Below, in pieces: positions 1 to 64,000 of a stretch of DNA of 64,000 bases; within the stretch, counting starts at the first letter, position 1; every line of letters starts with the position of its first letter. A program made the translations under genes and the position numbers. The notes under the pieces are model-generated. The model was given only the letters and a program-made list of their open reading frames with translations, made no database searches and was not told where the DNA came from. Source of the stretch: Nocardioides sp. SYSU D00065 (GTDB taxonomy: Bacteria; Actinomycetota; Actinomycetes; Propionibacteriales; Nocardioidaceae); NCBI RefSeq assembly GCF_017916425.1, contig NZ_JAFMSX010000004.1, positions 1 to 64,000 on the forward strand, given 5' to 3'.

Positions 1-2
1 AC

Positions 3-146
<144 letters not shown>

Positions 147-210
147 GCGCACTACGCTCCGGGACGTGGAGGATCACCTGCCCCAGGCCGTACGCGTCGA
201 GCGACGTCCG

Positions 211-984
211 GTGTCCGAGCAGGAGTCGCGCCACGCCAACGGCCCCGACTGGGACCGCTACGCCGACGAGTACCAGGCGACGCACGGCGCCTTCCTCGGC
301 GATGCCGGGTTCGTCTGGGGTCCCGAGGGCCACACCGAGGACGAGTTGCAGGTCCTCGGCGACGTCACCGGTCTGGACGTGCTGGAGGTCGGGAGCGGCG
401 CGGGCCAGTGCTCCAGATGGGTACGCACGCACGGCGGCCGCGGCTTCGGCCTCGACCTGTCGCACCGGCAGCTCCAGCACTCGCTGCGGCTCGACGCCGA
501 GACGGGCGTCGCCGTCCCCTCGGTGCGGGGCACGGCCACGGACCTTCCGTTCGCGGCCGCCAGCTTCGACATCGTGTTCTGCTCCTTTGGCGCGCTCCAG
601 TTCGTCAGGGACATCGAGCAGGCCCTGGCGGAGGTCGCCCGCGTGCTGCGTCCGGGCGGCCGGTTCGCGTTCTCGATCACGCACCCCACCCGCTGGATGT
701 TCCCCGACGACCCGGGCGAGCCTGGCCTGACCGCGACCCAGTCCTACTGGGACCGCACCCCTTACGTCGAGGTGGACGACGCCACCGGCGTCGTCTCGTA
801 CGTCGAGCACCACCGGACGCTCGGCGACTGGGTTCGGCTCCTGGCGAGCGGCGGGTTCACGCTGACCGACCTCATGGAGCCGGAGTGGCCCGAGCACCAC
901 GACCGGGTGTGGGGCGGCTGGTCCCGCACCCGCGGCCTGCTGACCCCGGGCACGGCGATCTTCGTGGCGCGCCTGGCGGGTTGA
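211..984 (+). CDS. class I SAM-dependent methyltransferase
   Basis: This is a Rossmann-fold methyltransferase that should transfer a methyl group from S-adenosylmethionine to an unknown small molecule. The SAM motif I (LEVGSGAGQCSRW) lies about 50 residues in. It is followed by an acidic residue at the end of beta 2 (GLDLS), a post-motif region (ATDLPFAAASFDIVFCSFGALQF) and the usual VLRPGGRFAFS strand. I chose the GTG at 211 because the conserved part (HANGPDWDRYADEYQ) starts just after it. The frame is open upstream to a TTG at 139 and into the poly-C tract, so the N-terminus is uncertain. The substrate cannot be told from sequence. Confidence 0.85.
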   Translation: MSEQESRHANGPDWDRYADEYQATHGAFLGDAGFVWGPEGHTEDELQVLGDVTGLDVLEVGSGAGQCSRWVRTHGGRGFGLDLSHRQLQHSLRLDAETGVAVPSVRGTATDLPFAAASFDIVFCSFGALQFVRDIEQALAEVARVLRPGGRFAFSITHPTRWMFPDDPGEPGLTATQSYWDRTPYVEVDDATGVVSYVEHHRTLGDWVRLLASGGFTLTDLMEPEWPEHHDRVWGGWSRTRGLLTPGTAIFVARLAG

Positions 985-1026
985 CCCACCCGGCGACAGC
1001 CCGCTCGACGACTCGCTCAACACCGA

Positions 1027-1066
1027 AACCAAGACGGCGCCGCCCGAAGGCGACGCCGTCCTGGTT
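1027..1066. terminator. convergent hairpin terminator
   Basis: An imperfect stem pairs AACCA with TGGTT, GACGGCG with CGCCGTC and GCC with GGC around a CGAA loop. It sits between the rightward methyltransferase and the end of the leftward repeat-protein gene, so it can serve both strands. There is no clear U-run, as is common in actinobacteria. Confidence 0.6.
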
Positions 1067-1078
1067 CGACCGATGCGG

Positions 1079-3742
1079 TCAGGCGAATCGACGACGCAGA
1101 CCCCACGCCGCCAGTCCGGCACCGAGCAGCACGAGGGCCACCACACCGCGGGTCACGTTCCGGCCGCTCTCACCGTCGTCACCGACGAGCTCGAAGGAGT
1201 AGGCCGTCAAGCCCTGTGCTCCCTCGGGAGCGCCGTACGCCATGTTCTGGACGTCGGCCCGAGCGGCTCCCGCCTTCAGCACAGCGAAGAGCTTGCCGTA
1301 GTCCTGAGCGGTGTCCTGTCCTGCGTCGATGAGCATGGACATGCCCTCGTCGGAGAGCCGGCCCGCACCGTCGACGAGCTGCGGAGCCGCGGCAGCAGCC
1401 TTGCCGAGTCCGTCGGCGAGCTGACCGGAGCCGTCGGCGGCGTCCCCGAGTCCGTCGGCCAGCTCACGGGCGCCGTCGGCGATCTGCACGGAGCCCTGAC
1501 TCGCGGTCCCGGCCCCGTCCTCGAGCTCGACCGTGCCGGAGGAGAGCGTCTTCGCGCCGTCTCCCAGCTTGCCGGCACCCGCCTCGAGGTCGTCGGCGCC
1601 GCGGGCGAGCTCGCCGGTGCCGTCGGCGAGCGTGTTCGCTCCCTTGGAGAGACGACCTGTGCCGGCCGCGAGGTCCCCGGCACCGGCGGACAGCTTCTCA
1701 GCGCCGCCGTCGATCTGAGCCAGCCCGTCGGCCAGAGTGCTCGAGCCGGTGTACGCCGTCCCGGCCCCCGACGAGAGCTGCGTGACGCCGGTGACCGCGG
1801 ACGTCAGCCCGGTCTGGAGCGAGGCGATCCCTCCCTGTACCTGGAGGAGCCCATCGCGGAGCTGGGCGGCGCCGCCCTTGAGGGTGGTGGCCCCGTTCTT
1901 GGCGGTGGTGATGCCCGCACTCAGCTGCTGCATGCCCGGGATGAGCTGGGTGTCCAGCCCGGTGATGGCGTTGCCCAGCCCGGCGGACACGGCCAGCAGC
2001 CCTCCGTTCGCCGTGGTCAGGTTCGCCTTGCTCTGCCGGACGCCCGGAAGGATCTGGTTGTCGATGACGCCGTCGCAGATGGGGCCGCAGTCGAGCGACT
2101 TCAGCAGGGTCAGACCCGCGATCAGGTTGTCCAGGCTGCCGCCGGGCTCGACCGCGTCCTCGATGCCGCTCTGCACCTGGTCGACGCCGCCCTTGGCGGC
2201 GACCAGGCCCGGGTTGGCACCCCCGTCGCCGCGCAGCTGCTGCAGCCCGCCGAGGAGCTGGGCCGAGCCACCCTGCGCCTGCGTGAGACCCGCCTCCAGA
2301 GCCTGCAGGCCACCGAGAAGGGTCGTGGGCTGGTCGGTCGTGCCGACCTTCACCACGATCTCGTCGACCCCGGCCTTCAGCGCGTTGGCACCCTGCAGCG
2401 CCTTGGGCAGACCCTCGACGCCGGCGAGCTGACCGAGCCCGCTGCTGATCAGCTTGAGTCCTTCCTCGAGCGACTCGCTGCCCGTGAGCGCGTCGCTGGT
2501 GCCCTTCTCCAGCGTCTTCGCGCCGGTGGAGAGCTTCCCAGCGCCCTTGTCGAGCTTCTTCGCCCCGCCGGCGAGCGTGTCTGCGCCGCCGTCCACCTTC
2601 TTGGCACCGGCGGAGAGCTTCCCTGCACCCGCGTGCAGCTCACCTGCGCCGGACGCCAGCTGGCCCGCGCCGTCGCGGAGCTGTCCAGCGCCGTCAGCCA
2701 GGCGCACGAGGCCGCCTCGGAGCTCCTCGGACCCGTCGGCCAGCTGCAGCGCGCCGGGCGCTGCCTCGTCGGCCAGGCCGGCGTTGAGCTCATCGGCGCC
2801 CTCGTTGAGCTTGATGAGACCGGCGAGCAGTTCCGCCGAGCCGTCGCGCAGCTTCAACAGGTTCTCGTCGATGGTGCTGGCTCCCATGGCGAGCTGCAGG
2901 CCGGTCGCCGAACCCGACTCGTAGCTCTCACCGGCCGTCTTGAACGACGGGCTCTGGAGCGGGTTCACCGGGAGCGCCGAGATCGAGGTTCCGGGCACGA
3001 CGCCGTCGGTGATGGTGGCTGTGTAACCGAACTCGACCTTCGTGGACCCGATGGGCGGGAAGAGCGTCATGGTGAAGCTCAGCTTCGTGCCGCCCTTCCC
3101 GTCACCGGCGAGGTTGGCCTGCTTCGACTGGACGTCGGTGAAGTTGGCCGGCGCGACGGTGGTGAGGGAGCCGACGATCGGGATCGGCACCTCGGCGGTC
3201 TCCGACGTCAGGCCACCCGTGCCGTCGGGGAAGGACACCGTCTGCTCGGCCCCGGTGACGTTCTCGACGGTGTAACGGACCTCGAGCTGTCCACTGGCGC
3301 CGACGATGTCGCCCGGCTCGACCGGGTCGCCGTCGAGGAAGTACTCGACCTGCACGTCGAGCGGGAGGTTGCCGTCGTAGTCGCTGACCGTGCGCAGCCG
3401 CTCGACGCCGTCCACGTCGACGGAGACCTTCTGCACGCCGTCCTCGGCGTCGGAGCCCGAGAACCCGTCCAGGTTGCGCAGCCCGCTCTCCTCGACCGGG
3501 TTGGTGATGTCCACCGAACCGCGACCGGTGAGCGAGAGCTGTTCGTACACCCGCTGCGAGTCCACCTCGCCCTCAGCGTCCATGTACACCTGGATCGTCT
3601 CGGTGTTGACGACGGTCACGTCGTCAGCGTCCGCGGCGTACGCCGGTGCGAGGGACAGCGCCACGAGACCGAGGCCGCCGAGCGCAGCGCCCAGGACTCG
3701 GGAGGGTCGTACGAATGCCGAGCTGTGGTCGGTGCTGTTCAC
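1079..3742 (-). CDS. secreted, membrane-anchored xxxLxxG heptad-repeat protein
   Basis: The protein is 887 residues from a GTG at 3742 that overlaps the upstream stop as GTGA, so translation is probably coupled. A signal peptide (VLGAALGGLGLVALSLAPAYA) is followed by about 250 residues of beta-rich domain. About 500 residues then repeat a seven-residue GAxxLxxG pattern, the xxxLxxG heptad type also seen in YhgE/Pip proteins. The middle (residues about 390-560) is less regular. The C-terminus is one hydrophobic segment (GVVALVLLGAGLAAWGL) followed by RRRFA, a membrane anchor rather than an LPxTG site. YhgE/Pip proteins usually end in several membrane helices, which are missing here. It should form a long extracellular fibrous stalk. 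Function is unknown. Confidence 0.85.
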   Translation of the reverse strand: MNSTDHSSAFVRPSRVLGAALGGLGLVALSLAPAYAADADDVTVVNTETIQVYMDAEGEVDSQRVYEQLSLTGRGSVDITNPVEESGLRNLDGFSGSDAEDGVQKVSVDVDGVERLRTVSDYDGNLPLDVQVEYFLDGDPVEPGDIVGASGQLEVRYTVENVTGAEQTVSFPDGTGGLTSETAEVPIPIVGSLTTVAPANFTDVQSKQANLAGDGKGGTKLSFTMTLFPPIGSTKVEFGYTATITDGVVPGTSISALPVNPLQSPSFKTAGESYESGSATGLQLAMGASTIDENLLKLRDGSAELLAGLIKLNEGADELNAGLADEAAPGALQLADGSEELRGGLVRLADGAGQLRDGAGQLASGAGELHAGAGKLSAGAKKVDGGADTLAGGAKKLDKGAGKLSTGAKTLEKGTSDALTGSESLEEGLKLISSGLGQLAGVEGLPKALQGANALKAGVDEIVVKVGTTDQPTTLLGGLQALEAGLTQAQGGSAQLLGGLQQLRGDGGANPGLVAAKGGVDQVQSGIEDAVEPGGSLDNLIAGLTLLKSLDCGPICDGVIDNQILPGVRQSKANLTTANGGLLAVSAGLGNAITGLDTQLIPGMQQLSAGITTAKNGATTLKGGAAQLRDGLLQVQGGIASLQTGLTSAVTGVTQLSSGAGTAYTGSSTLADGLAQIDGGAEKLSAGAGDLAAGTGRLSKGANTLADGTGELARGADDLEAGAGKLGDGAKTLSSGTVELEDGAGTASQGSVQIADGARELADGLGDAADGSGQLADGLGKAAAAAPQLVDGAGRLSDEGMSMLIDAGQDTAQDYGKLFAVLKAGAARADVQNMAYGAPEGAQGLTAYSFELVGDDGESGRNVTRGVVALVLLGAGLAAWGLRRRFA

Positions 3743-4323
3743 TTGCTGGTCTCCATCATCTCGTCGAGCGGGGTTGAGGTGTCGGCGGCGTGCGACGGCC
3801 CACCGGCCGCGGGGGCGGCGCCGGCGCCGCTCCCGGACTTCGGCACGGGGGCACCAACGGCCGCTACGACGAAGCCGACCGCGACGCAGAGCAACAGGGC
3901 CGTGGCGCTGGACAGAGAGGTGTCCAGGACGAGAGTCGCCGCCTGCGTGTAGGAGTACTCGTAGGCGCCCGCGAAGCTCGCGGCGCCGAGGAGCGCGGCC
4001 CACAGCGGAAGCCGGCCGACGGAGATCGCGTACACGCCGACGCACAGCAGCACGATGAGCGCGGCGGCGACAGCCCGGCCGGCCGATGTGTCCGGCGTGA
4101 CCGCGGCGCGCACCAGATAGCCGACGTAGGCGGCGATGAAACCGGCCGCGTACGCGGCGAGCCGCCTGCTGACGGTCTGGTCGGGCACCAGTCCGACGAT
4201 TGCGCCCGTTGCGACGCCCAGCAGCGCCACTGATTCGACTTCCAACTCCAAAGCCTCACCGATCAACACGGTGAGGCCGGTAGCGAGCACCAGACACAGC
4301 CCGGCGACAACGTTCCTACGCAT
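3739..4323 (-). CDS. multi-pass membrane protein, partner of the heptad-repeat protein
   Basis: The protein is 194 residues with about five or six hydrophobic helices (for example VVAGLCLVLATGLTVLIG, LAAYAAGFIAAYVGYLV, ALLLCVAVGFVVAAVG) and a polar Gly/Ala/Pro-rich tail. I chose the ATG at 4323 because GGGAGGA ends 7 nt upstream of it; in-frame ATGs further upstream lack a site. Its stop overlaps the GTG of the repeat protein, so the two are made together. I do not recognise a family. Confidence 0.75.
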   Translation of the reverse strand: MRRNVVAGLCLVLATGLTVLIGEALELEVESVALLGVATGAIVGLVPDQTVSRRLAAYAAGFIAAYVGYLVRAAVTPDTSAGRAVAAALIVLLCVGVYAISVGRLPLWAALLGAASFAGAYEYSYTQAATLVLDTSLSSATALLLCVAVGFVVAAVGAPVPKSGSGAGAAPAAGGPSHAADTSTPLDEMMETSK

Positions 4324-4389
4324 GACGAGCATTCCTCCCAGGATCGCGGTCATGAGGACCACGGGCCGCTCGAGCGAGCGGTTGCCGGA

Positions 4390-4404
4390 TACTACCCCCT
4401 AGTA
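4390..4404. promoter_or_regulatory. 15-bp palindrome, operator candidate
   Basis: TACTACCCCCTAGTA is a perfect 5-bp inverted repeat (TACTA / TAGTA) around five C. It lies between the divergent membrane-protein operon and the flippase genes, about 65 nt upstream of the membrane-protein start. The position suits a repressor or two-component regulator site. No regulator gene is adjacent. Confidence 0.45.
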
Positions 4405-4537
4405 GCTATTTCTGTGCGGTCCGTCACACAACAACTCTGCGGCACCTCTGCGGAGGTCGTCGGGCGCTGTGACCGGCCGCTCCGCGCGCGACCACTCCGC
4501 CGGTCCGCCTGCTGGTGGCTCGCCGGATCCGGCGACC

Positions 4538-4543
4538 TAGGAT
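4538..4543 (+). promoter_or_regulatory. -10 box TAGGAT of a leaderless start
   Basis: TAGGAT is followed by 7 nt and then the GTG at 4551. This is the standard arrangement for leaderless actinobacterial transcripts and sets the start of the first flippase. Confidence 0.6.
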
Positions 4544-4550
4544 GCGGCAG

Positions 4551-5801
4551 GTGACGGCCCCGAGCAGCGTGCGCGCCCGGCGCTCCCTCGACGGCAGCGC
4601 CGTCGCCGTGGCCACCAGTGTCATGAACGTGTCGACCTACGGATTCACGATGCTGGCCGCGCGCGTCATCGGGCCCAGCCAGTACGGCGCGTTCGTCGCC
4701 TGCCTCGGCCTGCTGGTCGTCGTCCAGGTCGTCGCCTACGGGCTCCAGGCGACCGCCGCGCGACGCATCGCGGTCGACCGCGGCAACGTCGCGTCGATCG
4801 AGAAGGCGATCCTCTCGGTCAGCCTCGAGCTGGCCTTCGCGGTGGGGCTGGTCCTGCTCGCGCTGGTGCCGGTCATCGACGCCCTCCTGCGCCTCGACGA
4901 CCTCGGCACAGCCGCCGTGCTGGCCGTCGCGGCCGTGCCGCTCACCCTCGCCGGGGGCCAGGCCGGCATCCTGCAGGGCGAGCGCCGCTGGGGCGCCCTG
5001 GCCGTGTTCTACCTCGCAAGCGGCGTGCCGCGCCTGCTCGTGGGCACCGTCCTGATCCTGTGGCGGCCCGATGCCACGACCGCCCTGCTCGGCGTCGGCA
5101 TCGGGTTCCTGTTCCCGCTGGCCGTCGGCTGGTGGGCGCTGCGGCATCGGCGTACGCCCGCGACCGCCGCGCCGGAGCACTCCGCCCGTGCGCTGCTGGT
5201 CGAGAGCGCACACAACGCCCAGGTCCTGCTCGCGTTCTTCGCGCTGTCCAGCGTCGACATCGTGCTGGCCCGACAGGTGCTCAGCGAGCACGACGCCGGG
5301 CTCTACGCCGCCGGCCTGATCATGGCGAAGGTGATGCTGTTCCTCCCCCAGTTCGTCGTGGTGGTCGCCTTCCCCGACATGGCGACGCCGGCCAGCAGGC
5401 AGCGGGCGCTGGTGCGCAGCCTCGCCCTGGTCGCCGGACTGGGGGTGCTGGCCGTGCTGGCCGCGAAATGGCTGTCCGGCGTGGCGATGGTCTTCGTCGG
5501 CGGCTCGGAATTCGGCGAGGTCGAGTCACTCCTGTGGCTCTTCGCGGTCCTCGGCACCGTCCTGGCCATGCTCCAGCTGCTGGTGTACGCCGTGCTGGCG
5601 CGGCAGGGGCGGCGCACCGTGGTGCTGGTCTGGAGCGCGCTGCTCGTGGTGGCGGTGGCCGGCTCGCGAGCGGAGTCGGTGACCGCCCTCGTCGCGACGG
5701 TCGCGGGCGTGGACGCGGCGCTCCTGGTCGTCCTCACGGCGCTCAGCCTGCGCCTGGCCCGTCAGCCCACGCCGGCGCCGACCCCGGTGCCCGCGGCATG
5801 A
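4551..5801 (+). CDS. polysaccharide flippase (Wzx/MATE-like), copy 1
   Basis: This is a 416-residue integral membrane protein with about 12 hydrophobic segments, of the polysaccharide biosynthesis / MurJ-MATE superfamily that flips lipid-linked sugars across the membrane. The N-terminal block (VMNVSTYGFTMLAARVIG, then QYGAFVACLGLL and QATAARRIA) is typical. The GTG at 4551 is favoured by the leaderless -10 box; an in-frame ATG lies at 4542. Its stop overlaps the ATG of a close paralogue (ATGA). No glycosyltransferases are in view, so the glycan is unknown. Confidence 0.8.
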   Translation: MTAPSSVRARRSLDGSAVAVATSVMNVSTYGFTMLAARVIGPSQYGAFVACLGLLVVVQVVAYGLQATAARRIAVDRGNVASIEKAILSVSLELAFAVGLVLLALVPVIDALLRLDDLGTAAVLAVAAVPLTLAGGQAGILQGERRWGALAVFYLASGVPRLLVGTVLILWRPDATTALLGVGIGFLFPLAVGWWALRHRRTPATAAPEHSARALLVESAHNAQVLLAFFALSSVDIVLARQVLSEHDAGLYAAGLIMAKVMLFLPQFVVVVAFPDMATPASRQRALVRSLALVAGLGVLAVLAAKWLSGVAMVFVGGSEFGEVESLLWLFAVLGTVLAMLQLLVYAVLARQGRRTVVLVWSALLVVAVAGSRAESVTALVATVAGVDAALLVVLTALSLRLARQPTPAPTPVPAA

Positions 5802-7054
5802 GCGGCGGGGCGCTGCGCCGCTTCCTCGGCGGCAGTGGCGGCATCATCATCGGCACGGCGGTGATGAACGTGTGCACCTTCGGCTTCACCATCGTGGCCG
5901 CGGGGGTGCTCGACACCGGTGACTACGGCGCGTTCTTCGCGTTGCTCAACCTCCTGATGGTCGTGTCGGTCCTCAACATGGGGCTGCAGGCCACGGCGGC
6001 GCGGCGGATCGTCGCCGACCCGGGAGGGGTCGCGGCCGTGGAGCGCTCGATCCTGCGCGTCGCGCATGCCACGGCCCTGGCGCTCGGCCTGGCGCTCGCG
6101 GTGCTGTCGCCCGCGGTGGCGTGGCTGCTCCAGCTGGACTCCGTCGTACCGGCTCTCGTCCTCGCCGCGCTGTCCGTCCCGACGACGATCATGGGCGCGC
6201 ACATCGGCATCCTGCAAGGCGAGAAGCGCTGGGCGGCGCTGTCCTGGCTCTACGTCCTCGCCGGACTCCCCCGGATCGCCGGGCTGGCCCTGCTGTGGTG
6301 GCACCCCGACGAGAGCGTCGCGCTGTTCGGCAGCGGGCTCGGCTACGTCGCGCCTGCCGTCCTGGGGTGGTGGCTGCTGCGTCGGCCGCGGTCGGCCAGT
6401 CCCGCCGACCCAGTCGTGCCGGCGGTCCCGCCGTGGGCCGTGTTGCGGGAGTCCCTGCACAGCTCCCAGGCTCTGCTGGCGTTCTTCGCCCTCGCCAACG
6501 TCGACATCGTCGTGGCCCGGCACGTGCTCTCCGAGCACGCCTCCGGCCTCTACGCCGTCGGGCTGCTGGTCGCCAAGATCATGCTCTACCTGCCGCAGTT
6601 CGTCGTGATCGTCATGTTCCCCTCGCTCGCCACCGCGCACGAGCGCCGGCGCGCGGTCGTGCGCGGCACCGCCGCCATCCTCGGCCTGGGCGTCGTGTGC
6701 ACGCTCGGCGTGCTGCTGCTGGCCGGCACCGCGGCCGAGGTCCTGGGCAGTGAGAAGCTCGACGCCGTCGCGGGTCACCTGTGGCTCTTCGCCGTCCTGG
6801 GCACGCTGCTCTCGATCACCCAGCTCCTGGTCTACGCCACCTTGGCCCGGCGCGGGCGCAGGTCCGTGCTGCTGGTGTGGGCGGCGCTGGTCGTGAGCGT
6901 CCTGGCGGGACTCGCCACGACCAGTCCCACCCAGCTGCTCGCGGTGATGATCGCGGTGACCGCCGTGCTCACCGCGGCCCTGGTGGTGACCAGCCTCCGC
7001 GGCGACTCCTCGGGCACGCGGTCCGGGAGCGTTGCGGACGGGCCCGGTGACTGA
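5798..7054 (+). CDS. polysaccharide flippase (Wzx/MATE-like), copy 2
   Basis: The protein is 418 residues, co-translated with copy 1 through an ATGA overlap. The two proteins align throughout: VMNVCTFGFTIVAAGVL and QATAARRIV match copy 1, as do GILQGEKRW, SQALLAFFAL, VDIVVARHVLSEH and LWLFAVLGT. This is a tandem duplication that has diverged. The pair may act as a heterodimer or on different lipid-linked substrates; this is inference. It converges on polA with one base between the stop codons. Confidence 0.8.
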   Translation: MSGGALRRFLGGSGGIIIGTAVMNVCTFGFTIVAAGVLDTGDYGAFFALLNLLMVVSVLNMGLQATAARRIVADPGGVAAVERSILRVAHATALALGLALAVLSPAVAWLLQLDSVVPALVLAALSVPTTIMGAHIGILQGEKRWAALSWLYVLAGLPRIAGLALLWWHPDESVALFGSGLGYVAPAVLGWWLLRRPRSASPADPVVPAVPPWAVLRESLHSSQALLAFFALANVDIVVARHVLSEHASGLYAVGLLVAKIMLYLPQFVVIVMFPSLATAHERRRAVVRGTAAILGLGVVCTLGVLLLAGTAAEVLGSEKLDAVAGHLWLFAVLGTLLSITQLLVYATLARRGRRSVLLVWAALVVSVLAGLATTSPTQLLAVMIAVTAVLTAALVVTSLRGDSSGTRSGSVADGPGD

Positions 7055-7055
7055 C

Positions 7056-9755
7056 TCAGTGGGCGGCGTCGTGCCAGCTGCGCCCGGTGCCGATTGACAC
7101 GTCGAGCGGGACGGCCAGGTCGGCCGCGCCACCCATCTCTGCGCGGACCAGCTCGGCGAGCGCGTCGCCCTCCCCCGGTGCGACCTCGAACACGAGCTCG
7201 TCGTGCACCTGCAGCAGCATCCGCGACCGCAGGCCCTGCTCGGCCAGCGCGCGCTCGACCCCCAGCATGGCGACCTTGACCAGGTCGGCGGCCGAGCCCT
7301 GGATCGGCGCGTTGAGCGCCATCCGCTCGGCCGTCTCGCGGCGCTGCCGGTTGTCGCTGGTCAGGTCGGGCAGGTAGCGCCGCCGGCCCAGGATCGTCTC
7401 GGTGAAGCCGGAGCGTCGTGCCTCGTCGACGATGCCGCCGAGGTAGTCGCGCACTCCGCCGAAGGTCTCGAAGTACTCCTGCATGAGCCCCGCGGCCTCG
7501 CTGGTGCTGATCCGCAGCTGCTGGGACAGGCCGAAGGCGGACAGCCCGTAGGCCAGGCCGTAGTTCATCGCCTTGATCTTGGCGCGCTGCTCGCCGCTCA
7601 CCTCCGCCGCGTCGACGCCGAACACCCGCGCCGCAGTGGTGGAGTGGAAGTCCTGACCGGAGCGGAACGCCTCGATGAGGAGCGAGTCCTCGGACAGGTG
7701 GGCCATGATCCGCATCTCGACCTGGCTGTAGTCGGCGGTCATCAGCGCCTCGTTGCCGTCGCCGACCACGAACCCCTCCCGGATCCGGCGACCGGCCTCG
7801 GTGCGGATGGGGATGTTCTGCAGGTTGGGGTCGGTGCTGGAGAGCCGCCCGGTCGCGGCGATGATCTGGTTGTACGTCGTGTGGATGCGGCCGTCGGGGG
7901 CGACGGTCTTCAGCAGCCCCTCGACCGTCTGGCGCAGCCGGATGACGTCGCGGTGCCGCAGCAGGTGCTGCAGGAACGGGTGCTCGGTCTTCTCGTACAG
8001 CGCCTGGAGAGCGTCGGCGTCGGTGGTGTAGCCGGTCTTGGTGCGCTTGGTCTTGGGCATGTCGAGCTCGTCGAACAGGACCACCTGCAGCTGCTTGGGC
8101 GAGCCGAGGTTGATCTCCTTGCCGATGACGTCGTAGGCGTCCTGGGCGGCCTGGCGCACCTGGTCGCCGAACTCCGACTCCAGGCGCTCGAGGTGATCCA
8201 GGTCGACCCCGATGCCCACCTGCTCCATCCGCACCAGGGTGCCGATCAGCGGCAGCTCGACCTCGCGCAGCAGGCGCGTGCCGCCGTGCTCCTCCACCGC
8301 GTCGTCGAGCGCGTCGGCGAGGTCGAGGACGGCCCGCGCGGTGAGCATGGCGGTGTCGCTGGCGGTCGTGTCGTCCAGCGCGTCGAAGCTGAGCTGGTCG
8401 ACGTCGCCGGTGTCCTGGCGCAGCTCGCGCTTGAGGTAGCGCAGAGTCAGGTCGGCGAGGTCGTAGGAGCGCTGGTCGGGCTGGACGAGGTAGGCAGCCA
8501 GGGCGGTGTCGACCTCGAGGCCGGCCAGCTCCCAGCCGTGCGCCGCCAGTGCCAGGCTCGGCCCGTTGGCGTCGTGGAGCGCCTTGGGACGGTCCGGGTC
8601 GGCGAGCCACGCCGCCACCGCCGCGTCGTCCTCGGCACCGATGCCGGCCACGTCGATCCAGGCGGCCACGCCCGCGCGCGTCGCCACCGCGATGGAGAGG
8701 ACCTCGCCGGTGCCGGCCCGCCACGAGCCCTGCACCGCGACGCCGACCCGCTCACCCTCGGGGGCATGCTGCTCCAGCCAGCCCGGCGCCTCGCCGGGTG
8801 CCAGCCGGCGGCCGTCGAGCTCGAAACCCGCCTCGGCCTGCGCCGCGTCTGCGGGCTCCGGGTCGATCGTGTCGAGCAGGCGGGTGCGCAGCTCGCCGCG
8901 GAACTCCAGCTCGTCGAGCAGCTCCAGGCCCTCCGTGCGGTCCCAGGGCTGGCGCACCAGCTGGCCGGGACGGATCGGGAGCGTGAGGTCGCGCACGAGC
9001 GCGTTGAGCCGGCGGTTGCGGATGACGTCGCCGAGGTGCGCCCGCAGCGCCTCGCCCTTCTTGCCGGTCACCTCGTCCGCGCGGGCGATCACGTTGTCGA
9101 GGCCGTCGAACTGGTTGATCCACTTGGCGGCGTAGCCCTGACCCACGCCGGGGACGCCGGGCAGGTTGTCGGACGTCTCGCCGACGATGGCCGCCAGCTC
9201 GGGATAGCGGTGCGGGGGGACGCCGTACTTCTCCTGCACCGCGGCCGGCGTGAGCCGGGCCAGCTCGCTGACCCCCCGCATCGTGTAGAGCACCGTGGAG
9301 TCGTCGGTCACCAGCTGGATGGAGTCGCGGTCGCCGGTCATGATCAGCACCTGCATGCCCTCGGCGAGCGCCTGCGTGGTCAGGGTGGCGATGATGTCGT
9401 CGGCCTCGTAGCCGTCCATCGACAGGTGCTGGATGCGCAGCGCGTCGAGCACGCGGCGGATCAGCGGGAGCTGGCTGCCGAACTCGTCCGGGGTCTTGTT
9501 GCGCTTGGCCTTGTAGTCGCTGTACTCCTCGAGCCGGAAGGTCTGGCGCGACTTGTCGAAGGCGACCGCCACGTGGGTCGGCTGCTCGTCGCGCAGCACG
9601 TTGACCAGCATCGAGGTGAAGCCGTAGACGGCGTTGGTGTGCTGTCCCGAGGCGGTCGCGAAGTTCTCCACCGGGAGGGCGAAGAAGGCGCGGTAGGCCA
9701 GGGAGTGGCCGTCCAGCAGCAGGAGGCGGGGGCGGGCTTCGCTCGTCTCGGGCAC
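7056..9755 (-). CDS. polA: DNA polymerase I
   Basis: The protein is 899 residues, full length. The N-terminal ~290 residues are the 5'-3' exonuclease (LLLDGHSLAYRAFFALP, DGYEADDIIATL, GVPGVGQGYAAKW). The central region is the degenerate 3'-5' exonuclease usual in actinobacteria. The polymerase domain has motif A (DYSQVEMRI), motif B (RAKIKAMNYGLAYG) and motif C (VHDE at 850-853). It does gap repair and Okazaki processing. The GTG at 9755 has TAGAGT 7 nt upstream, so the transcript is probably leaderless. Confidence 0.98.
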   Translation of the reverse strand: MPETSEARPRLLLLDGHSLAYRAFFALPVENFATASGQHTNAVYGFTSMLVNVLRDEQPTHVAVAFDKSRQTFRLEEYSDYKAKRNKTPDEFGSQLPLIRRVLDALRIQHLSMDGYEADDIIATLTTQALAEGMQVLIMTGDRDSIQLVTDDSTVLYTMRGVSELARLTPAAVQEKYGVPPHRYPELAAIVGETSDNLPGVPGVGQGYAAKWINQFDGLDNVIARADEVTGKKGEALRAHLGDVIRNRRLNALVRDLTLPIRPGQLVRQPWDRTEGLELLDELEFRGELRTRLLDTIDPEPADAAQAEAGFELDGRRLAPGEAPGWLEQHAPEGERVGVAVQGSWRAGTGEVLSIAVATRAGVAAWIDVAGIGAEDDAAVAAWLADPDRPKALHDANGPSLALAAHGWELAGLEVDTALAAYLVQPDQRSYDLADLTLRYLKRELRQDTGDVDQLSFDALDDTTASDTAMLTARAVLDLADALDDAVEEHGGTRLLREVELPLIGTLVRMEQVGIGVDLDHLERLESEFGDQVRQAAQDAYDVIGKEINLGSPKQLQVVLFDELDMPKTKRTKTGYTTDADALQALYEKTEHPFLQHLLRHRDVIRLRQTVEGLLKTVAPDGRIHTTYNQIIAATGRLSSTDPNLQNIPIRTEAGRRIREGFVVGDGNEALMTADYSQVEMRIMAHLSEDSLLIEAFRSGQDFHSTTAARVFGVDAAEVSGEQRAKIKAMNYGLAYGLSAFGLSQQLRISTSEAAGLMQEYFETFGGVRDYLGGIVDEARRSGFTETILGRRRYLPDLTSDNRQRRETAERMALNAPIQGSAADLVKVAMLGVERALAEQGLRSRMLLQVHDELVFEVAPGEGDALAELVRAEMGGAADLAVPLDVSIGTGRSWHDAAH

Positions 9756-9762
9756 GTCCGCG

Positions 9763-9768
9763 ACTCTA
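9763..9768 (-). promoter_or_regulatory. -10 box TAGAGT of polA
   Basis: On the minus strand TAGAGT is followed by 7 nt and the polA GTG start, a leaderless arrangement. Confidence 0.55.
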
Positions 9769-9835
9769 GTCGCCGCCGGCGACAGCCGCCGCGGGGGTGA
9801 GCGGGCCGGTGCCGACCGGTGCCGCCCGGGTCGGA

Positions 9836-9841
9836 CACAAT
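9836..9841 (+). promoter_or_regulatory. -10-like box of the thioesterase gene
   Basis: CACAAT lies 6 nt upstream of the ATG at 9848, consistent with a leaderless start. It departs from TAnnnT at the first base. Confidence 0.35.
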
Positions 9842-9847
9842 GACGCC

Positions 9848-10303
9848 ATGAGCCAGACGCCCGCCTCCCCGCCCCCGTCCCTCGACGGCATCGGTGTCGA
9901 CGACTTCATCGCGTTCATGCCCGAGGGCATGGGCCGGCTGAACGAGAAGATGGGCGTCGAGCTGGTGGAGATCTCGGCCGAGCGGGTCGTGGCGACGATG
10001 CCCGTGGCGGGCAACACCCAGCCGTTCGGGCTGCTCCACGGAGGCGCGTCGGTGGTGCTGGCCGAGACCCTCGGCTCCATCGGGTCGGCCATCCACGCGT
10101 ACCCGGACCGGATCGCGGTCGGGGTGGACATCAACGCGACACATCACCGCGCGGCGACAGCGGGCACCGTGACCGGCACCGCCACGGCGGTGCACCTGGG
10201 ACGGACATCGACGTCCTACGAGATCGTCGTCACCGACGAGCGGGGCAAGCGGGTGTGCACCTCGCGCATCACCTGCGCCCTCGTGCCCGCGCGGAAGGAC
10301 TGA
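9848..10303 (+). CDS. hotdog-fold thioesterase (PaaI/YdiI-like)
   Basis: The 151-residue protein has the single hotdog domain of acyl-CoA thioesterases. The signature GLLHGGASVVLAETLGSIGS includes the HGG turn and the acidic residue on the long helix used in catalysis. The second half (VGVDINATHHRAATAGTVTG) matches the family. Such enzymes hydrolyse aryl- or acyl-CoA; in actinobacteria they occur in menaquinone synthesis or phenylacetate degradation. No such pathway is adjacent, so the substrate is open. It is divergent from polA. Confidence 0.85.
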   Translation: MSQTPASPPPSLDGIGVDDFIAFMPEGMGRLNEKMGVELVEISAERVVATMPVAGNTQPFGLLHGGASVVLAETLGSIGSAIHAYPDRIAVGVDINATHHRAATAGTVTGTATAVHLGRTSTSYEIVVTDERGKRVCTSRITCALVPARKD

Positions 10304-10345
10304 GGCCAGCCGGCCAGGTCCTGCGCGTCAACCAGGGCCTGGGCG

Positions 10346-10924
10346 TCAGCCCGGGACGCGCTCGCGGCGGATGCGGCGCGCCGCGAGCACCCGGTCGATC
10401 CGCTGGCGGTGGGACGCGGACGGGGCGGCCTGGCGTACGGGCCGCGCCTGCGGCAGCCGGGCGCGCAGGGCCGTGGTGCTGGCGGCACGCAGCATCGCCT
10501 GCGGGGCGAAGGAGAGTCGAGCCATGAAGCGGTTGGCGTCGCGCGCCTCGGCGGCCGCTGCGGTCTGGACGTGGGCGATGCCGCGCTGCTCGGCGAACCG
10601 GCACGCGGCCTCCATCAGAGCACTTCCGACCCCCTTGCGGCGGAAGTGCGGGAAGACGTGGGGAGACACGGCCAGCACGGCCGGCTCGAGGTTGAGCGGG
10701 GTGAAGGTGGTGGCCTCGAGGTACACCGCGCCGGCGAGCTCGCCGTCGACCTCGGCCACCGCCACACACAGGTCGTCACGGGCGTCCGCCGTCGCCACCA
10801 CCTGCGCCACGTCGGCCAGCTGCTCGTCGAGGCCGCCCTTGCGCAGGATGCCGCTCCACAGCTCCCGCAGGGACGTCACGTCAGAGGGTTCTGCCTTGCG
10901 CACGGTCACCGGCGTCCGATTCAT
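10346..10924 (-). CDS. GNAT-family N-acetyltransferase
   Basis: The 192-residue protein has a GNAT fold. The acetyl-CoA site is recognisable as VFPHFRRKGVGSALMEAACRF (Q/RxxGxG/A pattern), after a beta strand LAVSPHVFPH. The C-terminal ~30 residues are Arg-rich and outside the domain. I chose the ATG at 10924 (MNRTPVTVRKAEP), with GAGGAA upstream. The substrate is unknown. It is transcribed away from the downstream ABC transporter. Confidence 0.8.
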   Translation of the reverse strand: MNRTPVTVRKAEPSDVTSLRELWSGILRKGGLDEQLADVAQVVATADARDDLCVAVAEVDGELAGAVYLEATTFTPLNLEPAVLAVSPHVFPHFRRKGVGSALMEAACRFAEQRGIAHVQTAAAAEARDANRFMARLSFAPQAMLRAASTTALRARLPQARPVRQAAPSASHRQRIDRVLAARRIRRERVPG

Positions 10925-11059
10925 CGACCCACCCATTTCCTCGAGCAAATCTCCGTGGCCCCCTGCCGCCTCGGTGCGGCACCACACCCGGGCGACCTTA
11001 GCGCCCGTGCCCGGTCGAGGCTACGCCGAGGTGGGCCGGGGCGCCGGGGACCGCGAAGA

Positions 11060-11087
11060 TTGACGAAACCTCTCGGCTCGGTAACGA
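11060..11087 (+). promoter_or_regulatory. possible -35/-10 promoter upstream of the amino acid ABC operon
   Basis: TTGACG (11060-11065) and TAACGA (11082-11087) are separated by 16 bp. A second candidate -10, TAGTGT (11125-11130), lies 7 nt before the ATG and would give a leaderless transcript. Both may be used. Confidence 0.35.
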
Positions 11088-11137
11088 CTGCGCTCGTATG
11101 CGGGTGCGGCCCCACCAGGTGCACTAGTGTCCCGGCC

Positions 11138-11986
11138 ATGTCTTCTCGCACCCTTCCGCGACCCGCTCGCGGCATCGTCCGAAGCTCCATCGCGCTCGTC
11201 TCCACCCTTGCTCTGGCCACGGTCCTCACAGCGTGCGGCTCCGACGACGGCGGCAGCTCGGCCGGCGACGAGGGCGGCTCGAGCAACGAGTCCGGGCTCA
11301 CGACCATCGCCGACGGCACCCTGACGGTGTGCTCGGACGTCCCGTACCCGCCGTTCGAGGACTTCGACGAGACCTCGGAGTCCGGCTTCAAGGGCTTCGA
11401 CATCGACATCGTCCAGGCCATCGCCGACGGCCTCGAGCTCGAGCTCGCCGTCAAGGACTCCTCCTTCGACGCCCTCCAGAGCGGCCAGGCCCTCAACGCC
11501 GGCCAGTGCGACATGGCCGCCAGCGCGATGACCATCACCGAGGAGCGCCAGGCCGCTCTGGACTTCTCCGACGGCTACTACGACTCCCAGCAGTCGCTGC
11601 TCGTCCCCGAGGACTCCGACATCGCCTCGATCGACGACCTCGACGGCGCCCGCGTGGGCGTGCAGCAGGGCACCACGGGTAAGGCGTACGCCGAGGAGAA
11701 CGCGACCGGCGCCGAGCTGGTCTCGTTCCCGAGCGACGCGGAGATGTTCCAGGCGATCAAGGCCGGCCAGGTCGACGCGCTGCTGCAGGACCTCCCGGTC
11801 AACATCAACCACCAGGACCAGGGCGGCTTCAGCGTGGTGGAGACCTACTCCACCGACGAGTCCTACGGCCTGGCCATGAAGAAGGGCAACACCGCCCTCG
11901 TCGACGCCGTCAACGAGCAGCTCACCGAGATGCGTGACAGCGGCGAGTACGACGAGATCTACAACACCTACTTCGCGACCGAGTGA
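11138..11986 (+). CDS. polar amino acid ABC transporter substrate-binding lipoprotein
   Basis: The 282-residue protein is of the family 3 solute-binding type (FliY/GlnH-like). It starts with a lipoprotein signal whose lipobox is LTAC. The mature part shows the usual blocks: LTVCSDVPYPPFEDFDE, GFDIDIVQAIADGL, SGQCDMAASAMTITEER, FSDGYYDSQQSLLV and GVQQGTTGKAYAEEN. It delivers a polar amino acid to the permease encoded next. TAGTGT 7 nt upstream of the ATG suggests a leaderless start. The exact ligand cannot be read from sequence. Confidence 0.92.
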   Translation: MSSRTLPRPARGIVRSSIALVSTLALATVLTACGSDDGGSSAGDEGGSSNESGLTTIADGTLTVCSDVPYPPFEDFDETSESGFKGFDIDIVQAIADGLELELAVKDSSFDALQSGQALNAGQCDMAASAMTITEERQAALDFSDGYYDSQQSLLVPEDSDIASIDDLDGARVGVQQGTTGKAYAEENATGAELVSFPSDAEMFQAIKAGQVDALLQDLPVNINHQDQGGFSVVETYSTDESYGLAMKKGNTALVDAVNEQLTEMRDSGEYDEIYNTYFATE

Positions 11987-11993
11987 CGGGCGC

Positions 11994-12818
11994 GTGCCTC
12001 TGAAGCGTTCGACGCGGCGCACCCTCGGCAGGGCGGCTCTGTACGCCGTCCTGCTGGGGGTCGTGCTGCTGCTGGTCCTCACGGCCGACTGGGCGACGAT
12101 CCGGGCCAACTTCTTCGCACCGGCCGGCATCGGCAACCCGTTCGTCGGTGACTGGGGCACCTGGCCCGACCTCATCACCGTCGGCGTCAAGAACACCCTG
12201 ATCTACACGGCCGTCGCGTTCGCGGTGGGTCTCGCACTCGGAGTCGTGCTGGCCCTGATGCGGCTCTCCCCCGTGGCGGCCTACCGCTGGCTCGCGACGG
12301 CCTACATCGAGTTCTTCCGTGGGCTGCCCGTCCTGCTCGTCGTGCTCGTGATGGCGTTCGGCATCCCGATCGCCTTCCAGGGCTGGACCCCTCCGGGCGG
12401 CACCGTCGGCGCCGGCGTCGTCGGCCTCATCCTCGTGGCGGGCGCCTACATGGCCGAGACCATCCGCGCCGGCATCCAGGCCGTGCCGAAGGGGCAGACC
12501 GAGGCGGCGCGCTCGCTCGGCATGAGCGCGGGCCGCACCACGGTGACCGTGGTCCTTCCCCAGGCGTTCCGCATCGTCATCCCGCCGCTCACCAACGAGT
12601 TCGTCCTCCTCATCAAGGACACCGCGCTGCTCTTCGTGATCGGGTTCGCCGCCGACCAGCGCGAGCTGACGACGATCGCCCGGGACTTCATGGCGTCCAG
12701 CGACACCGCCGGCACCTCGACCAGCCTCATCCAGGCCTCGGTCCTGTACCTCCTGATCACCCTGCCGCTCACCCGACTGGTGTCGTGGCTCGAGCGCAAG
12801 CAGCAGAAGGCCCGGTGA
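11994..12818 (+). CDS. polar amino acid ABC transporter permease
   Basis: The 274-residue membrane protein is of the HisM/GlnP type. It has about five helices and the EAA loop ([22 protein letters not shown]) that contacts the ATPase. The GTG at 11994 lies 7 nt after the binding-protein stop; the frame is open further upstream inside that gene, but that part is a shadow. Its stop overlaps the next gene, so the three form one operon. Confidence 0.92.
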
Positions 12819-12820
12819 CC

Positions 12821-13582
12821 ATGACCGACACGACGTTCGCCACGAACCCGACGGCTCCCGCCATCGAGATCCGCGACCTCCACAAGTCGTTCGGCAGCAA
12901 CGAGGTGCTCAAGGGCATCGACTTCCACGTCGACAACAGCGAGGTCGTCTGCGTCATCGGACCCTCGGGATCGGGCAAGTCGACGTTGCTGCGCTGCGTG
13001 AACCGACTCGAGGAGCCCGACAGCGGCCAGATCCTGGTCGAGGGCGTCGACATCATCGACCCCGAGACCGACCTCGACGCCGTGCGCTCGCGCATCGGCA
13101 TGGTCTTCCAGCAGTTCAACCTCTTCCCGCACATGAGCGTGCTGCGCAACCTCACGGTCGCGCAGGAGAAGGTGAAGAAGCGCTCCAAGAAGGAAGCCGT
13201 CGAGGTCGCCCGGGCCAACCTGGAGAAGGTCGGGCTCGGCGGCCGCGAGGACGCCTATCCCGCCCACCTCTCCGGCGGGCAGCAGCAGCGCGTCGCCATC
13301 GCCCGCGCGCTGTCGATGGACCCCGACATGATGCTCTTCGACGAGCCGACGTCGGCGCTCGACCCCGAGCTGGTCGGCGACGTCCTGGAGGTCATGAAGA
13401 CGCTCGCCTCCGAGGGCATGACCATGATGGTGGTGACCCACGAGATGGGCTTCGCCCGCGAGGTCGGCGACAAGCTCGTCTTCATGGACGGCGGCGTGAT
13501 CCTCGAGGAGGGCGACCCGCGCGAGGTGCTCGCTGCGCCGCAGCACGAGCGGACGCAGGCGTTCTTGTCCAAGGTGCTCTGA
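12821..13582 (+). CDS. polar amino acid ABC transporter ATP-binding protein
   Basis: The 253-residue GlnQ-type ATPase has Walker A (GPSGSGKST), Q-loop ([14 protein letters not shown]), signature (LSGGQQQR), Walker B ([14 protein letters not shown]) and the H-switch (VVTHEMGFA). A GTG at 12815 that overlaps the permease stop as GTGA is an equally possible start, two codons earlier. It powers the permease encoded upstream. Confidence 0.95.
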
Positions 13583-13601
13583 GCCTGCTTCTCAGCACGA
13601 C

Positions 13602-13632
13602 AGAGGGCCCAGCCGAACCGGCTGGGCCCTCT
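13602..13632. terminator. convergent hairpin terminator
   Basis: A perfect 13-bp stem (AGAGGGCCCAGCC / GGCTGGGCCCTCT) with loop GAACC sits between the ends of two convergent ABC transporter operons. It is near symmetric and can serve both strands. Confidence 0.85.
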
Positions 13633-13656
13633 GCCATGCAGCGGCGTCGGACGCTG

Positions 13657-14376
13657 TCAGATGTCGCCACCGAGATAGGCAGCCTTCACCGACTCGTCAC
13701 CGGCGAGCTCGCTGCCCTTGCCGGAGCGGACGATCGCGCCCGTCTCCAGGATGTGGGCGTTGTGCGCCGCCTTCAGCGCCTGAGCGGCGTTCTGCTCGAC
13801 CAGCAGCACCGTGGTGCCCTGCTCGTTGATCTCCTTGATGATCGCGAAGATCTGGGCGATGAGCTTGGGCGCGAGGCCCATCGACGGCTCGTCGAGCAGG
13901 ATCAGGCGGGGACGCGCCATCAGGGCGCGCCCGATCGCCAGCATCTGCTGCTCGCCACCCGACATCGTCCCGGCCGACTGGTTGATGCGCTCGCCCAGCC
14001 GAGGGAACAGGGTGAGCACCCGGTCCATGTCCTCCTGGTAGGCCTTGCTCTTGCGGTCGTTGCGCACGAACGCACCCATGTCGAGGTTCTCCCGCACGGT
14101 CATCCCCACGAAGCAGCGACGGCCCTCGGGCGACTGGCTGATGCCCAGCTTGACCCGGTCGTACGGCGCCGCGTGGGTGATGTCCTTGCCGTCGAACTTC
14201 ACCGACCCGGCCCGCACCTTGCGCAGGCCCGAGATGGTCTTCATCGTCGTCGTCTTGCCGGCGCCGTTGGCGCCGACCAGGGTCGTGACGCTGCCCTCGG
14301 GCACGTTGAAGCTGATGTCACGAATGGCCTCGATGTGTCCGTAGTTGACACACAGGCCCTCCACCTCAAGAAGCAT
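13657..14376 (-). CDS. livF: branched-chain amino acid ABC transporter ATPase LivF
   Basis: The 239-residue ATPase has Walker A (GANGAGKTT), signature (MSGGEQQML), Walker B (LILLDEPSMGLAP) and the short LivF-type C-terminus. It is the last gene of a leftward livK-H-M-G-F operon and overlaps livG by 11 nt. With LivG it forms the ATPase heterodimer that drives uptake of leucine, isoleucine and valine or related substrates. Confidence 0.95.
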   Translation of the reverse strand: MLLEVEGLCVNYGHIEAIRDISFNVPEGSVTTLVGANGAGKTTTMKTISGLRKVRAGSVKFDGKDITHAAPYDRVKLGISQSPEGRRCFVGMTVRENLDMGAFVRNDRKSKAYQEDMDRVLTLFPRLGERINQSAGTMSGGEQQMLAIGRALMARPRLILLDEPSMGLAPKLIAQIFAIIKEINEQGTTVLLVEQNAAQALKAAHNAHILETGAIVRSGKGSELAGDESVKAAYLGGDI

Positions 14377-15151
14377 CTTCTTCCTCCACTCCGAGGTAGG
14401 CCGCGATCACCGCGGGGTTGTCGCGGATCTCCGCCGGGCTGCCCTCGGCGATGAGCTTGCCGAACTCCAGCACGACGATCCGGTCGGTCACGCCCATGAC
14501 CAGGCGCATGTCGTGCTCGATGAGCAGCACGGTGTAGCCCTGGTCGCGCACCTTGCGGATCAGGTCCATGAGGACCCGCTTCTCCTCCGGGTTGAACCCG
14601 GCGGCCGGCTCGTCGAGGCAGATCAGCTTGGGGTTGGTCGCCATGGCGCGCGCGATCTCGAGCCGGCGCTGGTCACCGTAGGAGAGGTTCGCGGCCAGCT
14701 CGTCGGCGTGGCGCTGGATGCCCATGAACCGGAGCAGCTCCATCGCGCGGTCGTGGCCCTCGGCCTCCTCGCGGCGGTGCTTGGGCAGCCGGAACAGCGC
14801 GCTGAAAATGCCGGTGCTGTGCTGTGCGTCGGTGCCGACCAGCACGTTCTCCAGGGCCGTCATGGTCGGGAACAGCCGGATGTTCTGGAACGTCCGGGCG
14901 ATGCCCGCCTGGGTGATCTGGAACCGCTTCTTGCCGGCCAGTGACTCGCCCTTGAAGCGGATCGTCCCCGACGTCGGCTTGTAGACGCCGGTGATGGCGT
15001 TGAAGCACGTCGTCTTCCCGGCGCCGTTGGGACCGATCAGCCCGAGGATCTCGCCCTCGTTGATGTGGAAGCTGACGTCGTCCAGCGCCGTCAGGCCGCC
15101 GAACTTGAGCGTGAGGTTCTCGACCTCGAGCACCTTGTCGTGTTCAGGCAC
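14366..15151 (-). CDS. livG: branched-chain amino acid ABC transporter ATPase LivG
   Basis: The 261-residue protein has Walker A (GPNGAGKTT), LivG-specific text (TFQNIRLFPTMTALENVLVG), signature (LSYGDQRRLEIARA) and Walker B (LICLDEPAAGFNP). The GTG at 15151 is set by AGGAGG 6 nt upstream (15158-15163) and overlaps the livM stop by 8 nt. A longer form from 15181 lacks such a site. Confidence 0.95.
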   Translation of the reverse strand: MPEHDKVLEVENLTLKFGGLTALDDVSFHINEGEILGLIGPNGAGKTTCFNAITGVYKPTSGTIRFKGESLAGKKRFQITQAGIARTFQNIRLFPTMTALENVLVGTDAQHSTGIFSALFRLPKHRREEAEGHDRAMELLRFMGIQRHADELAANLSYGDQRRLEIARAMATNPKLICLDEPAAGFNPEEKRVLMDLIRKVRDQGYTVLLIEHDMRLVMGVTDRIVVLEFGKLIAEGSPAEIRDNPAVIAAYLGVEEEDAS

Positions 15152-16286
15152 GAACGGCCTCCTGTCCGTCGGTCTCGTCATGGCCGTCCTCGAGCCCGTC
15201 CAGCTCCTGCTCGAGCTGCTTGGCCCGAACCGTGCGGCGCGGCGGGAACAGTCCCTCCGGGCGCAGGATCGCCAGCGCCACGAGGGCGAGGCCGAACACC
15301 AGGACGCGGAAGTCGTCGAACTCGCGGAAGCGCTGCGGCAGGTAGGCGACCAGCACGGCGCCCACGAGCACGCCCCAGCGGTTGCCCTGGCCGCCGATGA
15401 CGACGGCTGCGAGGAACAGGATCGAGAACATCAGCAGGAACGACTGCGGGTTGATGAAGTTCTGCCGACTGGCGTAGAGACCGCCGGCGAGGCCGCCGAC
15501 GAACGCACCGGTGGCGAAGGCGAGCAGCTTGTAGCGGAAGGTCGGGACACCCATCAGCTCGGCGGCGTCCTCGTCCTCGCGAGTGGCTTCCCACGCGCGT
15601 CCGACCCGGCTGTCCTTGATGAGCTTGTCGGCGATGAGCACCACGATGACGACCGTGAGGCCCATCCAGTAGTACGGGATCTGGTCGAGCACGCCGAACT
15701 CGACGAACGTGGTGGTGTCGTTGAAGTCGAGCAGCGGCACGCCCGTGTCCCAGTTGAGGTGCGGGATCTCGAACAGCTCCAGGCTCGGCGGACGAGCGAT
15801 GTTGGAGATGCCCTTCTGCGTGCCGAGCCACTCGGAGTTGATCGCGACGTAGCGAATGATCTCGCCGAACCCGAGCGTCACGATGGCGAGGTAGTCGCCG
15901 CGCACCCGCAGCGTGGGCGCCCCCAGCAGCACACCTCCCGCGAGGGTGGCCAGCATGCCGACCGGCAGCGCCAGCAGCAGCGGCCAGTTGGCGTGGAACG
16001 ACGTCAGGATCGCCACCGTGTAGGCGCCGATCGCGTAGAAGCCGACGTAGCCCAGGTCGAGCAGACCCGCGTAACCCACGACGATGTTGAGGCCGAGTGC
16101 CACGAGCCCGTACATCGTCACCGTGAACAGCACGCCGCCGAAGTCGACGCCCGGGGTGGAGATGAGGGGCGGCTCGAGCAGCGGGAGCGCGTACGCCAGC
16201 AGCGCGAGGGCGATCCAGCCCACGATCTTGACCGGCTTGGGAAGTGCGACGAGACGGCTGGTGAAGCCGGCGGTGCGGGGGCTCAT
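15144..16286 (-). CDS. livM: branched-chain amino acid ABC transporter permease LivM
   Basis: The 380-residue membrane protein has the LivM signature (NIVVGYAGLLDLGYVGFYAIGAYT) and the coupling region GRAWEATREDEDAAELMGV. A charged cytoplasmic tail of about 30 residues follows the last helix. It pairs with LivH to form the channel. The start overlaps the livH stop (ATGA). Confidence 0.95.
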   Translation of the reverse strand: MSPRTAGFTSRLVALPKPVKIVGWIALALLAYALPLLEPPLISTPGVDFGGVLFTVTMYGLVALGLNIVVGYAGLLDLGYVGFYAIGAYTVAILTSFHANWPLLLALPVGMLATLAGGVLLGAPTLRVRGDYLAIVTLGFGEIIRYVAINSEWLGTQKGISNIARPPSLELFEIPHLNWDTGVPLLDFNDTTTFVEFGVLDQIPYYWMGLTVVIVVLIADKLIKDSRVGRAWEATREDEDAAELMGVPTFRYKLLAFATGAFVGGLAGGLYASRQNFINPQSFLLMFSILFLAAVVIGGQGNRWGVLVGAVLVAYLPQRFREFDDFRVLVFGLALVALAILRPEGLFPPRRTVRAKQLEQELDGLEDGHDETDGQEAVRA

Positions 16287-17275
16287 GCGCGTGCCTTTCC
16301 GAGCGACTCACCGAGCAGTCCGGTGGGCCTGAAGAGCAGGATGACGACGAGCAGCACGAACGCCACCACGTGACGCCACTCCGTGCCGATCAGCGCGGCG
16401 CCCCAGTTCTCGGCCACGCCGAGGAGCAGGCCGCCCAGGAGCGCGCCGCGCAGGTTGCCGATGCCGCCGAGGACGGCGGCGGCGAAGGCCTTGACGCCCA
16501 GCAGGAACCCGACGTCGAACTTGGTGACCTCGATCTTGAGCATGTAGAGGAACGCGGCAACGCCGGCCATCAGGCCGCCGATGAGGAAGGTCATCTGGAT
16601 GGTGCGGGTGGGGTTGACGCCCATCAACGCCGCGGTCTCCTGGTCCTGAGCGGTGGCCCGGATGCCGCGACCCAGCTTGGAGCGGCGGACGAACTGGTCG
16701 ACCACCACCATCATCGCCAGGGCGGCAGCGATGACGAGCAGGTCGACGGACTTGATGGAGATGCCGGCGATCTCCACGTTGGGCATGTTGACGATGCCCG
16801 ACATGCTCGCGTTGATGCGGGCGCCGCCGACGTAGCGGTCGAGGTCGTCGTCGAGACCAACCCAGCCGGTCACCCGGTCGCGCAGACCCATGAGCTCGGC
16901 CAGCACGAACGAGGCGCCGATCGCGGAGATCAGCGCGATGAGCCGCGGCGCGTTCTTCTTGATCAGGGGACGGTAGGCGACACGCTCGAGGACCAGGGCG
17001 ATCAGCGCCGAGGACAGCATCGACATGACCAGGGCGAGCAGGAGGATCCCCACCAGCTGGAGACCGCTCGCTCCGCCGGAGCCGGTGAGCGCCCACACCG
17101 TCCAGAGGGTGGCGAAGGTGCCGTACATGAACACTTCGGAGTGGGCGAAGTTGATGAGCTGGAGCACGCCGTAGACCATCGTGTAGCCCAGCGCGATCAG
17201 CGCGTAGATCGCGCCGAAGGCCAGGCCGGTGATGGTCAGCTGCGGCAGGTTGTTGAAGAAGAAGTCGAAGTCCAC
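16283..17275 (-). CDS. livH: branched-chain amino acid ABC transporter permease LivH
   Basis: The 330-residue membrane protein has the LivH signature (GAIYALIALGYTMVYGVLQL, INFAHSEVFMYG) and the EAA-like loop GRGIRATAQDQETAALMGV. It is separated from livK by a strong hairpin, so permease and ATPase genes are probably expressed below the binding protein. Confidence 0.95.
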   Translation of the reverse strand: MDFDFFFNNLPQLTITGLAFGAIYALIALGYTMVYGVLQLINFAHSEVFMYGTFATLWTVWALTGSGGASGLQLVGILLLALVMSMLSSALIALVLERVAYRPLIKKNAPRLIALISAIGASFVLAELMGLRDRVTGWVGLDDDLDRYVGGARINASMSGIVNMPNVEIAGISIKSVDLLVIAAALAMMVVVDQFVRRSKLGRGIRATAQDQETAALMGVNPTRTIQMTFLIGGLMAGVAAFLYMLKIEVTKFDVGFLLGVKAFAAAVLGGIGNLRGALLGGLLLGVAENWGAALIGTEWRHVVAFVLLVVILLFRPTGLLGESLGKARA

Positions 17276-17298
17276 CAGGCCTCCTGGCCCTCATCGTG

Positions 17299-17338
17299 GC
17301 ACCGCTGCGGCCAGGGAGCTCCCCGGCCGCAGCGGTGC
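17299..17338 (-). terminator. intra-operon hairpin between livK and livH
   Basis: A 14-bp perfect stem (GCACCGCTGCGGCC / GGCCGCAGCGGTGC) with a 12-nt loop lies in the 92-nt gap after livK. It probably acts as a partial terminator or 3' stabiliser, giving more binding protein than permease, which is common in binding-protein operons. Confidence 0.75.
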
Positions 17339-17367
17339 GTCACTGCGTCAATGGTGCTGCGAGCAGG

Positions 17368-18525
17368 TCAGCTGATCTCGCCCTCGGGGACGATCTCGCC
17401 ACCCTCGACCTTGTAGGAGTAGACGTGGACCTCGCTGGGCTCACCCTTCTCGTCGAAGGCGACCTGCTTGGTCACGCCGGCCTCGTCGTAGCCGTTGACG
17501 AACTCGAGCATCTCCTCGCGGTTGTCGATGCCCTCGGCGATGCCGTCGAGGAACACGTTCGCGGCGTCGTAGGCCTCGGCGGCGTAGGTGCCGGCCGGCT
17601 CGCCGAACTCGGCCTCGTAGGCCTCCGCGAACTCAGCGACGTTGGGGTCGGTGTTCGGGATGCAGGGGCAGGTGAGGACCGAGCCCTCGGCGTCGTTGCC
17701 GGCGTCGAGGAAGGCCGGGTCCTTCACGCCGTCGGCGGCCACGAAGGTGCCGTCGAAGCCGGCGTCCTTGAGCTGGCTGACCAGGATGGTCGCCTCGGCG
17801 TAGTAGCCGCCGAAGAACACCGTGTCGGCCTTGGACGCGGACACCTTCTGCGCCGTGGCGGAGAAGTCGGTGTCGCCGGCCTGGATGGTGTCGGTGTCGA
17901 CGACCACGTCGCCCAACCCGTTGGTGACCTCCTCGGCCAGGCCCGCGCCGTACTCGGACGCGTCGTCGATGACGAACGTGGCCTTGGACGACAGCGTGTC
18001 GGCGATGTAGGTCGCCGCGGCCGGACCCTGGGTGGCGTCGTTGCCGAGCACGCGGTGGAAGGTGTCCCAGCCGTTGTCGGCGAGCGCCGGGTTGGTGGCG
18101 GACGGCGAGATGGTCGGGAGACCGGCCTCGGCGAAGATCGGGCCGGCGGCCGCGGACTCACCGGAGAACGCCGGGCCCACGATGCCGATGAGGGACTCGT
18201 CGCCCGCGGCCTCGGTGGCCAGGGCGGGGGCCTCGTCGGGGCTGCCCTGCGAGTCGTAGTTGATCATCTCGATGGCGCACTCGGCGTCGGCGTTGTACTC
18301 GTCGAGGGCGAGCTGGGCGCCTTGGATGATCGGCTTGCCCAGGCCGGCGGCGGGGCCGGTCTCGGGACCGAAGAAGGCGAGCTTGACGTCGCAGGCGGCT
18401 CCGCCGCCGCCGCCGGACGACTCACTGCCGCTGCCGCCCTCGTCGGTCGTGCCGCAGGCGGTGAGCACCAAACCGGCGACCGACGCGACCGCGACGGCCT
18501 GCCAGGACTTGGATGAGCGGATCAT
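17368..18525 (-). CDS. livK: branched-chain amino acid ABC transporter substrate-binding lipoprotein LivK
   Basis: The 385-residue protein has a lipoprotein signal with lipobox LTAC and a Ser/Gly-rich linker. The mature domain is a type I periplasmic-binding fold (VKLAFFGPETGPAAGLGKP, GIVGPAFSGESAAAGPIF). GGAGGG lies 4 nt upstream of the ATG. It captures the amino acid and hands it to LivHM. Codon use is like the rest of the host region. Confidence 0.93.
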   Translation of the reverse strand: MIRSSKSWQAVAVASVAGLVLTACGTTDEGGSGSESSGGGGGAACDVKLAFFGPETGPAAGLGKPIIQGAQLALDEYNADAECAIEMINYDSQGSPDEAPALATEAAGDESLIGIVGPAFSGESAAAGPIFAEAGLPTISPSATNPALADNGWDTFHRVLGNDATQGPAAATYIADTLSSKATFVIDDASEYGAGLAEEVTNGLGDVVVDTDTIQAGDTDFSATAQKVSASKADTVFFGGYYAEATILVSQLKDAGFDGTFVAADGVKDPAFLDAGNDAEGSVLTCPCIPNTDPNVAEFAEAYEAEFGEPAGTYAAEAYDAANVFLDGIAEGIDNREEMLEFVNGYDEAGVTKQVAFDEKGEPSEVHVYSYKVEGGEIVPEGEIS

Positions 18526-18705
18526 GGATCCCTCCGTAGTTCGTGGATGGGCTGTCCACCTCGGCAGCCTCGTTGCGGGAACCTAACACCCGCAGTGTGG
18601 GCCAGGACACGATTGAGACTCAGAGTCGCAGGCCGTTGTCGTTTCGTGACCAAGTGGTCTGCACCGGAAACGCTCCCGAAACCTGGGGTGTACGCAGGAC
18701 GGATC

Positions 18706-19359
18706 TCAGGCGCTGCCCGAGCGGTCCTCGGCCTCGCCCGAACCCTCGAGTCCTGCGACGCCGTGCTCGACGACCCCGTCCGCGACCTGCCTCATGGACA
18801 GGCGCAGGTCCATCGCGGTCTTCTGGATCCACCGGAACGCGTCGGGCTCGCTGAGCCCGAGCTTCTCCTGCAGCACCCCCTTCGCCCGGTCCACCGACTT
18901 GCGGGTGGCGAGGGACTCCTGGAGGTCGGAGACCTCGCGCTCGAGCACCGCGATCTCGGCATGCCGGCTGACGGCCATCTCGATCGCGGGAACGAGGTCA
19001 CCGCGCTGGAACGGCTTGACCAGGTACGCCATCGCCCCGGCCTCGCGCGCCCGCGTCACGAGGTCGCGCTGCGAGAAGGCGGTGAGGATCACGACGGGGG
19101 CGATGCGCTCCCCCGCGATCGTCTCCGCCGCCGCGATGCCGTCGAGCACCGGCATCTTCACGTCCAGGATCACCAGGTCGGGGCGCAGCTCGCGGGCCAG
19201 CTCGATCGCCCTCTGGCCGTCGGCGGCCTGCCCCACGACCTCGTAGCCCTCCTCGCCGAGCATCTCGGCCAGGTCCATGCGGATCAACGCCTCGTCCTCG
19301 GCGATCACGACACGGCGTACGCCGTCGGAGCTGGGGCTGGACATCTCGGGCTGCGTCAC
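18706..19359 (-). CDS. response regulator with ANTAR RNA-binding output domain (PdtaR-like)
   Basis: The 217-residue protein has a receiver domain (VVIAEDEALIRMDL, phosphoacceptor Asp in LVILDVKMPVLDG, Lys in LVKPFQ) and a C-terminal ANTAR domain (ATRKSVDRAKGVLQEKLGLSEPDAFRWIQKTAMDLRLSM in pieces). ANTAR proteins act as antiterminators by binding paired hexaloop RNA stems. In mycobacteria PdtaR works with the kinase PdtaS and controls ethanolamine and nitric-oxide responses. No kinase is adjacent. TAGCCT lies 7 nt upstream of the GTG, so it is probably leaderless. Confidence 0.93.
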   Translation of the reverse strand: MTQPEMSSPSSDGVRRVVIAEDEALIRMDLAEMLGEEGYEVVGQAADGQRAIELARELRPDLVILDVKMPVLDGIAAAETIAGERIAPVVILTAFSQRDLVTRAREAGAMAYLVKPFQRGDLVPAIEMAVSRHAEIAVLEREVSDLQESLATRKSVDRAKGVLQEKLGLSEPDAFRWIQKTAMDLRLSMRQVADGVVEHGVAGLEGSGEAEDRSGSA

Positions 19360-19366
19360 GGTCGCA

Positions 19367-19372
19367 AGGCTA
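19367..19372 (-). promoter_or_regulatory. -10 box TAGCCT of the ANTAR regulator
   Basis: On the minus strand TAGCCT is followed by 7 nt and the GTG start at 19359, indicating a leaderless mRNA. Confidence 0.5.
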
Positions 19373-19399
19373 GTTCGGATAGGGTTCCGAGGCCGATTC

Positions 19400-19472
19400 G
19401 CCCCGGTAGCCCAACGGCAGAGGCAGTGGTCTCAAACACCATCCAGTGTGAGTTCGAATCTCACCCGGGGCA
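19400..19472 (+). tRNA. tRNA with anticodon CAA (Leu) on a class I body
   Basis: The 73-nt cloverleaf has acceptor GCCCCGG / CCGGGGC, anticodon stem GTGGT / ACCAT with loop CTCAAAC (anticodon CAA), a 5-nt variable loop CCAGT and T-arm GTGAG TTCGAAT CTCAC. Anticodon CAA reads the leucine codon UUG, but bacterial tRNA-Leu normally has a long class II variable arm, absent here. The D-stem is short (GCC / GGC, then a C-A mismatch). Discriminator is A; only ACC of CCA is encoded. It is in the opposite orientation to both neighbours. The charging identity is uncertain. Confidence 0.8.
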
Positions 19473-19505
19473 CCTCAGACCCGGCCCACGCACCGCCAGG
19501 CGGGT

Positions 19506-20951
19506 TCAGGCCCGGCGGTACGCCGGGGCCTGGCCGTTGATCGCGTCGCCCATCCGGTGGATGCGCAGCGCGTTCGTCGAGCCGGGAATGCCGGGCGGGC
19601 TGCCGGCGATGATCACGACGAGGTCGCCCTCCTGCACCCGCCCGATGTGCAGCAGCGCCTCGTCGACCTGGCGGACCATCTCGTCGGTGTGCTCGACCTC
19701 TGCTCCCTGGAACGTCTCCACGCCCCAGGTCAGCGCCAGCTGGGACCGGGTGCGCGCCTCCGGGGTGAAGGCGAGGATCGGGATCGGGCCCCGGTAGCGC
19801 GAGAGCCGCTTGGCGGAGTCGCCGCTGACGGTGAACGCGACGACGTACTTGGCCCCGACCCGCTCGGCGACCTCGGCAGCTGCCTTGGCGATGATGCCCC
19901 CACGGGTGTGCGGGTTCCACGCCACCGCGGCCATGTGGCTCAGCCCGTGGTCCTCGGTCGACTCGACGATGCGGGCCATGGTCTCGACGGCCACGATGGG
20001 GTACTCCCCCACGCTCGTCTCGCCGGACAGCATCACCGCGTCGGCGCCGTCGAGCACGGCGTTGGCGACGTCGCTGGCCTCGGCGCGGGTCGGCGCGGGG
20101 GCGGTGATCATCGACTCGAGCATCTGGGTGGCCACGATGACGGGCTTGGCGTTGCGCCGGGCCTTGTCGATGATGAGCTTCTGGTGGATCGGCACGTCCT
20201 CGAGCGGGCACTCCACGCCGAGGTCCCCGCGGGCGACCATGATCCCGTCGAAGGCGTCGACGATCTCGTCGATGTTGTCGAGCGCCTGCGGCTTCTCGAT
20301 CTTGGCGATGACGGGGACGTGGATGTTCTCCTCGCGCATGATCACGCGCACGTCCTCGGCGTCGGCCGCGTTGCGCACGAAGCTGAGCGCGATGAAGTCG
20401 ACTCCGAGCCGCAGCGCCCAGCGCAGGTCCTCGGTGTCCTTCTCCGACAGCGCCGGCACGGAGACCGCGACGCCGGGCAGGTTGATGCCCTTGTTGTTGG
20501 AGACCTTGCCCGGCACGATCACCTCGGTGACCACGTCGGGGCCCTCGACCGCGGTCACCCGCAGCCGGACCTTGCCGTCGTCGATGAGCAGCGGGTCGCC
20601 GGGCTTCACGTCGCCGGGCAGGCCCTTGTACGTCGTACCGCACCGCTCGACGTCGCCGACCACGTCGCGGGTGGTGATCGTGAAGGTGGCGCCCTTCTCG
20701 AGCATCACCGGCCCGTCACCGAAGGTCTCGAGACGGATCTTCGGGCCCTGCAGGTCGGCGAAGATGCCGATCGCGTGGCCGGTCTCGTCGGAGGCCCGCC
20801 GGACCATCCGATAGACGGCCTCGTGGTCGGCGTACGCCCCGTGGCTCATGTTGAGCCGCGCGACGTCCATGCCGGCTTCGACAAGGGCTCGGATCCCCTC
20901 CGGGGTGTTCACCGCTGGGCCGAGGGTGCAGACGATCTTGGCTCTACGCAC
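19506..20951 (-). CDS. pyk: pyruvate kinase
   Basis: The 481-residue enzyme converts phosphoenolpyruvate and ADP to pyruvate and ATP. N-terminal KIVCTLGPA and LNMSHG, the Mg/PEP region (MVARGDLGVE), the active-site helix (MLESMITAPAPTRAEASDVANAV in pieces) and the C-terminal allosteric domain (VVIIAGSPPGIPGSTN) are all present. The GTG start has TAGGGT 6 nt upstream, so it is probably leaderless. Confidence 0.97.
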   Translation of the reverse strand: MRRAKIVCTLGPAVNTPEGIRALVEAGMDVARLNMSHGAYADHEAVYRMVRRASDETGHAIGIFADLQGPKIRLETFGDGPVMLEKGATFTITTRDVVGDVERCGTTYKGLPGDVKPGDPLLIDDGKVRLRVTAVEGPDVVTEVIVPGKVSNNKGINLPGVAVSVPALSEKDTEDLRWALRLGVDFIALSFVRNAADAEDVRVIMREENIHVPVIAKIEKPQALDNIDEIVDAFDGIMVARGDLGVECPLEDVPIHQKLIIDKARRNAKPVIVATQMLESMITAPAPTRAEASDVANAVLDGADAVMLSGETSVGEYPIVAVETMARIVESTEDHGLSHMAAVAWNPHTRGGIIAKAAAEVAERVGAKYVVAFTVSGDSAKRLSRYRGPIPILAFTPEARTRSQLALTWGVETFQGAEVEHTDEMVRQVDEALLHIGRVQEGDLVVIIAGSPPGIPGSTNALRIHRMGDAINGQAPAYRRA

Positions 20952-20957
20952 GACACC

Positions 20958-20963
20958 ACCCTA
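20958..20963 (-). promoter_or_regulatory. -10 box TAGGGT of pyk
   Basis: On the minus strand TAGGGT is followed by 6 nt and the pyk GTG start. Confidence 0.55.
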
Positions 20964-21005
20964 GCGGATATTGGATCGTTCCAACCCCCGGATCCCACGT
21001 CCGTC

Positions 21006-21051
21006 GGTGAGTGAGGCGGGTATTTCGTCGCGAGGACGTGCCTCACCCACC
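21006..21051 (-). terminator. terminator after gltD
   Basis: GGTGAGTGAGGC pairs with GCCTCACCCACC with one mismatch, giving a 12-bp stem with a 22-nt loop. It starts 11 nt past the gltD stop and precedes the pyk promoter. Confidence 0.65.
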
Positions 21052-21061
21052 GCGGGGCGAC

Positions 21062-22531
<1,470 letters not shown>

Positions 22532-22596
22532 CCTGCGCCCCTCTCTCCATGGGCGAGCGCGAGGGCTCGCGACGACTCGACGTGGTGGGGGTGCTC

Positions 22597-27159
<4,563 letters not shown>

Positions 27160-27189
27160 GGAGGCATTCTCCCGTCGTCGTCGCGACTC

Positions 27190-27210
27190 GCCCGGGACCG
27201 AGTCCCGGGC
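27190..27210. promoter_or_regulatory. 21-nt inverted repeat in the gltB leader
   Basis: GCCCGGGAC and GTCCCGGGC form a perfect 9-bp inverted repeat around CGA, 31 nt upstream of the gltB start. It may be an operator, an RNA hairpin or a terminator of lgt, whose stop is 88 nt further upstream. Confidence 0.45.
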
Positions 27211-27297
27211 AGTGGGGGTGGGTGTTTCCGCTGGGGACGACGTTGGCCCGAGCGAGACAGAACCTATCACCGGCGTCGTACGCCGGTCGGCGGTGTG

Positions 27298-28311
27298 TCA
27301 GGCCGTGGGACCGGCGGTCCGGCGGTCCGCGGGGTCCGCGGGGTCCGCGGGGTCCGCGGGGTCAGCGGGCTCGGCGGGGTCGGCGCTCTCGCCGGGGTCG
27401 GCGGCATCCGCGGCGTCCGCCGCGTCGTCAGCGTCCGGCTCGCCGGTGCGCACCGACTCCTCGCGCCCGGGGTGGCGACGCTGGGACCACGCGAACCAGG
27501 CGGCGGCGAGCACGAACAGCACGATCGACGTCCACACGTTGAGGCGCAGGCCGAGGATGTCGTCCATCTGCACGTCGTCGATGCGCAGGTTCTCGATCCA
27601 GCCGCGCCCGGCGGTGTAGAGCATGACGTAGCCGGCGACGACGCGGCCGTGACCGAGCCGGTAGCGCCGGTCGAGCCAGACCAGGACGACGAACGCGCCG
27701 AGGTTCCACAGGCACTCGTAGAGGAAGGCCGGGTGGAACGTCGCCACGTCGAGGTAGTCGGCGGGCCGGTGGGCGACGTCGATCTCCAGGCCCCACGGCA
27801 GGTCGGTCGGGCGGCCGTAGAGCTCCTGGTTGAACCAGTTGCCCCAGCGTCCCATCGCCTGCGCAACCAGCACGCCCGGGGCGAGCGCGTCGAGCAGCGG
27901 CAGGATCTTGATGCCCCGCGAGCGCGCACCGAGCCACACGCCGACGGCCCCGAGGGCGATGGCGCCCCAGATGCCGAGGCCGCCGCGCCAGACGTACAGG
28001 GCGGTGACGGGGTTCTTGTCCTCGCCGAAGTAGAGCTGCCAGTCGGTGACCACGTGGTAGAGCCGGCCGCCGACCAGGCCGAACGGAACGGCCCAGATCG
28101 CCAGGTCGCTGACCTCCCCGGGCGTGCCGCCGCGGGCCACCCAGCGCCGCTCGCCGATCCAGATGGCGAGGACGATGCCGAGGATGATGCACAGCGCGTA
28201 GCCGCGGATCGGCACCGGTCCGAGGTGCCACACGCCCTCGGTGGGGCTCGGGATGGACATCAGCGTCACCAGCGGTGACGGCACGGACGACATGGGCATG
28301 GGCAGCATCAT
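27298..28311 (-). CDS. lgt: prolipoprotein diacylglyceryl transferase
   Basis: The 337-residue membrane enzyme adds diacylglycerol to the lipobox Cys of prolipoproteins. The family core is clear: SIPSPTEGVWHLGPVPIRGYAL, GGRLYHVVTDW (catalytic His/Arg region), GGLGIWGA and the signature MGRWGNWFNQELYGRPTDLPW. The C-terminal tail of about 55 residues is low-complexity Ala-Asp-Pro repeat, outside the enzyme. The ATG at 28311 overlaps the upstream stop; the family usually starts nearer the ATG at 28260. Substrates include the lipoproteins encoded in this window. Confidence 0.95.
   Translation of the reverse strand: MMLPMPMSSVPSPLVTLMSIPSPTEGVWHLGPVPIRGYALCIILGIVLAIWIGERRWVARGGTPGEVSDLAIWAVPFGLVGGRLYHVVTDWQLYFGEDKNPVTALYVWRGGLGIWGAIALGAVGVWLGARSRGIKILPLLDALAPGVLVAQAMGRWGNWFNQELYGRPTDLPWGLEIDVAHRPADYLDVATFHPAFLYECLWNLGAFVVLVWLDRRYRLGHGRVVAGYVMLYTAGRGWIENLRIDDVQMDDILGLRLNVWTSIVLFVLAAAWFAWSQRRHPGREESVRTGEPDADDAADAADAADPGESADPAEPADPADPADPADPADRRTAGPTA
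27325..27364. repeat. 9-bp tandem repeat in the 3' end of lgt
   Basis: The unit GGTCCGCGG repeats with exact 9-bp spacing four to five times and encodes Ala-Asp-Pro units in the lgt tail. Degenerate copies continue to about 27420. Confidence 0.8.
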
Positions 28312-28943
28312 CCCTGGTCGAGGATCATCGTGACGTCCTGGGCGAGCTGCGCCTGGGAGACGTCGGAGCCCCAGAACGTGTCGACACCGTCGTCGGCACC
28401 GATGCCGAAGACCTGGGTGCCGTGGTCCACGTCGTAGGTCTTCGGCAGGTCGTTCGGGTCGAGCTCGGTGCCGGCGGCGTCGAAGTAGCCGATGGCCACC
28501 TTCATGCTGGAGGCGACCTCGACGATCTCGTCGAGGTCGCCGGTGAGCCCGATGATGCTGGGGTCGAAGGCGTCGACGTAGTCCTCGACCACGGCCCGGG
28601 TGTCGCGCGCCGGGTCGGTGGTCACGAAGACCACGTCCAGCCGCTCCTTCTGCGCGTCGTCGAGGCGCGCGAGCGTGCCGGCGAGGGTCGCCATCACCTG
28701 CCCGCAGATGTCGGGGCAGTTGGTGTAGCCGAAGAAGACCAGCGTGAGGTCCTTGTCGGTGTCCTCGGTGAGGCTGTACGACGCCCCGTCGGTGTCGACC
28801 AGCGGCGTCGGGCTGACCTCGAACGGCGGGTCGAGGACGGTGCCGGTGAGCTCGATCGACGCGTCGGCGTCGCCGGACTGGCCGCCGCACGCGGCCAGCA
28901 GGCCGAGCAGCGCAACCGACGCGAGCGCCCTAGCGACCCGCAC
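28308..28943 (-). CDS. SCO1/SenC-family lipoprotein (copper chaperone type)
   Basis: The 211-residue protein has a lipobox (LLAAC) and a thioredoxin-like fold with the copper motif NCPDIC (CxxxC) and a later His (DVDHGTQ) expected for copper binding. These proteins deliver copper to cytochrome c oxidase on the outside of the membrane. The GTG start overlaps the end of trpA by 14 nt and its stop overlaps lgt, so it is embedded in the trp-lgt operon. Confidence 0.9.
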   Translation of the reverse strand: MRVARALASVALLGLLAACGGQSGDADASIELTGTVLDPPFEVSPTPLVDTDGASYSLTEDTDKDLTLVFFGYTNCPDICGQVMATLAGTLARLDDAQKERLDVVFVTTDPARDTRAVVEDYVDAFDPSIIGLTGDLDEIVEVASSMKVAIGYFDAAGTELDPNDLPKTYDVDHGTQVFGIGADDGVDTFWGSDVSQAQLAQDVTMILDQG

Positions 28944-29741
28944 GGCGTACCCCTTCGGCCAGGTCGGTCGTCAACGCGCGCAGGGCGTCGAGGCCCGCGG
29001 CCTCGTCGCCGGGGTGGTCGAGCAGGCACCGGACGAATGCCGAGCCGACGATGACGCCGTCGGCGTAGGACGCCACCTCCGCCGCCTGGTCGCCGGTGCT
29101 GACCCCGATGCCGACGGCGACGGGGACGTCGCCGCTTGCGCGCACCCGCCGCACCAGCGGCCCGGCCAGGTCGGAGGTGGCGTCGCGCGCCCCTGTGACG
29201 CCCATGACGGCGGCGGCGTAGACGAAGCCGCGGCTGGCCGCGGCCGTCATGGCGACCCGCTCGTCGGTCGAGCTCGGCGCGACGAGGAACACCTTGTCCA
29301 GCTCGTGCGCGTCGGCGGCCGCGATCCACTCGCCGCCGTGGTCGGGGGTGATGTCGGGCGTGATGAGCCCGGCTCCCCCGGCCTGCGCGAGGTCGGCGGC
29401 CCACCGCTCGACGCCGTAGCGCTCGACCGGGTTCCAGTACGTCATCACCAGCGTCGGCACGCCGGTGGCGGCGACCGCCTCGACGACCCGGAGGACGTCG
29501 GAGGTGCGGACCCCGGCGTCGAGCGCCTGCTGCGCCGCCGCCTGGATCGTCGGACCGTCCATCACGGGGTCGCTGTAGGGCAGGCCGATCTCGATCGCGT
29601 CACAGCCTGCCTCGACCATCGTCCGCAGGGCAGCGATCGACCCTTCGACGCTCGGGTAGCCGGCGGGGAGGTAGCCGATGAGGGCGGCGCGGTCCTCGGC
29701 GCGGGCCCTGGCGAAGGCGACCGACGTGGACGTGCTCGCGG

Positions 29742-29745
<4 letters not shown>
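28930..29745 (-). CDS. trpA: tryptophan synthase alpha subunit
   Basis: The 271-residue TIM-barrel enzyme cleaves indole-3-glycerol phosphate to indole. The catalytic Glu and Asp are in [21 protein letters not shown] (first 20 residues hold both). [12 protein letters not shown] and [10 protein letters not shown] are the phosphate-binding loops. The GTG at 29745 overlaps the trpB stop (GTGA). Confidence 0.96.
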
Positions 29746-31033
<1,288 letters not shown>

Positions 31034-31037
<4 letters not shown>

Positions 31038-31831
31038 GGGGCACCTACTCCTGTCATGGCTCGTACGGCGGCCTCCGGGTCGCCGTCCTTGACCAGCGCC
31101 TCGCCGACCAGCACGACACCCGCTCCCTCGGAGACGAAGCGCTGGACGTCGGCGACGCCGGTGATGCCGCTCTCGGCGACCCTGACCACTCCGTCGGGGA
31201 TCTGGGGCGCGAGGCGGCCGAAGACGTCGGGGTCGACGTCGAGGGTCTTGAGGTTGCGGCTGTTGACGCCGACCAGGTCGGCGCCGAGGTCCAGCGCGCG
31301 CTCGGTCTCGGCCTCGTCGTGCACCTCGACCAGCACGGTGAGCCCCAGCTCGCGGGCCTGGTCGTGCAGGCGCCGGAGCGTGTCGTCGTCGAGGGCCGCC
31401 ACGATCAGCAGGGCGAGGTCGGCGCCGGCCGCGCGTGCCTCCAGGAGCTGGTAGTGCTCGACGATGAAGTCCTTGCGCAGGATCGGGGTGTCGACCGCCG
31501 CCCGCACGGCGCGCAGGTCGTCGAGGCTGCCGCCGAAGCGGCGCTCCTCGGTCAGCACGGAGATCGCGGCCGCGCCGCCACGGGCGTACGCCGCTGCCAG
31601 CGCCGCCGGGTCGGGGATGTTCGCGAGCTCGCCCTTGCTCGGGCTGCGTCGCTTGACCTCGGCGATCACGCTCGCCCCGAGCGCGCGGAAGTGCGGCATC
31701 GGGTCGCGCGGCGCCGGCGCGTCGGCGAGGCGGGCGCGCAGCTCCGCCGACGGGAGCGCGGACTCTCGGCGGGCGAGGTCCTCGCGCACCCCGGCGACGA
31801 TGTCGTCGAGCACGGAACCGGTGGCAGGCAT
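31034..31831 (-). CDS. trpC: indole-3-glycerol phosphate synthase
   Basis: The 265-residue barrel enzyme has the active-site lysines in [14 protein letters not shown] and [22 protein letters not shown], plus [11 protein letters not shown]. It makes indole-3-glycerol phosphate from CdRP. It heads the trpCBA run with 4-nt overlaps. GAGAGG lies upstream of the ATG. Confidence 0.97.
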
Positions 31832-31909
31832 GCGCTCAGCCTCTCACCCGGGGCCAGCCCCTTCGGGGCCGGTGCCCAGCGGTCGGACGCGGTGCGGGTG
31901 GGCTCGGGC

Positions 31910-32110
31910 TCAGTGCTCGGAGCCGTTGAAGCCGAGGCGCGACAACACCAGGAACAGCGGGAGAGCGAGCAGGGCCACGCCGATGCCGATCCACAGCAGG
32001 AGCTCGTTGGCAGGCGTCCGCAGCAGGGCGACGCTCCCGACGACGAAGCCGAGCATCGCGACCGCCACGGCGGTCCAAGCAGCGGGGGTGTTGCCGTGGC
32101 CAGCAGCCAT
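31910..32110 (-). CDS. small two-helix membrane protein of the trp locus (HGxxPAAW type)
   Basis: The 66-residue protein begins MAAGHGNTPAAWTAV, then has two hydrophobic helices and ends RLGFNGSEH. The HGxTPAAW motif is a conserved actinobacterial family that I believe is DUF6704. It is often next to trp genes; function is unknown. AAGGAG 8 nt upstream sets the ATG at 32110. The 78-nt gap to trpC holds a short GCCCC / GGGGC hairpin. Confidence 0.75.
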   Translation of the reverse strand: MAAGHGNTPAAWTAVAVAMLGFVVGSVALLRTPANELLLWIGIGVALLALPLFLVLSRLGFNGSEH

Positions 32111-32152
32111 CGTCGGTGCTCCTTCGTCGGTTCGGCGCGTGCGCACCCGAGT

Positions 32153-32746
32153 CTAGGCGGTCGGGTCCCGGCCCTCGTCGAGGGCCTTCCACATGTCGAT
32201 GTTCTCCGTCGGCGCCGCGCCGGCCGGGTGGTCCTTGCCCCGGGCGCCGGTGGGCGCGTCGTACCTGCTGCCCATCTCGGGCCAGGAGCGCACCAGCCGC
32301 GCGCCCAGGACGGTGGCGGCGACGACCAGCGCGGAGGCGACGACCGCCAGCCAGAACCAGCCGGTCAGCCACGTCTCCTCGAGGTCCGCACCGGTGCGGC
32401 GCTGCACCTGCTGGCGCAGGTCGTCGGGCAGGTTCGCGGGCGCCCACGCCACGGTCGCGGCGACGCCGAGCGCGGCGAGGACCGCCAGCCAGCCGACCAG
32501 GCGGCGGAACCGGCCGCGGGTGACCAGCACGACGCCCCAGCAGGCCAGGACGACCAGCGCGAGCCCGGTGGCGAGCGGGGACGACCCCGCCTCGCCCCAG
32601 CTCGTCGCGGCACCACTCGGCACCGTGTCGGACAGGTCGCCGGTGACCCATGGCTTGGTGCCGGCGTAGGCGGCGAGCGCCGCGGAGACCAGGCCCAGCG
32701 CGACGACCGGCCCGAAGGTGCGCCGGGACCCGGACGGTTCAGCCAT
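32153..32746 (-). CDS. Trp biosynthesis-associated membrane protein
   Basis: The 197-residue protein has four hydrophobic segments and the family text KPWVTG and [11 protein letters not shown] at the C-terminus. It matches the actinobacterial trp-operon membrane protein (TIGR02234 type), normally found next to trpE. Its ATG overlaps the hisI stop by 8 nt. Function is unknown. Confidence 0.85.
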
Positions 32747-33101
32747 CGAAGCGGTGGACGAGGTCGGCGTCGAAGCAGGTGTGGTCGCCGGTGTGACACG
32801 CGGCGCCGACCTGGTCGACGACGAACAGCAGGGTGTCGCCGTCGCAGTCGAGCCGGATCTCCTTGACGTGCTGCACGTGGCCCGACGTGTCGCCCTTGGC
32901 CCAGTACTCGCGCCGAGAACGCGACCAGTACGTCGCCCGCCCGGAGTCGATGGTGCGGGCCAGGGCCTCGTCGTCGACCCAGGCCAGCATCAGCACCTCG
33001 CCGGAGCCGTGCTGCTGCACGACGACGGGCACGAGCCCCTCGGCGGTGTGCCGCAGCCGGGCGGAGATGGCGGGGTCGAGGGCGGTGTCGGGGGTGCTCA
33101 C
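32739..33101 (-). CDS. hisI: phosphoribosyl-AMP cyclohydrolase
   Basis: The 120-residue enzyme carries out the third step of histidine synthesis. [37 protein letters not shown] and the metal-binding [21 protein letters not shown] (read in pieces) are complete. It is the stand-alone HisI without HisE. The GTG overlaps the pabC-like stop (GTGA). Confidence 0.96.
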
Positions 33102-33916
33102 GGGTCCATCGTCCCAGCCTCGCGCGCGGCCCACGTCTCCGCGCAGCGCCGGGTCACCGGGCCGGGGGCGGGCAGGTCGCGGTCGTCCCAGCGGGCGATG
33201 GCCTGCACGTCGCGCGTCGTGGAGACGAGGAAGGCCTCGCTGGCCCGGTGCTGCACCTCGACCAGCGGCTCGTCGATCTCGCGGGCGCCGCACCACTCGA
33301 TGACCAGCTCGCGGGTGATGCCCGCGAGACAGCCGGCGGCCAGTGTCGGCGTGCGCAGCTCGTCGTCGACCACGTAGAAGACGTTGGACCCGGTCCCCTC
33401 GCAGAGGTTGCCCGCGGTGTTGGCGAAGACGGCCTCGGTGCCGCCGTGGGCGTTGGCGTGGGCGAGCGCGATGACGTTATCGGCGTACGAGGTGGTCTTG
33501 AGCCCCGCGGTCGCGCCGTGCTCGTTGCGTGTCCACGGCACGGTGACGACGGTCGTGGTCTCCGCGGCCCGCTCGATGGCGCTCCACGCGACGACGAGCG
33601 TGGGCGGTCCGCCACCGCGCCCTGATCCCATCGGGTGCGGGCCTGCGGTCCACGTGATCCGCAGCCGCCCGATCGGGTCGTCTCCCACGACCGCCGCCAC
33701 GCCGCGGCGTACGTCGTCGAGGTCGGGAGCGGGCAGCCCGAGTCCCGCGGCGCTGCGCTCGAGGCGCGTCAGGTGACGGGTCAGCGCGAACGGCTGGCCG
33801 TGCAGCGTCTTGACCGCCTCGAACACCCCGTCGCCCACCGTGAATCCGTGGTCGGTGACCGCGACGGCCCCCTGGGTCGGGTCGGCCAGCAGTTCCCCGT
33901 TCAGCCACGCGCGCAT
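33098..33916 (-). CDS. class IV aminotransferase, likely aminodeoxychorismate lyase
   Basis: The 272-residue fold-type IV PLP enzyme has the lysine expected in [11 protein letters not shown] and the cofactor loop [10 protein letters not shown]. Size and context (upstream of hisI-trp) suit aminodeoxychorismate lyase (PabC), which makes p-aminobenzoate for folate. A branched-chain or D-amino acid aminotransferase is an alternative. TAGAGT 6 nt upstream of the ATG suggests a leaderless start. Confidence 0.8.
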
Positions 33917-33922
33917 GTCGCC

Positions 33923-33928
33923 ACTCTA
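33923..33928 (-). promoter_or_regulatory. -10 box TAGAGT of the pabC-hisI-trp operon
   Basis: On the minus strand TAGAGT is followed by 6 nt and the ATG at 33916. This is the likely promoter of the pabC-hisI-trp run. Confidence 0.5.
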
Positions 33929-33984
33929 GGGCCCGCTCCCCCGGCCGCAGGGTGCCGCCGGAACACGCCCGGCAGGGGGCGATT

Positions 33985-34013
33985 TTGGACCCGTGCGAGC
34001 CATGTACTACTGT
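33985..34013 (+). promoter_or_regulatory. promoter of the tRNA cluster
   Basis: TTGGAC (33985-33990), a 17-bp spacer and TACTGT (34008-34013) place the start about 35 nt before tRNA-Gly. All three tRNAs can be read from it. Confidence 0.65.
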
Positions 34014-34053
34014 TCCACTCGCACTCAGCGCCGGTGAAACGGTGCAGATGCAG

Positions 34054-34126
34054 GCGGACATAGCTCAGTTGGTAGAGCGCAACCTTGCCAAGGTTGAGGT
34101 CGCGAGTTCGAGTCTCGTTGTCCGCT
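34054..34126 (+). tRNA. tRNA-Gly(GCC)
   Basis: The cloverleaf has acceptor GCGGACA / TGTCCGC, D-arm GCTC...GAGC, anticodon stem CAACC / GGTTG with loop TTGCCAA (anticodon GCC) and T-loop TTCGAGT. Discriminator is T; CCA is not encoded. Confidence 0.95.
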
Positions 34127-34161
34127 CGGAAGGTCTCCCCCGTCAGTTCTGGAACCTCCAC

Positions 34162-34232
34162 GGTGGGTTGGCCGAGAGGCGAGGCAACGGACTGCAAATC
34201 CGTCTACACGGGTTCAAATCCCGTACCCACCT
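34162..34232 (+). tRNA. tRNA-Cys(GCA)
   Basis: Acceptor GGTGGGT / ACCCACC, anticodon stem ACGGA / TCCGT with loop CTGCAAA (anticodon GCA), short variable loop CTAC and T-arm ACGGG / CCCGT. Discriminator is T, as in other tRNA-Cys. Confidence 0.93.
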
Positions 34233-34267
34233 CTCCGAAGATGCAGCACCGCAACAACTCAACACCC

Positions 34268-34342
34268 GGGCGATTGGCGCAGCGGTAGCGCGCTTCCTTG
34301 ACACGGAAGAGGTCACTGGTTCAAACCCAGTATCGCCCACCA
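34268..34342 (+). tRNA. tRNA-Val(GAC) with encoded CCA
   Basis: Acceptor GGGCGAT / ATCGCCC, anticodon stem CTTCC / GGAAG with loop TTGACAC (anticodon GAC) and T-arm ACTGG / CCAGT. Discriminator A at 34339, then CCA at 34340-34342. The prophage integrase gene ends 16 nt downstream, so this tRNA is the likely integration target. Confidence 0.95.
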
Positions 34343-34345
34343 CGC
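34318..34345. other. candidate attL in the 3' end of tRNA-Val
   Basis: The T-arm and acceptor end of tRNA-Val directly abut the integrase gene. Tyrosine integrases commonly use the 3' end of a tRNA as attB. The second copy (attR) was not seen and should lie beyond the right edge of the window. The exact core is not defined. Confidence 0.5.
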
Positions 34346-34357
34346 AGAAGCCGCAGG

Positions 34358-35545
34358 TCAGGCCCCATTTTCGGATCCCGAGGATGGGGCCTTCTGCATG
34401 TGTGATTCGCCCCCGTGCGCCCGACGTGCGCCCAGAGCGTCCCGGGCACGGTCCATCCGGGCCTCTGAAGCGTGGATGTAGCGCTCGACCGCGCGCAGCG
34501 AGGAGTGCCCCATGAGCACCATGATCTCGTGCGGCGGAACCCCGTTGTCGGCCAGCCAGGAGCCGTAGGAGTGCCGGCAGTCGTGCGGTGTCGGCAGCGG
34601 CGCCGCGAGCTCGGCGGCGCGCACGGCCGGTGCCCAGATCCGCTTCGTCCAGTTGCTGTAGTCCAGCGGCCGGCGATCCTCCGGCGCGACGTCGTAGTCC
34701 TGCGCGAATACAAGGCCCTCGCGGCCGTGGCGGGCGACGTGCGCCAGGTAGAGCTCGACGAGCTCGTCGGTCAGCGGCGCCCACCGGGACCCCGCTTCGC
34801 TCTTCGGCTGCGGCTTGATCGTGCCGTCGCGCTCGAGGACCTCCTGCACGCGCACGCGCCGGCGACGTACGTCGACGCGGAAGTGATGCATCCCCGCGCC
34901 CTCCTGCCACCGCAAGCCCGCGTCGAGCAGCAGCCGTACCAGCAGCTGGCTCTCCGGATCGGGTTCCCGCTCCCACGCTCGGCCGCGGGGCGTGCCTGCC
35001 GGCGGTCGGACCGGCCGCGTGATGGCCGCGATCAGCCGGTCGGCCTCGTCGATGTCGAGGAACCGGTCGACGTGCTTCGGCGGCTTCGGGGCGCGCACCC
35101 CCTCGGCGGGGTTGGTCCGGATCTTCCTCGCGGCGACCGCGGCCTCGAGGACCTGGCGCAGGAGACGTAGTGCCGTGGCGGCCGCCTCTCCCCCGACCTT
35201 CCGCGTGACCATGCCGGCCACCCACTTCTCGACGTCGATCGACTGGATCGACGCCAACGCCCACGAACCGAACGCCGGCTCGACGTGCACACGCCAGTGA
35301 GTCTCGTTCTTCGCGGCGGTGGCCTTGGCCACCCTCCGGGTCGTCTGCCATTCCGACCACCACGCCGACAGCGTCACCTTCCCAGCGTTCGGGTCGATGA
35401 AGTCACCGCGGCGCAGCTGCGACTCGAGCTCGGCCGCCCAGTCCTGCACCACCTTCTTCAACGGGTCCGTTCGGGTGTACCTCTTGCCGGCGACCTTGAC
35501 GATGCCCTGCCACTTCCCCGACGGCAGCCTGCGGAATGAAGCCAC
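34358..35545 (-). CDS. int: tyrosine recombinase integrase
   Basis: The 395-residue integrase has an N-terminal arm-binding region, an SAM-like core-binding domain and the catalytic domain. Expected catalytic residues are the Arg in LLDAGLRWQEGAG, the Lys in KPQPKSEAGS, HDCR (321-324), the His in GHSS (347) and Tyr356 in ERYIHAS. GTG at 35545 is the first plausible start. It overlaps by one base the stop of a 7-codon minicistron (TAGTG), which itself overlaps the upstream peptidase gene. Confidence 0.93.
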   Translation of the reverse strand: MASFRRLPSGKWQGIVKVAGKRYTRTDPLKKVVQDWAAELESQLRRGDFIDPNAGKVTLSAWWSEWQTTRRVAKATAAKNETHWRVHVEPAFGSWALASIQSIDVEKWVAGMVTRKVGGEAAATALRLLRQVLEAAVAARKIRTNPAEGVRAPKPPKHVDRFLDIDEADRLIAAITRPVRPPAGTPRGRAWEREPDPESQLLVRLLLDAGLRWQEGAGMHHFRVDVRRRRVRVQEVLERDGTIKPQPKSEAGSRWAPLTDELVELYLAHVARHGREGLVFAQDYDVAPEDRRPLDYSNWTKRIWAPAVRAAELAAPLPTPHDCRHSYGSWLADNGVPPHEIMVLMGHSSLRAVERYIHASEARMDRARDALGARRAHGGESHMQKAPSSGSENGA

Positions 35546-35568
35546 TACGCAACCACCTTGTCGCTCAT
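35545..35568 (-). CDS. 7-codon minicistron between peptidase and integrase
   Basis: ATG at 35568 overlaps the peptidase stop as ATGA. The frame reads MSDKVVA and stops at TAG, which shares its G with the integrase GTG. AGGAGG lies about 10 nt upstream. It could carry ribosomes from the peptidase gene to integrase, or it could be chance. Confidence 0.35.
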   Translation of the reverse strand: MSDKVVA

Positions 35569-35990
35569 GCGGGTGGTGCCTCCTCGTGTAGTCGTCGGAG
35601 CAGGTACTCACGCTCCCCCGCCGTGCAGTACTTCAGCCGATCAGTCAGCGTCGGCAGATCTACCCACAACTCGTCTGCGGCTGGCTCGACATGGCCCTGA
35701 GCCCAGACCAAGGCGTCGCCCACGGCCGCGATGCAGGGAAGCAGCGTGCGAGCCGATTCCTTGCGGACGTACGTCTCTTCCTTCGCCGCCAATCCCATCG
35801 GCACGGGGCCCCGTTCGGCGTGCAGCGTCTCGTGCATGATCGTCGACCGCCGCTGCGCCTGGTTGAGGCCCCGACGTAGCGACACCGTCCTTGCCACGAA
35901 GTCCGTCAGCCCCAGCGGCCCGTGGTCGTGCCAGCAGAGTTTGTAGTGCGCGAGCCGGCCGAAGCGGCGCCATGGATGGATCCCCGTCAT
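35565..35990 (-). CDS. ImmA/IrrE-like metallopeptidase
   Basis: The 141-residue protein has a zinc motif HETLHAERG (HExxH type) after RRSTIMHE, as in the ImmA/IrrE (M78) peptidases. In phages and mobile elements such peptidases cleave the neighbouring repressor to trigger induction. It lies 44 nt downstream of the repressor gene in the same direction, which fits. No strong ribosome site is seen; TATGGT lies 8 nt upstream. Confidence 0.8.
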   Translation of the reverse strand: MTGIHPWRRFGRLAHYKLCWHDHGPLGLTDFVARTVSLRRGLNQAQRRSTIMHETLHAERGPVPMGLAAKEETYVRKESARTLLPCIAAVGDALVWAQGHVEPAADELWVDLPTLTDRLKYCTAGEREYLLRRLHEEAPPA

Positions 35991-36034
35991 GCGGCGAGAC
36001 CATAGGTAGCGCCACCGACAAGCCGACCGTGACG

Positions 36035-36505
36035 TCAGTCCTCGCGGCGGGCCGCGGCACGTTGCGGCCGCCGCATGTCCTCGGCCGTTCGGAGCGGGAC
36101 GGGCGTGTCCCAGGCGGTGTCGACCCGCGGGCCGGCGTCGAGGATGGCGTCGACGACGCCCAGGACGGCTCTCCGTTCGCTCTCGGTGAGCCTGTCGGCG
36201 CGGGCCGGGAGCTCGAACTTGGTTAGTCGCGGCCGTTGCCCGGCCGCAATCAGCACCTGCTCGACGTCGACGCCCAGCATGGTGGCGAGCGCGTCCGCGG
36301 TTCGATCGGTGATCTTGGAGTGTCCCTGGCGGATCCGGCGGAAGACCTCGTACGTCGGGACGTCGCCGCCCGGGCCGACCTTCTCGACCAGCCGGTCGTA
36401 CGCCTCGTGCAGGCTGATCTGCTCACCACGTCCACGTCGTTGCCCCAGTTCTTTGAGCCTGCGCTCCATCAGGTCTTGGAGCGTCTCGGCGTTCACATCG
36501 CTCAA
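36035..36505 (-). CDS. prophage repressor, helix-turn-helix type
   Basis: The 156-residue protein starts at TTG 36505, set by GGAGG 7 nt upstream; longer frames lie in the operator region. The HTH spans about residues 20-85 (ISLHEAYDRLVE, PTYEVFRRIRQGHSKIT, TADALATMLGVDVEQV). The C-terminal part has no S24 peptidase motif, so induction probably depends on the ImmA-like peptidase. It is divergent from a Cro-like gene across a 196-nt operator region. Confidence 0.8.
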   Translation of the reverse strand: MSDVNAETLQDLMERRLKELGQRRGRGEQISLHEAYDRLVEKVGPGGDVPTYEVFRRIRQGHSKITDRTADALATMLGVDVEQVLIAAGQRPRLTKFELPARADRLTESERRAVLGVVDAILDAGPRVDTAWDTPVPLRTAEDMRRPQRAAARRED

Positions 36506-36525
36506 GGTGGGGCCTCCGGCAGCGG

Positions 36526-36535
36526 GTTGTACAAC
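36526..36535. promoter_or_regulatory. operator candidate GTTGTACAAC
   Basis: A 10-bp perfect palindrome with core TTGTACAA lies 20 nt upstream of the repressor start. The same core occurs in the palindrome at the rightward promoter. A related spaced site, TTGT-AAGC-ACAA, is at 36557-36568. Confidence 0.55.
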
Positions 36536-36631
36536 GACGAACGGTGAATCACAGATTTGTAAGCACAAGTCAGGAGCGTGACGTGGTTCCCGGTGCAGGC
36601 GTGTGACCTGCATGGATGTTCCTACTTTGCT

Positions 36632-36643
36632 ACTTGTACAAGT
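36632..36643. promoter_or_regulatory. operator candidate ACTTGTACAAGT
   Basis: A 12-bp perfect palindrome contains the -35 box of the rightward early promoter; another half-site ACAAGT follows at 36645-36650. Repressor or Cro binding here would block the promoter. Confidence 0.65.
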
Positions 36644-36662
36644 CACAAGTGGTTGCTACTGT
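36634..36662 (+). promoter_or_regulatory. rightward early promoter
   Basis: TTGTAC (36634-36639), a 17-bp spacer and TACTGT (36657-36662) drive the Cro-like gene at 36702. The -35 lies inside the palindromic operator. GTTGTAATCAAC at 36674-36685 is a further spaced palindrome in the leader. Confidence 0.65.
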
Positions 36663-36701
36663 CTCGCGTGACAGTTGTAATCAACAGAGAGAAGGCGCAA
36701 G

Positions 36702-37004
36702 ATGAAGCGACTCCCCCGCCGAACCACTCCTCGTGAGGTCTGGATGATCGTCAAAGACGGAAGCCGCATGCGACGCAAGCGCAAGGACGCCGGCTACTCG
36801 CAGACCGACCTGGCCGCGCTCGTCGGATGTACGCAGCAGTACATCTCCATGCTCGAGAACGGCACCGACTCCGACTGCTCCGAGCGCATCGCGGAGCGGA
36901 TCGCGAAGCGGCTCAACGTCGACCTGGAGGACCTCTTCGAGGAGCGCGAGCTCGTTCGCACGCCACGAATTGCTACTCCCTCGCGAGGCGGTAGCGCAGC
37001 ATGA
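36702..37004 (+). CDS. Cro-like XRE-family regulator
   Basis: The 100-residue protein has an XRE helix-turn-helix (RMRRKRKDAGYSQTDLAALV, then GCTQQYISMLENGTD) and an acidic helix after it. AGAGAAGG lies upstream of the ATG. It is the first gene of the rightward unit and the likely counterpart of the repressor. Confidence 0.85.
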   Translation: MKRLPRRTTPREVWMIVKDGSRMRRKRKDAGYSQTDLAALVGCTQQYISMLENGTDSDCSERIAERIAKRLNVDLEDLFEERELVRTPRIATPSRGGSAA

Positions 37005-37198
37005 CGAGGCTCCTGTCACCAGCGCACGTCGCCGAGCGTCTCGACTGCTCGCGGCCGCACGTCTACGGCCTCATCGCCGCTGGACGCCTGCGCGCAGTGG
37101 AGATCAAGGCCACCGGCACCCGCGCCAAGACCCGGATCCGCGAAGAGGACCTCGAGGCGTTCATCGACGCCAACACGCGCACGACCAACAGCGCCTGA
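37001..37198 (+). CDS. small MerR/excisionase-like DNA-binding protein
   Basis: The 65-residue protein is a winged helix of the helix_turn_helix_17 type (LLSPAHVAERLDCSRPHVYG, LIAAGRLRAVEI, RIREEDLEAFID). This type serves as excisionase or as an early regulator. ATGA overlap with the Cro-like gene. Given a tyrosine integrase, an Xis role is plausible. Confidence 0.7.
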   Translation: MTRLLSPAHVAERLDCSRPHVYGLIAAGRLRAVEIKATGTRAKTRIREEDLEAFIDANTRTTNSA

Positions 37199-37281
37199 CC
37201 GCGCTCCCCCCTCAACAAGACAGAGCCAGCCGCACCGATTGCACCCGGCGAGCGACTGGCTCCGACGAAAGGAATCGTCCC

Positions 37282-37662
37282 ATGATCGGGACCAGCGACA
37301 CCATCGATCCCGCCGCCGCGGCCGTCCGCGAACACGAGCGCATCGCGCTCGCCGCGCTCACCGCCCACATCTTCGAGAACGCACTCGACGTGCCGCACTC
37401 GATCAACATCGACCGCTTCGGCTTCGACGCCCGCAGCATCGTCCTCTCCATCCACCATGAGTCCGCCCCGGCGTGGTGCAACTCCATCGCGATCGACCAC
37501 GAGGCGATCACCGCCGTCGAGAACACCGACCTGTTCGGCAGGCCAATGAACCGGCACACCGTCACCGGCCGGCTCCCTGACCTCGGCATCCGCGTCACCG
37601 TCCGCTTCTTCCAGTCGCCACCCCGCAACGGCGGCGCCCACCTCACGGCAGTGGGTGCGTGA
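37282..37662 (+). CDS. hypothetical phage protein
   Basis: The 126-residue protein follows AAAGGA and an 8-nt spacer. It looks like a mixed alpha/beta domain (ARSIVLSIHHESAPAW, AIDHEAITAVENTDLFG, VTGRLPDLGIRVTVRF). I do not recognise it. Its stop overlaps the next gene. Confidence 0.65.
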   Translation: MIGTSDTIDPAAAAVREHERIALAALTAHIFENALDVPHSINIDRFGFDARSIVLSIHHESAPAWCNSIAIDHEAITAVENTDLFGRPMNRHTVTGRLPDLGIRVTVRFFQSPPRNGGAHLTAVGA

Positions 37663-37976
37663 TGCACCACCTGACCCCCGGCGAGAACTTCGTCCTCGGC
37701 CTCGTCATCGGCGTCGCACTCGTCGCCCTGTGGTTCGGGATCCCCGCCTTGTGGTGGGTGTGGCACGACCACCGCCTCACGGTCGCGCTGCAGCCGACCC
37801 TCGACGAGCTGCTCGACCTCGACCGCTGCGACATCTGCGGAGCACCCCTGACCGACGACGTCGTCGCCATCACCTGCGACGCGCACCGCTACTGCGGCGA
37901 CTGCGACGACGCCTCCAACCGCTGCACCGCCTGCGCCTACGAGCGCCGGCTGGTCCTGGCCGAGGAGCGCGCATGA
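37662..37976 (+). CDS. membrane protein with RING-like C3HC4 zinc motif
   Basis: The 104-residue protein has one N-terminal membrane helix (residues about 9-34). A cytosolic-side candidate zinc domain has ligands C56, C59, C72, H75, C78, C81, C88 and C91, that is C-x2-C-x12-C-x2-H-x2-C-x2-C-x6-C-x2-C, the RING-HC spacing. A double zinc ribbon is the simpler alternative. The ATG overlaps the previous stop (TGATG); a GTG one codon earlier is also possible. Function unknown. Confidence 0.7.
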   Translation: MHHLTPGENFVLGLVIGVALVALWFGIPALWWVWHDHRLTVALQPTLDELLDLDRCDICGAPLTDDVVAITCDAHRYCGDCDDASNRCTACAYERRLVLAEERA

Positions 37977-38182
37977 CCGTCACCGACGACCACCGGACCT
38001 CGCGCCTCGACGAGGCGTACGACCGCGGCTTCGAGCCCGGCGACGACCACCTCGACGGTGGGGAGGCGCTGCCCGCCGACGACCCGTGGGCGATCGCGCT
38101 GGCCGAGTCGACCGCCACGGCCCGCCGCGCCCTCGACGAGCAGGCAGCGTACGACGCCACGCTGCAGAGGGCCGCGTCATGA
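37973..38182 (+). CDS. hypothetical acidic phage protein
   Basis: The 69-residue acidic protein has no cysteines and no recognised domain. It is linked by ATGA overlaps on both sides to the RING-like protein and the nuclease gene. Confidence 0.6.
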   Translation: MTVTDDHRTSRLDEAYDRGFEPGDDHLDGGEALPADDPWAIALAESTATARRALDEQAAYDATLQRAAS

Positions 38183-39120
38183 CCGCCCCGCTGCACGCCC
38201 GAGACATCAAGGGCAAGGGCCGCTACTACGGCTCCTGCGGCAACGACGGCTGTCCCCTCGAGCGCGCCACCGGTGACGGCCTCATGTCCGTCACCAACGC
38301 GCAGTCCGTCATCGCCAAACCCGCTCTCGTCCCCGCCGCCGCCAAAGCGACCGCGGCCGCCGCATGGGACTACCTCCCGCTGATGGTCGCGACGTCCCGG
38401 CAGGACCCCGAGGGGCCCTGCGCCCGAGCCCGGGTCGCCGACCGGTGCGGACACTGCCGATTCTGCGTCACCGCCGCCATCAAGGCCGAGCACAAGAACG
38501 AATGGGAGAAGGCCTCCGACCTCGGCACCCGCGTCCACGCACACGCCCACGGTCACGTGCTGCAGCAGCCGCTGCCCTACGACCCCGAGGTCGAGCCGTT
38601 CATCCACCAGCACCTGCTGTTCCTCGACCGGTGGCGGATCGACCTCGACAAGCACGTCGAGGCTGCCGAGACCACCGTCGTGTCGTGGAAGCACGAGTAC
38701 GCCGGCACCGGCGACTTATGGCTGCACCTGCCCCTGGCGTACGACGAGGCCACCGGCCGCACGTCGTTCACGTCCTGGGGCCGGCGCAAGCTGTGGCTGA
38801 TCGACGGGAAGTCGTCGCTGCGGAAGCCTGCCACGACGGTGTACGCCGACCAGCCGCTGCAGCTGGCCGGGCTGCGGTTCGCCGACGAGGCGGTGTTGCC
38901 CGACGAGAGCGTGGTGAAGCTCCCGAAGTTCGAGGGCGCCGCGATCCTCAACTGGCGCCCCGCCTCGCACGCGCTGATCCCCCAGCCGTCCGGCCGTGAG
39001 GTCCACAAGGCGTTCCTCGGTGCGGTTGCGCTGCAGCGGCTCTTCCACTCGCAGGACGTGAAGGCGTGGGAGCAGATCGACGCCCCTGCCGTGGACGAGC
39101 CCGCGCGGAAGGCGTCCTGA
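38179..39120 (+). CDS. Cas4/RecB-like PD-(D/E)XK nuclease
   Basis: The 313-residue protein shows the fold's metal and catalytic strand LWLIDGKSS (Asp and Lys), followed by the conserved YADQPLQLAG (QxxY-like motif of Cas4/RecB). LGTRVHAHAHG earlier matches the GxxxH helix. A Cys cluster (CGHCRFC, with a Cys 16 residues earlier) may bind metal or FeS. It should act on DNA ends in phage recombination. It precedes the gp3-like gene, an order seen in many actinophages. Confidence 0.75.
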   Translation: MTAPLHARDIKGKGRYYGSCGNDGCPLERATGDGLMSVTNAQSVIAKPALVPAAAKATAAAAWDYLPLMVATSRQDPEGPCARARVADRCGHCRFCVTAAIKAEHKNEWEKASDLGTRVHAHAHGHVLQQPLPYDPEVEPFIHQHLLFLDRWRIDLDKHVEAAETTVVSWKHEYAGTGDLWLHLPLAYDEATGRTSFTSWGRRKLWLIDGKSSLRKPATTVYADQPLQLAGLRFADEAVLPDESVVKLPKFEGAAILNWRPASHALIPQPSGREVHKAFLGAVALQRLFHSQDVKAWEQIDAPAVDEPARKAS

Positions 39121-39344
39121 TGCCGACCTTCTACGTCACCACCGACCGGCCCCAGGTGCCCGCCGCCCGGTTCGCCGCCGAGGACCTCGTCGACCTCGGC
39201 GAGCAGGTCGCAAGCCACCTCGCTCGGCACCGCGTGCTCTCGCGCGCCGTGCCGTTCCACGCCCAGGTCGGCGACGACCACGGCGCCATCCACCAGTCCG
39301 GCCTCCTGCGGCCGGTCACCTTCACGATCACCCAGGAGTCCTGA
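39120..39344 (+). CDS. hypothetical small phage protein
   Basis: The 74-residue protein (MPTFYVTTDRPQVPAARFAA) is a likely single alpha/beta domain. It overlaps both neighbours (TGATG and single-base overlap). Not recognised. Confidence 0.6.
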   Translation: MPTFYVTTDRPQVPAARFAAEDLVDLGEQVASHLARHRVLSRAVPFHAQVGDDHGAIHQSGLLRPVTFTITQES

Positions 39345-40537
39345 TGCCCATCATCACCACCCAGCGCCGCATGGCCGAGCAGGGCCGGATCCGCCTCGGC
39401 CACAAGATCACCGGCACCAACAGCAAGGGCAGGGAGTACACCCGTCCGGCCAAGCTCGAGCGGTTCCGCTTCACCAGCCCGTCGGAGCGGCTCATCACCG
39501 AGATCGCCACAACGTACGGCGGCGAGGCCCGCCCGTGGGGCAACGACGGCAAAGCCGAGTTCGAGGTCCTCTCCGAGGCCACCGCGATCCCCGTCATCGT
39601 CGTCAAGGGCGGCTTCTCCCAGTGGCACGAGTTCTGGACCCGGGGCGGCTGCCAGCACCGCTGCGACGGCGAGAAGGACGTCGCCGGCAACTACTGCGAC
39701 CCGCAGGACCCCAACCACATCGCCGCGATCGAGAAGCCCACCACACGGCTGTCGGTGATGCTGTCGGAGATCGAGTCCCTCGGCGTGTGGCGGATGGAGT
39801 CGAAGGGCTGGAACGCCGCTGCCGAGCTGCCGTCGATGGCCGAGCTCGCGATGCACGTCGGCGACCTGGTCCCGGCCACCCTCGGGCTGGCGGAGCGGTC
39901 TTCGATCATCCAGACCGACAAGGGCCCGCAGACGTCGCGGTACGTCGTGCCGTTCCTCGACCTGCACGTCACGAAGCAGCGGCTCGTCGAGATCGTCGGA
40001 GGCAAGGACGGCGCCCCGGCGCTCGAGGGTGCGGGGGCCGGCACGGCTGCGATCGAGGCACCAGCCCCGCCGTCCAACCAGCAGGTCGAGCAGCCGGTGG
40101 CCGCGGCGCCGCAGGTGTCCATCCCGACGCCTGAGCAGATCGCCGGCGCTGACCTGGCGACGCTGCGGCAGATGGTCGCGTATCTCGCGCAGCACGACCA
40201 CGGCGAGCACCCTGCGGCTCAGGCGGCGACGGCGCGCATCGGCGAGCTCGAGGCGGCGGACGTCGCCGGCAGCGCCTCGCAGCCGGACCCGACGCAGGTG
40301 GCGCCGCAGCCGGACGCGGACGGCGTGTACGAGGGCGAGACCGTCGGCCCCGACGCGGACCAGGTGTGGGCCGACATCCTCAAGCTCGCCGGTCAGCGCG
40401 GCATGAAGGGCCCCGACCTCGAGGACGACGTCGCGACGTTCTTCGGCGGCATGACGTCGGCCGAGGCGTCCGGCGCCGAGCTGGCCGAGTACCTCAAGGA
40501 CCTGGAGTCCCGGCCGGTTGAGGCAGGTGCGGCATGA
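39344..40537 (+). CDS. phiC31 gp3-like protein (recombination directionality factor family)
   Basis: The 397-residue protein begins MPIITTQRRMAEQGRIRLG, then RPAKLERFRFTSPSERLI, then a four-Cys metal site (CQHRCDGEKDVAGNYC). These match the gp3-like family whose phiC31 member is the directionality factor for a serine integrase. Residues about 225-320 are a Pro/Ala-rich linker before a short C-terminal helical domain. The integrase here is a tyrosine recombinase, so this protein probably works in replication or recombination rather than excision. Confidence 0.7.
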   Translation: MPIITTQRRMAEQGRIRLGHKITGTNSKGREYTRPAKLERFRFTSPSERLITEIATTYGGEARPWGNDGKAEFEVLSEATAIPVIVVKGGFSQWHEFWTRGGCQHRCDGEKDVAGNYCDPQDPNHIAAIEKPTTRLSVMLSEIESLGVWRMESKGWNAAAELPSMAELAMHVGDLVPATLGLAERSSIIQTDKGPQTSRYVVPFLDLHVTKQRLVEIVGGKDGAPALEGAGAGTAAIEAPAPPSNQQVEQPVAAAPQVSIPTPEQIAGADLATLRQMVAYLAQHDHGEHPAAQAATARIGELEAADVAGSASQPDPTQVAPQPDADGVYEGETVGPDADQVWADILKLAGQRGMKGPDLEDDVATFFGGMTSAEASGAELAEYLKDLESRPVEAGAA

Positions 40538-41286
40538 GCGCATCGAAGTGGGACGGCTGGGACATGCTCGGCTTCGACCTCGAGACCACCGGCGTCGACG
40601 TCTGGAACGACCGCGTCGTCCAGGCCGCCGTCGTCCGCGTCGCCGCCGGCAAGCGCCCGGCCACCAAGATGTGGCTCGTCGACCCCGGCATCGAGATCCC
40701 CGCCGAGGCGTCCGACGTCCACGGCATCACCACCGACCGCGCACGAACCGAAGGCGGCGACCCCGGCCAGATGCTCTTTGAGCTCGTCGGCCTGCTCGCG
40801 CTCGCCATGGGCCGCGGCCGCCCAGTCGTCGGCATGAACCTGTCCTACGACCTGTCCCTCCTCGAGGCCGAGTGTCACCGGCACGGCATCGACGGCCTCG
40901 TCGCACGGCTCGGGCACCACAGCAAGGTCGGACCCGTCGTCGACGTTCTCGTCCTCGACAAGTTCGTCGACCCGTACCGCAAGGGCGGCCGCAAGCTCGA
41001 GCAGCTCTGCGCCCACTACGGCGTCCGCCACACCGGCGCCCACGACGCCGCCGGCGACGCGCTCGCGTCGTGCCGACTGTGGCCGCGGATCATGGCCAAG
41101 CACGCCCGCAAGTTCCCCGGGCACACCATCCACTCGCTGCACCAGTCGCAGATCGGCTGGCGCAAGGCCCAGGCCGACAGCCTCCGGGAGTACTTCGACC
41201 GCAAGGGCACCGAGCACGACGGGGTGTGCGGCGAGTGGCCGCTGCACCGCGCGTGCGCGCCCGCCTTGGTCGGTGGTGCCCGATGA
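40534..41286 (+). CDS. DnaQ-like 3'-5' exonuclease
   Basis: The 250-residue protein has the DEDDh motifs: ExoI GFDLETTG, ExoII GMNLSYDLSLL and ExoIII HDAAGDALA. This is a proofreading-type exonuclease. The C-terminal 60 residues (HQSQIGWRKAQADSLREYF) form an extra helix region common in actinophage homologues. ATGA overlap with gp3-like. Confidence 0.88.
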   Translation: MSASKWDGWDMLGFDLETTGVDVWNDRVVQAAVVRVAAGKRPATKMWLVDPGIEIPAEASDVHGITTDRARTEGGDPGQMLFELVGLLALAMGRGRPVVGMNLSYDLSLLEAECHRHGIDGLVARLGHHSKVGPVVDVLVLDKFVDPYRKGGRKLEQLCAHYGVRHTGAHDAAGDALASCRLWPRIMAKHARKFPGHTIHSLHQSQIGWRKAQADSLREYFDRKGTEHDGVCGEWPLHRACAPALVGGAR

Positions 41287-41534
41287 CCGCGCTCGAGCCG
41301 ACCGGCAACGTCGTGCGCCCCACCGTGTGGCAGGAGAACGCCGCCCGGTCGGCCACCCGCGACCGCGTCGCGCACGTCGACATGGTCCTCGACGCCGCTT
41401 GCAAGGCCGCGGTCCGCTCGTTCCGGGAGGGCCGGCCAGGTTACGCGCTGTTCCAGCTTGCGCGCGCCGAGCAGCGCGCCGCCCGGGTGCTGGGCCCGAC
41501 CGACTGGTCGACGCTCGCGGGAGGTGCGCGATGA
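41283..41534 (+). CDS. hypothetical small helical phage protein
   Basis: The 83-residue protein is helical and basic (DAACKAAVRSFREGRPGYALFQLARAE). It overlaps both neighbours by 4 nt. Not recognised. Confidence 0.6.
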   Translation: MTALEPTGNVVRPTVWQENAARSATRDRVAHVDMVLDAACKAAVRSFREGRPGYALFQLARAEQRAARVLGPTDWSTLAGGAR

Positions 41535-42208
41535 GGTACACCACCCGTCCGCTGTCCGACCGCACCTGGCTCCGGCCGGCGGCCGCACGGAAGCGGTCGC
41601 AGTTCGACTCGACGTGGTCCGCGACCCTCGACCTCCTCGGACGCGAGATCGACCACCTCGGCGGCCGCGACGTCGTCATCGAGGTCGACGTCCGTGAGCA
41701 GGACATCCGCCTCGACGGCACCCTGCGCGCCAACGCCCGCACACCCGAACACCCCGCGGTCGTCGTGGCGTTCGAGTCCCGCGACCACGGGCCGATGCTG
41801 CACCGCTGCGACCGGTTTGAGCGGTCGTACCGCCGCGACTCCGTCGGATGGCAGGAGAACGTCCGCGCGATCGCGCTCACCCTGCGGGCCCTGCGCGCGG
41901 TCGACCGGTACGGCGCGACCGAGACCGGCCAGCAGTACGCCGGCTTCAAGGCGCTTCCCGCGGGACGCGCTATGCCCGCCAGCCACATGACTCGTGAGCA
42001 GGCAGCCGAATTGCTCGACCGTGTCGCGATCGGTCCGGACGCGGTGCCGGACGATGACGCGGTTCCGAGGATGCTCGCCTCGGACGCGTTGGCCAAGGCG
42101 GCGCACCGGTCGGCCCGCGCGATGTCGCACCCGGACCGGCACGACGGCGACCGCACGCTGTGGGACCAGGTCGAGCAGGCCGCCCAGGTGCTGGGGGTCT
42201 CGCGATGA
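41531..42208 (+). CDS. phage protein with C-terminal J-domain-like motif
   Basis: The 225-residue protein has an N-terminal alpha/beta part (VVIEVDVREQDIRLDG) and a C-terminal segment AHRSARAMSHPDRHDGDRTL whose HPD (200-202) is the hallmark of J-domains. Such genes are common in actinophages. It may recruit host DnaK for replication or assembly; this is inference. Confidence 0.65.
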   Translation: MRYTTRPLSDRTWLRPAAARKRSQFDSTWSATLDLLGREIDHLGGRDVVIEVDVREQDIRLDGTLRANARTPEHPAVVVAFESRDHGPMLHRCDRFERSYRRDSVGWQENVRAIALTLRALRAVDRYGATETGQQYAGFKALPAGRAMPASHMTREQAAELLDRVAIGPDAVPDDDAVPRMLASDALAKAAHRSARAMSHPDRHDGDRTLWDQVEQAAQVLGVSR

Positions 42209-42309
42209 CCACCTACTGGGCCGGCTTCGTCGCCGGCGTCCTCGCCGTCATCTGTCTCGCCATCACCTACTTCGCGCTGCTCCGCGGCGACGGGAGGCGG
42301 CGACCATGA
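42205..42309 (+). CDS. 34-residue single-helix membrane protein
   Basis: ATG at 42205 overlaps the previous stop and the TGA overlaps the RusA start, so it is held in the operon by two ATGA overlaps. The peptide is one membrane helix (YWAGFVAGVLAVICLAITYF) with a basic tail. Confidence 0.6.
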   Translation: MTTYWAGFVAGVLAVICLAITYFALLRGDGRRRP

Positions 42310-42839
42310 ACATCCTCACCATCCACGTCATCGGCACCCCAGCGCCGCAGGGGTCGAAGCGGGCCTTCGTCGTCAACGGCAAGGCCGTCCTGGCCGAGTC
42401 GTCGAAGAAGGTCAAGCCCTGGCGCCAGGACGTGAAGTCCGCCGTCGAGGACCTCGCCAGCGACGGCCTCGTCCGCAGCCTCGAGCAGCTGCCCCTCACC
42501 GGGCCGCTCGAGGTGTCGATCGACTTCTACCTCCCCCGTCCTGGCTACCACTTCCGCACCGGCAAGCACGCCGGCGAGCTCAAGGACAACGCACCGGCGT
42601 ACGTCGACAAGAAGCCCGACGTAGACAAGCTGCTCCGCTCCACCCTCGACGGCCTCAAGGAGGCCGGCGTCTACCGCGACGACGCCCAAGTCGCGATCGC
42701 CACCGGGGTGAAGCACTACGCCAACGCCGCCACCGGCGCCCGCATCGCTGTGCGCCCCCTGATCGCCTCCCCAGCTGCGGACTCCCCCGCCGCGGCTGGG
42801 GAGGTCCTCAACCAGCGCCAGGAGGTGCTGTTCCCATGA
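42306..42839 (+). CDS. RusA-like Holliday junction resolvase
   Basis: The 177-residue protein has the RusA pattern: GTPAPQGSKRA at the N-terminus and the acidic cluster PDVDKLLRSTLDGL...YRDDAQV (D105, D107, D115, D125, D126) that binds Mg. The C-terminal 25 residues are unrelated to the family core. It resolves branched DNA before packaging. Confidence 0.9.
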   Translation: MNILTIHVIGTPAPQGSKRAFVVNGKAVLAESSKKVKPWRQDVKSAVEDLASDGLVRSLEQLPLTGPLEVSIDFYLPRPGYHFRTGKHAGELKDNAPAYVDKKPDVDKLLRSTLDGLKEAGVYRDDAQVAIATGVKHYANAATGARIAVRPLIASPAADSPAAAGEVLNQRQEVLFP

Positions 42840-43369
42840 CCACCGTGCCTGACTCGACCCCGGGTACGGTGACGGACGCCGAGGGCGGGGAAGCCGTCCT
42901 GGACGGGCCCTCGGCGTCCACCCTCCCCCTGCTCGGCGCCGGCCAGTTCCCGGACTGGATGGACCGGGGCGTCTGCCACCAGACCGACCCCGAGCTCTTC
43001 TTCCCTGAGAAGGGCGGATCCACCCGCGAGGCCATGTCCATCTGCGCCCGCTGCCCCGTCGCGGCCGAGTGCCTCGACTACGCCATCGACAACGACGAGC
43101 GGTTCGGCATCTGGGGCGGCGTCAGCGAGCGCCACCGCCGCGCCATCAAGAAGGCCATGGAGGAAGAGGCCGGCGTCGAGCGAGTCCCCTGCCCGCGCTG
43201 CGACGAGACCTTCCGCGATGCCGTCGCGCTCGCAGCTCACGCACGCCACACCCACGACCGGCCCGACGAGACCTTCGCCTGCCCGGCCTGCGAACACACC
43301 AGCACGGTCAAGCAAGGCCTGACCCTGCATATCCGCGCCGCCCACCCCGAGCTCAGGAACGCATCATGA
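42836..43369 (+). CDS. WhiB-family regulator fused to two C2H2 zinc fingers
   Basis: The 177-residue protein has a WhiB domain with the four FeS cysteines (C47, C70, C73, C79) and the GIWGG turn (91-95). After a basic helix come two fingers of identical spacing: C119-x2-C122-x12-H135-x4-H140 and C149-x2-C152-x12-H165-x4-H170. WhiB proteins bind 4Fe-4S and usually partner the sigma factor; phage WhiBs can repress host whiB genes. The finger tail would add direct DNA or RNA contact. ATGA overlaps on both sides. Confidence 0.85.
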   Translation: MTTVPDSTPGTVTDAEGGEAVLDGPSASTLPLLGAGQFPDWMDRGVCHQTDPELFFPEKGGSTREAMSICARCPVAAECLDYAIDNDERFGIWGGVSERHRRAIKKAMEEEAGVERVPCPRCDETFRDAVALAAHARHTHDRPDETFACPACEHTSTVKQGLTLHIRAAHPELRNAS

Positions 43370-44067
43370 CCACCACTGCCGACATCACACCCGCGACGAA
43401 GATCGCGCTGCTCAAGCACCTCGCCTCCGGCAAGAGCCTCGACATCGTCGCCACCATCGTGCACCTCGAGCGCGACCAGGTCCTCGACGTCGCGTCCCAC
43501 CACGGCTACCCCGACCGCGACAAGCTCGCCTGGGCCGTTGACGTCCTCGAGAAGAAGCTCGACGACGACGCCACCGAGCTGCCCGACAAGACGGCCGAGC
43601 ACACCCGCGAGGCGCGCGCGACCACCCCGCGTCCCACCGTCGCGCCGGCCCCTACCCCGCCGGCGGGCGGCGGCGCGCTCGAGGAGCTCATCACGAGGGG
43701 CAAGGCCCACGAGTCGAAGCGCATCCAGACCGCCGCCAACAAGGTGCTCGACGACATCGACCGCCTCCGCACGCTGCTACGCGAGGACGAGAAGAAGCAC
43801 GCCGCCCGGCGCAAGGCCGAGCGCGAGAGGGCCGCGGCCCGCGCCGAGGTGGAGCGCCTCGAGCGGCAGCTGGCTGAGGCGAAGGCCAAGCTCCGCGGCG
43901 ACAAGAAGCCCGCCGCCAGGTCGACGCCCACCGCAGACGGGCCGCCAGCCGCGACGGTGCGCGCCTGGGCGGCCGCCAACGACGTGGAGTGCCCGTCGGT
44001 CGGCCGTGTCCCGGCCGTCGTGCGAGCAGCGTACGACGAAGCACACGCCCACCAGCGGGCGTCATGA
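43366..44067 (+). CDS. coiled-coil protein with Lsr2-like C-terminal DNA-binding domain
   Basis: The 233-residue protein starts with a short helical domain (KIALLKHLASGKSLDIVATIV). A Pro/Ala linker is followed by a long charged coiled coil (RAAARAEVERLERQLAEAKA). The C-terminus (VRAWAAANDVECPSVGRVPA, then VVRAAYDEAH) matches the Lsr2 DNA-binding domain, which has RGR where this has VGR. Lsr2 is the actinobacterial xenogeneic silencer. The dimerisation beta-domain of Lsr2 is replaced here, so it may act as an anti-silencer or a phage nucleoid protein. Confidence 0.7.
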   Translation: MTTTADITPATKIALLKHLASGKSLDIVATIVHLERDQVLDVASHHGYPDRDKLAWAVDVLEKKLDDDATELPDKTAEHTREARATTPRPTVAPAPTPPAGGGALEELITRGKAHESKRIQTAANKVLDDIDRLRTLLREDEKKHAARRKAERERAAARAEVERLERQLAEAKAKLRGDKKPAARSTPTADGPPAATVRAWAAANDVECPSVGRVPAVVRAAYDEAHAHQRAS

Positions 44068-44333
44068 CCCGCTTCCGCGCCATCTGGCCCATCACCAACG
44101 AGCGGCTCCCCTTCACCGCCCTCGTCGCCCAGGCACAGCACGACCTCCCGTTCCTCGCCGCCCAGGCTCACGCCCGCATCACCGGCCCCGGCCGCTGGTC
44201 CGCCGCGCTCTCCACCGACATCCCGGGATCCGGCCGCGTCACCAAGTGGGTCCTCCTCTACGAGGCGCCGGCCACCCACCGAACCCGAACCACCAGCCAG
44301 ACCATCCACCAGGAAGCAGGCACCGCAGCATGA
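44064..44333 (+). CDS. hypothetical small phage protein
   Basis: The 89-residue protein (FRAIWPITNERLPFTALVAQ) is not recognised. It overlaps both neighbours by 4 nt. Confidence 0.6.
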   Translation: MTRFRAIWPITNERLPFTALVAQAQHDLPFLAAQAHARITGPGRWSAALSTDIPGSGRVTKWVLLYEAPATHRTRTTSQTIHQEAGTAA

Positions 44334-45021
44334 CCAACCCAGCCGACTACACCGCCAAGATCCGCGCCAAGGGCCTCGACGCCACCGGCGTCACCGAACA
44401 GCTCGCCGCCGAGATGTACCGCAACAAGAGCCGCCACTACATGGCAATCGTCGAATTCAAGGTCGACGAGACCCACGAGAAGGCCGACGGCACCCGCAAG
44501 GTCGACCTGGTCCTCACCCAGGTCGAGCCCGCCACCCACACCGACCTCGAGGAGCACCTCCGCGAGCTCACCCGCGTCGGCTACATCAACCGCCAGCGCG
44601 CCGACGGCCAGATGGCGATTGACGAGTCACTCGGCGCCGAGCGCACCGTCGCCGACGTCCTCGCCTCCAGCCAGTCGTTCCGCCCCCACCCGTTCCTCCC
44701 CGACGACGCCGCCAAGGACACCCCCATCTGCGACGTCTGCGGCGCCATCGAAGCCTCCGCCGTGCACTCCAGCCAGGACGTCCTCGACCAGCCCGACGAC
44801 GAGGCCGACGACCAGGATGGCAGCGACACGAGCCGTACGTCGGCGACTTCGACGACTTCGACGACTACGACGCCGACCCCGAGCACCAGGGCCCGCACGC
44901 CTACGACGCCGGCCCCGACGACGTCTGCATCTGCGGCCGACCGTTCGAGCACGACCTCCACGCCACCACGCACCCGCTCACCGCCGTGCCCGACCCCTTC
45001 GCCCCACCCGCCACCACCTGA
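44330..45021 (+). pseudogene. phage protein gene split by an apparent -1 frameshift
   Basis: The coding frame runs from ATG 44330 (MTNPADYTAKIRAKGLDATG) to about 44829, then good codon use jumps to the -1 frame (EPYVGDFDDFDDYDADPEHQ) and ends at TGA 45019-45021. The second frame has no start codon of its own, so the two parts belong together. Adding one C (ACACGAG to ACACCGAG) restores a continuous 231-codon frame. Each half has a Cys pair or His set (ICDVCG; VCICGRPFEHDLH) suggestive of zinc binding. It may be a sequence error, a real mutation or programmed frameshifting. Function unknown. Confidence 0.75.
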
Positions 45022-45200
45022 GACCCGGCCCGCGGGGATCAACGCCACCAACCGTCGCGCCGCGTACACGACGCGAGGACCGAAGGGCGCCCTCCCAGGC
45101 CGGCCGGTGCATTCCTTTCTCACCGGCTGGCGCACCTGCCCCCGCGGGCCCACACCCCAGCACCACGACCACCCGCCAGACAACGACGATCGAGGCGCAC

Positions 45201-46796
45201 GTGACCCAGGACGGCCCACCAACCCGTCACCACCTCCGGCCCGTCACCGACGAGCCGCCCTACGACCCCGCCTACGACGACACCCGCCGACCACCCCAAG
45301 ACAACGCCGCCGAACAGGCCGTCCTCGGCGCCCTCCTCCTCCGACCAGCCCTCGCACCCGAACTCGCCACCGAACTCGACGGCGCCGACTTCTACCGCCC
45401 CCAGCACGAGACCATCTGGAACGCCATCCACGCCCTGGCCGACCAGCTCCACGGCGAAGACCTCGCCGTCGACGCCGTCCTCCTCGCCAACCACCTCCAG
45501 CACACCGGCGACCTCGACCGCGTCGGCGGACCCACCTACCTCCACGACCTCGTCGCCAACACCCCCCTCGCCGACAACGCCCACCACTACGCCCGCATCG
45601 TCCGCGACCGCGCCCGCGCCCGCGCGCTCGTCGAACTCGGCACCCGCCTCGCCGCCACCGGCTACAAAGCCGACCCCGACACCCTCGACCTCGCCCTCGG
45701 CGACGCCGTCGAACTCGTCGAACAGACCGCCCTCCGCTTCGGCCCCCGCACCACCACCACCGGCGCCGGCCTCAAAGACCTCTCCTGGCTCCTCGGCGGC
45801 CAACCCCCAGTCATCCCCCCACCCGTCTACGTCCGCCGCGACGACGGCACCGCCCTGTTCTACAAAGGCAAGGTCAACGGCGTCTTCGGAGACCCCGAAG
45901 GCGGCAAGACCTGGCTCGCCCAGCTCGCCATCGTCGAAGCCCTCAACGCCGGCCAGCGCGCCGCCATGATCGACGTCGACCACAACGGCCCCGACCACAC
46001 CGCCGCCCGCCTCATCCTTCTCGGCGCCCGCATGGAACACCTCGCCGACGCCGACCGCTTCCGCTACTACGAACCCGAAGACGGCGAAGAACTCACCGCC
46101 GCCGTCCACGAGCTCGCCACCTGGGCCCCCGACGTCCTCGTCATCGACTCCCTCGGCGAGATCTTCCCCATGCTCGGCGTCAACACCAACGACACCGACG
46201 AGATGACCTCCGCCATGCGACTCGTCTGCTCCAAACCCGCCCACGCCGGCGCCTGCGTCATCACCGTCGACCACCTCCCCAAGTCCGCCGACGCCCGCTC
46301 CACCGGCTACGCCATCGGCTCCATCGCCAAGAAGCGCATGATCCGCGGCGCCTACCTCCGCGTCGAAGCACGCACCAAGCCCATGCCCGGCGGCATCGGG
46401 AAGATCTCGCTCCGCATCGAGAAAGACACCAGCGGCGAACTCCGACGCTCCAGCCACGGCGGCTACGCCGGAACCCTCGTCCTCGACTCCACCCAAGCCC
46501 AAGTCACCACCTGGACCATCAGCCGCGCCGAAGCCCCCCGCAACCCCGACGGCTCCTTCCGACCCACCACCTGGATGGAGAAGGTCGCCACCTACATCGC
46601 CGACAACCCCGAGTGCTCCGGCCGCGACATCGAAGCCGCCATCCCCGGCACCGCCAAGACCATCCGCGCCGCCCTCATCCAACTCATCACCGAGGGCCAC
46701 GTCACCCGCATCAAGGGCCCCAACCGCTCCTGGCTGCACACCCTCGCCATCCCCTACCGAGAGGCCGAAGATGATCTCGCCCAGCAGTCCATCTGA
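45201..46796 (+). CDS. DnaB-N / RepA-like replicative helicase-loader ATPase
   Basis: The 531-residue protein has a DnaB N-terminal domain (residues about 33-140: NAAEQAVLGALLLRP, FYRPQHETIWNAI). The ATPase of the RepA/AAA_25 type has Walker A GDPEGGKT (230-237) and Walker B DVLVIDS (311-317). A C-terminal winged helix is about 460-520 (MEKVATYIADNPECSGRDIE). The GTG at 45201 has GAGG 5 nt upstream. The 179 nt before it contain no supported gene. It probably drives phage DNA replication. Confidence 0.85.
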   Translation: MTQDGPPTRHHLRPVTDEPPYDPAYDDTRRPPQDNAAEQAVLGALLLRPALAPELATELDGADFYRPQHETIWNAIHALADQLHGEDLAVDAVLLANHLQHTGDLDRVGGPTYLHDLVANTPLADNAHHYARIVRDRARARALVELGTRLAATGYKADPDTLDLALGDAVELVEQTALRFGPRTTTTGAGLKDLSWLLGGQPPVIPPPVYVRRDDGTALFYKGKVNGVFGDPEGGKTWLAQLAIVEALNAGQRAAMIDVDHNGPDHTAARLILLGARMEHLADADRFRYYEPEDGEELTAAVHELATWAPDVLVIDSLGEIFPMLGVNTNDTDEMTSAMRLVCSKPAHAGACVITVDHLPKSADARSTGYAIGSIAKKRMIRGAYLRVEARTKPMPGGIGKISLRIEKDTSGELRRSSHGGYAGTLVLDSTQAQVTTWTISRAEAPRNPDGSFRPTTWMEKVATYIADNPECSGRDIEAAIPGTAKTIRAALIQLITEGHVTRIKGPNRSWLHTLAIPYREAEDDLAQQSI

Positions 46797-47109
46797 CCCC
46801 ACCATCCGGTGCGTCGGCAGTGCGTCGGCCAGTGCGTCGATCAGTGCGTCGGACAACCCCCCGGGCCCCACCGAGTCCAGTGCGTCGGTCCGGTCCCCCA
46901 CCCCTACGGGGACCGACGCACTGAGCGAGCCCGCACCCCAGCACCAGTGCGGTGCGTCGGCAACCGCGTCGAACACCCGCACCTGCCGCGTCTGCGGATG
47001 CACCGAGTTCACCCCCTGCTTCGGCCGGAACGACCAGACGTGCTGGTGGATCGCCGCCGACCTCTGCTCGGCCTGCCGAGGGCTCGATGCCATGGACGGT
47101 GGTCGGTGA
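46771..47109 (+). CDS. small zinc-ribbon phage protein with repeat-derived N-terminus
   Basis: The 112-residue protein has a low-complexity Ser/Ala N-terminus encoded by GTGCGTCGG repeats and a Cys-rich C-terminus (CRVCGCTEFTPCF...CWWIAADLCSAC). That C-terminal type is common in actinophages and should bind zinc. Translation may begin further downstream. It overlaps the helicase gene by 26 nt. Confidence 0.65.
   Translation: MISPSSPSDPTIRCVGSASASASISASDNPPGPTESSASVRSPTPTGTDALSEPAPQHQCGASATASNTRTCRVCGCTEFTPCFGRNDQTCWWIAADLCSACRGLDAMDGGR
46808..46960. repeat. iteron-like cluster of GTGCGTCGG repeats
   Basis: CAGTGCGTCG occurs at 46818, 46830 and 46842 with exact 12-bp spacing. Further GTGCGTCGG copies are at 46809, 46880 and 46952, and one inverted copy ends at 46923. 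The copies at 46878-46891 and 46910-46923 (CAGTGCGTCGGTCC and its complement) form a 14-bp inverted repeat with an 18-nt loop. The position right after the helicase gene suits a replication origin. Confidence 0.75.
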
Positions 47110-47756
47110 TGAGCGACCCCATCGACGACGTGCCGCAGTGCACGGCGACGTCGCGGTCGGGCAACCGGTGCAAGCGGCGTCCGATCCCGGGCGGCACGGT
47201 GTGCGCGATGCACGGCGGGAAGGCTCCGCAGGTCGTCGCGGCGGCCGAGGCTCGGCTGCAGGCCCGTCAGGCGCTGCTGGCCGCGGAGGCGTTCGGTCTT
47301 CCGCGCGAGGTGGATCCGCACACTGCGTTGCTCGAGGAGCTGCACCGCACTGCCGGCGCCGTGCAGTGGCTCGGCGCGATCGTGGCGGACCTCGAGCGGG
47401 AGGCGATCACGTGGGGTCGCGTGAAGGAGACCCACGGGACTCAGCTCGAGAAGGGCACGGACAACGGGACGACGAACGCGGCCGCGGTCAACGTGTGGGT
47501 GCGGTTGTGGCAGGAGGAGCGGGACCGGCTCGCGAAGGTCGCGAAGACGTGCGTCGACGTGGGGATCGAGGAGCGGCGTGTGCGGCTGGCCGAGTCCGCT
47601 GGCCAGCAGCTGGCGGCGGTGATCCGGTCGGTGCTGGACCGGCTCGAGCTCAGCGACGGTCAGCGGTCGCTGGCGCTGCGGGTGGTGCCGGACGAGCTGC
47701 GGCGGCTGGCTGCTGACGTCGTGCCCGGCCAGGTCGTGGGGGGTGGTGCGTCGTGA
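47109..47756 (+). CDS. phage protein with HGG zinc motif, possible small terminase
   Basis: The 215-residue protein begins with CTATSRSGNRCKRRP and VCAMHGGKAPQV, a Cys/Cys/Cys/His site typical of actinophage proteins near the packaging genes. The rest is helical (VDPHTALLEELHRTAGAVQW). A small terminase role is possible, but it is 5.8 kb from the large terminase gene. TGATG overlap with the upstream gene. Confidence 0.65.
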   Translation: MSDPIDDVPQCTATSRSGNRCKRRPIPGGTVCAMHGGKAPQVVAAAEARLQARQALLAAEAFGLPREVDPHTALLEELHRTAGAVQWLGAIVADLEREAITWGRVKETHGTQLEKGTDNGTTNAAAVNVWVRLWQEERDRLAKVAKTCVDVGIEERRVRLAESAGQQLAAVIRSVLDRLELSDGQRSLALRVVPDELRRLAADVVPGQVVGGGAS

Positions 47757-47760
47757 AGGC

Positions 47761-48261
47761 CTACTTCTTCGACCGGCCCGACGCGCGCTTGCGCTTCGCG
47801 CGCTGCTCAAGCTCCAGCTTCACGAGGTGCCGGAACATCGAGCGACGGGCCACAGCAATCCGAGCCTCGTCGATTGCCACCCCCAGCGCCCCGACGCCGC
47901 CGCCGATCAAGAACATCTCCCACGTCCCGGGGTTGGGCAGCATCCCGAAGGCTTGGAGACCCAACGCCACACCGATCGCCAGCACGGCGAGGATGTACGA
48001 GCCCCCGCGCCCCTCGCTGCTCACCGCGTCCGGATGCTCTTCGAACTCGCGGAGCAGGACGGTCACGCGTGCCCTGATGCGCTCGAGCTCGTCGGCATGT
48101 GCCGGATCAGCCCGCAGTTCGAGCTGCTCAAGCAGCTGCACTTCCTCGAGCAGCTCGCGGCGTCGTCGTCCCCGTCGCCCGCCGAGCTGGTGCTGCAGCA
48201 ACACGAATCCGACCAGCAGCGTCACGACGCCGGTTCCGAGCGCCTTCCACACCTCATCCAT
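47761..48261 (-). CDS. minus-strand membrane protein with coiled coil
   Basis: The 166-residue protein has an N-terminal helix (ALGTGVVTLLVGFVLLQHQL), a charged coiled coil (RRELLEEVQLLEQLELRA) and a second membrane region (ILAVLAIGVALGLQAFGML, then FLIGGGVGALGVAID). GC3 supports this strand. It is the only leftward gene between two rightward blocks, a moron-like position. Superinfection exclusion is a guess. Confidence 0.65.
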   Translation of the reverse strand: MDEVWKALGTGVVTLLVGFVLLQHQLGGRRGRRRRELLEEVQLLEQLELRADPAHADELERIRARVTVLLREFEEHPDAVSSEGRGGSYILAVLAIGVALGLQAFGMLPNPGTWEMFLIGGGVGALGVAIDEARIAVARRSMFRHLVKLELEQRAKRKRASGRSKK

Positions 48262-48336
48262 GCCTGCGGACCGTAGCCGCCGCCACCGACGCTTGCTCCC
48301 GAACCAGCAGACCCACCTCAACACCCAGGAGACCCC

Positions 48337-48801
48337 ATGAGACCCACCCCGATCCCCGACGCCGAATTCTGGGAAGGCGCGACCCGCAAGGTCATCGCAG
48401 CCCCCGACGGCCGGCTCGACAACCCCGACATCGCGTCCGTCGAGGCGCTCGTCGACCAGTCCCCCGCCACCGGCCACCGGACCCTCTCGGTGCGGTGCGT
48501 CCCAGAGGACGACGACCTGGCGAAGCTGCAGGCCGGCGGCACCGTCTGGCTGACGTTCTGGGGACGCATGGTCCCGTGGACCGTCACCGTCGTCGGCCCG
48601 ACGGCTCGTCCCGGCTGCAGGTGGACCGACTGCCAGCAGCAGGGTGCGCACTCGCACGACACCGAGTTCGTGTGGGTCAACCCCGGCGACCGGCAGGCCG
48701 GCGAGGTGCGCGTCCACGCCGGCGACGACGGGCTGGTCACGATCAGCGAGGCCGCGCTCGCGCAGCTGCTGACTGACGCCGGCTGGGAGCGTGCACGATG
48801 A
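48337..48801 (+). CDS. hypothetical phage protein
   Basis: The 154-residue protein (FWEGATRKVIAAPDGRLDNP) contains WLTFWGRMVPWTVTVVGP and a single CRWTDCQQQGAHSH site. Not recognised. It overlaps the next gene by 4 nt. Confidence 0.6.
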   Translation: MRPTPIPDAEFWEGATRKVIAAPDGRLDNPDIASVEALVDQSPATGHRTLSVRCVPEDDDLAKLQAGGTVWLTFWGRMVPWTVTVVGPTARPGCRWTDCQQQGAHSHDTEFVWVNPGDRQAGEVRVHAGDDGLVTISEAALAQLLTDAGWERAR

Positions 48802-49124
48802 CCGGCCAGGAGCGGGAGTGGACCGCGCTCGGCGACCGTCACGAGGTGAACCCGAAGCGTCTCGCCGGCATCGAGCAGCGGTTCGAGGAGACCTACGCGT
48901 ACGCGGTCAAGAGCGAGACGCACCTGTGGGGCGTCACGCTGATGCACCAGGCGACCGACGCGACGCTCGACGCGTTCGACGGCGGGCCGGGCGCGCCGCT
49001 GCTCGACGCAGACACGCTGCTGATGGCGCCGGCGGTGGGCTGCTACGTCTGCGAGCAGGCGTACGACCCGCGGCTGCGCAGGCGGAAGTGCACCGGTGAA
49101 CCCAGAGGCGGTAGCCGCCGGTGA
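48798..49124 (+). CDS. hypothetical phage protein with Cys pair
   Basis: The 108-residue protein is helical (RLAGIEQRFEETYAYAVKSE) and ends with a possible zinc site (CYVCEQAYDPRLRRRKC). Not recognised. Confidence 0.6.
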   Translation: MTGQEREWTALGDRHEVNPKRLAGIEQRFEETYAYAVKSETHLWGVTLMHQATDATLDAFDGGPGAPLLDADTLLMAPAVGCYVCEQAYDPRLRRRKCTGEPRGGSRR

Positions 49125-49239
49125 CGTTGGTCGAAGACCGCGCCGCCTGCGGCGGCCGCGACACGGCCGCCGTCCCGCCACGCTCCGGGAATCTGCCCCA
49201 CCGTTTGCAGACGAGCACCCGCACCCGAGAGGACACCCG

Positions 49240-49728
49240 ATGAGAGCACTCACCATCCAGCAGCCCTGGGCCTGGGCCATCGTCCACGGCGGTAAGGACG
49301 TCGAGAACAGGACACAGGCGTGGCGCTACCGCGGCCCGCTCGCCATCCACGCTGGATCCCGCACCAGCGACCGTGGACTTGCCTCTGACCTTGTTCAAGC
49401 CGCCATCCGAACGCACGGCATGGACCACCCGACCCTCTACCCGAGCGCAATCATCGGTGTGGTCGACCTCGTCGACGTGCACCCCTCGGACGAGTGCGAG
49501 CAGCTGGGTGCCGGCGAGCTGTGCTCACCGTGGGCCGAGGCGTCGTACCGCGAGCACAGCGGCCGGTCGCGCAACCGCGTCGTGCACCTGGCGTTAGAGC
49601 ACCCGCGGCCGCTCGAGGTTCCGATCCCCGCGAAGGGCCGGCTGGGGCTGTGGACCCCCGACGCCGAGCTGCTCGACCGGATCCGTGAGCAGGTGCCCGC
49701 AGGAGCCGCCGCGTGCACGCCTTCCTGA
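49240..49728 (+). CDS. ASCH-domain protein
   Basis: The 162-residue protein starts MRALTIQQPWAWAIVHGGKD, then VENRTQAWRYRGPLAIHA, the ASCH (PUA-like) pattern with the conserved Lys and Glu-Asn-Arg. ASCH proteins bind RNA or modified nucleosides. GAGAGG lies upstream of the ATG. The 115-nt gap before it shows no gene. Confidence 0.8.
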   Translation: MRALTIQQPWAWAIVHGGKDVENRTQAWRYRGPLAIHAGSRTSDRGLASDLVQAAIRTHGMDHPTLYPSAIIGVVDLVDVHPSDECEQLGAGELCSPWAEASYREHSGRSRNRVVHLALEHPRPLEVPIPAKGRLGLWTPDAELLDRIREQVPAGAAACTPS

Positions 49729-49766
49729 CATGCAGCGGGAGGACCCGCCGTCCAGTTCGGCGTCGC

Positions 49767-50264
49767 TCAGAGAACGAGCTCTTCCCACTCCTGCGTCTTG
49801 GCCTGTCCCTCACCGGTCTCCCAATTGAGGCGAGCCCGGACTGTGAACGCCGGCACGCCTATGTAGCCGACGTCGAGGAGTTCCTTCCAGCGTCGGTTCG
49901 CGTCCTCGGCGAGGGCGGTGAGACGGATTCCGATCGGATGGGTGGGGTGCAGTTCGACGAGTTCGGTCACTTGGCGGCTCCCGTCCGGGCCATCCACTGT
50001 GAGCGCGACCTTGTGCGCCACGTCAGTGCCGACATTCCGGAAGCTCAGAGTGGCGGTCTCTTTGTCGTACGACTGGACCCACGCGACGTCATGCCGTTCA
50101 AGTTGGATCCGAGCCAACTTGTCGGCGCGCGCTTCTGCGGCGCGCGCGAGCTCCAGCGCCTCTGCAGCGTGACCGTTAGCGCGCGCCGACCGCTGCAAGC
50201 CCCACAGTCCGATCATCGCGGACACCAGGATTCCTACCCAGGTGGCCAGCAGATCTCCCGACAC
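49767..50264 (-). CDS. minus-strand membrane-anchored protein
   Basis: The 165-residue protein has one N-terminal helix (LLATWVGILVSAMIGLWGL), a coiled coil (AAEALELARAAEARADKLAR) and a beta-rich domain (ATLSFRNVGTDVAHKVALTV). It is the last gene of a three-gene leftward cassette. It begins at GTG one base after the previous stop. Not recognised. Confidence 0.6.
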   Translation of the reverse strand: MSGDLLATWVGILVSAMIGLWGLQRSARANGHAAEALELARAAEARADKLARIQLERHDVAWVQSYDKETATLSFRNVGTDVAHKVALTVDGPDGSRQVTELVELHPTHPIGIRLTALAEDANRRWKELLDVGYIGVPAFTVRARLNWETGEGQAKTQEWEELVL

Positions 50265-50265
50265 G

Positions 50266-50418
50266 TCAGTCGATGCCGCGCTGGTAAAGCACGTTCGCTG
50301 TGCCAGCTGCTTGGTCTTCGACCTGGTCGACCCGAACCGCTAGGTCGTCCTGCTCCGCATGCCACTGATCGTGCTTCGCGACGTCACCGACCGTCGCGCC
50401 GCAACGATCGCACGTCAC
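50266..50418 (-). CDS. 50-residue zinc-finger-like protein
   Basis: GTG at 50418 overlaps the upstream stop (GTGA) and the stop lies one base before the next GTG. The N-terminus has C3-x2-C6-x9-H16-x3-H20, a compact zinc site, followed by a Gln/Asp-rich helix. Good third-position GC and tight packing support it as real. Confidence 0.6.
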   Translation of the reverse strand: MTCDRCGATVGDVAKHDQWHAEQDDLAVRVDQVEDQAAGTANVLYQRGID

Positions 50419-50591
50419 TCTGCACCGCCGTTGCCGGGCTGGGCGCCGCCCGCCGCGTGCCGGTACGCCAGCGCCAGGTTCACGAGCATGCGGGCCTGAG
50501 CATCGGGGTGGCTGGAGTACTGGTCCACCGAGTCAGCCACTTCCGCGATCTTGCTGAACAACTTCTCCTGCGTCTCGGTCTTCGTTGCCAC
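50415..50591 (-). CDS. 58-residue helical protein, first gene of leftward cassette
   Basis: From GTG 50591 the peptide reads VATKTETQEKLFSKIAEVAD and is mostly helical with a Gly/Pro tail. AAGGG lies about 10 nt upstream. A longer form from 50666 is possible. Not recognised. Confidence 0.5.
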   Translation of the reverse strand: MATKTETQEKLFSKIAEVADSVDQYSSHPDAQARMLVNLALAYRHAAGGAQPGNGGAE

Positions 50592-50680
50592 TGGACCACT
50601 GCCCTTCGTCTTGCTAGCGACCCGGTGCCGCCAGCGCGGCTTGACCGTATCTGCCTGCCCCGACACCGTCTGGAGAACGC

Positions 50681-52015
50681 GTGACCGACCACCGCCCGCC
50701 CGCCTGCCACTACGACCGCGACCTCGGCGAGCGCGTCACCACCGAGCACCGCGACGACTGCCCCGACCCCACCGGCCACCGCGGCTGCAAGACGTGCACC
50801 GCACCCCACTGCACCGTCTGCGGCCGCGCCCACGCCACCAACGAGCACCCCGTCACCTGCCCCGCCTGCCAAGGCCGCGTCGACCAAGACCTCGCCGAGA
50901 TCGCGGACGCCTACGACGCCCTCGCGGTCGAGGCCGTCGACGGCGGCGGCGACGGCCGGCTCGTCGCCGCCGCACCCATCCCCGGCGGCGTCGCCCAGAT
51001 CCTCCGCGGCCCGACCGTGTCGTTCCCTGCGATGCGGACCTTCCGCGGCTGGAAGGCCGACGACCACGAACGCGACCACCCGACCTCGTCGCGCACCGGC
51101 CGGCCGGCCGACCCGGTCCCGCCGCTCGCGATCCTCGCGCTGTGGGAGGACGCCTACCGCGCCTGGCTCGGCCATTCCCCTGCCGCAACCGCCACGGTTG
51201 CCGGCGCCGTGGCGTACCTCCGCGCCCAGTTGCCGTACCTCGCTCAGCGGACCGACGGCCCGGACTGGCACGACTTCACCCGCCAGGTCCGCGACGTCCG
51301 CGCCCAGCTTGAGCACGCCCTCCACGACGGCCGCGATCCCGAGCGGGGAGTCGAGTGCTTCGAGTGCGGCGAGACCCTGGTCCGCCGCTGGCGCCGCGCA
51401 ACGCCCTGCACCCACCCGACGCCCGCGCGCCGCGAGCTGCAGCGGTGGGCGAGGCTCGGCTACCCGGAGGCGCTCACCGTCGGCGACGTCCGTGCCGCGT
51501 ACCAGCCGTGCGGCGACTGCGACCAGGGCGGCATCGAGAACCCTACGGCGGGGCAGTCGTGGGAGTGCCCGGGCTGCCGGAAGGAGTACGACCCCGGGGA
51601 GTACGCCACCGCGGTGCGTCGCGACCTGCTCACCAACGGCGCCGCCGGCGACGGCTGGACCCACATCTCAATGGCCGCCGAGGCGGCGTCAACGATGACC
51701 GGCGGCCTCGTGCTCCCCGCCACGGTGCGGAAGTGGATGGATCGCAACAAGGTCGCCTCCTGCTGCCTGTGGGAGCCCGGCAGGACGTGGGGCGTGCGGC
51801 TGGTGTTCTGGCCCGACGTCGCCGACGCCGCAGTCGACCTGAACCGCCGCGTCGTCGCCGCCGAGCTCCAACGGAAGCGTCGCTCGCAGGAGTACGCCGC
51901 CTGGACCGACGCGGTCGAGGCTGGCGAGGACCCCAAGGCCGCCGGGGAGCGGCTCGGCATCGCGCGGGCGCGGGTGCGGTCGTTCCTCGATCAGCACGAC
52001 TTAGCCAGCGCATGA
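50681..52015 (+). CDS. large phage protein with several zinc ribbons and HTH
   Basis: The 444-residue protein has an N-terminal Cys/His-rich part (CKTCTAPHCTVCGRAHATNE, then CPACQGRV), a central helical domain and further Cys pairs (CFECGETLVRRW, CGDCDQGG, CPGCRKEYDPGEY). The C-terminal ~120 residues look like winged-helix/HTH segments (LPATVRKWMDRNKVASC; GERLGIARARVRSFL). A DNA-binding regulator or late-gene activator is plausible. GGAG lies 5 nt upstream of the GTG. Confidence 0.65.
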   Translation: MTDHRPPACHYDRDLGERVTTEHRDDCPDPTGHRGCKTCTAPHCTVCGRAHATNEHPVTCPACQGRVDQDLAEIADAYDALAVEAVDGGGDGRLVAAAPIPGGVAQILRGPTVSFPAMRTFRGWKADDHERDHPTSSRTGRPADPVPPLAILALWEDAYRAWLGHSPAATATVAGAVAYLRAQLPYLAQRTDGPDWHDFTRQVRDVRAQLEHALHDGRDPERGVECFECGETLVRRWRRATPCTHPTPARRELQRWARLGYPEALTVGDVRAAYQPCGDCDQGGIENPTAGQSWECPGCRKEYDPGEYATAVRRDLLTNGAAGDGWTHISMAAEAASTMTGGLVLPATVRKWMDRNKVASCCLWEPGRTWGVRLVFWPDVADAAVDLNRRVVAAELQRKRRSQEYAAWTDAVEAGEDPKAAGERLGIARARVRSFLDQHDLASA

Positions 52016-52068
52016 CGCGTTCGAGCGTGTCGCGCCGGCGTGTCGGTGGCGGCCGCCATGCTGGGGGC

Positions 52069-52527
52069 ATGAACGATCAGTCGGAGCCCGGGGAGCGGAA
52101 GCGCACCATCGGCGAGACGTACGCCAAACTGCACCGCGGTTTCGACCCGAGCCCCGCGATCGAGAACCTGCTCCACGCGCACGCGAGCGCCACCAAGAAG
52201 ACCGAGTCGTTCCGGAGGTCGATGGAGGCAGCGAGTGGCGCGGTCAAGATGCCGGAGCCGATCGACTACAGCTTCTTGGCGGACTCCCCGGAGCGGCGCG
52301 CGGCCCGTGCGTCGGAGCAGACCGCCGAGCTGCTCGAGGCCTTGGTCAGTTCGGCCGTCGCGTCAGACGCGCGAGCGGTGGAGGCTGAGAGGTGCGCCGT
52401 GCAGGCTGAGGAGCGTGCGATCGAGACCGAGCGGCGAGAGCAGGTCATGCTCCGCTGGACGATCGCCAGCGTGATCCTCGCAGCAATCGCGGCTGCCGCC
52501 TCGATAGTCACGATCGTGATCGGCTGA
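52069..52527 (+). CDS. phage protein with coiled coil and C-terminal membrane helix
   Basis: The 152-residue protein has a coiled-coil stretch (AVEAERCAVQAEERAIETER) and a C-terminal tail anchor (IASVILAAIAAAASIVTIVIG). Not recognised. Confidence 0.6.
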   Translation: MNDQSEPGERKRTIGETYAKLHRGFDPSPAIENLLHAHASATKKTESFRRSMEAASGAVKMPEPIDYSFLADSPERRAARASEQTAELLEALVSSAVASDARAVEAERCAVQAEERAIETERREQVMLRWTIASVILAAIAAAASIVTIVIG

Positions 52528-52532
52528 GCACG

Positions 52533-53060
52533 ATGCCGACCGACTGGGAGCGCGACCTTCACGACCTTGTCGCGGAGATTCGGGCCGTCTGCACGAGCCT
52601 GGCCGACCCCACGAGCGGCATGGCGCAGAACGCCAGCGTCGGCATCAGCGCCTATGCGCGGTCACCCCGCGTTGCCCTTGGCATCATGGCGAGCATGAGC
52701 GCCCTCCGAATCGAGCGACGTAACGAGATCCTGCTCGCGCAGGGCCGCGCCGGAGGCTTCCCCCGAGCCGAGCTGGACGCTGCGCTCCCCGAGCGATACC
52801 CCGGCTCGCGACGCTCCGACCCCGATGAGGACTGCCTCGACTTCCTCGAGGCCTACGTCGCTGCACCGGTGCCGGACGTCGAGCTCGTCCAGGCGCTGGC
52901 AGACACCCACGGTCTCGTCGCGTACATGCGCATGGCTCACATCAACAACCTTGTCGGCCAGCTGCTGGTCGACGTGGACGGCTCCTTCGCGACGCTCCAT
53001 GACCTCATGGCAGCCGAAGCGCTCACCGATGAGACCGAGTACATGCTGTGGGAGGACTGA
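52533..53060 (+). CDS. hypothetical phage protein
   Basis: The 175-residue helical protein (MPTDWERDLHDLVAEIRAVC) is not recognised. It ends the block before a terminator. Confidence 0.55.
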   Translation: MPTDWERDLHDLVAEIRAVCTSLADPTSGMAQNASVGISAYARSPRVALGIMASMSALRIERRNEILLAQGRAGGFPRAELDAALPERYPGSRRSDPDEDCLDFLEAYVAAPVPDVELVQALADTHGLVAYMRMAHINNLVGQLLVDVDGSFATLHDLMAAEALTDETEYMLWED

Positions 53061-53119
53061 ACGCAGCGCCGACGATGCGCGCTTGACATCGCCTATCGTT
53101 TCGGTGTCTCATTCCCTCA

Positions 53120-53155
53120 AGAACCCCCTACCCAAAACCCGGTAGCAGGGGTTCT
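53120..53155 (+). terminator. hairpin terminator
   Basis: AGAACCCCCTACC pairs with GGTAG(CA)GGGGTTCT with a two-base bulge. It separates the early/middle rightward block from the packaging genes and lies between convergent genes. A TTGACA box at 53084-53089 just upstream could start a very short RNA, but no good -10 is seen. Confidence 0.7.
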
Positions 53156-53200
53156 CGTGCTGTCAGGCCGGCCGCTCGCGCGGCCCGCCCGACAACTACT

Positions 53201-53425
53201 TCAGCCAGGGATGTTCCTTGGGTCGTGGCCGTAGCTGTTGCGCTCCCCGATGGTGCCGTCCTGCTTCTTGATGACGTGCTCGACGCGGCGCTCCTGCGCC
53301 ATCTGGCGGCCCTTGGCTTGCGCCTCGGCCTTCGTCTCGTGGACGTTGGCCGCACGGCTGCTGCCCTCCACCTTGTTCTTCCACTGGCCGTCTTCGTAGT
53401 ACGTCTCGATGTCGCCGTTCGGCAT
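53201..53425 (-). CDS. DUF2188 protein
   Basis: The 74-residue protein fits DUF2188: YYEDGQWKNKVEGSSRAAN, HETKAEAQAKGRQMAQER, VIKKQDGTIGERNSYGHDPR. Function is unknown. It is leftward, between the terminator and the terminase gene, and may be expressed in the lysogen. Confidence 0.8.
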   Translation of the reverse strand: MPNGDIETYYEDGQWKNKVEGSSRAANVHETKAEAQAKGRQMAQERRVEHVIKKQDGTIGERNSYGHDPRNIPG

Positions 53426-53512
53426 CGCGCGCACCCCCTTTCCTTCGGAAGCAGCAGTGTGGCGAGTCGGACGGCTGAGCGGTAGGGACGCACGCTCAAG
53501 GGGGTGGTCGCA

Positions 53513-55078
53513 GTGACGGCGACCGCCGACCCGCTCAACGTCTGGGAGCACGCCGCCCGAGCGTTCGAGCTCCGTGCGCCCGACCCCGTCCGCGAGAAGG
53601 CCGACGAGGACTCCTGGCGCACACCCGGCACGCTGGCCAAGCGGCTCAACCCCGCCACCGTGCAGACCCCCGCCCTCGACCGCGTCGACGCCGCCCTCCA
53701 GCGGCTGATGTCCACCCCCGACGGCCGGCTCATCATCACCATGCCGCCGCAGGAGGGGAAGTCCACCCGGGTCGCGAAGGACTTCGTGCTGTGGGTCCTC
53801 AAGCAGCGGCCCTGGACCCGCGTCGTCGGCGCGTCCTACGGCCAAGGCCTCGCGAACCGCAACGGTCGCTCGATCCGGAACATGATCAAGTCGAACCCGG
53901 AGCTCGGCATGACCCTCGCCGCCGACAACGGCTCCGCGTCCGAGTGGCAGCTCCACGACCGCGACGGCGGCCTCGTGTCCGTCGGCATCGGCGCCGGCCT
54001 CACCGGCCGCCCCGCCGACCTGATGGTCATCGACGACCCGATCAAGGACCGCAAGGAAGCTGACTCCGAGGTCTTCCGGCAAGCCGTCTGGGACTGGTGG
54101 ACCGACGTCGCGTCCACCCGACTCGCGCCCGGCGCGCCGGTCGTGGTGATCCTCACCAGGTGGCACGAGGACGACTTCGCCGGCCGGCTCCTCGCCGCGG
54201 AGGACGGCCACCTGTGGGAGGTCCTCAACATCCCCGCCGAGGCCGACCACAACCCCGACGAGGGCGAGACCGACCCCCTCGGCCGGCAGCCCGGCGAGTT
54301 CCTCGAGTCCGCCCGCGGCCGCACCCCCGAGCAGTGGCGTGCGATCCGCACCCGCGTCGGCCAGCGCACGTGGAACGCGCTGTACCAGGGCCGCCCGTCA
54401 TCGCCCGCCGGCACGATCTTCAAGCGGCACTCGTTCAAGCGCTACGACCGGCCGCTGTGGCTCGAGCGGGAAGACGGCACCCGCATCGTCACCGGCTTCG
54501 ACGACCTGGTCCTCAGCTGGGACATGACCTTCAAGGACACCGAGGGCACCGACAAGGTCGCCGGCCACGTGTGGGGACGGATCGGCGCCGACGTCTACCT
54601 CCTCGACCGCGTCAACCGGCGCATGGACTTCGTCGAAACCCTCGCCGCGTTCAAGGCCCTCGCCGCGCGGTGGCCGCAGGCGCTGCTCAAGCTCGTCGAG
54701 GACAAGGCCAACGGCCCGGCGGTGATAGCGATGCTCGGCCGCACCGTGCCCGGCATCGTGCCGATCGAGCCCGACGGGTCGAAGGTCGCCCGCGCGACAG
54801 CCGTGTCGCCGCTCGCCGAGGCCGGCAACGTGTGGCTCCCCGCCTCGATCGGCGCCGACGGCGAGCCGTTCGCGCCGTGGGCCGACGACGTCATCGAGGA
54901 AGCGGCCGGGTTCCCGACCGCGAAGCACGACGACGACGTCGACGCCATGTCGCAGGCGCTGAACCGCATGATCTTGATGCCGCTCCTCGCCGGGCAGGAC
55001 CTTGGCGCCGGCACCGGCATCGTCACCCACGCCGACCTCGACCCCGCGCTCGCTGGGTTCGGCCGCTACATCCCCTGA
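53513..55078 (+). CDS. terminase large subunit
   Basis: The 521-residue DNA-packaging motor has an ATPase with Walker A MPPQEGKST (about 77-85) and Walker B DLMVIDDP (about 169-176), then motif III SAS-type VVILTRWHEDD. The nuclease domain follows with acidic residues in VLSWDMTF, VEDKANG and HDDDVDAMSQ. I chose GTG 53513 because AAGGGGG ends 8 nt upstream; GTG 53504 is the alternative. Confidence 0.95.
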   Translation: MTATADPLNVWEHAARAFELRAPDPVREKADEDSWRTPGTLAKRLNPATVQTPALDRVDAALQRLMSTPDGRLIITMPPQEGKSTRVAKDFVLWVLKQRPWTRVVGASYGQGLANRNGRSIRNMIKSNPELGMTLAADNGSASEWQLHDRDGGLVSVGIGAGLTGRPADLMVIDDPIKDRKEADSEVFRQAVWDWWTDVASTRLAPGAPVVVILTRWHEDDFAGRLLAAEDGHLWEVLNIPAEADHNPDEGETDPLGRQPGEFLESARGRTPEQWRAIRTRVGQRTWNALYQGRPSSPAGTIFKRHSFKRYDRPLWLEREDGTRIVTGFDDLVLSWDMTFKDTEGTDKVAGHVWGRIGADVYLLDRVNRRMDFVETLAAFKALAARWPQALLKLVEDKANGPAVIAMLGRTVPGIVPIEPDGSKVARATAVSPLAEAGNVWLPASIGADGEPFAPWADDVIEEAAGFPTAKHDDDVDAMSQALNRMILMPLLAGQDLGAGTGIVTHADLDPALAGFGRYIP

Positions 55079-55104
55079 CCCGACGACCGAGAGGCGGTGA
55101 CCCC

Positions 55105-56748
55105 GTGGCAGGACTGATCCCCAGCACCGCCGCACACGCCCCCGTCGTCGAGCAGTTGCAGTCCGAGCTCCGCGCGTCGCAGGAGAACGAGCTGATCCTC
55201 CGCGAGAACCTCGCCGACCTGCAGCTCGCGCTCGAGGACAAGGGCTGGGACCAGATCTCTTCGGCCGTCCAGCGCGACTTCTCCCCCGAGGCTCGCAAGG
55301 CCCTCGCCCGCATCTGCCGGCACATGGCGATCGCCAACCCGCTCCTCAAGCGCGGCATGCAGATCCGCATCGGCTACGTCTGGGGCCAGGGCGTGCAGGT
55401 CCGCGCCCGCGCCGCCGGCGAGGAGCAGGCCCAGGACGTCAACGCCGTGGTGCAGGGGTTCCTCGACGCGAACAAGACCACGTTCTCCGGCGACGAGGCC
55501 CACGACCAGCTCGAGCGCGGCGCCGCGACCGAGGGCAACGTCTACATCGCGTGCTTCACCTCGCCGATGACGGGTGCCGTCCGGATCCGCACCGCGCTGG
55601 CCGACGAGGTCGTCGACGTCATTACCAACCCCGACGACCGCGACGAGCCGTGGTACTACGTCCGCGAGGTCCCTCAGCGGATCGTCGAGAAGGGCTACCA
55701 GCGGGGCGCCACCCGCACCCGCAATCAGATCGCCCGCGTCGCGCACCCCGCGCTCGGCTACCGCCCCCAGGTGCGGCCGCAGACCCTAGACGGCATGCCG
55801 ATCCGGTGGGACGCCCCGATCAAGCACGTCAAGGTCAACCCCGTCGCCGGCTGGCGGTTCGGGATTCCCGACGTCTACGCCTCGCTGGCGTGGGCCCGCG
55901 CGTACAAGGACTTCCTCGTCGACTGGGCGCAGCTGACTCACTCGCTGTCCCTGATCGCGTGGCAGGCCACCGGCGGGACGACGTCGAAGGCGCAGAAGGT
56001 CGCCCAGGGCATCGCTGCGGCGAACGGCGGCAACGGCCCGGGCGTGGGCGGGATCCCCCCGATCGGCGGCGGCCAGGCCGGGCAAGCGGCGGTCGGCACC
56101 CCCGACGTGCGCCTCGAGGCGGTGTCGAAGTCCGGCGCGACGATCGACGCCGACTCGGGCAAGCCGCTCGCCGGCATGGCGGCCGCGGGTCTCGGGCTGC
56201 CCGTCACGATGCTGCTCGCCGACCCCGGCGTCACCGGCGCCCGGGCGGTCGCCGAGACGCTCGACCTGCCCACCATCCTCGAGATGGGGATGCGGCGCCT
56301 GCTGTGGCAGGCCGCGTTCACCGAGGTCATCGAGTACGTCGTTGACCAGGCCGCGATCGCGCCCCGGGGTCCGCTGCGCGGCGCCATGTCGCGCGACGAG
56401 TGGGGCCGGCTGCAGGTGAAGCTGACCGGCGACGTCGAGAAGACCCTCGACTGGGACTGGCCGCCGCTCGTTGACGTCGACCCGGTCGAGCTCGTGAAGG
56501 CCATCACCGCCTCGGCCGAGACCACCATCGGCCGGGCCGTGCCGGTCGTTCTGCTGCGGCTGCTCCTCAACGCCCTCGGGGTGAAGGACGTTGACGAGGT
56601 CCTCGAGCAGGTCACCGACGACGAGGGCCGGCTCATCGACCCCGACCTCGTGGCCGCTCAAGCCGCCGTCGACGACGAGCGCCGACGCCGCGCCGCCGGC
56701 GCCGACCCGGTCGGCCCGGCTGGCGACCCAGACGACGAGGACGCCTGA
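55105..56748 (+). CDS. portal protein
   Basis: The 547-residue protein follows the terminase gene directly. It shows portal-like helices and strands (FSPEARKALARICRHMAIAN, NVYIACFTSP, VNPVAGWRFGIPDVYASL, GLGLPVTMLLADPGVTGARA). The dodecameric portal sits at the head vertex. GAGAGG precedes the GTG at 55105. Confidence 0.85.
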   Translation: MAGLIPSTAAHAPVVEQLQSELRASQENELILRENLADLQLALEDKGWDQISSAVQRDFSPEARKALARICRHMAIANPLLKRGMQIRIGYVWGQGVQVRARAAGEEQAQDVNAVVQGFLDANKTTFSGDEAHDQLERGAATEGNVYIACFTSPMTGAVRIRTALADEVVDVITNPDDRDEPWYYVREVPQRIVEKGYQRGATRTRNQIARVAHPALGYRPQVRPQTLDGMPIRWDAPIKHVKVNPVAGWRFGIPDVYASLAWARAYKDFLVDWAQLTHSLSLIAWQATGGTTSKAQKVAQGIAAANGGNGPGVGGIPPIGGGQAGQAAVGTPDVRLEAVSKSGATIDADSGKPLAGMAAAGLGLPVTMLLADPGVTGARAVAETLDLPTILEMGMRRLLWQAAFTEVIEYVVDQAAIAPRGPLRGAMSRDEWGRLQVKLTGDVEKTLDWDWPPLVDVDPVELVKAITASAETTIGRAVPVVLLRLLLNALGVKDVDEVLEQVTDDEGRLIDPDLVAAQAAVDDERRRRAAGADPVGPAGDPDDEDA

Positions 56749-56867
56749 TGCCGGTCATGTGGGGCGGCTGGCGGAGCGCGCGCCCGCAGGCGCCGAAGGT
56801 TGGCCGACCGGCACGCGACCGGTCGAAGAACAGGGCTCAGCGCCGGGCACGGAAGCGCACGCGTTGA
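56748..56867 (+). CDS. 39-residue basic peptide
   Basis: ATG at 56748 overlaps the portal stop (TGATG) and the stop overlaps the next ATG (TGATG). The product is very basic (RDRSKNRAQRRARKRTR at the C-terminus). Coupling on both sides supports it. Confidence 0.5.
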   Translation: MPVMWGGWRSARPQAPKVGRPARDRSKNRAQRRARKRTR

Positions 56868-57082
56868 TGGCCGGCGGCGTCGCGGTCCCCGTGAACGTCG
56901 AGGTCCTCGGCGTAGAGGTCGGCCACTGGTGCCGCACCTGCGCGCTGTCGTCCGGCATGCGGGTCTGGTACGTCAACCGCACCCTCGGCCGCCTGTGCCT
57001 GCACTCCACGACCGGCTGCACCGACGCCGACCACGACGACGTCGAGCTCACCGACCAGCCGACCACGCTCTGGCGGACCTGA
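56867..57082 (+). CDS. 71-residue Cys-rich phage protein
   Basis: The peptide has HWCRTCALSSGMRVWY and LCLHSTTGC, a likely zinc ribbon. It sits between the portal and MuF-like genes. Not recognised further. Confidence 0.6.
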   Translation: MAGGVAVPVNVEVLGVEVGHWCRTCALSSGMRVWYVNRTLGRLCLHSTTGCTDADHDDVELTDQPTTLWRT

Positions 57083-57084
57083 GC

Positions 57085-58149
57085 ATGGCCGTCACCGCCC
57101 GCACCCTCCGGCTGCAGCAAGCCCTGTCCCGCGAGCTCGACAAGATCCTCGACGCCCAGCAGCGCGCGCTCGTCTCGGCGTGGGTCGACGCCTGGGACGA
57201 GGTCGCGCCCGATCTCACCGCAGCACTCCTCGAGATGCTCGTCGCCGGCGAGACCGTTACCCGCGCGCAGCTGCTCCGCTCCACCCGCCTGCGCCGCGCG
57301 CTCGCCGTCGTGGCCGACAACGTCGAGCAGCTCGCCCACGACGCCGGCGTGCGTATCACCGGCGACCTCCGCGACGTCATCGACCGGGCCGGATCCGCCC
57401 AGGCCTCGGTCATCGACTCCCAACTGCCGCCCGACACCGACCTGGTTGCCGTCGACGCCTGGTCGCGGGTCGACGACCGCCAGATCGACGCCATCGTGCG
57501 CCGTTCCACCGAGCAGATCACCGCCCTCACCCGTGCACTGCCCGCTGCGGCGTACGACGTCGTGCGCCGGGAGCTGATCCGCGGTGTCGCTGCCGGTTCG
57601 AACCCGCGGGAGACCGCCCGCCGCATGATCACGCGCGCGGAGAAGTACGGCTTCAACGGCGGCCTGAACCGGGCGCTCGTCATCGCCCGCACCGAGACCC
57701 TCGATGCCCACCGCGACGCTGCCCGCCTCGGCCGCATGGCACACGCCGACGTGCTCGGCGGGTGGACGTGGATGGCGAAGCTCGACACCCGCACCTGCCC
57801 GTCGTGCTGGGCCCAGCACGGCAGCGTCCACCCGATCGACAAGACCGGCCCGGACGACCACCAGCAGGGCCGCTGCACCGCGCTCCCGACCACCAGGTCC
57901 TGGGCAGACCTCGGCCTCGACGTCGCCGAGCCGCCGTCGCTGCTGCCCTCGCGCGAGGAGGCGTTCGAGGCGCTGACCGGCGAGCAGCAGCTGCAGGTCC
58001 TCGGCCCGGGCCGCTACACGGCGTACGCCAACGGCACGTTCCCCATGGACGACTGGTCGGTGGTGAAGTCCACGCCGGGCTGGCGCGACTCACACGTGGT
58101 CGCGCCGGTGCCTCAGAGCGGCGGCCGATCGTCGCGTAGCGCAGCCTGA
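57085..58149 (+). CDS. MuF-like minor head protein
   Basis: The 354-residue protein has a helical N-terminus and the MuF/SPP1 gp7 domain near residues 175-285: NPRETARRMI, ALVIARTETLDAHRDAA, and the Cys/His part LDTRTCPSCWAQHGSVHPI with GRCTALP. It acts in head morphogenesis and may enter the cell with DNA. Its end overlaps a leftward gene by 37 nt. Confidence 0.88.
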   Translation: MAVTARTLRLQQALSRELDKILDAQQRALVSAWVDAWDEVAPDLTAALLEMLVAGETVTRAQLLRSTRLRRALAVVADNVEQLAHDAGVRITGDLRDVIDRAGSAQASVIDSQLPPDTDLVAVDAWSRVDDRQIDAIVRRSTEQITALTRALPAAAYDVVRRELIRGVAAGSNPRETARRMITRAEKYGFNGGLNRALVIARTETLDAHRDAARLGRMAHADVLGGWTWMAKLDTRTCPSCWAQHGSVHPIDKTGPDDHQQGRCTALPTTRSWADLGLDVAEPPSLLPSREEAFEALTGEQQLQVLGPGRYTAYANGTFPMDDWSVVKSTPGWRDSHVVAPVPQSGGRSSRSAA

Positions 58150-58277
58150 CCCGGGACGTACGCCGGCGTCCCGCAGTGCAGGCAGACCTCCACCCGGTCG
58201 GCCCCACGCGACGTGACGTGAACCTGGTCGAGCTCGAAGGCGTGCTCGACGCAGTCCCCGTCGTCGTCGATGCTCAT
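58113..58277 (-). CDS. 54-residue leftward zinc-site protein
   Basis: ATG at 58277 overlaps the previous leftward gene (ATGA). The peptide starts MSIDDDGDCVEHAFEL and has CLHCGTPAYVPG, a zinc knuckle. Third-position GC fits. Its tail overlaps the 3' end of the MuF-like gene. Confidence 0.55.
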   Translation of the reverse strand: MSIDDDGDCVEHAFELDQVHVTSRGADRVEVCLHCGTPAYVPGQAALRDDRPPL

Positions 58278-58441
58278 TGGCCGGGAGCGGCCTTCGCGAG
58301 GTCGGAGTCCTTGCCTGGACAGTCGGGGTTCAAGCAAACCTCAGCGAGCCGCATACCCGGCCGGAGCCGCGACCCGCTGTTGATCGACGAGTTCGGGTCC
58401 ACCTGCATCTGCTCCCCGCACTGGGGACATCTCGACTCCAT
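58274..58441 (-). CDS. 55-residue leftward zinc-ribbon protein
   Basis: The peptide begins MESRCPQCGEQMQVDPNSS and has a second pair VCLNPDCPGK, a standard zinc ribbon. It overlaps the next leftward gene. The pair sits between MuF-like and protease genes. Confidence 0.6.
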   Translation of the reverse strand: MESRCPQCGEQMQVDPNSSINSGSRLRPGMRLAEVCLNPDCPGKDSDLAKAAPGQ

Positions 58442-58476
58442 CCACCGAACGCTACCCGCGACCGGGAGGTCCTGCC

Positions 58477-59745
58477 ATGCCCAAGAAGCTCGCCGAGCAG
58501 GCGCTCATCACCGAGGCCGCCGCCGCCGCCGCCAAGGACAGCGGCCGCCTCCCCATCCAGTTCATCTCCCCCGGCTGGGGCTCCTCCGGCTACTACTCCC
58601 CCGAGGTGATCGCCGAAGCCGCCGAGACGAAGTTCATCCCCGCCGGCACCCACATGTACGCCGACCACCCCACCGACGCCGAGGACGCCGAGCGCCCGGG
58701 CCGCTCGATCAAGGACCTCATGGCCGTGGTCGTCGAGGACGCCTACCTCTCCCCCGACGGCGCGCTGGTCGGCGAGGCCGACGTCGTCCCGGCCTGGCGC
58801 GACCTCCTCGAAACCGTCCGCGACCACATCGGCGTGTCCATCCGCGGCTCCGCCACCGACATCGTCGAGGGCGAGGCCGAGGGCCGCCGCGGCCGCATCG
58901 TCGAGGGCCTGGTGGCGCCGTGCACGTCGGTCGACTTCGTCACCCGCGCCGGCCGCGGCGGGAAGGTGCTGCAGGTCATGGAGTCCGCGGCCGCCAACCA
59001 GCGGGCCATCAGCCACGGCGTCGAAGAGGCCACGGTCAACGACACCCGCGAGGCGCTGCAGACCACGCTTCGCGATGCCTACGCCGGCGCCAAGACCTGG
59101 ATCTACGTCCGCGACTTCGACGACTCGACCGTCTGGTTCGAGATCGAGGGCGACGGCGACGACAACGGCATCTACGCCCAGGGCTACGCCATGAGCGACA
59201 GCGCCGGCGCCTCGCTGTCTGGCGACCGCACCGAGGTGCGCGTCCAGACCACCTACGTCCCGGTCACCCGGCCGGGCAGCACCACCGACACCACCACCGA
59301 GGAGTCCGAGGAGGACACCATGCCCAAGATCCAGATCGAGGAGGCCGAGCACGCTCGCCTCGTCGACGCGGCCGGCCGGGTGAAGACGCTCGAGAGCGAG
59401 CGCGACACCGAGAAGGCCCGCGCTGACGTCGCCGAGTCGACGCTCGCGACCGAGCGGCGCCGTGCCCGCGCGATGGACCTCATCCGCGAGCACGACCACG
59501 CCTTCACCCCGCTCGAGGCCAAGGGCCTGGTCGCGGACCTCCCGCTGACCGAGTCCGGCGCCTTCGACGAGACGAAGTTCGCCGAGCTGCTCGCCGAGCA
59601 CGCCGCCTCGGCGGCCCAGGCCGGCGGCGCCGGCCAGGTGTCCGGCTTCGGCCAGACCACCGACACCGGCAAGTCCACCACCGAGTCGGCGCCCGCGCCG
59701 GCCAAGACCGCCTGGGGCCGCACCCTGAGCGAGAAGGGAGCCTGA
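58477..59745 (+). CDS. capsid maturation protease fused to scaffold
   Basis: The 422-residue protein has an N-terminal protease domain (residues about 25-200: FISPGWGSSGYYSPEV, HMYADHPTDAEDAERPGRS, GVSIRGSATDIVEGEA, FVTRAGRGGKVLQVMESA). His and Ser candidates lie in those blocks. From about residue 282 on it is a charged coiled coil with a Gly/Ala/Pro tail, a scaffold. An internal ATG at 59320 has a strong ribosome site. Confidence 0.82.
   Translation: MPKKLAEQALITEAAAAAAKDSGRLPIQFISPGWGSSGYYSPEVIAEAAETKFIPAGTHMYADHPTDAEDAERPGRSIKDLMAVVVEDAYLSPDGALVGEADVVPAWRDLLETVRDHIGVSIRGSATDIVEGEAEGRRGRIVEGLVAPCTSVDFVTRAGRGGKVLQVMESAAANQRAISHGVEEATVNDTREALQTTLRDAYAGAKTWIYVRDFDDSTVWFEIEGDGDDNGIYAQGYAMSDSAGASLSGDRTEVRVQTTYVPVTRPGSTTDTTTEESEEDTMPKIQIEEAEHARLVDAAGRVKTLESERDTEKARADVAESTLATERRRARAMDLIREHDHAFTPLEAKGLVADLPLTESGAFDETKFAELLAEHAASAAQAGGAGQVSGFGQTTDTGKSTTESAPAPAKTAWGRTLSEKGA
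59320..59745 (+). CDS. nested scaffold protein from internal start
   Basis: ATG at 59320 (MPKIQIEEAEHARLVDAAGR) is preceded by GAGGAGG with a 5-nt spacer, in the same frame as the protease. It would give 141 residues of coiled-coil scaffold alone, like lambda Nu3 inside C. The same start text MPK opens the full protein. Confidence 0.6.
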   Translation: MPKIQIEEAEHARLVDAAGRVKTLESERDTEKARADVAESTLATERRRARAMDLIREHDHAFTPLEAKGLVADLPLTESGAFDETKFAELLAEHAASAAQAGGAGQVSGFGQTTDTGKSTTESAPAPAKTAWGRTLSEKGA

Positions 59746-59747
59746 TC

Positions 59748-60140
59748 ATGGCGACCAACGAGAAGTTCCGCCCCGGCGACAAGGTCTCCCTCCCGGTCCC
59801 GGCCGGGACGAAGGCCGGCGCGCCGCTGCGCATCGGCGGCCTCAACGCCGTCGCCCAGACCGACCGCGCCAAGGTCGACGTCTCGCCGACCAACGCCGAC
59901 GGCACCACGAACACCTCGTACAACTACGGCGGCGGCAACCCCAACGGCCACGCCTCGTGCTGGCTCGACGGCGCCCACGAGTTCACCGTCGACTTCGCGG
60001 TCAGCGGCGTCGGGGAGCCGATCTACATCACCGGCGCCAACGCCCTGTCCGGCACCGCGACCGGCAACAACCTGTACGGCCACGCCCTGACCACGAAGGG
60101 CGCGCCCAGCGGGCCCCTGACCGTTCGCCTCGCGAACTGA
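59748..60140 (+). CDS. capsid decoration protein candidate
   Basis: The 130-residue beta-rich protein (KFRPGDKVSLPVPAGTKAGA, FTVDFAVSGVGEPIYITGAN) lies between scaffold and major capsid genes, the usual place of a decoration or head-stabilising protein. GC-rich Gly/Asn loops are consistent. Confidence 0.7.
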   Translation: MATNEKFRPGDKVSLPVPAGTKAGAPLRIGGLNAVAQTDRAKVDVSPTNADGTTNTSYNYGGGNPNGHASCWLDGAHEFTVDFAVSGVGEPIYITGANALSGTATGNNLYGHALTTKGAPSGPLTVRLAN

Positions 60141-60153
60141 TCGGAGCACCAAC

Positions 60154-61305
60154 ATGACCATCGAGCTGCTGTCCGGATCCGCCGCGGTCGAGGCCGCGTC
60201 CGACTCGGACTTCTCCGGGACCGTCAACCCCCGGTACTTCAAGGTCGACGAGAGCCTCGCCGAGCAGGCCACCACCAAGCTGGCGGCCGCGTTCGGCAAC
60301 CACTGGGGCGCCGACGTGCGCCTCGCCGAGGCGTTCTCCACCAGCGACTTCAAGCTGGCGGCCGCCAAGGAGCTGGACGCCGAGATGCTGGCCCAGTACG
60401 ACGAGCTCCCCGCCAGCTGGGACCAGTACACCGACACCACCACGGTGCGCGACTTCCGCCCCAAGCGGCTGCAGTCGCGGTGGCGCTCCACCATCGGCAT
60501 GGCCCGCGTGCCGGAGCTCACCGAGTACCCGGCCGACGACCGGCGCGGCGCGACCGAGTACGCCATCGCCGTGGCCAAGTACGGCCGCCGGTTCGCCATC
60601 TCGTGGGAGGCCTGGCTGAACAACGAGGCCGTCGGCGAGCTCGAGGACCTCCCGGGCGAGCTGGCCCGCCAGGCCCGCGAGACCGAGATGATCGCCGCGG
60701 TGTCGAACCTGCTGCTCGTCGACCCGGCGACCAACACCGCCTCGGACGTCAACACGCAGTTCTTCAAGTCGGCCAACGGCAACGCCCCGGGCAACCTGCC
60801 GCTCACCCGCGCCAACCTCAAGACGGTCCTCGACGGCATGGCCACGAAGAAGGACCCCAACTCGAAGCGGGTCATCGCCCGCCCCGAGGTGGTCGTGGTC
60901 ATCCCCAAGGCGCTCGAGTCGCAGATGCTGTCGATCATCCGCCCGACCGAGGTCCGCGTGACCGTCGACGGGGTGGAGACCATCGAGAGCAACGAGTTCT
61001 CGGGACTGTCGTACGTCGTCGAGCCGATGCTCGACTTCGTCAACACCCACGCCAACGCCGCCACCACGTGGTTCGTGCTCCCGAAGCCGCGGTCCACCCG
61101 GCCGGCGATGTGGGTGGCGAAGCTCGCCGGCCACGAGCAGCCCGACCTCCGCGTCAAGGCCGACACCGGCCAGCGCGTCGGCGGCGGGCAGATCTCGGCG
61201 CTCGAGGGGTCGTTCGAGATCGACGACATCCAGTACCGCGGCCGCCACATCGTGGGCAACCAGCAGGGCGACCCGCTGTTCACCTACGTCAGCCGCGGCG
61301 CCTGA
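60154..61305 (+). CDS. major capsid protein
   Basis: The 383-residue protein is placed between decoration and connector genes and fits an HK97-fold head protein by size. VAKYGRRFAISWEAWLNN, LPGELARQARETEMI and VEPMLDFVNTHANAATTWFV are typical of the Mu gpT / actinophage capsid type. It is the most abundant virion protein expected here. A strong hairpin follows the gene. Confidence 0.85.
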   Translation: MTIELLSGSAAVEAASDSDFSGTVNPRYFKVDESLAEQATTKLAAAFGNHWGADVRLAEAFSTSDFKLAAAKELDAEMLAQYDELPASWDQYTDTTTVRDFRPKRLQSRWRSTIGMARVPELTEYPADDRRGATEYAIAVAKYGRRFAISWEAWLNNEAVGELEDLPGELARQARETEMIAAVSNLLLVDPATNTASDVNTQFFKSANGNAPGNLPLTRANLKTVLDGMATKKDPNSKRVIARPEVVVVIPKALESQMLSIIRPTEVRVTVDGVETIESNEFSGLSYVVEPMLDFVNTHANAATTWFVLPKPRSTRPAMWVAKLAGHEQPDLRVKADTGQRVGGGQISALEGSFEIDDIQYRGRHIVGNQQGDPLFTYVSRGA

Positions 61306-61323
61306 CCGCTCGCTACACCGCCT

Positions 61324-61364
61324 CCAGGTGGGGCGAGGGCACACGCTGCCCTTGCCCCGCCTGG
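61324..61364 (+). terminator. 18-bp hairpin after the major capsid gene
   Basis: Bases 61324-61341 pair with 61347-61364 along all 18 positions (two G-T pairs) around loop CACGC. It lies in the 98-nt gap before the connector gene and probably lowers downstream transcription relative to capsid. Confidence 0.8.
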
Positions 61365-61403
61365 CACCAGCACCACCCCGCACCGCCACCTCGAGGAGGA
61401 GCC

Positions 61404-61787
61404 ATGTCGTACGACGTCACCAAGGCCGTCGGGCAGGTCCGGCTCCTCATCAACGACACAAGCACCGACCCCGTCTTCGCCGACACCGACGTCGCCGCGT
61501 TCCTCGCCATGGAGGGCGACAACGTCAAGCGCGCGGCCGCGCAGGCGCTCGACACCATCGCCGACGACGAGGCCCTCACGTCGAAGGCGATCCGCACCCA
61601 GGACCTCGCCACCGACGGGCCGAAGGTCGCCGACTCGCTCCGCAAGCGCGCCGCAGCGCTCCGCGACCAGGCCGACCGCGCCGACGCCGACGCCGACGAC
61701 GGCTTCTTCGCCATCGTCCCCATGGGCGGCCACGGGCACACGCCCGAGCTCACCCAGCACGCCCACTTCCCCGGGTACTGGCCGTGA
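61404..61787 (+). CDS. head-tail connector protein
   Basis: The 127-residue helical protein (KAVGQVRLLINDTSTDPVFA, DTDVAAFLAMEGDNVKRAAA) matches the gp6/gp15-like head-tail connector pattern. GAGGAGGA precedes the ATG. Confidence 0.75.
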   Translation: MSYDVTKAVGQVRLLINDTSTDPVFADTDVAAFLAMEGDNVKRAAAQALDTIADDEALTSKAIRTQDLATDGPKVADSLRKRAAALRDQADRADADADDGFFAIVPMGGHGHTPELTQHAHFPGYWP

Positions 61788-62242
61788 GGCGTCACCACAC
61801 CGGCTCCGGCCGGCGCAGCGTGATCCCGGCCGACTGGTCCGCCCACCACCGTCCCGCCGCCAACGACACCCACACCGGCACCGTGCAGCTGCGTCACGCC
61901 GGCGGGATCCGCGGCACCTTCGACAAGACCACCGGCACCTGGTCGACCACACCGCACCCGCCCTACTACGCCGGGCCCGCCCGCATCCAGCTGCTCCCGT
62001 CCGAGACCCAAGAGGTCGAGGCGGCCGAGCAGCAGGTGTCCTTGGCCCGCTACGCCGTCATGCTCGATGCCGACGTCACAGGGTTCGCCCTCGAGGACAT
62101 CTGCAAGGTCACCGCCGTCGAGGGCAACGGCGACGCCTGGCTCGTCGGGCGCGAGCTCACGGTCTACGCCTTCGGCGGCGCGTCGCTGCACTGGGAGCGG
62201 CGCCTGCTGTGCACGGACTCCCTCGAGACGCAGGAGCAGTGA
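61784..62242 (+). CDS. head-tail joining protein candidate
   Basis: The 152-residue protein starts at GTG overlapping the connector stop (GTGA). It is beta-rich (GPARIQLLPSETQEVEAAEQ, RYAVMLDADV, GRELTVYAFGG). Position suggests a head-completion or stopper protein. I do not name the family with confidence. Confidence 0.65.
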   Translation: MRRHHTGSGRRSVIPADWSAHHRPAANDTHTGTVQLRHAGGIRGTFDKTTGTWSTTPHPPYYAGPARIQLLPSETQEVEAAEQQVSLARYAVMLDADVTGFALEDICKVTAVEGNGDAWLVGRELTVYAFGGASLHWERRLLCTDSLETQEQ

Positions 62243-62604
62243 TGGCCAGCAGCGACGCCTCCGAGTTCCATGGTCTGGCGGTCAAGCTGCAGCGCGCGTC
62301 CGCGCAGGTCGGCGCAGCCGCAGCCGCCGCGGTGAGGAAGACCGCCTTCGACATCGAGGCCGACGCGAAGGCCCTCGCGCCCGTCGACACGGGCAATCTC
62401 CGCAACAGCATCTCCACCGACATCACCGGCGACGGCCGCTTCGGGGCCATCACCGCCGACATCGGCCCGACCGCCGAGTACGGCGCGTTCGTCGAGTACG
62501 GCACCTCCCGCATGGGGCCGCAGCCCTACATGGCCCCGGCGTTCGAGCGTCGCGAGCCGACGCTGACAGCTGCGCTCGAGCAGATCGGGGAGCAGCTGCT
62601 GTGA
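62242..62604 (+). CDS. HK97 gp10-like tail completion protein
   Basis: The 120-residue protein has the gp10 pattern: LAPVDTGNLRNSIS, AEYGAFVEYGTSRMGPQPYM, APAFERR. TGATG overlap with the previous gene. Confidence 0.85.
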   Translation: MASSDASEFHGLAVKLQRASAQVGAAAAAAVRKTAFDIEADAKALAPVDTGNLRNSISTDITGDGRFGAITADIGPTAEYGAFVEYGTSRMGPQPYMAPAFERREPTLTAALEQIGEQLL

Positions 62605-63017
62605 CGTCAGCCCAGGACGTCCACGACCAGGTCTGGGCACTCCTCGACGCGGTACCCGGGATCAACACCTACGACGGCGAAGTGCCCAGCACCCCGCCGC
62701 TCGACGAGGACGACCGCGTCCACGCCTACGCGGTGCTGTACGTGTCGGCCGGCCGCCGCGCCGCGCTGATGCTTGACGGCACGCAGTCGTCGCTGTTCAG
62801 CGGCTTCCAGGTCACCTGCGTCGGCGGCGACCCCACACGCGCGCTGTGGTGCGTCGACCAGGTCCGTGCAGCGCTGCTCGGCGCCTCCGTCACCGTCGAC
62901 GACCGCGAGCACCTCATCACCGCCAGCGAGACCGACCCCGGCCCCGTGCGCCGCGACGATGACGTCACCCCGCCCAGGCACTACGTGCCCGACCGCTACG
63001 ACCTGTTCATCCCCTAA
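62601..63017 (+). CDS. tail terminator-like protein
   Basis: The 138-residue protein starts at GTG overlapping the previous stop. Its fold pattern (ALLDAVPGINTYDGEVPS, AYAVLYVSAGRRA, FSGFQVTCVGGDP, DRYDLFIP at the end) and its place before the major tail gene fit a tail terminator. Confidence 0.7.
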   Translation: MTSAQDVHDQVWALLDAVPGINTYDGEVPSTPPLDEDDRVHAYAVLYVSAGRRAALMLDGTQSSLFSGFQVTCVGGDPTRALWCVDQVRAALLGASVTVDDREHLITASETDPGPVRRDDDVTPPRHYVPDRYDLFIP

Positions 63018-63041
63018 CCCGCCATCACCCGAGGAGCAGCC

Positions 63042-63254
63042 ATGGACGAGTTCGTGCGCGTCGCCGACAAGGAGACCGGACACCACATGTCCATCCCCAA
63101 GGCGCGCTTCGACGCAGACCCCACCCTCTGGCGCGAGCTCAAGAGCGACGCCACCTACGCCGACGGGACTCCCCGGCCGGCGAAGTACAAGACCGACGTC
63201 TCGACCGAGGCGACGAAGAAGAGCGGCAACCAGGCCGCGGACATCAAGGAGTAA
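63042..63254 (+). CDS. 70-residue phage protein
   Basis: The peptide (FVRVADKETGHHMSIPKARF) is of a type often found just before the major tail gene. Function not known. Confidence 0.6.
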   Translation: MDEFVRVADKETGHHMSIPKARFDADPTLWRELKSDATYADGTPRPAKYKTDVSTEATKKSGNQAADIKE

Positions 63255-63257
63255 GCC

Positions 63258-63802
63258 ATGGTTGCCCCCGTCAAGCCCCGCAAGGTCCAGATGAACGGCC
63301 GCCAGTCGTTCTGGCTGGTGCCCGCGATCGCCGCCCCCGCGGCGCCGAAGATCACCGAGATCAACACCGTCACCGGCATCAACCTGTCGTGCTCGCTGCT
63401 CAAGACCTTCGCCGGCCTGCAGCCGTCGTTCAGCAAGGTCACCCTCGACCAGTACCTCTGCGAGGTCGAGTCGTTCGAGGCCAACGACACCACGTCGTGG
63501 ACGATGCCCGACATCGTCGGCGGGTTCGACCCGCAAGCCGCCCAGGCGTCCGACGACAAGAAGGCGTTCGAGTTCCTCCGCAACGCTTCACCGGGTTCGC
63601 GGTGTTCCGCAACGGCATCGTTGCAGACCAGACGAACCCGGACGCCGTGGTGGGCCAGTTCTTCAACGTCGCTCCGGTGAGCATCACGAAGGCGGTCGAC
63701 ACCTCGGACCCGTCCACCCCGTCGAACATCGCGACCTTCTCGGCCGGGGTTTCCGTGACCGGCTCGCCGGCGATGAACGTCGCCGCCGTCGCCGGCCCCT
63801 GA
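63258..63802 (+). pseudogene. major tail protein gene with apparent single-base deletion
   Basis: The first frame runs from ATG 63258 (MVAPVKPRKVQMNGRQSFWL) to LRN near 63584. The natural continuation (RFTGFAVFRNGIVADQTNPD) is in the -1 frame and ends at TGA 63800-63802. One added C (AACGC to AACCGC) gives a continuous 181-residue protein ending in VTGSPAMNVAAVAGP. A functional phage needs this gene, so either the base was lost in sequencing, the prophage is defective, or frameshifting occurs. Without the fix it ends at 63680. Confidence 0.8.
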
Positions 63803-63849
63803 CCCACCGCTGATCCACCCGGGCTGATCCGCCAGGCAGCCACCCGATC

Positions 63850-63886
63850 GGCCCCCGGCCGCGATGACGAGACGCGGCCGGGGGCC
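63850..63886 (+). terminator. terminator after the major tail gene
   Basis: GGCCCCCGGCCGCG and CGCGGCCGGGGGCC form a perfect 14-bp stem with a 9-nt loop, followed by TTCTCGTC. It is 48 nt after the tail gene. Confidence 0.85.
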
Positions 63887-63921
63887 TTCTCGTCACCTCG
63901 TCACCTCGTCAGGAGCACCCG

Positions 63922-64000
63922 ATGGCACAGACCCAGACCCGCTTCTTCCCCGACGGCGACTACCCCGCCCTCCTCAACCAGGCGTTCGCCGCGTACGAAG
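63922..64000 (+). CDS. N-terminal part of the next tail gene
   Basis: ATG at 63922 follows AGGAG with a 6-nt spacer. The visible 26 residues (MAQTQTRFFPDGDYPALLNQ) run off the window. By position it could be a tail assembly chaperone. Confidence 0.6.
   Translation, partial: MAQTQTRFFPDGDYPALLNQAFAAYE

Follow-up and report, generated by a model that had tools for sequence, protein, structure and literature searches.

The whiB-C2H2 gene was examined in the window, which is the whole stretch of 64,000 nucleotides that was analysed, bases 1-64000 of contig 4. The gene lies in a prophage of ~48.7 kb between two identical 45-bp repeats, and the features of the locus are collected in Table 1. The part annotated left of position 64000 also contains an exonuclease, a DnaB-type helicase, and portal and head genes. 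The whiB-C2H2 gene belongs to an early-type gene run, placed between the genes of RusA and an Lsr2-tailed protein of 233 aa. Its product had been regarded as a phage protein in an earlier note on this DNA. The gene is indeed part of a phage genome, but the 45-bp repeats identify a prophage and not a free phage. The stretches scanned for operator-like repeats and for sigma-70-like promoters gave nothing convincing.

Table 1. Features of the whiB-C2H2 locus and its prophage (window coordinates; residues refer to the whiB-C2H2 product).
Feature	Position	Strand	Basis
attL, 45 bp of the tRNA-Val 3' part	34298..34342	+	exact repeat at contig 83030-83074; tRNA call
Integrase	34358..35545	-	PHROG 1, 1e-55
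Repressor-like gene	36035..36505	-	PHROG 12831, 1.9e-7
Gp3-like (recombination directionality factor-like) protein	39344..40537	+	PF18897, 4.6e-32
RusA-like Holliday junction resolvase	42306..42839	+	PHROG 140, 3e-26; overlaps the whiB start (ATGA)
whiB-C2H2 gene	42836..43369	+	single open frame, 177 aa; Pfam Whib and zf-C2H2
WhiB Fe-S domain, residues 41-104	42956..43147	+	Pfam 1.8e-25; PDB 8dy9 5.6e-30; AlphaFold and Foldseek
Helix 4 and linker, residues 96-118	43121..43189	+	sequence; AlphaFold helix 98-111
C2H2 finger 1, residues 119-140	43190..43255	+	strict spacing; zf-C2H2 best stretch 118-140
C2H2 finger 2, residues 149-170	43280..43345	+	strict spacing; zf-C2H2 in two stretches; position analysis
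Downstream coupled Lsr2-tailed gene, 233 aa	43366..44067	+	PF23359, 4.7e-8
Terminase large subunit, start of head genes	53513..55078	+	PHROG 38, 1.3e-105

The frame runs from an ATG at 42836 to a stop that ends at 43369, with ATGA overlaps at both ends: the upstream stop overlaps its start, and its own stop overlaps the downstream start. The 177 residues comprise an N-terminus of 40 residues, the WhiB domain, helix 4 with a linker up to residue 118, and the two fingers. The GC content at third codon positions is 0.97 in the WhiB domain, 0.83 in the linker, and 0.85 in the finger tail. Because it remains high over the joint, there is no sign of a frameshift. An artefact of this kind joining two genes, which the earlier note had named beforehand as refuting, is ruled out by the reading frame, the GC content by codon position, and the gene overlaps. 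The described order of a WhiB domain with four Cys and GIWGG, followed by two C-x2-C-x12-H-x4-H fingers, is correct (Pfam, 1.8e-25 and 3.4e-7, respectively), and the WhiB-C2H2 fusion is confirmed as genuine and phage-borne. An internal start at Met109, which would give a separate finger peptide, was weighed from the sequence, and nothing supported it. No hairpin above chance was found at the WhiB/finger joint.

The predicted Fe-S ligands are C47, C70, C73, and C79, and the GIWGG turn (residues 91-95) is located at 43106-43120. The protein therefore carries the C..C-x2-C-x5-C pattern and the G[IV]WGG turn by which the Wbl family is recognised. The closest solved relative of the domain is WhiB of S. 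venezuelae in RNA polymerase complexes with WhiA (8dy9/8dy7; E-value of 5.6e-30 for 8dy9), and 8dy9 was also the top Foldseek match of the AlphaFold model (1.9e-8, WhiB part). The aromatic residues that contact sigma-A region 4 are present: W41, F55, F56, and W93 align with W3, F17, F18, and W60 of WhiB1. In WhiB3, replacing the residue that corresponds to F17, F18, or W60 by alanine is reported to eliminate binding to sigma-A4, and the protein tolerated the loss of only the first Trp (PMC10245118). The proposal that the protein binds the sigma factor is supported by the presence of these residues, which WhiB1 and WhiB3 need for sigma-A region 4, and sigma-A binding by the WhiB domain is likely. 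The genome carrying the window (3.87 Mb) contains four further WhiB matches, and the domain shares 62% identity with the host WhiB L002. This identity, together with the Streptomyces WhiB as the nearest solved structure, would suit a dominant-negative or decoy of the host WhiB2 that blocks division genes or superinfection, with fingers that stabilise or localise it. Such action has been reported for WhiB-TM4. However, the TM4 protein is short and is not known to carry fingers, and the gains and losses seen in related WhiBs point to a function for the tail itself; we regard the decoy as improbable.

The strict C-x2-C-x12-H-x4-H motif is present twice in the tail and is absent elsewhere in the window (530 open stretches in six frames, each 60 aa or longer). 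When the residues of the tail were shuffled 200,000 times, at least one motif appeared in 188 cases and two motifs in none, which rules out a chance motif. The Pfam zf-C2H2 profile matches over two stretches (3.4e-7; 30.8 bits jointly, with a cut-off of 25.2), and the tail also matches CTCF and other solved C2H2 proteins (best E-value of 1.6e-13, summed over the CTCF repeats). Classical C2H2 fingers are defined by C-x2-4-C-x12-H-x3-5-H with a core of Phe and Leu. Finger 1 has both the spacing and the core, and finger 2 has the spacing with Ser in place of the usual Phe. The structure predictions are less definite. In the AlphaFold model of the full protein, the tail block has a pLDDT of 43-75 and the helix of the second finger is without confidence; in that of the tail alone (mean pLDDT of 60), finger 1 is modelled as one long helix and not as a beta-beta-alpha fold. 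Foldseek matches to zinc fingers had low probability only. Zinc binding by the fingers is likely, judging from the ligand pattern.

The contact positions of C2H2 fingers are usually occupied by Arg, Lys, Asn, or His, and a linker of the TGEKP type is typical of DNA-reading C2H2 proteins such as those of the Zif268 type. In the whiB-C2H2 product, positions -1, 2, 3, and 6 are D, V, A, and A in finger 1 and V, Q, G, and L in finger 2, and the fingers are joined by DRPDETFA, which is not TGEKP-like. Neither finger thus has the contact residues and linker of a Zif268-type reader. The tail has a net charge of 0, and the fingers alone one of -1; the tails of ten hand-picked other phage WhiBs range from +4 to +18, and those of four other finger tails from IMG/VR from +1 to +4. 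The RGRP AT-hook of WhiB7/WblC is absent from the 177 aa. Positions -1, 2, 3, and 6 are named as the C2H2 contact positions in the study of AFV1p06, an archaeal virus protein with a single C2H2 finger that binds dsDNA with a preference for GC and is a precedent for DNA contact (PMC3541406). The contact residues and the neutral tail speak against the sequence-specific reading that had been expected. The simpler element of that proposal, contact with DNA, is partly backed by the homologues of the neighbouring gene, some of which have a finger-spaced motif where others have an Lsr2 domain. DNA contact by the fingers appears somewhat likely.

The WhiB-C2H2 architecture was initially favoured to be a unique oddity. 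This was overturned by profile scans, which found contig L266 and then three more. A WhiB with one finger is encoded in four IMG/VR contigs: L356 (the same as L266 and L346), L353 (the same as L348), L347, and L378. Five viral genomes, namely the prophage of the window and 4 of the 161 distinct IMG/VR WhiB frames, therefore carry the combination. In the first or only finger, all five keep the two Cys, the Phe, and the two His, and most other positions differ. The usual finger Leu is replaced by Arg in L353 and L347, by Tyr in L356, and by Val in L378. Among the four IMG/VR fingers, that of L356 alone matches Pfam zf-C2H2, with 17.2 bits against a cut-off of 25.2. Like the window's gene, these genes have a finger with x12-H-x4-H spacing and a stop that overlaps the next start. 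Unlike it, they have one finger, and three of the four (L356, L353, and L347) have an extra N-terminal region with weak, below cut-off matches to HTH. L349 and L418 belong to the same WhiB clade and have no finger. Because L349 is of the same clade as L347 and L353 and shares their ERTAS end, the comparison represents a clean gain or loss of a finger. In the tree, the four IMG/VR WhiBs cluster with L349 and L418, and the WhiB of the window is placed outside, but few columns resolve this poorly resolved tree and the bootstrap is unsettled. A tree in which all five finger WhiBs are held together was not rejected (p-AU 0.19).

With full-length queries, no two-finger WhiB was found elsewhere, within thresholds that more divergent WhiB domains could escape. 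In 341 genomes of the family, the best other match (2.0e-31) covers residues 13-122 and then meets a stop; in 394 genomes of the class, the four other matches better than 1e-31 all meet a stop or end by residue 121. A query with the tail alone found at 0.001 only 1 of 197 genomes, namely its own. In the class sample, it matched 80 of 394 genomes at E<=0.1, which is at chance level, and the 29 loci scanned for the motif contained no WhiB-finger frame. Among 50,697 phage records, 1,226 had a WhiB match, and the sole one with at least 80% coverage was the finger-less prophiGD54-2 gp79; 60 of the 1,226 matches were viewed and the WhiBs of six phages translated, and fingers are possible elsewhere in these records. 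Among 72,556 plasmid records, 377 matched (30 of them viewed), and the WhiB of Streptomyces sp. NBC_00239, the sole match with at least 80% coverage, has another kind of Cys-rich tail and no C2H2. A gapped DNA pattern yielded 43 stretches in IMG/VR without a real WhiB-C2H2; it missed the four IMG/VR fingers because it demanded a Leu that none of them has at that position. NCBIfam at 0.01 gave zero matches for WhiB-C2H2 or the downstream protein. The search that the earlier note had suggested for actinophages, made here in viral genomes, returned one-finger WhiBs in four viral contigs and no second two-finger case. The architecture is recurrent with one finger and apparently rare among phages.

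These comparisons also bear on whether the tail is a functionless addition that is neutral or in decay. Finger 2 is without the usual Phe, no convincing relative came from searches with only the tail, and L349 and L418 of the finger clade do without a finger. However, all eight zinc ligands are at exact spacing, the GC content by codon position stays coding-like, and the ligands and the Phe are invariant in the five WhiB-C2H2 proteins while their other finger residues mostly differ. A tail without function is therefore very improbable.

Fingers are one of several kinds of tail in phage WhiBs. The 161 distinct frames were extracted from 324 IMG/VR loci and form a biased set in which some contigs were met repeatedly. 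The scans took the best 80 loci of 364, 576, 251, and 550 relatives, ranked against window-like queries, and the tail counts are consequently not frequencies. By crude motif rules, 90 tails have at most 25 residues, 12 have 26-44, and 1 runs off the contig end. The remaining tails comprise 25 with Cys4 zinc-like motifs, 18 of at least 45 residues that are Cys-poor, 10 that are otherwise Cys-rich, 4 with C2H2 spacing, and 1 with Lsr2. Nine long Cys-poor tails were compared with Pfam: three reach the cut-off for HTH (L331, L409, and L421), four have weaker matches to HTH or sigma region 4 (L149, L270, L379, and L383), and two have no match (L158 and L318). None of the 50 distinct chromosomal WhiBs nearest to that of the window (65 loci) has a tail of at least 45 residues. 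The statement that WhiB proteins normally lack strong DNA binding was thus too broad, considering the AT-hook of WhiB7, the Arg-rich motif of WhiB3, and the 58 of 161 phage frames (in this biased set) with a Cys-rich tail or one of at least 45 residues. More generally, tails of many kinds were seen in phage WhiBs (L126-L205, L265-L344, and L346-L505), and the chromosomal WhiBs examined have short ones. Che8 gp65 (L020, 947-1594) has three successive Cys4-type modules after its WhiB domain. In Che8, gp62 is likewise annotated as WhiB, and a second WhiB with two such modules appears in related contigs such as L141.

The downstream protein of 233 aa consists of a conserved N-terminal domain, a coiled-coil-like middle, and an Lsr2 DNA-binding domain (residues 191-226). 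Near full-length homologues are present in seven genomes (the window, L247, L346, L347, L348, L349, and L350); a weak match of 51 residues in L351 was excluded from this count. Three others of 274 genomes of the order match its C-terminal part only, and searches of the phage and plasmid records gave no homologue. The N-terminal domain and the coiled-coil-like middle are common to all seven, and the C-terminus varies. Three have an Lsr2 DNA-binding domain (window, 4.7e-8; L247, 2e-9; L350, 1.2e-9), and three (L346, L348, and L349) have a C-x4-C-x12-H-x4-H finger spacing, for which the Pfam C2H2-type matches are below the cut-off (0.075 for L346, none for L348, and 0.016 for L349). The C-terminus of L347 is unassigned. 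Since Lsr2 and finger are exchanged at one place, the finger may do the work of the DNA-binding domain, as judged from its position. This suggests that the finger is an exchangeable module at a site where DNA-binding modules sit.

The gene of this protein is located directly 3' of whiB in all seven genomes. The fingers may therefore bind protein instead, tethering WhiB to a phage or host protein such as the Lsr2-tailed partner, which would supply the DNA contact in trans like WhiA. The neutral tail and the small residues at the contact positions fit such a tether, as does the host class-II WhiB, which is reported not to bind DNA on its own and to act together with WhiA (PMC10245118). However, the finger-spaced motif in the partner's own DNA-binding slot (three of seven) fits DNA binding better, and the fingers do not seem to be needed for pairing since a finger-less WhiB adjoins the same partner in L247, L349, and L350. 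We consider a purely protein-binding role rather unlikely.

Related prophages were traced through their Gp3-like protein: of 341 genomes of the family, 19 besides that of the window have a relative at E<=1e-20. Nineteen regions of up to 11 kb were examined. Two regions contain a WhiB frame with the usual motifs, and tblastn revealed a divergent WhiB in two more, L241 (Pfam 2.9e-15) and L256 (tblastn alone). L247 (genome G656) retains the order RusA, WhiB, and Lsr2-tailed protein; its WhiB has a 20-residue tail without fingers, and its Lsr2-tailed protein is 57% identical to that of the window. In L242 (G176), WhiB and an Lsr2 DNA-binding domain are combined in one protein of the same gene run (35.4 bits; cut-off of 26.9), and its WhiB tail is identical to that of IMG/VR L128. 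In L238 (G154), an HTH protein with a Cys-rich N-terminus, which is not a WhiB, is encoded between RusA and the Lsr2-tailed protein. Comparison of the window with L247, L242, and L238 indicates that the gene run varies: its WhiB can end in fingers or in a short tail, be fused to Lsr2, or give way to another protein of a DNA-binding type. A protein with a Cys/His-rich, finger-like N-terminal region replaces WhiB in L243 (reverse complement, ~6080-7135) and L238 (5702-6811); the Pfam assignment as an HTH protein concerns that of L238. Long ORFs in the same variable run of L239 and L249 resemble DNA cytosine methyltransferases by eye.

With slightly better than even confidence, we propose that whiB-C2H2 encodes a prophage WhiB regulator whose fingers hold the sigma-A-docked WhiB domain on DNA or on a partner near promoters. 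In the prophage protein, the short basic tail of a host WhiB would have been extended by the two C2H2 fingers. Within the host RNA polymerase, the docking site of the Fe-S WhiB domain would be region 4 of sigma-A, the principal sigma factor. The fingers, placed where WhiB7 has its AT-hook, would add a second grip just upstream of -35, either on DNA or on a DNA-bound partner, for which the coupled Lsr2-tailed protein is the most evident candidate. During the lytic programme, host polymerase might then be steered towards selected promoters of phage or host, or kept from them. In view of the neutral tail and of contact residues that are for the most part small or hydrophobic, we place a DNA grip with modest specificity first and a partner tether second. 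More tentatively, and with a little less than even confidence, phage WhiBs may be a plug-in platform with a constant sigma-A-docking domain and swappable C-terminal DNA readers (Lsr2, HTH, Cys4 zinc, and C2H2). If so, each phage would retarget host RNA polymerase to its own promoters, and in the C2H2 version a finger of eukaryotic type would read DNA within a bacterial initiation complex.

Among known systems, WhiB7/WblC is similar in having an Fe-S WhiB domain on sigma-A region 4 and a C-terminal DNA-binding element, the latter being predicted in the case of whiB-C2H2. It differs in its RGRP AT-hook in place of two C2H2 fingers, and the WhiB domain described here is closer to Streptomyces WhiB than to WhiB7. 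The C-terminal AT-hook of WhiB7 contacts DNA upstream of -35, and the C-terminus of WhiB3 touches DNA near -35, possibly by non-specific contacts (PMC10245118). WhiB7/WblC is described as the only Wbl with a recognised DNA-binding motif, and how WhiB proteins without one find promoters as an open question; the word zinc does not occur in the available text (PMC6282962). The class of Streptomyces WhiB and mycobacterial WhiB2, which works with WhiA, provides the closest solved WhiB domain; it has a short tail and uses WhiA for DNA binding, unlike the fused tail of the prophage protein. The mycobacteriophage WhiBs of the zinc-like Cys4 'FCS' kind (Che8 gp65, Piper2020 gp60, Xula gp39, and MooMoo gp58) have a Cys-rich tail that starts at the same place, but with C-x2-C...C-x3-C spacing, basic tails, and no C2H2. 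AFV1p06 has a classical C2H2 fold, which the fingers described here may adopt, and also belongs to a virus of prokaryotes; it is a small, single-finger protein of an archaeal virus, and no WhiB domain is mentioned in the available part of the source (PMC3541406). A survey of phage WhiB and Lsr2 includes a Ku-Lsr2 fusion, WhiB-TM4, and the Tweety WhiB targeted by a prophage defence, and zinc is absent from its main text as available (PMC8612146). Among the open-licence papers listed on WhiB fusions in phages, no title or opening of an abstract describes a WhiB with C2H2 fingers. The phage WhiB-C2H2 architecture is a new variant within the WhiB family. It would be unusual to find classical C2H2 fingers combined with a bacterial regulator that binds a sigma factor. 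With their interchangeable tails, phage WhiBs amount to domain swaps made by nature, and the finger, Lsr2-fused, and tail-less WhiBs of related prophages can reveal the role of the C-terminal element.

Two minor observations concern other parts of the prophage. ARAGORN predicted a tRNA-Ala at 43559-43642 on the minus strand inside the Lsr2-tailed gene, which is probably spurious because Rfam over 42000-45000 found nothing at the gathering threshold. The terminase shares 74% identity with its counterpart in 'Microcystis phage MinS1' (MZ923504.1, L345), and its next relatives among the matches listed are those of Arthrobacter phages; therefore, the cyanobacterial host label of MinS1 may deserve a check.
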